In this document: positions 1-64,000 of the stretch, piece by piece | Layout: each line of letters opens with the position of its first letter | How positions within the stretch are numbered: position 1 is the stretch's first letter | DNA from: Sipunculus nudus | Lineage: Eukaryota; Annelida; Sipuncula; Golfingiida; Sipunculidae | Direction: 5' to 3' | DNA length: 64,000 nt | NCBI GenBank assembly: GCA_026874595.1 | Contig: CM049322.1 | Span: 44,084,840 to 44,148,839 of the forward strand | The notes under the pieces: model-generated | Databases searched by the model: none | Told to the model about the DNA's origin: nothing | Seen by the model: the letters and a program-made list of their open reading frames with translations, nothing else | Position numbers and translations under genes: made by a program

Positions 1-699
1 CAGGAATATAAATCCACTTTTAACTATTAAAAAAAGTTTTAATTTTTAAAATTACACTAACAGCAATATGTAGAACTCATTTTTCTTAGTTCAGCATCTC
101 TTTTGCAATCACATACTTCAATTAATAACCCTCGAAGAAGTGACCAAAACACCCAAGCATCCCAATAACATATTGATATTGATATATTATAAATATATTT
201 TATTAATATTTTGATTGAATAAGCTGGTTTTGCAAAATAAATCAGACTCACTATACAGTTGCGCGGTGGTTCAAAGTCGCAAGCCATAAGGCAGCGTTTG
301 TAACAGTTTAAAGTGAATAACAATACAAGAGACCTGCAACCTGCCCATGTATATCAAATGAGTCAACCAACGGTAACAAAAGTTGATTCAATTTATTCTG
401 GTGGATGATTAAAGCTATGTCGAGCAAAAATTTCATAATCAGTAACAAATTATGAAATGTCATATACGTCTATCGTAATATAGTGTTTGTTAACGTATGA
501 TCTGAAAGGGTGCAAAGCAAATAGGACGCGTACCGAGTGTAGCACTCATATGAAAACGATATGAAAATAATCACATAAATGCACATAAAATCTATCCAAA
601 ATAAACTCATGTGGCATACATATGGCATTTATTTCGAAAACTAATGACATTGCAATCACAGTTACTTAATGAATAAACTGACAACCTTAATATGTATAT

Positions 700-930
700 T
701 CCCCAGTAGGGTACTGGCTGGCTGAGTGTTAAAACGTTCGGCCCTTCCTGCTGTCGACCCGGGTTCGATACCCGGTGTGTCTATGAAAGTGGGTTGTAAT
801 TGCTAGTGGTTTTCTCTGGGTTCCCCGGTTTCCTTCACCAATACAGACTACATACAGCTCTCTTAGTATCTTCTATCTTCGCCTTTATTGTCTCGGATCA
901 ACCAAAAAAATAAACAAAAAACGACACAAT
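700..930 (+). mobile_element. tRNA-derived SINE
   Basis: A tRNA-like head with A-box-like TGGCTGAGTGTT near 718-730 and a B box GGTTCGATACC at 762-772 flanked by a CCCGG...CCGGG stem, followed by an unrelated body and an A-rich tail near 904-925. It is a different SINE family from the four copies listed elsewhere. It lies in the ~1 kb segment of copy 1 that copy 2 lacks, upstream of the gene. Confidence 0.7.
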
Positions 931-1650
931 CCCTCAAATTTGTCGTTGCTGAGGAGCCAGTGCTGGCTTGATTTCATAACATAGTTGTATGAATTGCGTA
1001 AACAACTACCAAGTCTAAGTAAATTAAACATTAACAGAATGAAAGGATTTATAATCTTTGTGTTAAAATAAAAGAATGGGAATTTTATTTTAATAATTTA
1101 TAACAAAATTTCATGATTGATAAACATATAAATAAAATGAAATTATTATATTTGTTCCTAATAAGAAAGAATGGTTAAAAATAAATTAATTTGATATAAA
1201 GTAAAAATGCGTTAGTATATTCTTTGTCGTATAATTAATTCTTTCCTGAGGACTTTGTATAATGGTTACACATATAACATCGATATCATATGGAAAAGTA
1301 AAACTGTTATTCCATTTAAGTTTAAAAATTAAGTGTGAAGTAGAACGAAATATATGTCCTTTGTTTTCTTCCAGATTCGTGTTGGGACCTATGACAAATG
1401 TTTGCTTCATAAACGAGGGGTATTCGGTAGCAGTATTGACTAAAATGTAAAGCATTACTGAAGGTATAACATTGATAATTACGCAGAATGAACGTGTTCT
1501 TCTTATCATATTTTGAGATATTTGCATGTACTAACTAGGCAAAACAATACCTGATAATAGCGGATGAAGAGTGTGAGATCAACGGAATCATGGGAGGGTG
1601 ATTATGCAGAGAAATGAGAGGGAGAGAATGCTCTCGCTCCCGTGCACTTT
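931..1650. other. No gene seen upstream of GT31 copy 1
   Basis: AT-rich sequence unique to duplication copy 1. Short frames at 1186-1527 (-) and 1262-1450 (+) overlap each other on opposite strands and resemble nothing I recognise; treated as chance. Confidence 0.5.
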
Positions 1651-1656
1651 TTGACC

Positions 1657-1714
1657 TATATAACAACGATAATGTATTCATTGACGCGATTGTCACATGA
1701 CGTCGATATAAGCA
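1657..1714 (+). promoter_or_regulatory. Candidate core promoter of GT31 copy 1
   Basis: This block is conserved in the second gene copy while sequence around it is less so. It holds TATATAA at 1657-1663, an E-box-like GTCACATGAC at 1692-1701 overlapping a CRE-like TGACGTCG at 1698-1705, and a second TATA-like TATAA at 1707-1711. If the second TATA is used, transcription would start near 1735-1740 and leave a leader of about 155 nt before the ATG. Motif identity is seen; promoter function is inferred from conservation and position. Confidence 0.45.
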
Positions 1715-1894
1715 TAATCATTGCTCCTGTAGGAAAACAAATATATCACTGAGCGTGTACCATATAGTTATTGGAAAGGTTTGAGGTATTCCCAACACAG
1801 AACAGTGAGACTATATACAGGAAAGCGTCGTTACAATCAGATTTGGAATAACAAGAACATACGGTATAGAGTCTGCCATCAAAACAAATACAGC

Positions 1895-2914
1895 ATGCAA
1901 CGGATCACAAAATTCATGTGGGTGTGTTGCTTATCTGTAGGAACTACCTTTTTACTGGTGAAACTAGGAAATGAAATGAGGTCGCCGGTTACCCAAAGGA
2001 TATCGAATAGGACAGATAAACCTATTCAATATGTATCATTGGATGGATCAACGACTACAGGCTCTTCTAACACTTATGTTGATCATAACGGAGTCCCGCA
2101 ATACCCAAAATTACTCTTGTATGACGGAAAGAAATGTCCCAACGACACCAAATATATAGTATACGTGTACGCAACCCCTGGGAAACGTGAGAACAGGGAT
2201 ATTATACGTGCAGAATACGGACACAAAAGAGTTCAAGAAAAATGGAGTATGCGAGTTATATTTGTTTTTGGACTGACCAGACAAGGCAAAAATAGGGCAA
2301 TCATACCTGATGATTTACTTGCAGAATATCATCTGCACCAAGATTTGATCATTGGGGAATTTATTGATTCATACAGAAACCTCAGTTATAAAGGGCTGGC
2401 AGCTTTCAATTATATTACTCATTTTTGTCCTAACACCAGGTTCGTAATCAAAACAGACGATGATGTTGTTGTTAATATTGCCTTCATTATGACATGGTTA
2501 GGAATCCTGAATAACAACAAGAGGACTATATATGGTCGAATTCATAAGCCTTACCCGCCATTTATATGTCCAAACATGCCTAAGTGGTGTGTTACAAAAG
2601 AAGATTATCCAAGAAAACTCCACCCTCCGTACATGGCTGGTACTGGTTACATCTTCACGTCAGATATAATAACTGATTTATACATAGCTAGTTTACAGAC
2701 CCCCATATTTTTATTAGAGGATGTTTATTTTACAGGCTTGCTGGTTGAGCGGCTCGGGAACGTAAAGATTGAGAACTTAGGAGAATCCGTACAGATATTT
2801 GGACCAGATAAATGTGGGAATCCAAAGGTAGCATTTACTCATACCCTTGGAGCTGGAAGTCGGGTCTTGAAATATTGCTTTCAGAAATTACAAAATGCAG
2901 TAAATAATGGTTGA
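1895..2914 (+). CDS. GT31-family beta-1,3-glycosyltransferase (galactosyltransferase-like), copy 1
   Basis: A single-exon type II Golgi glycosyltransferase of 339 codons, expected to transfer galactose or GlcNAc in beta-1,3 linkage onto glycan acceptors. Seen: a short cytoplasmic tail, one membrane segment at about residues 8-25, a variable stem to about 75, then the GT31 domain: RDIIR at 101-105, FIDSYRNLSYKGL near 156-168, the metal-binding DxD as TDDD at 187-190, PPYMAGTGYIF at 244-254 and EDVYFTGL at 275-282. Possible N-glycosylation sites are N38-R-T, N83-D-T and N162-L-S. The frame is open upstream to a TTG at 1781, but the first ATG is 1895, which gives the same start (MQRITKF) and length as the paralogue at 25478. 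Length and motifs are normal for animal B3GALT/B3GNT proteins; intronless coding is common there. Donor and acceptor cannot be told from sequence. It differs from copy 2 at about 39 of 339 residues, mostly in the anchor and stem. Confidence 0.93.
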   Translation: MQRITKFMWVCCLSVGTTFLLVKLGNEMRSPVTQRISNRTDKPIQYVSLDGSTTTGSSNTYVDHNGVPQYPKLLLYDGKKCPNDTKYIVYVYATPGKRENRDIIRAEYGHKRVQEKWSMRVIFVFGLTRQGKNRAIIPDDLLAEYHLHQDLIIGEFIDSYRNLSYKGLAAFNYITHFCPNTRFVIKTDDDVVVNIAFIMTWLGILNNNKRTIYGRIHKPYPPFICPNMPKWCVTKEDYPRKLHPPYMAGTGYIFTSDIITDLYIASLQTPIFLLEDVYFTGLLVERLGNVKIENLGESVQIFGPDKCGNPKVAFTHTLGAGSRVLKYCFQKLQNAVNNG

Positions 2915-3548
2915 GTTACTTTGTTAACATTTAAGATTTTTTATGTATATGACGATTGAATTGATGTGTGGCATACATTAACAAGATATAATCATATTAT
3001 ATTTTTATCACCTGGCCACCTCATCTACTAAACTATATATTTTCATCATGAGGTGCAGCTGTGAATCATGAGAGGACTCACGGGAAAATGGCAAAAGTTC
3101 ACAGGTAAGGACATATTTTGGATGTGTATCCAAACCGCAGTTGATTATTTATTTAAAAGGTAGATATGAAATCACTTAACCTAAGAACAACAAAATATGA
3201 TGAGATAACGACCTAGCAGTATTATAAACAACCAACAGGCTGTGAATAAATACTGTATGTTTTATTTAGGGTTGGTCCTCAGCTAACGCCCGCATAGGCC
3301 GTTAAATTATAACTGGTATAAATTATGAAACACCATATGAATGTATTGCTAACATAGATAATGATTCGTTCAAATATAGTATATGATATGTTTTAATGCA
3401 TTTTTGTCAAATGTTCAATTTAAAATAATAACAATACATACTTATAATACTTTCCGATGAAAATGAACCTTCAGTTCAAAGCATATATATGAAACCAGTT
3501 ACTTAAATTGACAGAATGCTGCCATGATTGTCTTTCCTTTACATTTTA

Positions 3549-3554
3549 AATAAA
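3549..3554 (+). promoter_or_regulatory. Candidate polyadenylation signal, GT31 copy 1
   Basis: AATAAA about 635 bp after the stop codon, in a stretch whose counterpart in copy 2 also holds AATAAA (27123-27128). An earlier AATAAA at 3245 has no counterpart in copy 2. Which one is used is unknown. Confidence 0.25.
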
Positions 3555-6322
3555 ATGAAGAATGGTTGGACCCTGTTGTGTACATTTACTCAACCAGCTA
3601 TATCTTTATCGGCATGCAAGCAAAAGAAAATAGTTACACTTTACACTATATATAGGATTTTTTTCTAGGGGTCTATAATGGATGATTTCTTTTATAAGAG
3701 AAGTATTTTTTCATGTTTTTTTCTAGATGTCTTATGGATATGTTTAAGCTCACATAACGTTTAAGGCATGCTGAACTATAGTAATCACCCTTAGGCAGTC
3801 GTCTCTTTTGCAACCTGCCATCTTTTCCATAACATTACCCAAATCATTCCCATGAGAAGAAACAGTTGTTATTTTATTCGAGGTACGAGGCGTGTTCAAG
3901 TACCAAAGAAATACCAAAAAAAGAAGATACAAAATCTCTTGATTCTCAATAATTAATTGTATTAACTGTCATACATTTTGCTTGAATTAGGGATCATGGA
4001 GAAATTTATCAGTAAGGAAAGTCGGATGGTGACACCTGTAGTATTTGTATTTACTTCGACATTTTACACATGGTTCCTATATGTTTAAAACTGGCAAATA
4101 ACAGCAACCGTACTTGATTATCAAGTTTTGTGTCATCATGTGAAACTTTGCAATGTTCATATATCATGACTGGTTTAATCAATTGCTGACGACTGGTAAC
4201 AGTGCCTCTGTATATATTGAACAAATTTAGCTAAATATGTTTTGCATGTTTCGCATAGATAAATGTTTAAACTATTATATTAAGTGAATTCATGTTCAAA
4301 TGATATATCAAAAGTATTAAACTCACATAAAAAAATAGAAGGCTCCATACCATAATAAAGGACAACAAATGTGAGGGCACGGTAGTATTATAATTGATGC
4401 CAATGAGGAACTCTCTCGGTCATAAGTTAAACAACTACAAGAGGGTAATTATTAAACTGTAGATTGCAAGAGGTGCAGTGTAAACGGGTACCTTATGGTT
4501 GCCGCTAAAGCTCGGAGAATAGGGGCCTTTGTAGAAAGGAAAGGGTCGGATAACTAAAATAATTAAATTTTGATCTAACACCGATCACAATAACCTCCAA
4601 AATAAGCAATAAAGGCCAGATTGTAATGATCAACTGTATTACACTCAAATAACATGCATATATATATATAAAACCCATCCAACTTTTGTAAATAATATTA
4701 ACGTTTTCAAGAGAAATAAAAAAAAAAAATAACAGTTCTTATTATAAAAAAAAAATTTTTTTAATCTACTTTTCTTAAATTGAATATGTAAAGTTATGGT
4801 GAACGTAAGATGAAGTTTTGACCATTAGAATACACTGAATTAGAATATTAACACACTGTAAACTTGACAACATTGTACGGGAAATATCTTTTTAACTCCC
4901 AATAGGGTACCTCAGCGTATGCCTTAATTATTTTTTAAGGCAAACCGGGAATGCATATCGGCGCCATCTTGTGTTCATCTAGTGAAATACATTACGTTTA
5001 AAGGGGGATTAAAACTGGATTATTCCTTTGTATAATCTAATACATTTGAGTGGTTCGCAAAGGAAAATATATATCGTTTTACCCGGTTGAGCTGAAAAAT
5101 AATTAAAGTATCATGCAATCGAAAAAAAAATAGATATCTTAAATTTTAAATCGGTCAATGTTTGAATACTGGGCTGCCATGATTGAAAATATGTAACCAC
5201 GGTAGATGGGTTCAAGGAGAGTCAGCTTGTCATCGAAACACACTTCGCTTTGAAATGTGTGCATGTCCTCTTCTTAGGCTCCGTATCTATGTCAAGGAAT
5301 CATTTTGCAGATTTATTCCCAAGCATGCAATATCTAAAATTGTGAATACTTTTAATAATTTCGGGCTTAAGTTACTGTTTATTACATGATTTTTTTGTGT
5401 GTGTAAACTTCTAACGATCGGTGATGACGGGGGTTATATTCGGGTCTGCGATCTTTTGTGCGCACATACCTGCTAGAGGAGAAACGATTAGATGACACTG
5501 TTAATCTGACTAAACGGTTAGGTTTGTTGGCTTCACACATACTGCAAGAGTGCAATCGAGATATGCCTGTCAACACATAAGTTAAACTGCTCAGAAGTTA
5601 ACGGGTGCATGTGTGTGTGTTGGGGGGGGGGGGGGAGTGGTGGGGGGCTTGTTATCTGACGTGTTGCCTTGCCAACAACGTTGTCCACCAAAAATAATTG
5701 TCATCCTTTATATTCCTGTTTAAAGTAACTCAAGGCGTATATCTGTCTATTGTCTTCCTTCTCAAATTCACTTTTTCAAATGACATTTATACGTCTGAGA
5801 AAGGAAGAAGAAAGAATTGATACCCCCACCTCTGTGTTCATTTAGTTTAGATAACTGCTCAGAAATTTACATGTGTGTGTATGAATCCTTGTTTAACTGC
5901 CGGCAGACTACGACGTTGTCCGTGAAAAAAAAAATAATGTGTAGCCCCTCACACAAAATCTGATTGGACGCCTCCAACTCTCACTTACAAAAAAACACGT
6001 GAAACTAAGTATAAGATCAAGCAATATTTCGTAGAATCGGCCATATTTCTGTTCCCCTGTTTCTGTTCGGAACAACGACTTTCCCTTGTATTTCTGATGC
6101 AGTTGTAAGCTTATTTATAAAAACTCAACTAATGAGGATTGTGTCATGTGTATTATCATTAGCAAGTTTGATAGGTCCACATGAACAAACAATGCATGAT
6201 ATACATTTCGTTGTGTTAGAGAAATGGTTTAATCACAGTCCACAGATTCATCTAATGTGAAAGGTATTTTTGTTTGTTTTAAGGGTAACAACCCAAATAA
6301 ATACATAATACTCTTCCTCCTC

Positions 6323-6364
<42 letters not shown>

Positions 6365-6374
6365 ATAATAATAA
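6323..6374 (+). repeat. (CTA)n trinucleotide repeat
   Basis: About 14 CTA/ACT triplets followed by a few ATA triplets. It makes a poly-Leu frame on + and a poly-Ser frame on -; neither is a gene. Confidence 0.9.
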
Positions 6375-7576
6375 TGAAATTCTGGATGTTTGTGTGTTTC
6401 ATCACATTACACGTATTAACATCTGCCACAACCCGCAGACCATATGGTTGTATGCGCCATAAATCCTCTTGACGCCGACATTTATGTACACAATGACTTA
6501 TCTGCATGAAACCATGAAACCTCCACTGTCATTTGAGTATTTTAATGAACTGACTCGGATCTCCATCAAACGAGTAGACCATGGGCCATTACGCTCAGCT
6601 GAATTTGACATTCAGGGGACGCAAGAATTAAGTTTTGCAGGATATCGTGTGCTGTTAACGGTGGAACTGTTTGATTTGAAGGTCACAAAAATAGAGAAAA
6701 ACGTGAACAAAGTAAAACAACAAAGGAGGCGCCATCAGTCTTAAGGAACTTATGAAACAATATATGATCAATATGCTTGATACTAGAGCTTTTGTTTCAA
6801 TTTTTTTATTACTCCAAAAGGTACCTAAGGACCCTATAGCTAGGAATATTTAGGTCGCGGTGACCTAATTTCAGTTCTTTGAGGTATTTTTTTTCAGAGA
6901 CCTCCAGAGGTGTACAGTAGGGTGTTTCAAGGTCTCTCGGTAACGACGTGTGCCCTGTAAAAGGACAGAGTAAGTCTTGCTTTCCCTGGGGTGACAAATG
7001 TTTACTTATGCGATTACTAATACAGTTTTATGGGAATTTGATTTTTGTATTTGCACTCTCCTGCTTTCGTCATTCGTTCCAGCTTTATGTTTTAGATCCC
7101 CCTCTTAAAAATATTATTACATATGTCAACTGTTTGTTGGTTTTTAATATAGAATTATATTAATAGGATATAGGATAGGATATAGTCACACCACTTGACG
7201 AGTATGTAATTTATTTGTTTCACAATATAATACGAAGAACAGGGTATTATGCAACCTGTATGCTATCGACTGGCCCAGATGAGACAGCTAATATATGTAT
7301 ATAACAGTTACTGTTATATTTCAAAACCGACTATGCCACAGTTAAATTTGGTAATAGGTACAGAAGAGGTAGATTTGCTCCATGCATGTAGGGAACACAC
7401 CATATATGTACATATACTTATTTGCTCACTTTTTAATGCCAAATCTGTGGAAAATTTTTAAGGAAAATCAAGCACTAATTTTAATTTTCATTAGACTCCA
7501 GAACATAGAGATCAATCTAATATGCATCGATGACATTTTATATCATTTTCTTTCACAAACCGTTATTTTTTTAAAT

Positions 7577-7665
7577 TTTTGTTGGTGATGAGGTAATCGC
7601 ATCCATTTGTTAATGTTAATTTAACTGTATCTCTGCTAAATTCCATTCCGGATTCGGACAACGTG
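7577..7665 (-). mobile_element. Truncated copy of SINE family B (3' part)
   Basis: Matches the tail end of the SINE at 23137-23561 in reverse orientation (GGTGATGAGGTAATCGC..., then the CCATTCCGGATTCGGAC stretch) and stops abruptly near 7665. Its position corresponds to the fuller copy at 31884-32285, so the SINE was there before the segmental duplication. Confidence 0.65.
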
Positions 7666-8349
7666 ACACACAGCTGTTAGGCAGGTGGAGATTTAATTCG
7701 CATGGCAGGCTGTGCTGGCCAGACACACAGTGTTAGCGAGAGACAGCTACCAGCAGGGGTGTCGGGTTACACTCTGTTGGTCATATAGGGCTTTTTTACA
7801 GCATATCAACTAGGAGGTTTCTGGCATTGTCCCTAAAAAACTATTCATCTAAAACTACAAACCTCACACGTTAGATATCTGTTGAAAGATAATTTTTTTT
7901 TTCAGAAAACTAAACATGCATACCAAATTTAAATAGATATAAGGAGTAAGGAGATACCATCAAGCAACAAGCGCAAAATCAATTTATATTTATTTCAGAC
8001 ATCAATTTATATTTATAATTTTTTTTCATATTAAAATTATAAATGACAAATTAATTGGAAATGTCGCCGCACTAAACTTTTTCACTTAAGTAAATTCAAT
8101 TAAACATTCTAGTCTTCCAAACGTATCTGACTTACTTTGCTGCTTTAGTCATCAAAACATAAAAAATAGTCTTGTCCTTTTGTTTTTTTTGGGGTTTTCT
8201 TTTGTTTGTTAATAAGTCTGATATTTGTTTCTATTAATGCAGAACTGGGACAGACGGGCCACATAAAATTCAGTCCTCCCGAAATCCTGACATTTAAATA
8301 CAAAAAGAATAACTTCCTGTCTAATCAATTCAAGGTTATATACCCAAGG

Positions 8350-9005
8350 TTTGTTGAACTAACATTAAGTTTTAAAAGTTTTATGGGGCATGATTAAATA
8401 TTTTTTATAATAATTATACAGTTTATACTGATGAGTAGCGTTAATTCAGATGAGTTTTCTTTATTTAATCGAAATTTCAAAGGTATATTTTGTCTTCTAA
8501 GCATGAATCAGGTTTGGACTATTATAATAAACAACAGTTTATACTAATGAATAATTTAAATTCAGATGAGATTTTTCTTAATTTATTAGAACTTTTTAAA
8601 GCCAGAATGAGTTGTAATTATCAGGTGATATCAAACCTACTAAAATGATTCATTTAATATCTGTTTTGTTGTTGAATAACTCTCAGTATTACAAGTTTTA
8701 TGGGGCATGATTAAATATTTGCCGTAATAATAAACATACAGTTTACACTAATGAGTAGCGTTAACTTAGATGAGATTTTTCTTATTTTAATCAAAATGTT
8801 TTGAATCCAGACAGATTTTCAAATATCAGATGATATCTAACTTACTAAAATGATTCATATATTATCTATTCGTTTGTTGAACTAACTCTAAGTATTATAT
8901 TTCATGGGGCATGATTAAATATTTGTCAAAATACTAATAATACAGATTATCCTAATGAGTAGCGTTAATTCAGATGAAATATTTCTTAATTTAATCAATT
9001 TTGTA
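8350..9005 (+). repeat. Degenerate tandem repeat, ~200-bp unit
   Basis: The phrase ATGGGGCATGATTAAATATT recurs at 8383, 8700 and 8904, each followed about 50 bp later by GAGTAGCGTTAA (8433, 8752, 8955); a partial unit lies near 8520-8600. Copies are clearly diverged and AT-rich. No coding content. Confidence 0.75.
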
Positions 9006-9244
9006 TATTTTGTATATTCAGTAAGAATTAGTTTGGACCAGATTCCAGTCAGGGTTTGCGCAGAACCATATCCCGATTTGTTCAGGACAAATCAGGAAAT
9101 GGTTCAGACACATAGCCAATAGGTCCAGACCATATCCCTAACAGGATTCAGTCCTGCCTAAACTCTGATCAGGATCTGGTCCAAATAGCTACCTATATCC
9201 CTGATCACGTTCATAACTGAATAAACATGCTGACAGTAAGATCA

Positions 9245-9610
9245 CAAGGTCCGACGTAACCCCGTCCTCATGGAATAAAAGAAATTCAAACAAACTCATT
9301 AATCATAGAAATTCAGAATATGTTCACAATACCAATGAATGGAAATGAATTGGTGCAATTATAAGCTTTGCCTTCTGTGCACTGTCACCGTCAATTGAAT
9401 TATCGCAAACGAACAACTCAAGAATTGTACTGAGAAATGCCTAAGCTACCCCAACCGTTCGCGAAAGGGGGGGGTGTGGGGGGGGGGGCTGACTTTGGAG
9501 GAGTACATTAAGCTCACCCGCACTAGTGAATTTTCATAGAAAGGTTCCCCTGCTGGAGTCAAAATGGGGGAATGAACCTCGCGCTGTAAATCTGACCCTT
9601 TCTTATAGCT
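9245..9610 (+). repeat. Arm 1 of a 0.4-kb inverted repeat pair
   Basis: The reverse complement of 14260-14695 aligns here over several blocks: CATGGAATAAAAGAAA, TTCTGTGCACTGTCACCGTCA, CAAACGAACAA, a poly-G tract (9468-9490, matching poly-C at 14464-14472), and GAGTCAAAATG...AACCTCGCGCTGTA. Probably two copies of a non-autonomous element in opposite orientation; family not recognised. Confidence 0.7.
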
Positions 9611-10032
9611 CTGAACTGTATGAGAAACATTAAATCACGTTTACCTATAAATACGTGTTGCAGATAAGGATTCTGTCTGCTTCGCAATAATCTTTGATCT
9701 ACCTGATCTTCCTGCAGTAATGCAGTTCCCGATAAATGTGTCTAGCATTTACAAGACGAGATTGATTCACCAGTGAAAAATACACAGCACAGGATTTTCC
9801 ACAGTCCTTAGCTGAACCCGGAACAAACAGAGGGTGGGGGATGGTTTTGAAAAATGCGAATCTACTGATATCAATCGGTTAAGTGGTAAACTAACTGGGT
9901 AGTACTCATACTTCCTCTGTAAACAATGTGTTTGTTGTTATTGTGTATATTTTTGTGTACATTATAATATAATATTTATCAGGAAGAGTATGTTTTAAAT
10001 ATGATCAGCTTTTTCTACTCTCAATCTCATCT

Positions 10033-10036
<4 letters not shown>

Positions 10037-10067
<31 letters not shown>

Positions 10068-10109
10068 ATACATATACATATATACATATATACATATATA
10101 TAAATATAT
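10037..10109 (+). repeat. (TA)n microsatellite with TACATA interruptions
   Basis: Pure TA run to 10063 followed by TACATATA-type repeats. Confidence 0.9.
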
Positions 10110-13100
10110 GAATTAGAGTTCCTTATTATTTTCGAGTAGCTGTGTGTGCGTCCTGTCATATTTTGACTTTTTTTGCAATATTCATTCATCTAAGATATGT
10201 AGTGATTATGCAGCTAAAAGTTGTGCATGTGTAGCTTTATAAGTCGTAAAGCTGTGATGTACATGCAGCACAACACTGGACACAGTGAAGCGGTGGCGGG
10301 GGGGGGGGGGATTGTAGATATAATTTAAGCACTGAGGGACCTCTCCTCAAACTGTTTCTTTAGCATATCTTTTTGTTAATCATATTGGTTTTCCTGATTT
10401 TGAGTGCCCATATACCCTCATTATGCCGTTATCCGCTGAATTACACCTTAATTATAATCTATTCATCCCCCCTCTCTCTAACCAACATTGTGTCAGTCCC
10501 TGCATACGACATACATCTGGTCTTAATAAAATATGTCTGCCTTACCTCGGTATACAATGCTCTCAAGAAAATTTCCAACAAGAAGAGGGGTGCCTATTTT
10601 TGAATTAATGTGGTCACTGGTATCTCGTATTTGGGAATAAGCACTGCGTATAAAAATGCAGGAAATCTTGGTTTCAAAATGTCCAAAAACAACACGATTT
10701 AACTGACATCTGTCAGTTGTGCAATTAACTAATCAAGCTTATCATGCCAACTGTTGGATTGCTTCATACGATAAATATGCATTAAACACACATATGTATT
10801 TATATGTATAAAGCTGTATAAGTAAAAGAAGGCGAAAAACATGGTGGCTTATAAAGGAAATTCTGATGTCTATCAAATAAAGATGATCCCTTGAAAATCT
10901 ATTAAAAATAAGCCAAAATAATAATAAGTAATCCAACAATAACCACGTGTTTATATAATGGGTGGGGTTGCAAAAATAGCCCCCGGTCGTAATCGAAGCA
11001 CTTCCAGCATAGAAATTTGGTTTCAATTCAGAGAAACAAAGTTTATTAAATGACAAAAAAAAATCGCATTACTTCGTATGCTCCTACCAACATCAATTTG
11101 GGATCTTTCATAATTCACTGCCCGTCGTCCTCGTTTTGGGTTTATTTTTATTTGCATTACTACATGTGTATTATCACGCTACTCAAAAAAAAAGTAAAAG
11201 TTTCCCATCATAATTATCCCTGCACATGACTGTACATCTCAAGTTTACCTGGTTTATACGCGCTCACGCTTCTGTGTGTCCGTTTTCCCCAACAAGACTA
11301 GAGGCCCGTTGCTGCGCACATGCGAAAATCCGACAAGGAGAAATACCATGAAAGAAAAAAAAATCTCTTGAAAAATCTTGATTCTGAAGTGGCGGGGGTG
11401 CCCTGCGCGCTATGAAATTTTTTTATGTTACTGATCGCCCCCGGTGGAAGTAGTGTTCTACTTTGTTCAGGTGTAAGCAAACAGATTTTGAACGAAAAAT
11501 TGACATACACTGTAATAATAAGTCATTATCAAAATGTATACCTTAACTTTCACATATTAAGCATCAAATTGTTGTTACAATTCTTACTGGGTACTTTATA
11601 ATTTTTTTTTCTGTGAAATTTTATCTCAATAGCTCTAGATAATATGTTTAGATGTCGACACACACTTTCGAAATTATTTGGTAAGATTTCGAGATATTAT
11701 GTCGAAATCCCAAGACGTGATATCGATATCTCGACATATTTTATTTTGCGCGCATGTCTCAGCCAAAGTTAAAATCCATAGGATACACATAGGATATGTG
11801 TATGATTCTTGGTAGGTTACTCGACAAATTGAATTTTGATAAAGATGTCGCTTGGTAGCTACGACAACCTGACTCTGAAGCCAATGATGATTAGGCTATT
11901 AAGACAGCCGGTATGCTCCCTAATATCATGGGGCCAAAATGGGGCTAGTTGCTCGGGTATATGATTCCCTGATCGAATGAGGACGGTGAACAGTTCTAAG
12001 TTTTCTAATGTGAGTATTTTTTGTACGTTTATTGCACTCATCTATTAGTTTGCTTCAAGCACTTCTCAATAGCAAAAGGTGTTGCTCTTTGAAATTCATT
12101 TTTATGAAGTTTTGATTAGATTTATAAAAAATATCACATTTTGTATCTGTATTCTTTATATCTGTATTCTAAAGGACTCGTATTATTTCCTAATGTGGGA
12201 GGTCTTATGACATATTTTGCAGGTACGTTTTATTCAAAGCTTCACACCTACAAACACACCAGCACACTCCCATACACATCAACGAAAAGTATATAACAGT
12301 TATACCGCTTAGATAAGTTTCATTTAACAAAGTTGTTTCCTGCATTAGTATGATAATAATGATTATCATTCCTTATTGGATTCCATATAAACAGATACTG
12401 GGTATAGCTTGATTACACGTTTCTTTATTTTACGAAATCCATTCCTCGTACAATAAACAGTGGCCCTTTTGCCTTGCTTAGCAAGTGTATACATTGTGTA
12501 TCGTATTCAACCATACAAGTGCCATGGGCGAAAAACGTATCGAGTAAACAGAGTACACCCCATTCTTACCTTGCCGACTATAATGACCTACCATCCTAGT
12601 GACGGGATGCAATATTGACAGAGTCCATATTCGAATTCGAATATAATTTACCATCTCAATTCTGTGAACAAAAATGACACACATTAAGGTTTACGAAAGT
12701 AGCCATTTCCCTGTAGTATTGGGATGGTTCCGTAACATTTATTGCCTCCGCTGCATTTATCCGCTTTTTTTGCGTGTTTGTGCGTGTGCTCGTGTATAAA
12801 ATAACACGGGTTCACATTAACAGAATTTCATGATTTTTGTTCAGGAAATGAAGGAAAGATTAAGTAAGATTTTGCTTGGACCTGGCACTTGATCCTGATA
12901 TAGAGCGTTTTTAAAGAAGAATTACAACAGTACTATCACTTATAACTGAAAGAAACAATAAATATGATCATCTCTGACTGAAAGCTATAGCCACAATGGG
13001 CAGGGGGTATTTTTTGCCAGCAACCGCAATATTCTTAGGGTTGAGGGAGCGGGGGGGGGGGGGGGTAGGCAATAAAGGGTCGGAGCTTTTCTCATGTCTT

Positions 13101-13144
13101 AACTGTATATATGCCAAATATATTCACACACACAGGAAAACACC

Positions 13145-13177
<33 letters not shown>

Positions 13178-13178
13178 T
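13145..13178 (+). repeat. (CA)n-(TA)n microsatellite
   Basis: CA dinucleotides running directly into TA dinucleotides. Confidence 0.9.
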
Positions 13179-13255
13179 AGTTATATACTGTTTAAACTTA
13201 TAATTATAAAATAAAATTAAATGTATATATATTGTGTTTTTATATATAATTATAT

Positions 13256-13259
13256 ACAC

Positions 13260-13333
<74 letters not shown>
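13256..13333 (+). repeat. (CA)n-(TA)n microsatellite
   Basis: About 30 bp of CA followed by about 35 bp of TA; same CA-to-TA order as the tract 80 bp upstream. Confidence 0.9.
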
Positions 13334-13335
<2 letters not shown>

Positions 13336-14259
13336 TTTTGTGTTATATCTCTTTGTAGGGCAGAGAGCATAGATGAATACAGGACCGTTTAAAGTAAATT
13401 CTTACAATTTCAGTTGAGTCGAACATGATGTGGCTGTTAAATTGATTTCTGAATTCAACATACCATGACTTCAGCTAATCCATATTGCATCAGACTGTTG
13501 GCAAAAGAATAGCATATTGTTAAAAGTAAGCTAGCTATTTGCTAATACTCTTACATATACTGTTTATACTCGCATTCGGTCGGGCTCCGCAACCGCTTGC
13601 CGGCTAGCCACACGTAGTGCTGTCAGCGTCCTCAGATCATTTCACTTTCCATACAGGGGCCTTTCATGGTTTTACGATGAAAATATAACTTTTTTATTTA
13701 AACAAAAAAAAAAAAGCTTTACAACACGTTTATCTCGGTAGACGCATATAATTACCATGTAAACGCCACAGTCCTATAATAACTGTTTTCTTTTAAAGTC
13801 CTAACTATAAATAAGTATCCATAGCACTTCAGTTCAGGCGCCAAGCTAAAAGACATTGAAATTCGTACATTTCTATGTGCCGGAAAAAAATAATATGATG
13901 TCCGTAAACATCATATTATTAATTATTACGCTCATTGTATCAAGTCCGTAAGTTTTTTGTACGTATTTTATATATCAAGCAATTTTCAGTTAATAGATTG
14001 AACATCCTGTCTTCATAATCAGCCTGCGTGGTCATGTACTTGTGTTCATGGTAAGGCAGCTTATTCCGCAGGACGATAAATAAACACACACATACACACA
14101 TATATATATATATAGTGAAACCTTTCTAAACCGGACAGCCAAAGAACTGACATATTTTTATCCTTAATTACCTGATCTTCTTATTATGCAGGTTTGCAAT
14201 TAAATGTCATTTAAAAAACAAACATATCAGAATATGTTTTAATTACCATGCTTTGTCAT

Positions 14260-14695
14260 TCACATATATACAGCGCGAGGTTAATTTCCTCATTTTGACT
14301 CCTGCAGCAGAATCATTGTTTCGCTGGCAGATGTTCGGTTTTTCGTTTTAGAACAGTCGCAACGTGCGTCTTTCTGCGCCAAAGCTGTTTTCCAAGTGCT
14401 CACCATTCTAAGGAGTTCCACTAATGTGTATGAGCGTAATGTTCTCCAACAGCGTGAGCTCACCCCCCCCCCACTTGGAGAACGGGTGGAGTACTGGTGG
14501 CATTTCCCAGTAGTATTGCGTCGTTCGTTTGCAATAATCTCAGTGACGGTGACAGTGCACAGAACACAATGGTTTAAATGGCACCAATTTATTTCAATGC
14601 ATTGGTATTGTAAAAGTTTTTGATGTTAAATAAATTTCTATGATAAATGGGTGTGTTGAGTTTCTTTTATTCCATGAAGAAAGGTTAAGCCGGAC
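14260..14695 (-). repeat. Arm 2 of a 0.4-kb inverted repeat pair
   Basis: Opposite-orientation partner of 9245-9610. It ends next to the (TA)n tract at 14705 and just before the LINE. The short frame at 14396-14623 inside it is not kept in the partner. Confidence 0.7.
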
Positions 14696-14703
14696 TGTCG
14701 ACC

Positions 14704-14704
<1 letters not shown>

Positions 14705-14754
<50 letters not shown>
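14705..14754 (+). repeat. (TA)n microsatellite at the 5' edge of the LINE
   Basis: About 25 TA units abutting the truncated 5' end of the LINE remnant. Confidence 0.9.
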
Positions 14755-14755
<1 letters not shown>

Positions 14756-14758
<3 letters not shown>

Positions 14759-17690
14759 TAATAGAAGCATAGCTGTACTTTTTAATTCGGGTTTGGATAT
14801 GAAAATAGCAGGATGTGTAAAGACAATGTAGGTAGATTACTTTTTTCCAGAAACTTCAATTCCAGACCATATTATTTATTTGTGCAAAATCTATGCACCA
14901 AACCTTGAAAGCAAACCAGTTATTTTCTTTTGGAGAATTTGAGATACATTAGTACATTATGGGATAACACAGGACATGCATTTGATTTTAGAAGAAGATT
15001 TCAATATTGTTTTAGATTACATTGATAGATGCTGTGGTAGAAAAAAATTGTTCGAGCTGAACCAGTTGATGATCTGAAATATATAATATCAGAGTGGACA
15101 CATTTTTTGCAAGCTAATATTTATAAAAGTAAGAATTCGGAAAATAAATTCTCTCTAGGCTCTATATATTTTTTAGACAGTTCGACCATAATAAAACTGA
15201 AAACTGAAAAAAAGAGTTATGTGAGGGACCAATAAAATGAAAAGAATGTGAAAAAATAATTAAAAATTTTAATAATAATAAATCTCCGGGAAATAGTAGG
15301 TTAACTTTAGAATTTTATAAATATTTTTGGAACAAAATAGGTCTTTTAGTTATTAACTCGCTTAATAAATCCCTTCAGTTGGGTGAACTGTTTCCCTCTC
15401 AAAGGCAGTCTGTGATGATACTTATTGACAAAAAAGGTAAAGATAGGATATTAATAAAAGAACTGGAGACCTATTTCTCTTCTAAATGATGGCTATAAAT
15501 TTGCATCTAAGGTTAATGCAGAAAAAATAAAGAAAATTTTACCTTCAATTATTAGTACTGATCAACATGGATTTATTAAAGGCAGATATATAGGGGAATC
15601 ATTAAGCCCAGTTTATACAATAGAATACCTTAAGATAATAGATCAACAAGGGATACTTTTCAGTGTGGATTTTTAAAAAGCTTTTGATTCATTGGAATGG
15701 AGTTATATGACAGAGGTTTTGAAACAAAACAAAATATTATCATGGGTCAGACTTTTTTTATACTAAGATAAGTTTATGTATAATGTCTACTCCTCAGGTT
15801 AAATCTTAGTAGAGATAGGAGTGCGTCAAGGAGACCCACTCTCCCCATACTTATTTATTATTTGTATTAAAATATTAGCAGAGAAAATACGCCAGAACTC
15901 AAGGAATCCCTTAACATAACTATACTAGTTGTGTACTTTGCACAGATGACTTAACAGTTCTAATCAAAGACGAAAATTAAGCCATTAAACACATGAAGTT
16001 ATTATCATCATTCTCAAAAATATCTAGTCTTAAAGCAAATGAAGAAAAATCGGAAGCAATGCAGATAGTTTCAGAACTAAATTCTAAATTTACCTCTATC
16101 GAATTTGAAAGTGTATAAAACTTGTTGGTGTTTATATAACAAAAATGAAAAATATATGGCTGAAAAGAATATTAAAACAGAGTCTGTACATGTGGCGGCT
16201 CAGATATTTGACTTTGAGTGGACGAATTTTTATTACAAAAGTCACTTGGATATTCAACATTTCAATATTTTGCTTTAGTCATTGACATACCAAATATTTA
16301 CATAAGGGAAATAGAAAGAGAGTTATTTAAATTTATATGGAATACGAAAAGATAGGGACAAAAAAAAAGAACATTAAAGGAAAATTATGACAATGGAGTT
16401 TAGAAGATGATAAATGTGCAATGTATGATAGATGCACAAAAAAGTTATGTGGATAAAGCTGCATGTGTACTGTGGGTGTAAACAATGGAGGGAAGTGTAA
16501 ATTTGATTTTTAAAAGATATGGTAGATTGTAATTTTTCATCAATTGTAATCATATAGTAGCCAGACTACAAAATTTGTAAACATTTTTTTTTATTTATTG
16601 GAGGTATGGGAGGCTATATGTCTTAGAACAGGTAGTGAACTAGTGTGAAATAATAGAAATATAATGGTAACCGGAAAAACTGTATATAATCAAAATTTTT
16701 TTAAAGCAGGTTTAAGTATATTATAGATTTGGTGGATCAAGATAAGAATATTATCCCCTTTTCTGTATGGATAAAAAGAGGTTGTAAAACTAAATGGTAT
16801 ATACTTTGGAGAAGCATTATCTCTCAGACAAAGAATATGATAAGCCAGTTTGACACACACAAATATTCAAAATATGGAAAACATAACCTATTTTGTTAAA
16901 TTCAGATATAAGTGCTAAAATTATTTACTAAAACCTGCTGAGGGAAAAACCAATAGAAAAGAGCGCTGAGTCAAGATACATAGCAAAATGCATAACATTG
17001 CAGATGAGCAGTGAAGAATATATATTAATTGCTAAGGACACTCACAAGAGAAAAAAAAAATTCAAGAATGACAATATAGAATTGTTCATATGGTATTGAC
17101 CTTAAATGACTGGCTGTATAAATGCAAAACAGTAGAAACTGACCAATGTTCTTTTTGTAAAGGGGAAGAGGAAAATTTAGAACATTTCTTAAACAATTGT
17201 GGAATTAGTAAAACCTTTTGGCGTGAAGTTGACACATGTGAAATTTTTCCTTTTATATAAGTTGGGCGGAATGCATTGACAATGTTATATTGGGAATAGC
17301 AGAAGAAAGTAATTTAAGAAAACTGGAAAACACTGCATTATTTATAGGGAAAAATAACTGTATTATTGTAGATTTTGTAATGTTAATGTTTATTTACAGA
17401 TTGAAAAAGTACCATAATGATGAGAGAGAAATTGCAGAAAAACAGGGACGTTTGACAGAATTTCAAGAAACCTGGAAATATTATGAATTTGATTTGATTT
17501 GAAACTTATCCACTTTAATGAATTATATCTTCATGCTCATCATAAGTTGATACATATGAAAATGCTCTATCTCGTGTATGTGTAACACTTTGTTATGTTC
17601 GTTATTTGTTCTATTGTATTTGTATGCTGTCATTTTTTTGTATATTTTTATTTGTATAATTAAAAATGAAATAATAAAAGATAAAGTAAT
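14756..17690 (+). pseudogene. 5'-truncated, inactivated non-LTR retrotransposon (L1/Tx1-like ORF2)
   Basis: Reading across frames gives pieces of an ORF2-type protein in the right order: endonuclease fragments (SIAVLFNSG near 14760, KIYAPN near 14885, then a degenerate EDFN-like block near 14995), reverse transcriptase blocks HGFIKGRYIGESL near 15567, VDF-stop-KAFDSLEW near 15665-15702, [14 protein letters not shown] near 15818, and the catalytic Y-x-DD region at 15935-15965, read as CTDD with a shifted base. A C-terminal CSFC...EHF...C cluster lies near 17146-17210, and the last 70 codons remain open (17290-17502). Stops and frameshifts are numerous, including TAA at 15674-15676 within the catalytic block, so it is dead. 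The 5' end starts at the (TA)n tract; the 3' end is an A-rich AATAAAAGATAAAG stretch near 17670. Clade assignment is from recalled motif style and not certain. Confidence 0.85.
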
Positions 17691-17917
17691 ATAAATTGAT
17701 TCTGTATAACTGTATACTATAAGTCTAATAATATATTATTATATATGTCTATAATACTATACAATAATTCTGAAGTACTATATTATAATTCCTTAAAACT
17801 CTCTAGTTTTTCTGTATTACTCTATAGTAATTACATAGTCCACTGTAAAATTGTTCTACAGTACTATATGGTAGTATTTAGTTATTCTCCAAAACTGAAT
17901 ATTAATGCTATAGTTCT

Positions 17918-18115
17918 TTTTTGGTGGAGGTAACGGCTCTATTTTTTAATGCTAACCTATCTAATTTTTAACCTAAGTATGTACATCTGCAGAGTTTCCA
18001 TTTTGGTTATGGACTACTTGACAGGGATAGCACTCGCTTCCTATCATTTTTAGTTTATATCCTGATATTACCCAGACCCGGTGTCTACTGCACCTGCGGG
18101 TCGTGCGTACTTACT
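17918..18115 (-). mobile_element. 5'-truncated SINE family B copy
   Basis: Reverse-strand match to the 3' half of the SINE at 23137-23561: GGTGGAGGTAACGGC, TAATGCTAACCTATC, GCAGAGTTTCCATTT, GACTACTTGACAGGG and CCCGGTGTCTAC all align in order. The tRNA-like head is missing. Confidence 0.75.
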
Positions 18116-19454
18116 TATATGTGAGTCTTACCAATTTCATAGTACGCATATGGAACGCTACAGCTGTTCTCCAGTACCCTAAAGTAATTAAATGGTACAT
18201 GAAAGGAATTATACAAACCTATAAATAATTCCATAGTACTGTATAATAATTCATGGTACCCTACAGTAATTATATGCTATATTCTGTTTTAATATTATTT
18301 AAACCATGTCAGTTATCTCGACATCTAAGGGATTCACGGTAAAATCATTTTGAAAACCATATGAAATATTGCTGTTACCTATTTTCTAAGGACTTCGGAG
18401 GATAAAACATGATTTTGAGCACTTTGGAAGTATACCCCTTTTTCACGGTTTTGACTGTTTTGACTAATCCGATTATTGAGGCCTATCGAACAAATGACAA
18501 GGGATAGAACATGTAATATTTTGACATAAAAAAAACACATGTGAACTACAAAAAAAAAAACAAAAACATATTGACTTATATCGCTGAATATAATTTTATA
18601 ATAATGGTTTCTAAAGTTATACGAATCAACCGCTTTCTCTTGTCGAATCAGTATGTATAATGAATTAAGGAATAATAACTTAGTAGTGTACATAAATAAG
18701 TTTTTAAAGATTTGTAAATACTACTGCGAATTATAAATAATCTCAGCCATACTGTACAATGTTCCTTTTTATGTTACTGTTAGATATACGAAGGAACATG
18801 ATGTTACATGTAACTTTTGGGGTAATGCATGAAGTAGTACAGGTTGTCATATGATTTGCTGGGGAGGGTTTGGTTCCATTGGTTTCTTAGTTGTTAGCTA
18901 GTATGGGGTATCTTTTCTTTGGCTGATAATGAATAAAGAAGTTAGACTGTCAAATCTAGAGTTGTTAATTGTGTCATATTTGATGCAATCCATATCATTC
19001 CTGTATGATAGTTCTATATTAAATTATTAAATTTTAATAATGCCTTGTACCTATTTTGGAGAATATATAATGAAACTAATGAGAAATCTGAACGAACAAA
19101 ATGGATGTGTCCCTGAATGAATCCAAAATATTTAATATAGAACCACCAGGTGTATGGGACCATACCTTTTTCCAGTTCAACATTCACCGCTCGATCAATT
19201 TAACCTGAAACCAATTTAAACCTAAATATTTTACATTATCTGAAAACACATGATCTATGTGAAAAGAAACGGCGTATAGAGTTTTAAGGTCCATCCTGAC
19301 AGACCTCTCCTTTCATCCCCCCCCCTCCCACCCATGCACCCGCCGTCCGGACCCACCAACCCGCCGGGTCTAACTAAGCCGCTTAACCGCTCGGTGAAAT
19401 CTGAATTTCGTGATCCTCTATCAAACAACGGTTCATTATCATTATTAGTTGTAT

Positions 19455-19926
19455 TTTCTAGATCACGAGACAATACACAGTAATTAGATCCGGGACTTAT
19501 ACTTTTATATCATAAACGATCGCGATCTTTATTAATACTATCGGCAGGTGGCAAGGGAAATGGAATCGATATGTTGCAGGTGTTAATTAATTTGCTATTC
19601 ATTGCGTCATCGATCATATACAACGAAACGATGATGAAATACCACTATATTTTGTTCATATTGAATGGGTGTTGTTTACAGATGCCTCATCATAGGTTAT
19701 ATGGTTTCATCTGTGGCTCCAATACACTTATTGGTGCCGAATAGGTCGCGCCTTATCATATACACACAACCTAATCATTATCATATTTGGCTTGCCACAT
19801 TGTTTGCTCTCAGGTCAAGTGATTTACTGGCCAAGAGGCACTCTACTTTAGTCAGGTGATACGTGTATGTGTTACGCTTCTATACATGATTGATAACATA
19901 AGTAATGAACAATGAAAAAAAGAAAC

Positions 19927-19996
<70 letters not shown>

Positions 19997-20015
19997 AAAA
20001 TGGCTCACTGTCGGG
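19455..20015 (+). repeat. Four-copy dispersed repeat, copy A
   Basis: Shared blocks: CTAGATCACGAGACAAT, the tract around TAGGTCGCGCCTTATCATATACACAC with ATCATATTTGGCTTG, and a TCACTG-containing edge near 20003. Same orientation as 21430-21960; opposite to 35005-35430 and 38400-39010. A long TA tract (19927-19989) sits within it. Family unknown; no coding capacity. Confidence 0.65.
19927..19989 (+). repeat. (TA)n microsatellite with TTTATA interruptions
   Basis: About 60 bp of TA with two TTTATA interruptions. Confidence 0.9.
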
Positions 20016-20227
20016 AATTACAATGAAAATTAGAACCAGTGCTTTTTTTTTACATTAAAAACTCTAATTCTCCTTCAACAACTACTTATACAGCCAAATC
20101 TATTTTTACCGTTACTTCTTCAACCAAAAGACTAGAATATTTTTATTACTGCTGCAGCTACTAATACTTCTACTATACGACTACTGCTACTATTACTAAA
20201 ACTTCCACAGCTAATGCTAAAACTCAT

Positions 20228-20229
<2 letters not shown>

Positions 20230-20287
<58 letters not shown>
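20230..20287 (+). repeat. (AAT)n microsatellite
   Basis: About 19 AAT triplets, followed by 300 bp of low-complexity A/T sequence. Confidence 0.9.
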
Positions 20288-20672
20288 TATAATAATATCA
20301 TTATTATTGATTTATAATTTTTATTATTCTAATTATTAATTTTATAATTATCATTATAAGTATTATTATTTTTACCAGTATCCTTATTATGATTTTATTA
20401 TTATCACTTAAGGGTGTATAATATATTTAATAATATATGATATATGTTTTATTATTTTAATTATTAATTTTATAAATTTCATTATAAGAAATTATATTTT
20501 TACCAATTATCCTTATTATAATTATTATAATTTTTATAATTATCATTTTAAGGATCAACAATAAAATTATATTAGAACAGAAAATTGAAAGGAATGATAA
20601 CTTTAGTACAATATTACAGAGCATCATTTTGTTTACTATCAAGACCTTATTTAACTATAATGTGACTAAATA

Positions 20673-20934
20673 CAGTGAAACCTCGTTGTGTCGAACTCGC
20701 TTAAGTAGAATACCCCGCTTATGTCGAAGTAACAGACTCGATATTTCGGATATCTCTAGTTAAATTATAACGAAATAAAACACGCTTTTCTCGAACCTCG
20801 GATGTGTCGAAGTAACAGACTCGATATTTCGGATATCTCTAGTTAAATTATAACGAAATAAAACACGCTTTTGTCGAACCTCGGATGTGTCGAAATATTC
20901 TGTTGGTCCCTTCGACACAACGAGGTTTCACAGT
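20673..20934 (+). mobile_element. Small pogo/Tigger-type MITE with internal 83-bp duplication
   Basis: Begins TA|CAGTGAAACCTCGTTGTG and ends with the reverse complement, CACAACGAGGTTTCAC, whose final bases are altered (CAGTG instead of CTGTA). Its first 60 bp match the subterminal region of the larger element at 30358-31447, so the two belong to one family. Inside are two tandem copies of an 83-bp unit at 20722-20804 and 20805-20887. No transposase. Confidence 0.8.
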
Positions 20935-21202
20935 GGGTAAAATGTAAATGTTCAATGCCAACGAGTCAGCCTGTATTTTAAAGCTCAATTTCTATATTTT
21001 ATCGGCAATATTCCCGTTCAAACAACAGTTATTATTATTTGTAGTATTATTATTCGTATTTGTTTATTTTGTTATTATTAGATATTATTAGTAGTAGTTA
21101 ATGTATTTTTGTTATATTCATGAATACTTTATTGTGTGGGTAAAAATTCAAATGATATTATCATAAACTGCTATTATATTTATAAAAAAACCTACAAACC
21201 CC

Positions 21203-21205
<3 letters not shown>

Positions 21206-21279
<74 letters not shown>
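21206..21279 (+). repeat. (AT)n-(TG)n microsatellite
   Basis: About 65 bp of AT dinucleotides then four TG. Confidence 0.9.
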
Positions 21280-21429
21280 TTCTCTAGAATCAATTTGCAC
21301 TATTTTGTATGGCAAAACAATGTTTACAGATATAACGATTGATTAGTAAAGTTGAAATTATTGCAACACAATATTAATGGTAATTCCTGAAGTTTGAAAA
21401 AAAAACAGGAAACTTATCATCGTTCCTTC

Positions 21430-21960
21430 TATATTTTAGAACACGAGACAATATATAATAACCTGCTCAAGGGAACCAAAGGTATCGTTACATGTGAATA
21501 TGATTTACGATAGTTAGGTATTCTCTCGACAGGGGTCAGTCGCGTGCCTATCTTACAAACAGGAATAAGTATATTCCAGATATTATGCGATGCAGTTATT
21601 TTTGTGTCATTTCAATAGTCAAATACTAAAATAACACGATGAAAGTTCACACATAATTTGTCTCTGTAAAACTAAGGGATGATGTAAACGTGCTTCATCA
21701 AGTGTAAATCGTTTCAACTGTTGTTTCTATACACGCATTAGTGCCGCAAAGGTCGCGCATTACCATATACACACGACCTGAGCATTATCATATTTGTCTT
21801 GGCACTTCACGGTGTTTGCGTCCAGATCACGTGGCACTTGAGGTTATTGGACACTTCACAGTAGCGAGATTACACAGCTGTTGTACTTGATACGTTTATC
21901 CATGACTCACAGTACAAACAATAAAACTGTATGAATAATGAACGGTTCACTGTGGTGATA
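21430..21960 (+). repeat. Four-copy dispersed repeat, copy B
   Basis: Direct copy of 19455-20015 about 2 kb further on, with AGAACACGAGACAATATAT, GTGCCGCAAAGGTCGCG, CATATACACACGACCTGAGC, and GGTTCACTG near 21941. Homology to the inverted copy C continues to about 22110 (TTTTATTACAATGAAG, CTACAGCCAGGCTACT). Confidence 0.7.
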
Positions 21961-22856
21961 ATCAGTAGAGAAAGATACAATGTGAAGCAGATTAATCAGT
22001 TTTATTACAATGAAGACACTTAAAGTACAAATTTTACTACAGCCAGGCTACTCTTAATATTAGTACCACTAAAACAACAACAACTACAAACACTGCTGCT
22101 ACTTGCATAAATAATATCAGCGGTACTTATTACATAAACGTAATGATTCTGTCAATAATAATGCTATTAATAATAATAATAGTAATTGTAATATTAATTA
22201 TAACTAAGTGCTGGTAGAAAGGTCATGATATTAAAAGTGAGTAGTAATAGCAGCATAAATGTTGCTGTTGCTTCTGTTATTCTTATGACCCCTTTAACAG
22301 AAACTGAATAGAATCAATAATTAATAGGAAACAGAAAAGTGATAATCTAACCACATTAGCGAAGTTATGTCAGTCATAATACCAAATGTTTGGTTTTCAC
22401 ACATTTTCACCTTAAAAGTTAAAAGTAAACTGTTGCTTTTCGAATTACTCTATATGATTTATTATAATTTTAATTGGAGAGCCGGTGCAAGGAAACAATA
22501 CTTATTACCCCTAAAACTGCCACTTCTTTAAGTGGTTGTGTGGTTGCTCAAAGTCACAAGCCACAAGGCAGCGTTTGTATCAGTTTAAAGTGCATTACAA
22601 TATATGACACCTTTAACCTGGTAATGTATGTCAAATAAGTTAAACGTCGGTTAACAAAAGTTGATTCAATTTATTCTATTGAATGATTAACGTTATGTCG
22701 AGCAAAAATATCATAATTCGTTACAAATTTTTTGATGTCATATAAGTCAATCGTAATATAGTGTTTGTTTTCATGTGATCTAAAAGGGTGCAAAGCAAAT
22801 AGGACGCGTCCCAAGTGTAACACTCATGTAAAAACGATATATATATAAATATATAC

Positions 22857-22860
<4 letters not shown>

Positions 22861-22908
<48 letters not shown>
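22861..22908 (+). repeat. (TA)n microsatellite
   Basis: 48 bp of TA at the point where duplication copy 2 leaves homology with copy 1. Confidence 0.9.
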
Positions 22909-22910
<2 letters not shown>

Positions 22911-23136
22911 CAGATGGATACCTCAATTACTTCCATGTGTGGGTTAAGCTACTCACGGCCTGGGTCAGTGTGTCTTGACATGTACACGTCATTGGTAGCT
23001 GCTTCCCGAATTAATCATTCACAACACGATGAAACACCATGGTAACAGTGATATCTTAACAACAATATGTCAAGATATTTGGTTAACTCGTTATCATTAT
23101 AAGGTTAGTCAGACAGTAAGGCCACGCAGCAGTAAC

Positions 23137-23561
23137 CGGCTTCTGTGGTTCAAGGGTAGAGCGCGGGAATAGAGCCGGGAGATCGTGGGTTCGAATCTCA
23201 GCCGAGGCGGTGAGGTTTTTCACCGTCGGGCCCCCACCAAGGTTGAGCGCTCTACAGGCTTAATGGGAAGGCTGTGCCCCACACTGTGTACCACTCCATA
23301 CGAGTGCGTCTTTGGAGGTTCCTCGCTGTTATGACCCAGCAATTGGGCTGATTACAAACCCAGGACCTGCAAGTGCGGTAGACACCGGGCCTGGGTGACA
23401 CCAGGATTTCAAAATAAAAATAATAGGAAGCGAGTGCTACCGCCCTGTCAAGTAGTCCAAAACCGAAATGGAAACTCTGCACATGTACATACTATAATTA
23501 AGAATTAGATAAGTCAGCATTAAAAAAATGGAGGCGGTTGCCTCCACCAAAAATATAAAAA
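23137..23561 (+). mobile_element. Full-length tRNA-derived SINE (family B) with 19-bp target duplication
   Basis: The head holds A-box-like TGGTTCAAGGGTAG near 23146 and a B box GGTTCGAATCT at 23188-23198; the body runs through a stretch ending GGAGGCGGTTGCCTCCACC (a GC hairpin) and an A-rich tail. It is flanked by perfect direct repeats AAGGCCACGCAGCAGTAAC at 23118-23136 and 23562-23580, the hallmark of LINE-mediated insertion. Three other copies in the window (7577, 17918, 31884) show the family boundaries. It would be Pol III transcribed if active. Confidence 0.92.
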
Positions 23562-23580
23562 AAGGCCACGCAGCAGTAAC

Positions 23581-25200
23581 GGAGTAATCATAGTAGCACA
23601 TAACTAAGGGTGAAGTCGGTTTTAAAAATGCTTGTATTCTGTATTCAGATATCCAGCCGTATTGCCAAAAGCTTCAGAGGCTCTTATCAAACACATATTA
23701 AGCTAAAAGTTGACATAGAACGATGTCAGCATGCACCAGAACCATGCAGGTACAAGGAAAAGAATGTGATCAAATTGCTGATTACTTTTCCCTCTGATCT
23801 GAGACAATATGAAAAGTGCAATTACGTAAATGCCATAATGAATGAAAAACTGGAACACATTAAATGAGACCATTTAAAAGATATCAAGCTGTCTGAAAGG
23901 TAGTTGTAAGGCACTTGGAGCGTATCTGCGTGATCTGAGTATCGTTTGGGATCCCGTCAGCCGAGCATTATCTTTTAAATAACTGTAATACAAGGCATAT
24001 CTCTCACTCCCTCGCTCCCTCTCTCTCCGGCTGTGCACGATCTCTTGAGATTTATTCAGGCATTTTCATTAAATTTATGAGAGGAGAGGTGTCATAGCGA
24101 ATTTAAAAAAGTTGATTATCTCTGATTCTAAAGCAGTTTGAAGAAGCGTCAGAGTTGTAAAATTAAAAAAAAAAGAGTTATGTCATCATTCTTACACCAA
24201 ACCCTTAAATCAATTCTTATTTATTTGAATAGATTATATGTTTTCCCCAAATTTATACCCGTTAATTTCTTATTCATCATGAAGTTATCAAGTTGCTCCC
24301 TTGCATAGGTGTAATCAGTCCATGATATTTGGTTCCATTTTATAATTTATGAAGTTTATTATTATAGGATATTATGCACACAGTTTCTCTAGCTTCTATC
24401 AGTCTAATTTAATCCTTTCCTGTTCAGGAAAACACAGAAGTAGGTATGGCGTTAATCACTAATATATACGTATTTTTTATAAATATTTGAATAAATTAAA
24501 GGCATATGAATGAATAATCATGGTGGGGCATTGTATAAGGACAGATACCACATGAATACAATCATATTTCGATTTGGTTGGGAATTGAACCTATGACTTT
24601 CCAATGTCACCTTAAGTTCATGTTTCCCTCCTGAATGTGCTTATCCTCGTGACGTACCTGGAAATTAACCATTTAACTGGTTAAGGGATAAAGAGCATTC
24701 TGATGGACAGTAATAATACTATTATACATAATTTGGAATTTCAAATGTTAAGTAGGTTAGTCTAACATATTGAAATTCATTATAATATTATAATTTGTAG
24801 GGTGATTTCATAATATGCATTTTGAGAAAACTATATGTGCCAAGCAAACAAGAGTTGACAATATAATAACAGGAGATAACAGAAATAGATTCAGCCATGT
24901 GCTTTCCGATACGAGAACCTAGTAACGTGCTACAATACTAGTGTTTTAAAGCCTTTTCATGTAGCTTGTTGACTTTAAAAGGTGACTTGAGTGGTGTTTC
25001 AGTTAAACAAATACACCTCAAATATAGAGGCTCTTCTAAACAAGAAAAAAGGGACAGATGTTTTGATTACACTCGACCAAATTACTCGACCACTCTAACA
25101 TGCAAGTCCGTGTGGGAGGAGGGGGGGGGGGGGGGTTGTTTCACCTTGTGAAGTATTTGTGGACTGATATGCCGAGTTAGTTATTAAAAGCATCCATAGG
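23581..25200. other. Gene-free stretch upstream of GT31 copy 2
   Basis: Found only in duplication copy 2. A frame of 85 codons at 23610-23867 (+) is unrecognised and has no support. GAATTGAACCTATGACTTTCC near 24573 resembles a reverse-strand tRNA B-box region, perhaps an old SINE. A poly-G run lies at about 25120-25136. Confidence 0.4.
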
Positions 25201-25257
25201 AACGTTCACGCTTAACGTATTTCGACAACTAATGACATTGCAATCACAGTTGTGGCC

Positions 25258-25315
25258 TATATAACAATGATAATGTATTCAGTGACGCGATTGTCACATG
25301 ACGTCGATATAAGCA
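25258..25315 (+). promoter_or_regulatory. Candidate core promoter of GT31 copy 2
   Basis: Counterpart of 1657-1714: TATATAA at 25258-25264, GTCACATGAC at 25293-25302 overlapping TGACGTCG at 25299-25306, and TATAA at 25308-25312. The order and spacing match copy 1. Immediately upstream, the copies join different sequence: about 1 kb including a SINE is present in copy 1 between the homologous upstream block (ending near 665) and the promoter. Confidence 0.45.
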
Positions 25316-25477
25316 CACGCTTTGCTCCTATAGGAAAATAAATATATCACTGAGCGTGAACTAGATAATTATGAGAAAGGTTTGAGGACCAGGGAGACAC
25401 CGGGAAAGCGTCGTTAATATCAGATTTGGAATAACAAGAACACGCCGTCTTAAGTCTGCCATCAAGACAATTACAGT

Positions 25478-26497
25478 ATGCAACGGATCACAAAATTCGC
25501 GTGTGTGTGTGGTTTAGCTGTAGGAACGGCCTTGTTACTGATGAAATTAGGAATTCAAATGGGGTCGCCGGTTACACAAAGGATATCGAATACGATAGAT
25601 AAACCTATTCAAAATGTATCATTGGATGGATCAACGACTACAGGCTCTTCTAACACTTATATGGATCCTGACGGAGTCCCGCAATACCCGAAATTACTCT
25701 TATATGACGGTCAAAAATGTCCCAATGACACCAAATATATAGTATACGTATACGCAACGAATGGGAAACGTGAGAACAGGGATATTATACGTGCTTCATA
25801 CGGACACAAAGCAGTCCAAGAAAAATGGAGTATGCGGGTTATATTTGTTTTTGGACTGATCAGACAAGGCAAAAATAGGTTAATAATACCTGATGATTTA
25901 CTTGCAGAATATCATCTGCACAAAGATTTGATCATTGGGGAATTCATCGATTCATACAGAAACCTCAGTTATAAAGGGCTGGCAGCTTTCAATTATATAA
26001 CTCATTTTTGTCCTAACACCAGGTTCGTCATCAAAACAGACGATGATGTTGTTGTTAATATTGACTTCATTATGACATGGTTAGGAACCCGGCATAACAA
26101 CAAGAGGACTGTATATGGTAGAATTCATAAGCCTTACCCGCCATTTATATGTCCAAAAATGCCTAAGTGGTGTGTAACAAAAGACGAATATCCAAGAAAA
26201 CTCAACCCTCCGTACATGGCTGGTACAGGTTACATCTTCACGTCAGATATAATAACTGATTTATACATAGCTAGTTTACAGACCCCCATATTTTTATTGG
26301 AGGATGTTTATTTTACAGGCTTGCTGGTTGAGCGGCTCGGGAACGTAAAGATGGAGAACTTAGGAGAATCCGTACAGATATTTGGACCAGATGAATGTGG
26401 GAATCCAAAGGTAGCATTTACTCATACCCTTGGAGCTGGAAGTCGGGTCATGCAACATTGCTTTAAGAAATTACAAAATGCAGTTAATAAAGGTTGA
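25478..26497 (+). CDS. GT31-family beta-1,3-glycosyltransferase (galactosyltransferase-like), copy 2
   Basis: Intronless paralogue of the gene at 1895, also 339 codons, predicted type II Golgi membrane protein of the GT31 family. Seen: membrane anchor at about residues 8-25, RDIIR at 101-105, TDDD at 187-190 (metal/nucleotide-sugar binding), PPYMAGTGYIF at 244-254, EDVYFTGL at 275-282, and paired cysteines in the C-terminal half that are kept in both copies. Possible N-glycosylation sites are N46-V-S, N83-D-T and N162-L-S, so the stem sequon differs in place from copy 1. Residue 196, just after the DxD block, is Asp here and Ala in copy 1. The ATG at 25478 is the only reasonable start, since no in-frame start lies further upstream. 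Both genes have intact frames, so both are probably functional. Exact sugar donor and acceptor cannot be read from sequence. Confidence 0.93.
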   Translation: MQRITKFACVCGLAVGTALLLMKLGIQMGSPVTQRISNTIDKPIQNVSLDGSTTTGSSNTYMDPDGVPQYPKLLLYDGQKCPNDTKYIVYVYATNGKRENRDIIRASYGHKAVQEKWSMRVIFVFGLIRQGKNRLIIPDDLLAEYHLHKDLIIGEFIDSYRNLSYKGLAAFNYITHFCPNTRFVIKTDDDVVVNIDFIMTWLGTRHNNKRTVYGRIHKPYPPFICPKMPKWCVTKDEYPRKLNPPYMAGTGYIFTSDIITDLYIASLQTPIFLLEDVYFTGLLVERLGNVKMENLGESVQIFGPDECGNPKVAFTHTLGAGSRVMQHCFKKLQNAVNKG

Positions 26498-27122
26498 GTT
26501 ACTTTTTTAACCTAAACAAGATTTTTTTATGTTATTGACGATTAAATTTGTGTGTGGCATACATGAGCAGGATGAGATCATATTATGTTCTTAAAACCTG
26601 GCCACTTCATCTACTAAAAAATTTATTTTCATCATGAGGTGCAGATGTGAATCTTGGTAGGACTCACGAGTAAATGGCAAAAGTTCACAGGGAAGGAAAT
26701 ATTTTGGATGTGTATCCCAACCGCAGTTGATTACTTCATTTAAAAGGTAGATATAAAATCACTTAACTCAACGAAAACAGAATCTGATGAGATTAGAGAC
26801 ATAGCCGTATTATAAACAACCAAAAGACCATTAAATTATAAATGGTATAAATTATGAATCACCATATACATGTGTTAGGTATTGCTAACATAGATAATGA
26901 TAAATATGTTCAAATATAGTATATGGTATTTTTTATTGACCTCTTCAAAATGCATTCTTTTCAAATGTTTAATTTAAAATAATAGCAATACATACTTATA
27001 ATACCATAATAATATTTTGCGTTCCGTGAAATTGAACCTTCGGTTCAAAACATATATATTAAACATGTTATTTAAATTGATAGAATGCTGCATTGATTGT
27101 CTATCTTCTGCATTTTTGATAA

Positions 27123-27128
27123 ATAAAG
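27123..27128 (+). promoter_or_regulatory. Candidate polyadenylation signal, GT31 copy 2
   Basis: AATAAA about 625 bp after the stop codon, in the homologous position to 3549-3554 of copy 1. Function inferred from position and conservation only. Confidence 0.25.
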
Positions 27129-29465
27129 GATGGTTGGACCCTGTTGTGTACATTTACTTAACCAGATCTATCTTTATCGGAATATAAGCAAAAGAAAAGT
27201 GTTACACCTTTTATAGGATTTTTTCTAGGGGTCTTTAAAAAGAAATATTTTATTGTGTTTTTTTTCGAGATGTCTTATAGACATGTTTAAGCTCAGATCA
27301 CGTTTAAGGCATGCTGAGCTATATTAATCACCCTTAATCTGTCGTCTCTTTGCATCCTGCCGTCTTTTCCATAACAGCACCCAAATAGTTCCCATTAGAA
27401 CAAGCAGTTGTTTACTTTATCCGAGGTACCAGGCGTGTTTAAGTACCCAAGAAATACAAAAAAAAGGATACAAAATCTCAATCTGTTTCTCAATAATTAA
27501 TTGTATTAACTGCGATAAATTTTGCCTTCTATAGGGATCATGGAGAGTTTTATCAGTAAGTAAAAACGGATGGTGACACCTGCATTATTTTGTATTATCT
27601 TCGACATTCTTACCATATCTGAGACTGGCAAATAACAGCAACCGTACCTGTTTATCAAAAATTATGTCATCATGTAAAACTTTGCAATGTTCATATATCA
27701 TGACTGGTTTAATCAGTTGCTGACGAATGGTGACAGTGCCTTTATACATGTTGAACAAATTTAGCTAAATATGTTTTGCATGGTTTACTTGATTACTTTT
27801 TAAAATATAATGTTACGTAGATTCATATTCAAATGATATATCAAAAGTGTTAAACTCACATAAAAAAATAGCAGGCTCTGTACCTTAATCATAATAAAGT
27901 ACAACAAATGTGATGGTACTGTAGTGCCAACGACGACCTCTCTCGGTCATAAGTTAAACAAGTACACCAGTGTAAAAAATAAACTGTTAATTGCAAGCTG
28001 TAAACTGATACCTCATGTTTGCCGCTAAATCTCGGAGAATAGCGGCCTTGTTAGAAGTAAAAGGGTCGGATAACTAAAATCATTAAAATTTGAACTAACA
28101 CCGATCACACTAACCTCCAAAATAGGTAATAAAGGCCAGATTGTAATGATCAACTGTTCACTCAAAATAAGATGCATATATATAAAACCCATCGAATTAT
28201 TATAAAAAAAAAACATTAACGTTTTCAAGAGAAATAACAAAAAAAAAAAAAACAGTTGTTATTATAAAAAGACGTTAGTTTAAGAAATTAACAACATATA
28301 TTGTTTTTAATATTGAATATGTTATTTCATATAATTAGGTGAACGTAAGATCAAGATTCGACCATTAGAAATCACTGAATTGGAATGTTCTTACACCGTG
28401 AATGATAAGTTTTTCAGCATTGTCAGGGAAATATTGCATATCGGCGCCATCGTGTGTTCATTTTGTGAAATACATAACGTTTGAAAGGGGCATTTAAACT
28501 GGGTAATTCCTTTTTATATTCTAATACATTTGAGTGGGTCGCCAACGAGAATATAAAACGTTTCACACAGTTGAGCTGAAACATAATGAAAGGATCATGC
28601 TATCTAAAAAGATAGATATCTTAGATTTTTAAGTAGGTCAACGTTTGAATACTGGGTTGCCATGATTGAAAGTATGTAACCATGGCCGATGTGTTCAAGG
28701 AGAATCAGCTTGTCATCAAAACATACTTCGCTCTGCAATGTGTGCATGTTCTCTTCTTTGGCTCCGTGTCTATGTGAAGGAATCATTTCGCAGATTTTCC
28801 CAAGCACACGATAGCTTAAATGATGAATGCTTTTAATAATGTCGGGCTTAAGTTACTGTAGATGACACGATTTTTTTGGGTGTAAACTTCTATTGCTTGG
28901 TGATGACGTGGGTTATATTCAGGCCCGCGATTTTTTGTGCGCACATACCTGCTAGAGTGGAAACCATTATATCACACTGTTAATCGGACTTTACGGTTTA
29001 GTTTGTTCGCTTCACACATACTGCAAGAGTGCAATCGAGATATGCCTATGAACATATAAGTTAGATAAACTTGTAATCTTATTTATTATAGGTCAATTTA
29101 TGGGGTCTGTGTCATGTGTATTATCATGAACAAGTTTGTTAGGACCACATGAATAAATAATATATTGTGATATATGATATATATCTTTGTGTTAGAGAAT
29201 TGGCTAAATCACAGTTCACAAATTCAACTTACCTGAAAGGTATATTTTTGCTTTAGGGGAACAGACTAAATAAATACTTACTGATTTTAATAATAAATAA
29301 TAATAATAATACAATTACGGATGTATGTGTGTTTGTCTGTTATGTGCGGTTTCCTTTTCACCCAAAGACCCGTATTAACATCTGCCACACCCGGCAGACC
29401 ATATGGTTGTATGCGCCATTAGTCCTCTTGACGCCAACACTTATGTTCACAAGGACTTATCTGCA

Positions 29466-29761
29466 GCATTCATTAAGAATCGGCCTTTTAAACCCAGTTC
29501 GGCTAGCTCAAAAGAAAAGCCTTTGTTTCAGGTGTTTTAAAGGACCAGTGTGTGGTGAAGTTGTATGTAGTTATCGTGATAACATACTTATTGAGTACGC
29601 TCCTAATCGGGGTCCATCCGTGTCTGATAACTACTATTCTGGATGGTTCGACAAAGTGTTCGTTATGGGACCAAGGAACATCCGTATGACCATTCCGTTG
29701 ATGGAAAAAGAAAAACTTACTTCAAAATAATAAATGTTGTACTTCCGATTGTATTATTGCA
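29466..29761 (+). repeat. 296-bp segment present in copy 2 and absent from copy 1
   Basis: In copy 1 the sequence reads ACTTATCTGCATGAAACC; in copy 2 it is split at TGCA by 296 bp, with TGCA at both edges (29462-29465 and 29758-29761). Either an insertion with a 4-bp target duplication or a deletion in copy 1 between TGCA repeats. The frame 29329-29730 crosses it but is not recognised. Confidence 0.7.
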
Positions 29762-30357
29762 TGAAACCATGAAACCTCCACTGCCAATTGACTATTTTCA
29801 ATGTACTGACTGGGACCTTCATCAAACGAGTGGACCATGGAAATTACGCTCAGCTGAATTTTACATACAGAGGACGCAAGAATTACATATTGCATGTTAT
29901 TATGAACAGGATATTGTGCCCTATTAACGATGGAACTACCTGATTTGAAGGTAAAAAAAAAAAAAGCAAGATGTGTACAAGTTGAATATAAAGGTTGCGT
30001 CACAAGTGTTCATGAAATAAGGAAACAATTCATGATCAATATTCTTGATACTGGAGCTTTTGTATTAAATATTTAATTACTCAACAGGATACTTATCAAC
30101 CACATAGCTTGGAGTATTTATGTCGCAGTGGCCTAATATCAGGTTTCCATTTTTTTTTATAGACCTCAATGTTTCAAGGTCTCTAGGTGACGATATGTGC
30201 CCTGTTAACGCAAAGAATGAGCCTAGCCCTCCTAAAGAGTGGGGTGTATCAATAACAAACCTATTTTTTTGCGAATTTGATGTTTTCATTTGCACTCTCC
30301 TACATTTCCTCATTCGTTGCAGCTTTACATCGTTTTAGATTCCACTCTATAAAAATA

Positions 30358-30636
30358 CAGTGAAACCTCGTTGTGTCGAAGTCAAAGGGACTGGTGAATT
30401 TACTTCGACGCAACCGGAGTTCGAGACATTCAATGTTCATTATATTCAACCTTCTTCAGCCGTGATTATCATCGAAAAATACTGTACATGTATAGGGCCT
30501 ATATTATATAGTTCTCACAAATGTTTGGATGAATCATTTAGATTCTTATTATTATTTCTTTTAATTCTTTTATTCTGTTGAGACGATATCTTTTAGCGTC
30601 AAAGAATTTCAGAAAAACAGAAAAAAATAGCTTGTG

Positions 30637-30679
<43 letters not shown>

Positions 30680-31447
30680 AGAGATTGGACGAGGTTTATA
30701 TGGTCTTCACATCAAGCTAACGCTTAGCAGGCCGCGACGCCATAGCTAACAGGACACGAACAATATAAAGGTGAAGCAGTGATAGAGTATAACGTACTCT
30801 TTTGTAAATAAGAGTCAGTCTGTTAACGATGTCATCTTCCTCCCTTTACATAGAGTTCTGTATGTTTATCCTAGACAAATCAAAGGTAAGGATTGGATTA
30901 TGTGTGGTTTATCAATAACTTCTCATTAATGCTTTGTCGGCAAGAGAAGAAAGGCCATGAGTGACTAATCGGCCAAACAGGTTAACAACGGACTAAGTAT
31001 GTCAGACATCGTGCTTGTTGAGTAAGATCCTTGCCGGTACTCATTATGTAACTGGTCATCGCGACCGTAGGTATGGTTGTTGGACCGTGCACAACTGTTG
31101 TCAAAACATTGAAGCTGCATGACCTGGAGTCGACCGACAGACCCATTGCACTTGATGCGTGAGAGCCTTGTCGGTTTTAATTAATTATGACCGGTAATCA
31201 CGGCTCAATCATGATTGATAAGGGGTGCATAACTGTTATCCAAACATGACTTCGAGTTAAGCGATAGAAATTTTAGCTGGGGATCAACAAAACACCTCGA
31301 CACATCAGGGTTTTCGGCACATCCGACTTCGACACAAGCGGAGTTAACTTAGTAAGGCTTTCACTTTTTTTTGCAGGGACCCCACATCCGACTTCGACAC
31401 AAGCGGGAATTCGACTAAAGCGAGTTCGACACAACGAGGTTTCACTG
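30358..31447 (+). mobile_element. Non-autonomous pogo/Tigger-type DNA transposon
   Basis: 1090 bp bounded by inverted repeats of about 23 bp beginning CAGTGAAACCTCGTTGTG, flanked by TA on both sides (30356-30357 and 31448-31449). CAG...CTG ends with a TA target duplication are typical of the pogo/Tigger branch of Tc1/mariner. The homologous site in duplication copy 1 (near 7105-7115) is empty with a single TA, so this inserted after the duplication. The right subterminal region has a 24-bp direct repeat (31318-31341 and 31383-31406). A (GA)n run lies at 30639-30675. No transposase frame remains. Confidence 0.92.
30639..30675 (+). repeat. (GA)n microsatellite
   Basis: About 18 GA units inside the pogo-like element. 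Confidence 0.9.
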
Positions 31448-31883
31448 TATTATTTCATATGTCAACCGTTTGTTGTTTTTTCTTCTATCCAAGGAACGCA
31501 TACAGTGACAATACTCGAAGATTTATCATAATTTATTTGTTTCAAATATAATAAGAAGAAAAGGGTGACATGCAACATGTCTGCTTTCGTCTGGCTCATA
31601 TGAAAAGGCTATTATATGTATATAACAGTTACTGTAATATTTCAAGACTGAAAATTCTACAGTTAAACTTTGTAAAAGGTACAGGAGAGGTAGATTTGCT
31701 CCATGCAAGTGTTGATAAAAGCTTAGTCCCACACAGCATATATGTTAATGTACACATTTGCTCACTTTTAATGCCATAACTGTAGCGAATGTTTTATAGG
31801 CAAATCAATTACTAATATTATTTTTTATTGAACTCCTGAAAATAGAGATAAGTCTAATATGTATTGATCACATTTTAATCAAA

Positions 31884-32285
31884 TTTTTTTTGGTATAGGT
31901 AACCGCATCCGTTTTTAATGCTTATTTAACTACGAATATTTACAACTGCATAATGCCATTCCGGCTTCGGACTACGTGTCAGGGCAGTATCGCACGCTTC
32001 CTCTCATTTTATATCCTGTTGTCATAACGAGACCCGATGACTACTGTACATGCGGTTTCTGGTCCTTCTAAAATCCATTGCTGGGTCACACCATCGAGGA
32101 ATCCCCGAAAAGTGCATTTGTTTGTGATTGAAACACGACCGTTGGGCACGGCCTTCCCATGAAGCCTGCAGATTGCTCACCCTGGATGGTAACCGAGCTT
32201 GAAAATCTCACCGCCTCGGTTGAGACTCGAGCTCACGATCTCCCGACTTTCATTCCGGTGCTGTACCCCCGGGCCCACACTTCCC
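31884..32285 (-). mobile_element. Near full-length SINE family B copy
   Basis: Reverse-strand match over the whole SINE: tail GGTATAGGTAACCGC, body, and tRNA-like head whose complement reads CCGAGGCGGTGAGATTTT preceded by a degraded B box (GAGCTCGAGTCTC). More diverged than the 23137 copy. Its tail end is shared with 7577-7665 of copy 1, so it is older than the segmental duplication. Confidence 0.8.
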
Positions 32286-34720
32286 GTCATTATGACAGAT
32301 CTGATATAAGTAAAACAAAATAATAAAATTCAACATTTTCTTCTTTGATTTTGTCCCATGAGCAGCCAGGACAGCGAAGTTTGCTTTAGAATACACAATA
32401 TTTAATATTATTATAAATATATGTAACCTGATGGCTCATGTTTTGGGTGCTGATGGAGTCATTTAATTGTTAAAGGACGCTCGTGTTTCATGTGGCGAAA
32501 AACAAATGCTGACATGGTAAATAAAACGCATAAATGTTTGCTTATCTCTTAAAAATACAAGCCTATAACCTTTACCATTGTTATACACTGTTAATATTAG
32601 AATATCATTCTTTCAAAATGTGATATTCTTTCCAAAGTTGGTCTTTATATTCAGTTCCTGTATTAAGGAACACGGGGTTTATATTTGCCTATGGTCTTCG
32701 TTTTCCACTGTACTATTTCACCTGACATTATCCTTGGGAGTATGAACAGCAATGAACTTATAATGATGAAAAACGCGCACACTGAGATTACATGACCGAA
32801 CAACGGCATTTTATTCAAGCAATATAAATACTGGGATTTCCTTTTAGTCTGGAGATAATGGGTGTTGTATGACAGTATCTAACTTCATTTCAATAAAATA
32901 CTCTGTCCAGTGATATGAGATTTGGTAAATATCACATTGAAAGTGTTGACGCAATTATTACAAATTGAAAGGGATAAAGTTCTTCAGAAACTACGTTTCG
33001 GAATTGGACCTGGATAAAGACCGTCACAGGATATTTCCTGATAGATTTCGAGCCCATTTAATGTGCGCCGGGAGCCGTTAGGACATCTAAAATATGCTTA
33101 ATTGTTTTCGCGCGACTATTAATATTTCTACAGGGCATTTAAAATGTTTATTTCGGGGTTTCCGCAGTATATGATTTATATACATCAGAAATTTTATGAT
33201 TGGTGTATAAAAGAATCTAGAGTGTGATTAAGTAAGTGCCAACGTATTTTCTGCTTCAAAGTTAAACATAAACTTTGCATTGTTTTATATCTCAATCAAC
33301 GAATTTATTCAACAATCCTTATTTCAACGAATAGTAAAGGATAAAAAGAATGTGACACAGATGCACTTGATTTTATGAATACTGCAACTATCACTCGTAT
33401 TTACGACTCATAAATCTAACAAAATGTAATTTGTTAACGATTTTTACGGTTGCCAAAGGATAGATGACTACCTGCAATAACCGACCACTTAGTTCTTTAA
33501 CAGAGAGGGTGGTCGGTAATAGGAGGGTCCTCTGTAGCATAAGCTTTGCTTCTCAGCTAGCCCGTCAATTGCCGACGATTATGTCTAGAAATAAATACCA
33601 CACGAAGACAATATTTTAATTTTACCAATGAACTTTTCAAGATTATTTTGGGCTCTCAAATCAGCCGCACAGGGTGCACATATCAGAGGGGCACAAAACC
33701 GGCCTTTTTTTTGGCAGAAATGTTTTAGGGTATTCATATAGTTTTTTTTTATTATGAATATATGAATAATTTCTAAAGATATACACACATTGAGGTCACA
33801 ACATTCTACGCCTGATTATAATTGGACTTGTACCTTGAGTAATTAAAAATCTTTTCATGTGTGTGATGGTAAAGGCTGAGGGATGCAATGTGCCGTGTAC
33901 TCTTAAATTCAAAATGATTTGTGTATCAACAATTTATTTTGTTTGAGAAAGATAATCAAAGAATGACTTAAAAGTGATACTTTTTATCTTAAGATTAATT
34001 TTGTTTATTTGTTTTTAACTATGAACATTTATTAGTGGAAATAAAAAAAAAAAAAAAAAAAAAAAAACTGGCAGGATTTAGGGACTAAAAGTATAGTTTC
34101 CTAGCACCTAAGAGGGAAAACTATGCTATAAATAATAACTGCTTGAGCTGTCTGACGGAATACATACATAGATCTGACCTGTTTCTATTTTCATATTTAT
34201 TATACATACATTTATTGTCAAATATGCGAACAATGATAAACGAGTGGGGTCTAGATTGTATTATCTGGTAAAGTAGCCATCACATTATGAACAGAACTAC
34301 ATTGATTTAATTGTACAAATTTATATCAATTTGTTGATAATTAGTTCATAATCAGGAACACCTCATAGTTGTGTGCTAGTGGTTAAAATGTCCATTACCG
34401 TACCGAGTTTTTTTTCAGAGCAGAAGAAGTAATAATAATAGGTGAACTAGTAGTTAAAGTAATGTGTTTGTTCTTCCCTTTATGATCATAATTGTTTTGT
34501 AAAATTAAAATTATTATTCCGACCTTTGCTTTAATTTATATTTATTTATAACTTCTAATACTACAGTCACATCAAATGTCACAATTTTCATCAAGATCAT
34601 TTATAACACAGCCGTTGCTATAACAGCTAATATTACTATTATTTATCTTGATATGACTATTAATGCGACTATACAAGTACTACTATTGTGCTAAAATATT
34701 ATTGCTTTTGTTATCCTATT
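32286..34720. other. Gene-free stretch
   Basis: No convincing gene. It contains a 25-nt poly-A at 34043-34067 and, near 33463-33536, the phrases CCGACCACTTAG and GGTGGTCGG with GGGTCCTCTGTA, which look like a pogo-type element end, but no matching second end was found. Confidence 0.4.
34043..34067 (+). repeat. Poly(A) tract, 25 nt
   Basis: Could be the tail of a retroposed sequence, but no recognisable body precedes it. Confidence 0.8.
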
Positions 34721-34766
34721 TAATAATTGTATTGTAATATTTTTACATCATCACCATTACTCTGTT

Positions 34767-34831
34767 TTTATTATCCTTATTATTATTATTTTTATTATTA
34801 TCATTATTATTATTATTATCACCATCACCAT
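34767..34831 (+). repeat. Imperfect (TTA)n/(TCA)n repeat
   Basis: TTA triplets mixed with TCA and CCA, ending in ATCACCATCACCATT; sits at the outer side of repeat copy C. Confidence 0.8.
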
Positions 34832-35004
34832 TTTCCTTTCGAAAGTACCTGTGTTAACATTTTACTAATAACAGTATTATTTGTAGTTGTTGTTTTCGGT
34901 GCAGTGTTCATAAAAAAATAGTAGCCGGGTTGTAGTGAAATTTTATTTTACTGTAATAAAACTGTTTTCTCGGGCCTTCTGAGTGTTATTTATCTATTGC
35001 TGAT

Positions 35005-35430
35005 TAACGGCAGTGAGCTATTCATTGTTTGTACGAATTCAGTTGTTTATACTGTTATATACACGTGGACAAGCGTAGCAAATACAACACAAGTACCACC
35101 TTCCTAATTTTGAGTGGCTATTGAACTCATGGGTCACGTGACCTGTGAGCAAACAACGTTAAGTACCATGACAAATATGATTATGATAAGGCCGTGTGTG
35201 TATGATAACCCGTAATGTATGCAACACTAATACTGCATTGGAGCAATAGGCTATATTACACTTGGTGAGGCACATGATAATCCCACCATACGTTCCATGC
35301 GTATACAGTTTATATGTGATTTTTATTGCATTATTGTAATTTATCTTATTTGTGTAAGAGAATCACGCAAACGCCTCCTGTCGATAACATACTTGATGTT
35401 TCTGTGGGCAGACTATTATATTTCCTCATG
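35005..35430 (-). repeat. Four-copy dispersed repeat, copy C
   Basis: Reverse complement of copies A and B: AGTGAGCTATTCATTGTT, ACAAGTACCACC, TGAGCAAACAACGTTAAGTACCATG-type blocks, AAGGCCGTGTGTGTATGATA and CTGTCGATAACATA in order. Homology to copy B extends outward to about 34880. Contains the 12-bp palindrome GGTCACGTGACC at 35132-35143. Confidence 0.7.
35132..35143 (+). promoter_or_regulatory. Palindromic E-box GGTCACGTGACC
   Basis: Perfect 12-bp palindrome containing GTCACGTGAC, the form bound by MITF/TFE-type factors in animals. The other repeat copies have degraded forms (ATCACGTGGC in B, GTCACTTGAC in D). No nearby gene; function is only a possibility. Confidence 0.2.
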
Positions 35431-35865
35431 TTAAAAAAATTTGAAGAAGCGTTGGTAATTTTCTGTTTTTTTTTTTTTTTCATATAGGCCGGTAACAGGA
35501 TAAATCATATAAACTCAAATCAGATCTTAACAAATAAACACAAGCATAAAATAGCCAAACTTCAATTAATTTCTCCTCTTTACATAATCCTATCATTTTG
35601 TCACCCATGCGAGAAATAGCGTTTTTAAATACAGACCGAGGGGTGGGGGAAAACAGAGGGCTTGTCGTCTGCCTCCCATCAAATCGTTCACGGACTATAC
35701 ACCATAATCTAAGACGTTGAAACTTTACCTTGGATGTTAACAAACATTTTGTTGAATTATGTGTACATAGTTTATATAATGTGCTATTTTTGATGGTATA
35801 GCACCTATTGTCAGTCGGTGTGTAATAAAAAAGACATATTCGATAATAATTCACGCAACCCCCTT

Positions 35866-36212
<347 letters not shown>

Positions 36213-37496
36213 AGTTTTACAGTTAGTTAGGAAGTTTGTGATCAAATATCCTAGGTAAAAATCGAACTGACATGTATCGAACAGGGCACCCTCCTCATAT
36301 CACAAGTCAATAGGTCAGTTGATGTTCTGGTATGGAGTAAAACGTTAACAAAAATTCTGAGATACAAACTTTTTTCCCTTAGATTGTCGTGTATAGTTCG
36401 TGAACGATTTGAAGGGAAAACGTAACGGGGGAATTATGTAGGGTAAATACGAAAACAATCTGGGAGAAAAAATAGAGCGGGTGATCTGGGTTAGTTTGCG
36501 ACAATAGGTAAAATTATGAATTGTCAATAGCACAAGTTGAATGACGGGGAATGCGTGATGCTTGCGCACAGTCACCTTGTGAAGTTAGACTTCACTCTCC
36601 AGATACTACAGTACTATACTGTCCATTAACAAAAAATAATAAAACAAATTTTTCAGGTAATTCTGCAATTTTGCTGCATAAATGTATACATATATTCCAT
36701 TTCAGTGCATAGTACATTTTGTATAAATTGTTTGGTTACTTTTACCGGTTCCTTACATATGGGCATTCATATTTCATGAATAAACAGAACAGTATTATTT
36801 TATTATCTTTGATTATATTTTATTGCACACGTTTATGGACTGTCATATGTTCATAGAGTAAAAACAAAACACTGTTTCGTTCGGTTTCTCAGTTGGTTTC
36901 CAAGGACACCACATACTGTTTAGCAAGGGTAAAAAAGCCAGAGAATTCAAGGAGAATTTCGGAGAGTTTTTGAATAATGTTTCATTCATTGATACTTATC
37001 ACTTAGAAAATTCTACCATACTACTAGTCACATGCTTTCAGCTGTTGAAACACCGATTTAATCAATAACCTCTGCATAAGTATTTTAGAGCAATCAATGT
37101 TCTCTCGCCGCCTATAATGTGACACTCAGGTTGGAGTTTTCAAATTGAATGGCTTTATTAACCGTAAAATCATATTCACAAAATTAATAATCAAAGCAAT
37201 ATTTATAAAGTTATTAATAACCTTGAAATTGTTGTTATATTGTTATGATGTTTGCCACTGTGGTTATATAATGATATTATTATAGAACATTCAGATAATA
37301 ATTTTGCAAATATGGATACTTATAATTACAAAAGTTAAAATATATTATTTGAATGCTACAATTAATTCAACTATTAAAATATCAGAATTATATATCATAT
37401 TATTTTTATATTATTAACAATAATTTTTTTATAATTATAATTTTATTAGTTAATGCACTGATGGTCAAGATAAACGTTAGAAGTTTTGTTATTATA

Positions 37497-37499
<3 letters not shown>

Positions 37500-37537
<38 letters not shown>
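37500..37537 (+). repeat. (ATT)n microsatellite
   Basis: About 13 ATT triplets in a longer A/T-only stretch (37140-37560). Confidence 0.9.
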
Positions 37538-38399
37538 CATTTTTATTTTTTATTCATAATAACGTTTAAAAATCAGCTGGCAAAGAAGACTGAATATATA
37601 TTTGGTCTTGCATATTGGGCGAGACCACAGTGTTTTATAATTTCCTCTAAATATGCAAGTACATTTAATTGAGAACAGTAGAAAAAAATATAAGAATTAT
37701 ACAGTAAATATTATCTGGCGCATTTAATGTTCAAAAAATGATAAAAAAAAAAACAGATAAAAATATCTCCGAAATTTCTTCCGCTCTCAGTGAATCCTCT
37801 GACTTTATGCAGACTTGTATACAAACATTTGTCTAGAGGGCTCATTCGTGTCTGTTATATATATAACATATAACATATTTAATAATATTTAATTTTAAAT
37901 TGAATATATTAATATGGCCTTTCTTTTGTGATATTATGTCGAATGTGACGGGGTATCAAATGCCCAATATATGTTAATTAATTTCACTTTGTTTCAGATA
38001 GGTATGCAATGCCAATGTTTTCAATGTTACACCGCTAATATGGATAATTTGAGAAACTCACTCTTATGGGCTGGATTTGGTGAAAGAAACACATTTGAAG
38101 TAAATAATATAAACAATGTACAATTGTTTTCTCATCGGATCTTATCCATATGAAAATGTTGAGTTGTGGATGTTTTAAAATAACTCATATGTGTCTCCAT
38201 TTACTTTCTCCTCATTTGAGTGTCTAATAGTCAAAGACTCCCCAACCTATCAGGAGAAGTATTGTTATTACTGTAATATGATATACTGCCTCTGATATCC
38301 TTTGTAACTAGCGGCAGTGAGGAGTTAGTATTTGTTTGATTTTAGAAATGTGTCTTTTCGATTAAATTATTCATTCTAGATCAATTATTCACGTCAGGA

Positions 38400-39010
38400 C
38401 TGTGAACCATTCATTGTTCCTTTAATTCCACACGTATATTTATATGAATATTTGAGTGTGTGTGTGTGTGTGGGTGTGTGATTGTATCTGCAACTCCTTA
38501 ATCATGCACGGCAGTGAGCCTTTCTTCATCGATAATTTTTCTTATCAGTCATGTGGAGAAGCATGCCAAGTACAAGTACCACCTGTCTAAACAGGGCCTA
38601 TATTGACTCACGAGTCACTTGACCTAGGAGTAAACAACAAGTTCCATGACAAATATTATAAAATTCAGGTTGTGTGTATATGATATTCCGTGATCTATCC
38701 TGCACCAATACGTGAACTGGAGCCATTGTTGAAAATGCATTGCACTTGATGACCTTGAAGAACATCCAATCCTTATGGATAATATGTACATTGGTCTTTT
38801 ATTATCGATTTGCTTGGTGACGCGATAATCAAAAATGAGTTACATTAACATAACCTCTGCATGGAATATATCGATTCCGACGTGTAAGAGAGTTACGCTA
38901 GCGCTACCTGTCGATAGCGTTCGCAACCATTGTTATCCCTTCTGATAAAAACAACTATAATTTGAAGAGGAACATTACCGCATATTGTCTCGTGATCTAA
39001 AATATACAAC
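38400..39010 (-). repeat. Four-copy dispersed repeat, copy D
   Basis: Same orientation as copy C: CGGCAGTGAGCC, GCCAAGTACAAGTACCACC, GAGTAAACAACAAGTTCCATGACAAATAT in part, GGTTGTGTGTATATGATA, CTGTCGATAGCG and ATTGTCTCGTGATCTAAAA. A (TG)n run lies at 38456-38482. Confidence 0.7.
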
Positions 39011-39233
39011 AGCTGCTCCTCAAAAACCTTTGTTTCCATACAATGATAATAAATTCCATGTTTTAGAAATCTTCAAAAACTTGACACTGTAAAAACTAAG
39101 CCCATTAATCGTTAAGGTCCATTTGCATAGTATTGCGTGGCAATAAGAAAGAGGGAAAAACAATAAAAAAACAGATTAATCATTTAATTTATGAAAACGA
39201 ATATATTTTGATATTATCTGAATCTCCTTTGAT

Positions 39234-39264
<31 letters not shown>
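39234..39264 (+). repeat. (ATA)n microsatellite
   Basis: About ten AAT/ATA triplets. Confidence 0.9.
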
Positions 39265-39265
<1 letters not shown>

Positions 39266-42200
39266 GCTTCATCATCAGCAGCAACATCAAGTATATGCAT
39301 GTATAATCGTCTCAATAGGACGAATTTAGATTGTCCCACTGCTTTAAATAAGACGATATGTTAGAGTGGCGTATATTATAATATAGAAAACTGATATAGG
39401 AAATTGATGATTAGACGCATGGTTAAATATTTTTATAATGTTGGAAAACGACGAATGGCCTATATGAATCTCGTGCCTCGAAAAAGCCGAATAAGACCGC
39501 TAAATGTATTGGCTACTAACATTTAGCATATATCATCTTGTATCAAATCTACTCCCGTCGCTTAATGTTAAATAACTGGCTAAGAACAACCGTATGGATG
39601 GTCCCAGTAATGCACTGTTCCGTATTACTGTCGCAATGCCTTTAGGCAGGCCCGATCGGTTAACATAAAATTGCTCTTTTGCCGTATATAAATGTCTCAC
39701 ATCAAATGTCTTACTCGCAATGACCTTAGATATAATCAGGTATTCCATATAACCCATATATAGCGTTTGTCTACATGTTATATCCCAATTCATTGAGAGG
39801 ATCTGGACATTTTGACTACCCATACATTTTAGAGTCAAATTTGGGTGCAAATCGGAACAGATTCCAGATAACAGACCGCTAATGTGTCCTGGTTTTCACA
39901 TAAAGGTGTAGTTACATAAAAAAACACCAATTAATCAGCCTTGCTTGATTATATAAGAAATATACACTGCTGTCTTTTTATGCATTACATGGTTATATAA
40001 ATACAATAAAGGTACAAACTTTAGAGCGATTTTGTCCTTCGTTGTTTATGTGATCAAATTTTATATCAGGGCCACTTCCACACAGTTCAGCCACCGGTAC
40101 CATACCCTTGGACAAAAGAAAATCTTCCTCCTGAGTTAATTACTCGTCAACTGCCAGTTTTACAATTTAACAGTGCAGGACATGTGCAGTACCAAATATT
40201 CACAACAGTAGTACGGCTGTTATGAATAACAGGAACGGCAACATTACTACAACTCACTATTTGAATCTAATCCCAAATATATTTCTTAATAGGCGCGTCA
40301 CCTATGCATCATTATATCATGTTGTTCATTAAACCAGTGTAAACTTGAGTAATTGTCTCTTCAATGTGCGCCTTTGATATATCAAATAAGAAAGACTGTA
40401 TTTGTAAGATATCAAACACAGTAAATAAGCATATCCCTAAAGACCCTGTTATGCTTCCTATTTGACATAAGAAATCCAGCTTGATGACTCAACCGACCCG
40501 TACGCAAAACACATTTGTAAGTCTATAGCATATTAAAATGTCCCTGAAACACCGATCACGTATCTCTGAGATTTGTTTGGCATGATATTTTCTATTCAAC
40601 ACAGTAACAATCACCTTGAATAAAAACAAAACCCATCTCAATAGCGTGACTTGTAGGCGTCGGGGGACAACGAGTGTCTGGGCATTTTACAATGACACGA
40701 CCAATGTCAGAAGATAAAAGTAGTTATTAAGCCATTCAGGGGAGCTTTCATTGGGTTCCTAACTTGACAATCCCCGCACTGGACCTCAGCATTGTTGACT
40801 ATCGTTAAGTACACTGCAGGTCCCTTCAAACAAATCTTGGAAATTACATATCCCAAAAAAAGTGACACTAATAAAAAGATTACAAACTGGAATCATTCGA
40901 AAAAAATCCCCTGCGGTATTATCGTATTTGCATGCAAATAAATATAGACATACTTTTAGCAACAACCTCGAGTTTTTTTTAACAGAGAAAGAAAAATACC
41001 TATATTTTATTGAGGTGAAGTGTCATGAAGACATACTTGAATAAAAGATTAACTTGACGCCCTAAGCTAAGGAAAGACTGATGACTTTGCTTGGTTTGCT
41101 TTGATATAATATACGCATACTTCATTTTGTCATGGTTCTAAGAGTTTCGAGGACTCTTTTGGAAAGAAACAATGCAGCATTATAAACATTGAAGATGACA
41201 TATCAATAGTTACCCATTCATATAAGAGAATATAAAAACACTGAATTTGCGAAGCATTAAAGTTTGGCGGATTATATTTGTGCGAAGAACTGCACAAGCA
41301 TGATGCAGCTGTACTGCAGCGATCCGTGGCCTAATAACAAAGGAAAACGATACTACAGAATACCTGTTTCAGCTTAGATCAATTTAAAGACCTGTGTAAC
41401 AGAAAGAGTAAAAGAACTATTTGTTTTTGCTTTTGTGAAGTTAGATTACCCTTTCCTTCCCTTGTATAAAAGCATTCCAAATAGAGGCAAGGCAAAACAA
41501 GCAGGGCGTTAAATATAAATTGTGACCTTGTATTCACCGTCGGTGCAAAATATGTCTTTATTTATTTCTTTTTTTTTTACCACTTAACGTAACAAGATTT
41601 GATGAGACTTGCAACTGTTTCACTGAAAGCTTTTCACATAATATAAAGTGAAGAACGCCACCTAAATGTACCCTACCTAATATAAGGGTGAAAAAAAAGG
41701 ATGAAACATAAAACCGTCAAAACTATTCCGTGCAAATACCCTTGATCTGTAGCGTTACTGATTGCCAGGGTCGCATAAAAGCAAAATAGGGTTCTTTTAG
41801 AACTTGTGAATGAAATATTGCCATCGGGTATTTCAAAGAGAGTCAATCCCCAAACAAACTGAAGAGAAAATACGACGGCCGGCCTTACCGAGATGAATGT
41901 TAGGAATGAATAGGTTTTATTTTTAACGCAAACTTATACACTACAGAAAGAAAGGGAAGCCTATGAGGGCAGGCAAACAAAAAAATAAATCCGATTATAA
42001 TATTTACGGCAAACAGCACCTCATCAATTGGAATTTACCAGTAGAAAACAGATCAAATTTCAGACTTTTTAATTCGTACAGTTTCTGCTTGAATCACCTG
42101 TCCACACGAATGGATAATCAGTTTGAGTAGTGCGCTTATCATATAAATCAGGTTCAATAAAACAATAACCGATCATTTAAAGCGGGAAGCAATTGACCAT

Positions 42201-42427
42201 CAGACTATGTATATACATCATTAGCATTCATATGAACCTATTATTCACAGTTCCCATCAAGCCACATGTACAGTTTTCTTTAAATTTTATATCGAGAAAT
42301 ATGCACAAAATATTCAAACTTCATATCACACTTACACTCATTAGTGGCGCTTATCGAAGAAAAAAAAGACGTATGTTAGGAGGGTGGTGGTGACCTCAGT
42401 CTAAATGACATTTATAAAGAAATTGGA
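39265..42427. other. Gene-free stretch
   Basis: No recognised feature. The longest frame is 105 codons at 39533-39850 (-), with no recognisable motif, start context or neighbouring exon; coding is not excluded but unsupported. Confidence 0.4.
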
Positions 42428-42640
42428 CATGAACAACTAAACGCCTATCAATTCTAAGAGTATAAGATTAACAACTAAACATTTCTAAATTTGAAGGCAA
42501 TGAGAAAAACCACTAGCATATAGTAATTCGAAGACTGTCAGATTAACAACTAAACATCTATTAGTGGAAAAGCTATCTGGGTAACAGCTAAACATCGATC
42601 AATTGGAAGGCTATCAGATTAACAAATTTGGGCTAACAAG
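42428..42640 (+). repeat. 38-bp minisatellite, ~5.5 copies
   Basis: The phrase AACAACTAAAC or a close variant recurs at 42432, 42470, 42545, 42583 and 42621, i.e. every 38 bp (one unit of the series is degraded). The remainder of the unit resembles ATCAATTGGAAGGCTATCAG. Confidence 0.75.
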
Positions 42641-42689
42641 ATGTCTACAAATTGCAGGGATATCCTATATTCCCCTAAAATCCTTATGT

Positions 42690-43470
42690 TATTAGGCTAT
42701 GAGAATATATTGATATCCGAGTTAAACAAGTTGCCCATGGGCCATGACTCTCAGCTGAATCAAAGAAACCTTGAATAATTGGTAAAATGATACATGCTCT
42801 ATTACTGCTCCATCTAAGTATATTTCCAGCAGTTGAAAATCTGCTGTGCAATACAGGGTTACAAACATGGTAACTGTAGAGCAGACTTTCAGCTTATAAT
42901 CCTTAGATCCATAGTCTTTGAGCACAAGTTCAGTATATGCTGTAACTGTGCTGAATACCTGCTGCAGATCTGCTGGAAATACTGCTCTGGCTATCTGCTA
43001 AAAACAGGTTTTCAAATATGCTGAAAAAAAACGCTAAATTTTTGTAGGGGTAGGTCTAAAATAGAAAAAAAATGTTTAATAATGAAAAAAAATACAAGGT
43101 GGCGCCACCAGTCTTCAGGAATGATGGAACACCCCAAGATCGATAAGCATGGATAGAATCATTGAAATCAATGAATTAGTAAATCAGATACTAGAGTTTG
43201 TATAAAACTTTTAATTATTCACGAGGGTAATTTCGTGCGTCATAGCTTGTAGGCTATAGGTCAAAATTAACTTAATTTAAGGTTTCAGAGGATATTTTTA
43301 TGGACCTTCATGGATGTAAAGATCAACAGATACTTGGGCTAGTGGATACAGTTTTTGCCACGTCTGATTGGCTAGGTGCTCAAAAGTCTAACACTAAGGT
43401 TTGTGCCCTGTTAACGGGCAGACGGCTTGATCTGAAGGTCTAAAAGATAAAGAAAAAGGAAATGTGTTTG
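42690..43470 (+). repeat. Diverged third copy of the 3' flank of the segmental duplication
   Basis: Blocks shared in order with 6560-6965 and 29815-30205: CCATGGGCCATGACTCTCAG, GGCGCCACCAGTCTTCAGGAA, GATACTAGAGTTTGT, TTTCAGAGGATATTTTTATGGACCTTCATG, in part, and GTGCCCTGTTAACG with GCTTGATCTGAAGGTCT. An extra 280 bp (42800-43080) of CTGCTGNAGATCTGCTG-like sequence is inserted. No gene. Confidence 0.6.
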
Positions 43471-44211
43471 TTCAAAACATAACTCATGCATTCATAAACC
43501 GGATCTCATGAAATGCTCATTGCTAAGTGGGAATTGGCCAATGAAGAACTGATTTTAGTGTGGATCCGGGTCATGATCCGGATTCAGGGATGTCATCAAC
43601 GAATATTTGCAAATTAAGCCTTTTGTATGTACGAATTAGCCTCGGAATACTGGAATAATACGTGAATGGAAGCGCACGCGCAAGTCCCCCACATGGCGGA
43701 GGCTTGCATTCGTTAGAAGCGATTCTTGGTATAATGTTTACTTTGATGTCATTTGTGTCGCCGAACAGATAGATTGATTACAAAATGCTTGATCGTACCT
43801 GGAATAAGTAAACAAACATTTAAAATATCATGTAGGACAGTTTTATTTAAGATGTGAGGTGCCAAGATGGCTACAGACATGGCTTCCACTGTGGCCGCTT
43901 TGTGAAGGGGAAGTGTCAGGCATCATGCTACTTCATTTGCTCAATGAAAAACAACCTCGCCGGAGCCCGTAAAAAAATGTCGGATGATTCAATGAGTCCT
44001 GGTCAGCATTGAAACAGCTGAGGAACAGTGCCACCTTCAAGGCATACAAGAGGTTGTGTACACAGGTAAAAAAGGAAGCTTTAACATGAAAGTGCAGGCA
44101 GACAAAGTTCTTCGACAGCGAGGTTTTACCAGTTGCACACCAATGCGTGTTCTTGTTCTTTATGTTTATCGTTTTTTTTTATATGAGAAAAAAAGAAATA
44201 AATATTATTCC

Positions 44212-44213
<2 letters not shown>
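43471..44213. other. Gene-free stretch, possible decayed coding trace
   Basis: 43860-44140 has balanced base composition unlike its surroundings and short frames, but no family I recognise and several stops. Nothing firm. Confidence 0.3.
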
Positions 44214-44263
<50 letters not shown>

Positions 44264-44280
44264 ACATATATGTATATATA
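44214..44280 (+). repeat. (TA)n microsatellite
   Basis: About 65 bp of TA with TTTATA and TACATA interruptions. Confidence 0.9.
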
Positions 44281-44654
44281 TCACTTAACCCGGCATAATT
44301 TGTGCATGTTCCGGAGAGAATTTTATGATGTATAAATAACCCACTTGTAGTTTTTTTTTTTTTTAATTTCCCTTCATTTTACAAACTTGTATTTTTACTG
44401 ATTTTTTTTTTATTTCATTACGAACAAACTGATTCTACCAATCAATAAAATTATAAATATTGTATTATCTTATATTACACACAGTCATACAGTTATTCAC
44501 ATACCGAGGCGATAGCATGTTGCAGTGGACCTCGTCATTGTTACCGACAATCGAAGCCGGGAATTATACGAAAATTACGAGTGATCAAAGTGTAACCTAA
44601 TAGTATCATCTCTACGACTTATGATATAATACAATAGTATGAATTTTGTGAAAG

Positions 44655-45334
44655 TCATACGGCATCTGAATTGACGTCATATCCGGGTAGGTCTGCCTTC
44701 ACGACCATTCGTTCCTGAATGTCGGTGGTAGTTCGGGAATGCAGTGACTGGGTATACGCTATGTAAACCCTTGTACCCTGCAAATATGGTGCCAAGGTGG
44801 CAAAGTTCGGGAAGTTGGCTTCCCCAAGGAATCGGTCAATCATCTTTTTGAATAGCTTTAAGATACTGTTTTTGATCACGTGATGGCCTCGTTTTGGATT
44901 TGAGTTTCTTCTGCGTGGATCACGATCATCGGGAGGATCACTTCGGTCCGTGCCACGTGTTCTCGATCTATCACGTGGCCTGGTGTGCCCGGCAGGAACT
45001 TAATTCACGTAATGAGGGCTGGAATTTCGTCTGGGATGGCTACTGCGTCCCCCTCTACTGGATGACGAGACAGATTTTATAACGCACTTTGTTACAAATG
45101 CCCCCCGCATGAGCTCAAGCTTCTTTTACTCTAACCTTTTTGGCAACTTTGGCCGCAACATTGATCAAAGACCCGGCGCTGCCAAATGTAAAAACATCTG
45201 CCGCCAGCCCCGTAGCAGCTAAAGCTCCCTTTTCGACCGCCCCGGCAACATCTCCCACAGCCAAAGCCTGGAGGGTTTCTGCTGTGTTCTTGATTGTACC
45301 GACCACAGGTACAAAATCCAACAAGTAACTCCAC
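44655..45334 (-). pseudogene. Broken gene: Gly/Ala-rich hydrophobic domain plus Arg/Ser-rich tail
   Basis: On the minus strand a likely exon starts at 45334, just after a TGACAG splice-acceptor-like site, and encodes WSYLLDFVPVVGTIK followed by alternating Ala/Gly-rich amphipathic stretches (AGAVEKGALAATGLAA, FGSAGSLINVAAKVAKK) ending in TGA at 45118-45120. In another frame, open from 45119 on, follow an SSSSRGGRSSHPRRNSSP segment, a TAA at 45000-45002, then in the same frame RPRDRSRTRGTDRSDPPDD, RDPRRRNSNPKRGHH, and a 64-residue tail (KLFKKMIDRFL...DLPGYDVNSDAV) to the stop at 44655. Composition stays protein-like across both breaks, so I read this as one gene with a frame change and one nonsense codon. 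A short intron starting at AAG|GTTAGAG could explain the first break, but not the TAA. AATAAA on the minus strand lies at 44409-44414. The glycine-zipper-like helices suggest membrane association; family and function unknown. Confidence 0.5.
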
Positions 45335-45755
45335 CTGTCATGATATAAAATATTGCTGATACTACTGTAATTAAATACGACTAAAATAATATAAACATGC
45401 AAAAAAGTATGAAAATAAGATAAGACATAATTACAAATCATACAAACTATGACAAAATATCAATAAATATTGATCCTATTTCAACTGTTTTATTAGTGAA
45501 GCATACTACCAAGGTCGCCTGCTGTAAGTTAAATATCGGAAACATGTTCAAGATTGTTATAATGTATGTTATGGTTTAAGTTCCATTTTAATTAATTTCT
45601 TTGTTTATTTTTAGAAATATAATAAATCCGTCTCAACAATTATATATTAAGCATTAAATAACATGAAAAAAATAAGCAGGCCATATGAAGTTCAAAGAAC
45701 TCATTTCTTAAAAAAATCCCAGAACCATTGATCTATTTATTGCGGTGAGATGCCG

Positions 45756-45764
<9 letters not shown>

Positions 45765-45823
<59 letters not shown>
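45765..45823 (+). repeat. (TA)n microsatellite
   Basis: About 58 bp of TA directly abutting the duplicated pseudogene fragment. Confidence 0.9.
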
Positions 45824-45825
<2 letters not shown>

Positions 45826-45895
45826 CCTTTCTGGCACCTTTGGCCGCAACATTGATCAAAGACCCGGCGCTGCCAAATCTAAACACATCTGTGAT
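45823..45895 (-). pseudogene. Duplicated 70-bp fragment of the Gly/Ala-rich pseudogene
   Basis: Matches 45131-45203 with only a handful of differences over about 70 bp (shared block GGCCGCAACATTGATCAAAG and onward). It encodes the FGSAGSLINVAAK stretch on the minus strand. It breaks off into (TA)n on one side and unrelated sequence on the other, so it is a partial duplicate and not an exon. Confidence 0.7.
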
Positions 45896-46145
45896 GCCGG
45901 GTATAGGTGCATAGAATTTTCAATACATAACCAGTGTTTCTTTTCCATGAGTGTAAACATTGATGTGTGTAGTTTGATCAAACGGTAATATTTTAGATGT
46001 ATGGTTACCCCACAAGCTAAATAATAAGGAGCTGCCAATTACTGGAGACACGATTTCACTCGGTAGATATATTGTAATACTCTTCACAGAGCTTTTAAAA
46101 AAGCGGTTAAAAGCGGCTCTGTCGCTCGAAATCTCTCGCGGACGC

Positions 46146-46235
46146 TGGGTTCTAAAGGAGCGTTCACACCTATCCGTTTTTTTCCTTCCGCACCTGCATC
46201 CGCTTCCGTCATTCCTCGTCCTTCAAATTTGAGTG
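46146..46235 (+). repeat. Left arm of a long inverted repeat
   Basis: GCGTTCACACCTATCCG, then a T-run, CTTCCGCACCTGCATCCGC and a TCATTCCTCGTCC block. The reverse complement of 48500-48592 aligns over about 75 bp. A shorter direct copy of the same head (CATTCACACCTATCCG) is at 46253-46310. Confidence 0.65.
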
Positions 46236-46310
46236 AGTCAAAAATACATAGGGCATTCACACCTATCCGCTTGCGCACCCGCACCGTCTTATCGTCCGCT
46301 CAAATTTGTG

Positions 46311-47630
46311 GGACCGATTATCGACAAAAGGGGACGACGGGTGCGGACGAGAATCCCTACTATGACGTCATATAATTGGGGATCTTCTAGAACGTTGTTG
46401 TGTCTTCACCTTGCGGTAGATTTTTAGTATGAAAGGTTAGAACTTGCTCTTGAGCATTCAATGCTTTACAGTCTCTTTCATGGAAGCTTTAGTATTAATA
46501 TAATTTAAGCAATTTGAGAAGTAATCATATAAGTCATCAAAGGGGCAGCGTTTCGGTAATTTGGAATAAAGTTGATGCCTATAATATTAGATGTACTGTA
46601 GAGGACTGTATCTCCAGCCAAAGGAGAATGTCAGTTATGTGTACGCACAACATCACACACACACACCCTCGCAGTCACAGAATTGACCAAAAAATAATAA
46701 CGGTGAGTTTTGGGCAGGCTTAAATAGAGAACCTAATCTGCTGCCAAGACGGAAAGTGAAAACATTGACACATGCAGAAGAAGAAAATCACAAAATCCAC
46801 TGAGAATGCACCTAAACCTAATCAGGCGAGGATAACAATAAAATATACCTGCCTGGCTGATTAGAAATTGATTTTAATAACACTTTTTAAAATACTGAAT
46901 TGCACATAAATGTTTGACATTAAGTGTAAACATTAATCAATAAATCCCATAATCCATCAACTTAAGACCTTATAACCTGTCAGGTATGGAGACCTTTAAG
47001 ATGTGCCCGCCACCTAAAGGAAAATTGCATTTGAGAGAGGTGTTTTTCATGTGAAATGTTATTTTTTTGCATTAATCAGTTAATAACATGAGCACCGCAA
47101 ACGTGCATACGTGCGTTGTTTATCTTGTGACCTGTGACATCATTAAATATGCGGGTATACATATATACTTATACGTAGGCCTAGATACTTGGGCGTAGAG
47201 TATAGGATTGCGCTACAATAAATTATTAGTGACCAGAAGTAGCTGTACACTGTGGTGGTCAGCCGGAACCTGATACGTTTGGTATGTAGGAACTAGGAGC
47301 CAACGGGGGATAAGGCGAGTCAGGGTTAGCTGCAGGGAGTCAAGTGTAGGTGTCCGGCCTGGCCGGTCGATATGCTGACACCATGTTGTTTGCTGTACAC
47401 CGACTTGCTCATTAAAGGTGGCTTTCATCATCGACATTGGCTGTTATTGGTTTATTGACGATTTCGGAGCCAACCGAAGAGTCCTTATAGTACTACCAAG
47501 GTGTGGTGACCTCTGGCCTTATTAAAACTGCATGGATTTTGCTGGAACTCAAAATTAGGCGAGACATTATATTGATTAATATTTCTGCTTAGTTTGATCA
47601 ATATCTACGTATTCCTCGTAAGTTATCCCA
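46311..47630. other. Gene-free stretch
   Basis: A perfect CRE TGACGTCA is at 46363-46370. 47190-47520 is more GC-rich, with a 74-codon frame on the minus strand that I do not recognise; it could be part of an LTR or other element but lacks clear ends. Confidence 0.35.
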
Positions 47631-47639
47631 GAAGATTCC

Positions 47640-48060
47640 AGTCAAACTTTTTTTTGAGAAATAGTGTCACATATGATATGTAAAAAAATTGTTTAAAAAA
47701 ATCAGAACACATTCCAAAGATAATTCAAGTGTGACCAAAACATAATATGCTTCGGAGATCTATCAGATGCACCAGCTACTACCTTTAAAAGTAAATCTGA
47801 GTAAAACTTTTCAAGATATCGCGTCGCATATAATATGTTAAAGTTTTGTATTGAAAAATAATTTTAAAAAATATCAGTCAAGTGTGACCAAAGCCTCATT
47901 AGCGTGGAGTCCAATAAGATGCACTTGCTACTGTAATTTGAAGTAGATCCGAGACATACATTTCAAGAATCGCGTCGCATTAAATTGTATACGAACGGAC
48001 GGACAGACGACGGGTTGTTCACTATAGATCCCCCCCCCTCCGCTGAGGCGGGGGATAATA
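47640..48060 (+). repeat. ~155-bp tandem repeat ending in GACGGACGGACAGACGACGGG-type tail and GC hairpin
   Basis: Two full units start near 47644 and 47803 and a partial third near 47955 (shared: AAGATATCGCGTCGCAT, AAGTGTGACCAAA, AGATGCAC...GCTACT). The third runs into CGGACGGACAGACGACGGG and a hairpin, CCCCCCTCCGC-TGA-GGCGGGGG, at 48031-48054 followed by ATAATAA. This tail pattern resembles a repeat I recall from mollusc genomes; that recollection is unverified. Confidence 0.65.
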
Positions 48061-48417
48061 AACTTACTATTAAGTCCACGAAAAAAATAGCCTATATGTC
48101 CTTATTGAAACGGGGTTTATACGGACGTGGAATTGGTGCCATTTTAAATCACAGTTCTAAACCTCAGTTACATGAATTTGGTCAACTTCAAGGTCAAACG
48201 GATACGCGGCAATAGATAATTTGCTATTAAATCTCGAATCTAGAATAAAATATCCTCATTGAATAAAGAAACATGTATTTAACAGTAATAATTTTTACAT
48301 GAAAACTATCATTTATCAGAAGCGGATACAGGTGGAGCCCCCCGCCCCCTTAAAGCCGCAATTCCAAATCAAGGTTTGCGGCCTGGACCACTGATAACTA
48401 AATAAATAGATAATAAT

Positions 48418-48421
<4 letters not shown>

Positions 48422-48461
<40 letters not shown>
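48422..48461 (+). repeat. (TA)n microsatellite
   Basis: 40 bp of TA just inside the right arm of the long inverted repeat. Confidence 0.9.
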
Positions 48462-48464
<3 letters not shown>

Positions 48465-48499
48465 CCTCGTGAAAGAAAATAGTGTATACAATATGAAAC

Positions 48500-48592
48500 A
48501 AGTATGACGGATGGCAGACGAGGGATGAAGGATGCGGGTGCGGATGCGGAAGCAAAAAAAAAAGAGATGGGTGTGAACGCGGCTTAAGGGTC
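48500..48592 (-). repeat. Right arm of a long inverted repeat
   Basis: Complement reads CTTAAGCCGCGTTCACACCC, T-run, GCTTCCGCATCCGCACCCGC and CTCGTCTGCC. With 46146-46235 it could bound a 2.4 kb TIR element, or the two may be separate MITE fragments. No transposase is visible between them. Confidence 0.6.
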
Positions 48593-48649
48593 CAAGCGTC
48601 AAATGGGACGAGCGTTTTCAGGCTTTAGGACCTTGTAGTTGTCAATTAC

Positions 48650-49215
48650 CTTTAAGCCCCGGTCACAACCCATCGTGCGTGTTTTTAGTCCGTACGTTTT
48701 TTTTTTTTTTTTTGGGGGGGGGGGGGGGGATGCCACGTTTTTCTGAAAACATGGAGAGGGAAAAGGCAACGCACGGCTGCGCAAGTTGTGAGTACGTGGC
48801 CCGTGAGCGTTTGCGTGCATCGTACGATCCGCACGTGGTGAGTGAGTTGCACGTGCTTGCAACGTGCTTGTAACGTACGTTCTCCGTGCGATTGCCACGT
48901 TGTCGTACGGAGGCAGTACTCACACGTGCTTCTCACGTACGATGCCCTTACTCACTCGCATGTTGTAAGTGCGTGCAAGTGCGACGGACGTAAGTTTTTC
49001 CGCCCGATGTCGGGGTTGAATCCGTAGCCCGAACGCAGCCCGAACGCAGCGAAAGTTCCTCATGCACTAAAAGTGCTACGGCGTGTCTGCGTGCTCCCAA
49101 ATCCGTACTGAGGCGGTACTCACCACGTACGGATCCCCAAGTTTTGCCCACGTTTTTGCAAGTAGACAGCACACACTTGCAAGTACGGCGGGTTGGGACC
49201 ACGGCTTTACCGGCT
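48650..49215 (+). mobile_element. GC-rich TIR element (MITE-like)
   Basis: Left end AAGCCCCGGTCACAACCC near 48653 and right end whose complement is AAAGCCGTGGTCCCAACCC near 49206 form imperfect inverted repeats of about 30 bp. The interior is rich in CACGT, GTACG and TGCAAG words, unlike its AT-rich surroundings, and holds a poly-T/poly-G run at 48698-48729. Many overlapping short frames on both strands are by-products of composition. Superfamily not assigned. Confidence 0.7.
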
Positions 49216-51440
49216 GCCTAAGACGTACCGGTTCCCGTCAGTAGTGAACACACTGATAACTGAAGCTTACATTTCGCTGTAAGAATATATTAACATAATG
49301 AAACGATTTCTTATCATATAATGATATGATTAAGTCATAATTACAAAATTTTCGAAAAAAATATTCAGTTTTTAAAAGACCTTTCAAAATTGAACACATA
49401 TTATCTTCACTTTGGCCTCGCTATACTCAGATGGGACTCTCCAATATGTATGCCTGAGCGTCCCGCACGCTTCTTATTCGGAGACCCTTGCTTTTTTTTG
49501 TGTGGTAACAATAGGCCTTTTTCAATTACGATCACATAGGGGACTGACCTAAGTGGTCGTAATTTTGGGTGGTCGTATTTTTGTTACTCTAAGTTACCTG
49601 GATCTTATATTTGGGACCAGGAAATGTGGTCGTAATTGTGGGGGTGGTCGCAATTGTCGGATGGTCGCAAGGCGGGATTCCACTGTACAAGAATAAAAAT
49701 TTCAGAACGACTGATAAATGTCCTGTATGTCAGAAAATCAAATCTACAGACATGCATACGGAGCTGACCTACAAGCGTGTCGACCAGAAAACAGTCAGTG
49801 AATAAAACAGCTTACTTGGGCATTTTGAATACGGGAATAGCTTCCTACGTGTATGATGGTCACGGCATCACTATTGACAGCCCTTTATGTACACTGTCAG
49901 GTGCAGCCCCAGTAAGTGTTTTTATATACCCTCGCCGTAAGCGTACTTACAGTGGTTTATGGGGCCCGCTGTCGGAGAGCTATAAACAGGTCAGAGGTCA
50001 AGGTTTTGCTTCCGCCAGGTCAGGGAGTGCACATCTTTGTGTCGCGGGTCCTGCTGAGGGCGTACGTGACCCACGTGACCAGTTACGCTTCAGTGCACTA
50101 GTGCAACCACGATACCATGGTCGCACTACTGGACTTGCTTCGTGCGGCGGGGGTCTAGGATCGTGGCTGCTAATGCCCGGTTATTTTGACAGAGGGATTA
50201 ACCAAACGGCGGTCATTAATAAATTTAACGGGGAAAGCCTTGCAGACCACCGTTATTAATGAGATCAAAGTGTTTAGATAGTGATCGGGATTATTTCTTC
50301 TGGTATTAATTGCGCTTATATAATCACCAGAAAATGCTTTATAGCTCCTCATAGCATGTAGGCGATGGCCTAATTTTGATATTCATGTATGAACTTGACG
50401 GGGATGATTTTGTTCCAGTATAATTTACGCATATATGATCATCAGAAAATACTCATTAGTCCATAACAACGTCCATGGAGGACGGAAAAATGTCTTCATT
50501 TTTAGAGTTCATTTTCATATTTTAGCATTGGATTTTTACTGCCAGTTTTAGGATATGGTGTATCGAGTATGAACAATGGAGATTAATATGAAACATGATT
50601 CAACAACTTTATTCAACAACAAATATCAATGGAACAAGCGTTAATAGTGTTAATATATTAACTGATGATTGAGCAAAGAGCATAACTGATGAATAAGCAC
50701 CTAAATTAAGGTCTAATCATCGTCAAACAACCTTGGTTTAATTTAGCTTTAGAATTCATATTAATAATACTTTAAGACACAGTGATGTATATATATTTAG
50801 AATCCTTAGAATATTCTCTACCAGATGAAATATATTTAAAATGTGTAACAATGTCCACTCTGAAAATTTAAAACTCGAAATGATTTAAAATTATTTTTTT
50901 TAATTGGATATATCTCAAAATTGGCATAGAGTATGTGTGTTAAAACAGTATCATTTGAAACTACATACAAATATCTCCAGGATTTTTTTGTTTGTTATAT
51001 ATTTATAGTCTTTTTTTCATAATGAATTTTAAATTAAAAAAAAAAAATGTGTGATGTTAACAATACTTATTTCGTTTAAATAACGTATTTCTACTACACT
51101 AATAACGATATAGGAAAAAGAAAACAACGCCTTTCAGAATACTTGTTGATTTACCTATATGCAAAATTTGAAGACTCTATATTCGATGTTTTTTTTGGAA
51201 ATAACGCTCTGAAGACCGTACAGTCTCCTGAAATACTGTTTTGAGAAAACGGCCAAAAACTGTTTAGGAAGAGAAATTTCGTTTTGTGTGGAAAACAGGA
51301 ATATAAGCGCAAGTGACAGTTGTATATTTCCCTAAATGTTTCGATGAGAATTGGTTTCAATATATAAATTATAAAATTTAATGGTTTATCAATGTTAAAA
51401 AAGGATTTTTTAGGCATCATGACAACTCGAGAACTGTCAA
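49216..51440. other. No confident gene; GC-rich island at 49880-50170
   Basis: 49520-49685 has repeated GTGGTCG words and ends GGCGGGATTCCACTG|TA, which resembles the right end of a pogo-type element without a visible left end. The 160-codon frame at 49777-50259 (+) lies on the GC-rich island and has no recognisable domain. Two diverged direct copies of a ~60-bp block lie near 50287 and 50400. Confidence 0.4.
49988..50000 (+). promoter_or_regulatory. DR1 nuclear-receptor-type element
   Basis: AGGTCA-G-AGGTCA, a perfect direct repeat with one-base spacing, with a further AGGTCA at 50017-50022 and TGACC half-sites plus a CACGTG E-box near 50065-50080. Clustered in a GC-rich island with no identified gene, so function is speculative. 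Confidence 0.25.
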
Positions 51441-54400
51441 ACTAAAGTACTGGTCCGAGGGGTCGGTCATCGGTAATCAGGTCATGGGCTACCGGGCCGG
51501 GGCACGCGTCAGGTGTGAAATGACCGATAAGAACGATCACTCTGTTTACTCTGCGCTCTCATTCAGACTACCATATACCCTAATCCAATTAACAGCTTGT
51601 GTCTCCCTCTCACAATTGTATAAGAGACACTACATAGCTAGCAGCAACACATACCTCTCTCTCTCTCTCATTAGATTTATTTACACCAGTCATATACGCG
51701 CTAAATCGTGCTGCGGCCGCTCTTCCTTTTCCGATCGCTCTCACGACTACAGGCCGGTGAGACGCAGATTTTTGGGACGTAGGCCGCCGGGACGTACCCA
51801 CTGAAACGTATCCCGATAGGACGTTTTGTTAAAATAAGAGTACGTGTATCACTTGTCTGACTGTCTAAACTTTACACGTACTAAAATAAAAAGACTAAGT
51901 AATAATAGTTAATTATACTTTCGTTAGTAAACCCTCTCTTGGGTCTTTTTGGGAAATCATTAAGCTCTGTGATCGATGCAACATACGTCAGATCAGCACA
52001 CGTTAATGCCCAGTATATCTGTGTTATCCATTATTACTATATTACCCTCATGCACTTATATCGTTGTGTTCCTTAACTGAAGTCTGACAAAATATTTAGT
52101 AATTTTATTGTTAATTAGAGCATTATTTTGGCTTAAAGTACGACCCAATAGTGATAAACTCCGGGTATGGTTAACCCATCAGCGTTCTCCAATTTATTGG
52201 CCTAACCAGAGGTTTAAATGACTGATAATTACAGGTTTAACGTGTAACATCTTACTTCATTTTCCATATTCCTGTTATAATTTTCACTATTATAAGTATG
52301 TATATCATGTCGTGAGAACATATTAAGTCTGCTCAAACATGAACGAACTGCTCACCAGAGACCAGCGAAGCCGCAGTATAAACGCGGTCACGAGAAACCA
52401 TTCACCCGACGCGGCCACTCGTACAGTTCAAAGAATGAACCTTTAATTAACGGACGAAAAATGTCGATCAAAGGTTTCTGGATGATGAATCATTTATATT
52501 GATCTCTTACACGTACTTAATGTATTAAGGAAAGAATAAATATTTACATATTTTGATTATATTCGACTTCTGACAGGACCACATCCCGAATAAAAGACAT
52601 TATAAATGGACAACAATTTTATGAGAAAAATAACTTTATAAAATAAAAAATTAGGTTGGTTGTTATTTTGTTAACAAGAAAATACTACCTGTGAGTAGTA
52701 TTCAGTTAGTATCATCCGCTCTGGCTCATATAGACGGGGAAACACGTGGAATACGGAATAGCGCAGATAGCTCCCATGTCGAAGAAATGTCCGAAACGGC
52801 CAAAAATTGCGCCGTTAAACTTGTTTACCATGATTTAATTTTTTCCTGCTGATGTGATTTTTATCTGACACGCCCATTTAGTTTTCATTTGTCTTTTCAT
52901 TGGAAAACGCACACAGATAAATTAATAAAAATATCGAAATGAGTAATCTTTTTTAGCATACTGGACAGGCGTCATTCTAGGGCTTTCTATGTTGAGTTAT
53001 ATACCAAATTGTGTCAACAAAAGTTAAAATCAAACAAGTGGAGTTATTGTTTAGAAAAATTAAACAAATATATATATATTTTTTAATGTAAACCAAGTTT
53101 GAAGGTTGTTTCGTTTGGACGACTCGGATTAGTTAGCGCCAGTACCGGGACACCACTGGGCTGGGGGTTTCCCTATATAAAGCCATTCGTCTGGAGCCCC
53201 TGTCGTCTCAACGGGTCGTCGATTTTCGGGGTCGTCTCAACGGACTTCGTCTCAGCGGAGCGGAACCGGCACAGCCCCCCCCCCCCCCCCAACCCACACA
53301 TACACACACCTTTCCCCCCTTCGATGTTTTGACATTTGGACTTGATATTGCCAGATATTGAACGAACTTTTTGTATGTTTTATTTCAAATTACAACGCAT
53401 ATGTGACCAGACTGTTTCGTAATATTATTTACTTATAAATTTGTCTACGAGCAGTTATGTGACCTAAAGGTCAGACAAACATACAAGAAGAAAAACAAGC
53501 TTTGCCGATCAGTAAGGCAACATTAAATATAATGTTTGGTTCTGAGGCACCACCAGCGTCAATGTTAAACCCCGAAATAATTGTTATTTTTATTTTTTAA
53601 ATAGAAACTTACCAATATTGAGCCCCAGCCGCTCGGACATTTCATTAAAGAAGATAAAATAATACAATTTTGATCTAATATCCTCTCTTATGTATTGCTT
53701 TTACCTGTTTAGCGAAAAAAATTATGATGTAATCATGCTTTTACCTGGCCATATGACATTTTTATAAAAAAAAAATACAAAAAAAAGAATACCCGGCCGC
53801 ATTAATTAAAAAAAAAGTGCCTGAAAACCAAACATTGTTTTTTTTTGCCGATAAGCCTTTATAATAAAGTCCAACTGGGTTTTGTGGATACTGCAATAGG
53901 TACCTGTGTGAAGCAGTATAGTATTGTAATATTGTGTAGTATTGTTAAGGCCTGAATAACAAACAACCTTGACACAAAATGTCGAGACCGCTTGTCTGAG
54001 TGTTGTCAGATAACTTTTGACTGTGCATTGCTGTTGTTTATAGCGGTACTGTTCGAGAGATAGGGCCTACTAGGTCAGAGATGAAGGTCATGCTGGCGTC
54101 CGGTCAGGTTCTGTATGCCACACCGTAGTCTGTTCGTTTCCGTTCCTCTGAGACGCATCCTGATACGACGCATGCTGTTCAGACGTACCAAGTCAACAGA
54201 GACTAATCTTAATCAGACGCAGCTCATTGCTCATGCCTAGGTTGCCCTCACAGATGTTACCCATACGGTTCACTGCTTATGGTTGTGTAAACCAAGAGGT
54301 CCGTCGGGTGGCTATATTCTGCACATGATATACTCACGGTTTTTTATAAAGGTATTCAGTGTGCTTTATACAACATGAAATATATAAAATTAGATCACTC

Positions 54401-55180
54401 ATTACCTTCATTAAACCAGAGAATTTGTTAATAGAATTTCACACTGATATTATATCTCACATGTTTAGTTCATTCTTGATTTGAAATAACCTTTGTTGTA
54501 TGTCGTTAGGAAATCCGCATTTTCGTTTAGGGAAATGGTTAGGCCAAACATCCGAAATTGAATTGTTCATGGTATCCCATGTCATGAATATTAAATATAC
54601 TGTTTCTAGATAAATCACATCAACCCATAAATCAAATTTAAATAAAAATTGATAAAAACGTTTGGAAACGTGTAGGCCATAATTTAAAAAAAAAATTCAA
54701 AGGATTTTCCATCTGTTCGGAGTGTTCATTCGGTCACACCTGTGTGAAAAAAAGAGTTTTATTTCACTGGGTCTGTTGTACCAAACGGTCGAGATATTAT
54801 TGAACGATGTTCTTTTATCATAGTTTTGGGTACCGACACCCAGGTACATTTCAATGGACGAAATATAGATATATTAGCGACATTCCAAACTTTGGCAGTC
54901 TAATAATTTGAATTATATATTTTGGAGATGTTGGTACTTTTTTACAGAAGCTATAGTGGGCTTTGATAGCAAGCATCTGTGTACAAATCAGACAGTACAG
55001 AAAATGGATTTTGACGATTTTGTAAATGTTTCATTTTATATCAAATTATGAATTATTTAAATGTATATATAACAATTAAAAATTAAACATAAATTGTTAA
55101 TAAAATATTTCCCGAAAATCTTTCTTTCTCTCTCGAATTATAATATTTTATTACATTGAAAGTTTTAATAGTTCGACCCC
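51441..55180. other. No confident gene
   Basis: Short GC-rich pieces at 51440-51830 and 53100-53300 carry repeated GGGACGT and GTCGTCTCAACGG words. A 16-nt poly-C is at 53275-53290. Frames of 60-110 codons here are unrecognised. Confidence 0.4.
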
Positions 55181-55182
55181 TA

Positions 55183-55185
<3 letters not shown>

Positions 55186-55236
<51 letters not shown>

Positions 55237-55290
55237 TCTCTCTCTCTTCGTCTCTGTCTGTCTCTGTCTCTGTCTGTCTCTCTCTCCGTG
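55186..55290 (+). repeat. (TC)n microsatellite with CTGTC/TTCGTC interruptions
   Basis: Pure TC for about 45 bp, then TC mixed with TTCGTC and TGTCTC, ending in (GT)n. Confidence 0.9.
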
Positions 55291-56042
55291 TGTGTGTGTG
55301 GATGTAAAAAGAAACTTACTACGCAGGTATAATGAGAAATTTTACCACAAGGCGTCAAACCCGAAATCGTCCAGCTCAAATATAATCAGGAAAGTTAGTT
55401 CGGCGAACTAAGTAAAGTTATCTTTTACAAAATATATTCTGGTTTAAAGCACTTGGATTGGGTTGATTAATATACCTAAAAAAATCCCTTAAAAAAAGGG
55501 AAAACATATGTTGACCGTACTTATTCGTTTGTAGCAGCGCGTCAATAGTGCGTGTCTGTCAAAAGCTTTTGCAATACTGATATGCCAACATTGATACTCG
55601 GGCAGTTTCATACATCCACTAGTTGTAAAGACCAGATAAGTTATATTTTCACATAATATTGAATGGACCTCCATAATCATCCTACTGCATATACGATACA
55701 TTCTTGTCCTGGGCTGCGTCTCTAGGGGATACGTCAATGGGCAACGCTGGGATTGACTTAGCGGCGCGTCCCCCCGAGCTACGTCTGGGCGAACAGTGAA
55801 ATCAAATATACGTCCCAACAAGATGTGTCGTATTGTCTTTGACGCATATAAAACAGCGGCCCCAGTCCATTTCGTTAAACACATTCGACGTATCGATAAA
55901 GCTTCAATCCGCTATTGCTATGATATTGACAAGAAGATCTACATTTATGTGATTTGCGACACGGGTCACAATCCGTTAAGAACGCATCTAGTATTTCACT
56001 TGAATTTGAGTGACTTGTTTGTTGGGATGACAGATTATCTTG

Positions 56043-56044
<2 letters not shown>
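55291..56044. other. No confident gene
   Basis: Frames of 131 (-, 55489-55884) and 130 codons (+, 55796-56188) overlap on opposite strands; the second runs into a TA microsatellite. Neither shows a domain I recognise. Confidence 0.35.

Positions 56045-56113
<69 letters not shown>
56045..56113 (+). repeat. (TA)n microsatellite
   Basis: About 68 bp of TA, 170 bp before the satellite array. Confidence 0.9.
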
Positions 56114-56116
<3 letters not shown>

Positions 56117-56279
56117 GTGTTGAGTGTTCGTCTTAGATATGGGTTGCCTAATTTACGAGCAATACTTCATAAACTAAAAATGTTTTGATGACATTAATTA
56201 CAACATAATATGTAAGTATAATAACACCATGCACTATACTCACATCATGAACTGTCATGACACAATTGCATGCATTTAC

Positions 56280-57110
56280 ATCGAATCATACACTGTCATC
56301 ACACCATGCACTGTCAAAACAGCTTGCACTCTCATCATACCCAACACTGTCACCACACGATGTACTGTCAAAACAGCTTGCATTCTAATCACTCCCAACA
56401 CTGTCATCACACCATGCCCTGTCAAAACAGCCTGCACTCTCATCACACCCAACACTGTCACCACACCATGCAATATTAAAACAGCTTGCACTCTCATCAC
56501 ATCCAATACTGTCACCACACCATGCACTGTCAACACAGCTTGCACTCTCATCCCAACCAACACTGTCACCACTCCATACACTGTCAAAACAGCTTCCACT
56601 CTCATCACACCCAACACTGTCACCACACGACGAACTATCAAAACAGCTTGCACTCTCATCACACCCAGCACTGTCACCACACCAAGCCCTGTCAAAACAG
56701 CTTGCACTCTCATCACACCCAACACTGTCACCACACCATGCACTGTCAAAACAGCTTGCACTCTCATCACACCCAACACTGTCACCACACCATGCACTGT
56801 CAAAACAGCTTGCACTCTCATCACACCCAACACTGTCACCATACGACGAACTATCAAAACAGCTTGCACTCTCGTCACACCCAGCACTGTCACCACCCCA
56901 TGCACTGTCAAAACAGCTTGCACTCTCATCACACCCAACACTGTCACCACACCATGCACTGTCAAAACAGCTTGTACTCTCGTCACACCAAACACTGTCA
57001 CCACACCATGCACTGTCAAAACGGCTTGCACTCTCATCACTCTCAACACTGTCATCACACCATGCGTGGACTTCACAACAGTCACAAGCTCTCATCACAT
57101 ATAACTGTTA
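56280..57110 (+). repeat. Satellite block 1: 54-bp unit (3 x 18 bp), ~15 copies
   Basis: Each unit consists of three related 18-mers: GTCACCACACCATGCACT, then a GTCAAAACAGCTTGCACT-like one, then a CTCATCACACCCAACACT-like one. Units differ by a few substitutions. Because 54 is divisible by three, a Thr/Cys-rich frame (56229-57104) and two overlapping minus-strand frames stay open; there is no signal peptide, splice or promoter evidence for a gene. Confidence 0.92.
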
Positions 57111-59340
57111 TCACACCAAACACAGCCACAGCTTCATGCTCTTTCAGGACATCATGTATTTTTACCATGTACCGTCATCACATCTGGCACTGTTATGTGT
57201 CACCATACCATGTACCGCCGTCACATCATGTACTGTTATCTGACACCATGCTATGTACCGCCATAACATAACGCACTGTTATATGTCATCATGCCATATA
57301 ACTCCACCACATCATGTACTGTTATATGTCATCATGCCAAATAACACCACCACATCATGTACTGTTATCCGACACCATGCTATGTACCACCATCACATCA
57401 AGTACTGATATATAACACCATGCCATGTACATCCATCACATCACGTACTTTTACCTACCATCATGCCATATACCACCACCACATCACGTACTCTCATTTG
57501 CTATAAGCCATGTACCGCCATCACATCACCTACTGTTATCTGACACCATACCATGAACCGCAATAACATCACGTACTGCTGTCTGTCACCATACCTTGTA
57601 AAGCCATCAGATCATGAACTGTGATCCGTCACCATACTCTGCACTGTCAACGCATCATGCGCTGTTATCTGACGCCATACAATGCACTGTCATCATATCT
57701 TATAAGGTCCGCTGATCACGCACTGTCATCACATTTTGTACTGTAATCATTTCGTGTTCTGTCATCAAATAAGGCACGTTCAATCAATCATGTTCTGTCA
57801 ACAAATTAGGCGCTGTCAATCATTCATGTTCTGTCGACAAATAATGCACGATCACAACATGCATTCTCATCTTAACATACACTGCTAACTGTCATTATAT
57901 CAAGCACTGTCATCACATTATGTACTGCCCTTTGTCACCACACCATGGACTGTTAACCCTTATCACATCATACTGTTCCTGAAACCACACCATGCAGTAT
58001 CACATCATGCCTATCATCACATCATTCCTGCAATCACATCATGTATTGACATCAAAATATGCACTGCCATCCCATTATGTTCTGTCATCACATCAGGTAT
58101 TGAAATCACAATATGCACTGTCATCACATCATGTACTGTCATCATATCGTGTATTCACATTACAATATTCACTGTCATCACATCATCTACTGTCACCACA
58201 TCAGGTATTGACGTCACAATATGCACAGTCATCACATCATGTTATGTCATCATTTCATGCATTGACATAACAATATGCTCTGTATCTGTACTGACATCAC
58301 AATATGCACTGTCATCACATTATGTCCTGTCATCATATCGTGTATTGACATCACAATATTCACTGTCATCACATCAACTACTGTCACCACATCAGGTATT
58401 GACGTCACAATATGCAATGTCATCACATCATGTACTGTCATCATATTGTGTATTGACATGACAATATTCACTGTCATCACATCATGCACGGTCATCGCAT
58501 CATGTATTGATATCACAACATGCACTGACATCACATCATGTACTGTCGTCACTTCATGTATTGAATTAACAATATGCACTGTATCTGTATTGACATCACA
58601 ATAAGCACTGTCGTCACATCATGTCCTGTCATCACATCAGACATTAAAATCACAATATGCACCGTCTTTACATCATGTACTGTAATCATATCGTGTATTG
58701 ATATCACAATATTCACTGCCATCACATCAGGTAAGGTCTTCACTTCATGGCATGTCATCACATCAGGTATTAAAATCACTTCATGTATTGAATTAACAAT
58801 ATGCACTATATCTGTATTGTCATCACATCATGTATTGACATCACACCATGTCCTGTCTTCACATCATGGCAAGTCATCATATCATATACTGTCATCACAT
58901 CAGGTATTGAAATCACAATATGAACTGTCATCACATCATGTATTGTCATCATTTCGTGTATTGACGTCACACTTTTCACTGTCATCATATCACATACTGT
59001 CATCACATCAGATACTGACATTACAATATGCACTGTCATCACATCTTGTCCTGTCATCACATTATGTATTGACATCATAATATGGACTGTCATCACATCG
59101 AGGCATGTCATCATACCTTATTCTTTCATCACATCTGTATTGTCATCACAATATGTATTGTCATCACACCTTGTCCTGTCATCACGTCGTGTATTGACAT
59201 CAAAATATGCACTGTCATCACAATATGTCCTGTCTTCACATCATGTATTGTCATCACATAATGTATTGACCTTTCATTATGCACTGTCATCACAGCATGT
59301 ACGGTCATCACATCATGTGCTGTCATCACAGCATGTATTG
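57111..59340 (+). repeat. Satellite, degenerate 18-bp-unit region
   Basis: Continuous but diverged 18-mers of the GTCATCACATCATGTATT type; periodicity is irregular in 57120-57990 and regular from about 58000. Local higher-order copies are marked by an inserted phrase, TCTGTATCTGTA(C/T)TGACATC in part, at about 58280, 58580 and 58806. Confidence 0.85.
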
Positions 59341-62130
59341 ACATCACAATATGCACTGTCATTAATTCAGGTTTTGTCATCACATCATGTATTGACATCA
59401 CATTATGCACTGTCATTAATTCAGGTATTGTCATCACATCATGTATTGACATCACAATATGCACTGTCATTAATTCAGGTATTGTCATCACATCATGTAT
59501 TGACATCACAATATGCACTGTCATTAATTCAGGTATTGTCATCACATCATGTATGGACATCACATTATGCACTGCCATTAATTCAGGTATTTTCATCACA
59601 TCATGTATTGACATCACATTATGCACTGTCATTAATTCAGGTATTGTCATCACATCATGTATTGACATCACAATATGCACTGTCATTAATTCAGGTATTG
59701 TCATCACATCATGTATTGACATCACATTATGCACTGTCATTAATTCAGGTATTGTCATCACATCATGTATTGACATCACATTATGCACTGTCATTAATTC
59801 AGGTATTGTCATCACATCATGTATTGACATCACATTATGCACTGTCATTAATTCAGGTATTGTCATCACATCATGTGCTGTCATCACAGCATGTATTGAC
59901 ATCACAATATGCACTGTCATTAATTCAGGTTTTGTCATCACATCATGTATTGACATCACATTATGCACTGTCATTAATTCAGGTATTGTCATCACATCAT
60001 GTATTTACATCACAATATGCACTGTCATTAATTCAGGTATTGTCATCACATCATGTATTGACATCACAATATGCACTGTCATTAATTCAGGTATTGTCAT
60101 CACATCATGTATTGACATCACATTATGCACTGCCATTAATTCAGGTATTGTCATCACATCATGTATTGACATCACATTATGCACTGTCATTAATTCAGGT
60201 ATTGTCATCACATCATGTATTGACATCACAATATGCACTGTCATTAATTCAGGTATTGTCATCACATCATGTATTGACATCAGAATATGCACTGTCATTA
60301 ATTCAGGTATTGTCATCACATCATGTATTGACATCACATTATGCACTGTCATTAATTCAGGTATTGTCATCACATTATGTATTGACATCACATTATGCAC
60401 TGTCATTAATTCAGGTATTGTCATCACATCATGTATTGACATCACATTATGCACTGTCATTAATTCAGGTATTGTCATCACATCATGTGCTGTCATCACA
60501 GCATGTATTGACATCACAATATGCACTGTCATTAATTCAGGTTTTGTCATCACATCATGTATTGACATCACATTATGCACTGTCATTAATTCAGGTATTG
60601 TCATCACATCATGTATTGACATCACAATATGCACTGTCATTAATTCAGGTATTGTCATCACATCATGTATTGACATCATAATATATGCACTGTCATTAAT
60701 TCAGGTATTGTCATCACATCATGTATTGACATCACATTATGCACTGCCATTAATTCAGGTATTGTCATCACATCATGTATTGACATCACATTATGCACTG
60801 TCATTAATTCAGGTATTGTCATCACATCATGTATTGACATCACAATATGCACTGTCATTAATTCAGGTATTGTCATCACATCATGTATTGACATCACAAT
60901 ATGCACTGTCATTAATTCAGGTATTGTCATCACATCATGTATTGACATCACATTATGCACTGTCATTAATTCAGGTATTGTCATCACATCATGTATTGAC
61001 ATCACATTATGCACTGTCATTAATTCAGGTATTGTCATCACATCATGTATTGACATCACATTATGCACTGTCATTAATTCAGGTATTGTCATCACATCAT
61101 GTATTGACATCACATTATGCACTGTCATTAATTCAGGTATTGTCATCACATCATGTATTGACATCACATTATGCACTGTCATTAATTCAGGTATTGTCAT
61201 CACATCATGTATTGACATCACATTATGCACTGTCATTAATTCAGGTATTGTCATCACATCATGTATTGACATCACATTATGCACTGTCATTAATTCAGGT
61301 ATTGTCATCACATCATGTATTGACATCACATTATGCACTGTCATTAATTCAGGTATTGTCATCACATCATGTATTGACATCACAATATGCACTGTCATTA
61401 ATTCAGGTATTGTCATCACATCATGTATTGACATCACATTATGCACTGTCATTAATTCAGGTATTGTCATCACATCATGTATTGACATCACAATATGCAC
61501 TGTCATTAATTCAGGTTTTGTCATCACATCATGTATTGACATCACATTATGCACTGTCATTAATTCAGGTATTGTCATCACATCATGTATTGACATCACA
61601 TTATGCACTGTCATTATGCACTGTCATCACATCATGTATTGACATCACATTATGCACTGTCATTAATTCAGGTATTGTCATCACATCATGTATTGACATC
61701 ATATTATGCACTGTCATTAATTCAGGTATTGTCATCACATCATGTATTGACATCACATTATGCACTGTCATTAATTCAGGTATTGTCATCACATCATGTA
61801 TTGACATCACATTATGCACTGTCATTAATTCAGGTATTGTCATCACATCATGTATTGACATCACATTATGCACTGTCATTAATTCAGGTATTGTCATCAC
61901 ATCATGTATTGACATCACATTATGCACTGTCATTAATTCAGGTATTGTCATCACATCATGTATTGACATCACATTATGCACTGTCATTAATTCAGGTATT
62001 GTCATCACATCATGTATTGACATCACAATATGCACTCTCATTAATTCAGGTATTGTCATTACATCATGTATTGACATCACATTATGCACTGTCATTAATT
62101 CAGGTATTGTCATCACATCATGTATTTACA
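59341..62130 (+). repeat. Satellite block 2: 54-bp unit (3 x 18 bp), ~51 copies, with higher-order repeats
   Basis: Each 54-bp unit is three 18-mers, GTCATTAATTCAGGTATT then two GNCATCACATNATGNANT-type. Starts are exactly 54 bp apart (59358, 59412, 59466 and on). A marker with an extra 18-mer (GTGCTGTCATCACAGCAT) recurs at 59317, 59875 and 60487, spacings of 558 and 612 bp (10 or 11 units plus 18). Other variants repeat at the same spacing. A 2-bp insertion near 60680 shifts the frame. Open frames of 513 and 916 codons on + and several on - are a consequence of the six-codon period. Confidence 0.95.
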
Positions 62131-62330
62131 TCACAATATGCTATGTCATCATATTTTGCACTGTTGTCGTCATCATCACCATTATCGTCACCACCATGCA
62201 GTGTCAACAAATTAAGTATATCAACAAATCAAGCACGGTCTTCACTTGGTTTCATCTCCACCACATTATGAAGTTCCGTCACATCATGCACTGTAAACCT
62301 TGATCACTCATCCCACCATGCATTGTCAGG
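62131..62330 (+). repeat. Degenerate trailing edge of the satellite
   Basis: Scattered CATCACATCATGCACTGT words fade out by about 62330. Confidence 0.7.
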
Positions 62331-63900
62331 TGTCAGATGGCGTTGCACTATGAGAGCACTCACCATGACGTTCACGCACAAAGCTTGGGTCATATACTTT
62401 GTCTTATCAACAGTAAACAAACAAGCAATCCCCAACCTGTTTATAAAAAGGGTTTGTTTTTAAAGACAATATCTTTTAATGTAGACGTCATTGTTGTGGT
62501 TGCCTTAATATGACAATCAATGTTTCAGGTTAACATATTCCTTCACTAACGATAACTGCTACTATTACCCCGAAAGCGGAAAAGACCGGAAGTCCTATGT
62601 TTGTCGTAGGGAAGCATTTATCGCCATGTACATGCCATCCACGAAACCAGCATTCAGTGCTGATCACACCACCAGAGAGTAAAAACAAAGCAATATATAT
62701 ATATATATTGTAGTGTTTTCTGTTGTTTGTATTAGTGCTGGTGTGATCAGAAAATTTTACAGTATAACCTTATGAGGGCTTATGAGACTTGTCTCAAGTG
62801 GTCCGATTAGATAGGTGGTCATTTTAGGCAGGTTCTAAATATTTCAAGAAATCCACAAACCTAGATGGCATTCGGGTGACAGACATACATCGTCAAACAT
62901 TTACTTGGATACCGACATATGTGGTATGTTCACAGGCAACAAAAATCAAATTTCAACTTCAGTTAAATAACATCTATTCATTTAATGATTAATTAAGGTT
63001 GATGTAGCGTGCATCGAGCACATTCATAATCCTGGGCTTGGACCAAGGAAAACCAACCGATCTTCACATACTCGTCCAGGCCGGAAGCACAGTCATACAC
63101 TTATATAAATATTTATTTCATGCCGGTGCCTGTAATAGCCAGTGGTCCACATTTAACAAGTGGTCACGCAGACAGGTTGGTCTGCATTTGTTTTCATTAC
63201 CTCCAGCAGAGGAGTATGATACGGAAAATAAGAGTCCAATGATAAATTAAGACATAATTGTTAATAACGCTGTTTAACCAAAAGTACAGCATGTCCCAGT
63301 ATCTAAAGAAACCGATTCTGCATCATGAGATGAATGGGGATTATCTGTATCGCTTGTGTGCATGCAGTAACCATATAATATTCATTCATTTTGAGGCCTG
63401 CCATCTCATTAGTAGCACCCAGAGACCCCACCATATCCATAATGTCGTGACGACATCTCTCGAGCAAACGTGCATATTCCCGCCACGGATACCACCCTCT
63501 TCTGAGACTAACTCGTAAGCGTACGAACAGTCATTATTAGAGAGATCACTAACTTATGCGTAAGCGTGCAGATACTTGCTCCGTGATTTATTGTTTAATA
63601 TACGACTTCGTGCCAATGTTGACCCCAGCCGCATAAATAATGACGGACTTACATCAGTATGGTACTATTGTACTAATCGTCAATCGTGATTCGAGCCCAT
63701 TAACTGGTGAATTTCAAACCACTGACGTGTCAGGGGGCATCATGACCTCAACATAAACCTGAAAATCATGAACGGTCATTTATAACCTTGGTTTATGAAT
63801 AACGGAACAATAACTCTCACGGAACATAATTAAGGCATAATGGTGCAACCTCAGACCAGCCAGTCTGTGAACTATCACAGTGTACCACGCATTATGATGA
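62331..63900. other. No confident gene
   Basis: TTTTA|CAGTATAACC at 62757 followed by GTGGTCC and GTGGTC words resembles a pogo-type element start, without a visible partner. GATTCGAGCCCATTAACTGG near 63689 could be a degraded reverse-strand tRNA-like B box. Frames at 63038 and 63258 are unrecognised. Confidence 0.4.
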
Positions 63901-63908
63901 TTTTACGT

Positions 63909-63910
<2 letters not shown>

Positions 63911-63961
<51 letters not shown>
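63911..63961 (+). repeat. (TA)n microsatellite
   Basis: 50 bp of TA near the window end. Confidence 0.9.
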
Positions 63962-63965
<4 letters not shown>

Positions 63966-64000
63966 TCAGCCGCTGTTTGTACAAATTCCACTTACCCCCT

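Follow-up and report, generated by a model that had tools for sequence, protein, structure and literature searches.

The locus and its tandem array

The window analysed here is a stretch of 64,000 nucleotides (C17:44084840-44148839) on a 61.1-Mb chromosome of Sipunculus nudus, in an assembly of 1.43 Gb and 153 contigs. It holds a tandem array with galactosyltransferase-like reading frames on both sides. Seventeen frames were compared with Pfam: ten have no match, three belong to the array and have five matches to other families, and four match Galactosyl_T (PF01762):

1733-2914 of the window: Galactosyl_T frame (Pfam)
25454-26497 of the window: Galactosyl_T frame (Pfam)
L012:7733-8878, outside the window: Galactosyl_T frame (Pfam)
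L013:8895-9749, outside the window: Galactosyl_T frame (Pfam)

These four, 285 to 393 codons long, lie around the array in a stretch of about 82 kb and are probably a gene cluster. No Rfam family reaches its gathering score anywhere in the window.

The array is wider than the core of three blocks (59317-61100) described in the next section. According to TRF it extends from about 56290 to 62164, about 5.9 kb, and outside the core it is made up of strata:

56290..57065, unstranded: left 54-bp stratum, 14.4 copies, its triplet of 18-mers unlike that of the core (TRF)
57165..57699, unstranded: stratum with periods of 43, 86 and 129 bp, 71-76% matches (TRF); lag 129 at 0.66-0.81 where best
57755..57854, unstranded: short 36-bp stratum, 2.8 copies (TRF)
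57999..59316, unstranded: stratum of degenerate 18-mers (TRF and unit list)
61101..62149, unstranded: homogeneous 54-bp stratum, marker absent (TRF and unit cutting)

The two 54-bp strata differ in consensus. In the left one the best local lag is often 216 bp (four units), and an 18-bp TRF row covers part of it at 63% matches; the homogeneous one contains a single unit of 103 bp (61564-61666), 49 bp above unit size. The degenerate stratum has older block duplications of its own, at lags of 299 and 191 bp (0.82-0.92 where best). Identity to the 18-mer founder, 0.724 in the left stratum (0.617 shuffled) and 0.813 in the degenerate one (0.626 shuffled), spans 0.724-0.813 over three strata of the array, compared with 0.617-0.635 after shuffling (five shuffles each).

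What is such an array? Units of 18 and 54 bp lie within the range for minisatellites or VNTRs (about 10-100 bp), and about 5.9 kb lies within the 0.5-30 kb or so that they occupy in euchromatin, euchromatin being taken here from the gene neighbours only, the Galactosyl_T-like frames on either side. In all probability the array is a minisatellite of this size between genes, containing nested block duplications.

One might think of it instead as an exon that encodes a repetitive protein. The plus strand has stop-to-stop frames of 1013 and 585 codons, the 54-mer is open in three of its six frames, and frames of the array reach the curated Pfam cut-offs for Gas_vesicle (40.0 vs 25), Plasmodium_HRP (48.7 vs 45.8) and DCB (25.7 vs 25.6). 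Those three families are unrelated to each other, however, and I read the matches as chance matches of repetitive sequence. At least three open frames are present in 635 of 5000 shuffled 54-mers. Furthermore, the frame is shifted within the array by a 2-bp insertion and by the unit that is 49 bp too long, and the period of the 43-bp stratum is no multiple of three. Given the shuffles, the frame-shifting changes and the 43-bp stratum, a coding repeat is very hard to believe in, the three matches at cut-off notwithstanding.

Two short tandem duplications are found elsewhere in the window (both TRF), one at 8524-8998 (204 bp, 2.3 copies, 81% matches) and the other at 20722-20894 (83 bp, 2.1 copies, 98% matches).

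Three tandem blocks

The original prediction saw three levels of repetition in the core: an 18-bp unit, a 54-bp triplet, and a higher-order repeat in which the same series of variants recurs behind a marker unit. It placed the marker at 59317, 59875 and 60487 and the GCCATTAATTC variant at 59574, 60132 and 60746. These positions are right, the variant and the core of the marker each occurring three times in the window, and the recurrence is real as well. One series of eleven 54-mers is present in three tandem copies:

59317..59874, unstranded: block 1, 558 bp, the series minus one 54-bp unit
59875..60486, unstranded: block 2, 612 bp
60487..61100, unstranded: block 3, 614 bp, with a 2-bp insertion; right edge by length only

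If M stands for the 72-bp marker unit, F for the GGTTTT unit, 1 for CACAATATG, 0 for CACATTATG and G for GCCATTAA, with six units that carry a private mutation pooled with their parent class, then block 1 reads M F 1 1 G 0 1 0 0 0 and blocks 2 and 3 both read M F 1 1 G 0 1 1 0 0 0. Block 3 ends, at about 61100, inside a run of identical 0 units, so that its right edge had to be set by length rather than by a marker. Its 2-bp insertion, which accounts for 614 rather than 612 bp, sits in the 56-bp unit starting at 60644. Cutting 59241-62170 at TTCAGGT produces 49 units: 45 of 54 bp, two 72-bp markers, and single units of 56 and 103 bp. There are two markers among them and not three, since the first lies just left of the first cut.

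The longest run of labels to be repeated is 11 units, while in 2000 shuffles of the 32 labels it averaged 3.9 and never exceeded 9. The exact run common to blocks 1 and 2 is 7, and the block is present in three copies only. With gap columns left out, blocks 1 and 2 are 99.3% identical (4 mismatches), blocks 2 and 3 likewise 99.3% (4), and blocks 1 and 3 99.5% (3). The 612 bp preceding block 1 are 85.3% identical to it.

All three levels are borne out. Compared pairwise, the three 18-mers that form the 54-mer share 14, 14 and 10 of their 18 positions. The 54-mers within block 2 differ by a mean of 1.53 bases (45 pairs, the 72-bp unit left out), and blocks 2 and 3 differ by about 0.36 per unit. 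That blocks are more alike than the units inside them is what characterizes the structure of a higher-order repeat. The levels do contrast, though by little, block 3 still being 98.0% identical to the 612 bp that follow.

Tandem arrays are prone to assembly errors, and the blocks were read from an assembly. Against the view that the assembly manufactured them, each block has substitutions or an indel of its own, and block 1 is without one unit. Private variants occur in every block and none, by the unit list, is common to just two. The 1.8 kb that the blocks occupy is also short relative to a long read. The chance of an artefact is very slight.

Related arrays on other chromosomes

A 27-bp piece of the 54-mer has at least 128 matches with three mismatches or fewer in the 1.43-Gb assembly (78 and 50 by strand; a backward control gave 0), where counts within repeats may be lower bounds and arrays collapsed out of the assembly are invisible. 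Matches with no or one mismatch number 53 (41 exact and 12 with one mismatch); every one lies within the C17 array, and none was found beyond it in the 1.43 Gb. Among the 100 matches listed of the 128, all fall in four arrays: the one on C17, one on C3 at 91.23 Mb, and two on C13 at 22.44 and 22.48 Mb. The 47 listed in addition to the 53 are distributed over the C17 array and these three others, which are of the same 18-mer family.

In the C3 and C13 arrays the majority 18-mer is GTCATCACATCATGTACT. Such majority sequences lean towards the founder, because the decomposition into 18-mers was guided by the founder itself. The majority 18-mer is one base off the founder in two of eight stretches (the young 54-bp core) and two bases off in 56290-57065. 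The larger of the C13 arrays (C13:22484304-22489139) has block duplications of its own, one at a lag of 546 (0.99-1.00 in 120-bp windows clear of the edges) and a second at a lag of 1865 (0.87-0.97 where best).

A match on C1 (L010:988-1432, at 2.117 Mb) was rejected as a member of the family: it is a 20-bp minisatellite with consensus TACAATACATGATGTCATGA, so its period is another, and the match is weak. Positions 7109-7142 of the window match a flank of the C3 array (34 bp, 91%), perhaps as a dispersed repeat.

That four arrays, on C17, C3 and C13, share an 18-mer founder might be explained if a transposable element, with the array lying inside it, had spread this founder between chromosomes. 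Such an element should be visible in the flanks. A comparison of 0.9-10 kb of flank, with AT runs masked, produced one flank-to-flank match at E 1e-3, in which 74 bp of a C13 flank resemble a C3 flank at 81%; nothing matches the C17 flanks at that threshold. With E up to 1, the matches are of just 12-22 bp, and the inverted repeats shown within the C17 flanks are AT-rich runs (on the left 25 of 44 pairs were shown, on the right all 8). With a single C13/C3 match to speak for a shared element, a transposon is quite improbable.

An alternative is that a single 18-bp founder gave rise to arrays on three chromosomes without bringing flanks along, for instance through circular repeat DNA that reinserted, and that higher-order layers then grew from seeds independently, as on C17 and C13. 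I offer this as a speculation that is rather unlikely to be correct. If it were, the onset of higher-order repeats outside centromeres would have four natural replicates in these arrays.

A proposed origin

The minisatellite reading gains support from the founder common to C17, C3 and two places on C13. I propose that an 18-bp founder, GTCATCACATCATGTACT, gave rise to a tandem array. Three adjacent 18-mers, by then already diverged, would have been amplified jointly, yielding the 54-bp unit, and a block of eleven such units, including the 72-bp marker unit, would then have been copied until three lay in tandem. One block would later have lost a unit, and each would have acquired private mutations. 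The means may have been unequal exchange, replication slippage or gene conversion. The layers, the identity of the blocks, and the block duplications of other lengths in the older stratum and the sister array are all observed; the order of events and the mechanism of exchange are inferred, and the array presumably has no function.

How much of this should be expected of a repeat left to itself? A neutral model at the level of units, with random block duplications, deletions and point mutations, was run 540 times under lax criteria, which required 5-15 units per block and a within/between ratio of at least 2.5, and 900 times at the observed contrast (ratio of at least 4). Under the lax criteria a two-copy block arose in 433 of 540 runs and a three-copy block in 78. 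At the observed contrast the counts out of 900 were 695 and 72 for blocks of 5-15 units, and 148 and 4 when blocks had 10-12 units. Two-copy blocks are common in neutral runs, and therefore the duplication of a block needs no special mechanism. By this simple model, block duplication would be ordinary and the third copy of an 11-unit block less so. That three tandem copies are a minority outcome has to be weighed against the minisatellite reading. Once two blocks were present, however, misalignment by a whole block could easily yield a third. A preference for such re-misalignment, absent from the model, would raise the number of three-copy outcomes, and real arrays may have it.

Resemblance to centromeric and other repeats

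The original prediction likened the array to centromeric higher-order repeats, and as far as nested structure goes the likeness stands. It does not extend further: there are three copies at one locus, Galactosyl_T-like frames on both sides, a small contrast between levels, and matches with no or one mismatch that are confined, within this assembly, to the array. The very short founder, which had been offered as a departure from the centromeric pattern, is no departure, since higher-order growth from short monomers is a general model already in print (the available text of PMC7767330).

Could the array nonetheless belong to a major satellite, centromeric or other, with its block as a centromeric higher-order repeat? 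The way the variants are nested and the high identity of the blocks do recall such repeats. A centromeric satellite, however, should form abundant arrays on many chromosomes, and the genome-wide count of the 27-mer (at least 128 in 1.43 Gb) is not of that kind. All 53 of the closest matches lie inside the C17 array, in an assembly where collapsed arrays would be invisible, and the 100 listed of the 128 make up just four arrays on three chromosomes. Galactosyltransferase-like frames stand on either side. I find such a satellite scarcely conceivable here. A higher-order repeat within a window is, alone, no sign of a centromere.

The minisatellite of C17 is ordinary in kind, another example of a type of repeat already known. 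How short monomers develop into higher-order repeats is treated in reviews (PMC7767330, PMC8122249, PMC5615363, in the text available of each). The human MsH42 minisatellite, a VNTR, is similar in what is accessible of PMC7767330: a short tandem unit, an array of kilobase size, and duplication of repeat blocks together with point changes. The C17 array differs in displaying three size levels (18, 54 and 612 bp) directly, with older strata on its left. In alpha satellite, as the available part of PMC8122249 describes it, several diverged monomers are amplified as one block and the blocks are 97-100% alike, as here. The monomers, though, are about 70% identical, whereas the 54-mers of a C17 block differ at about 1.5 of their 54 bases, and the C17 array has three copies at one locus where a centromere is not indicated. 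The scallop Adamussium colbecki has in Ac4p1 a low-abundance repeat with subrepeats, whose higher-order units are attributed to unequal crossing-over or slippage (PMC5874043, available text); its monomer, at about 726 bp, is of another size, and the likeness drawn here is one of description.

No long-standing question becomes directly testable through the array. What it does provide is a readable case of nested repeat formation, from founder to triplet to block, with older strata beside a young core and a sister array with other block lengths. The mouse major satellite likewise has nested levels, built from a founder of about 9 bp, and differs from the C17 array in being pericentromeric and abundant.
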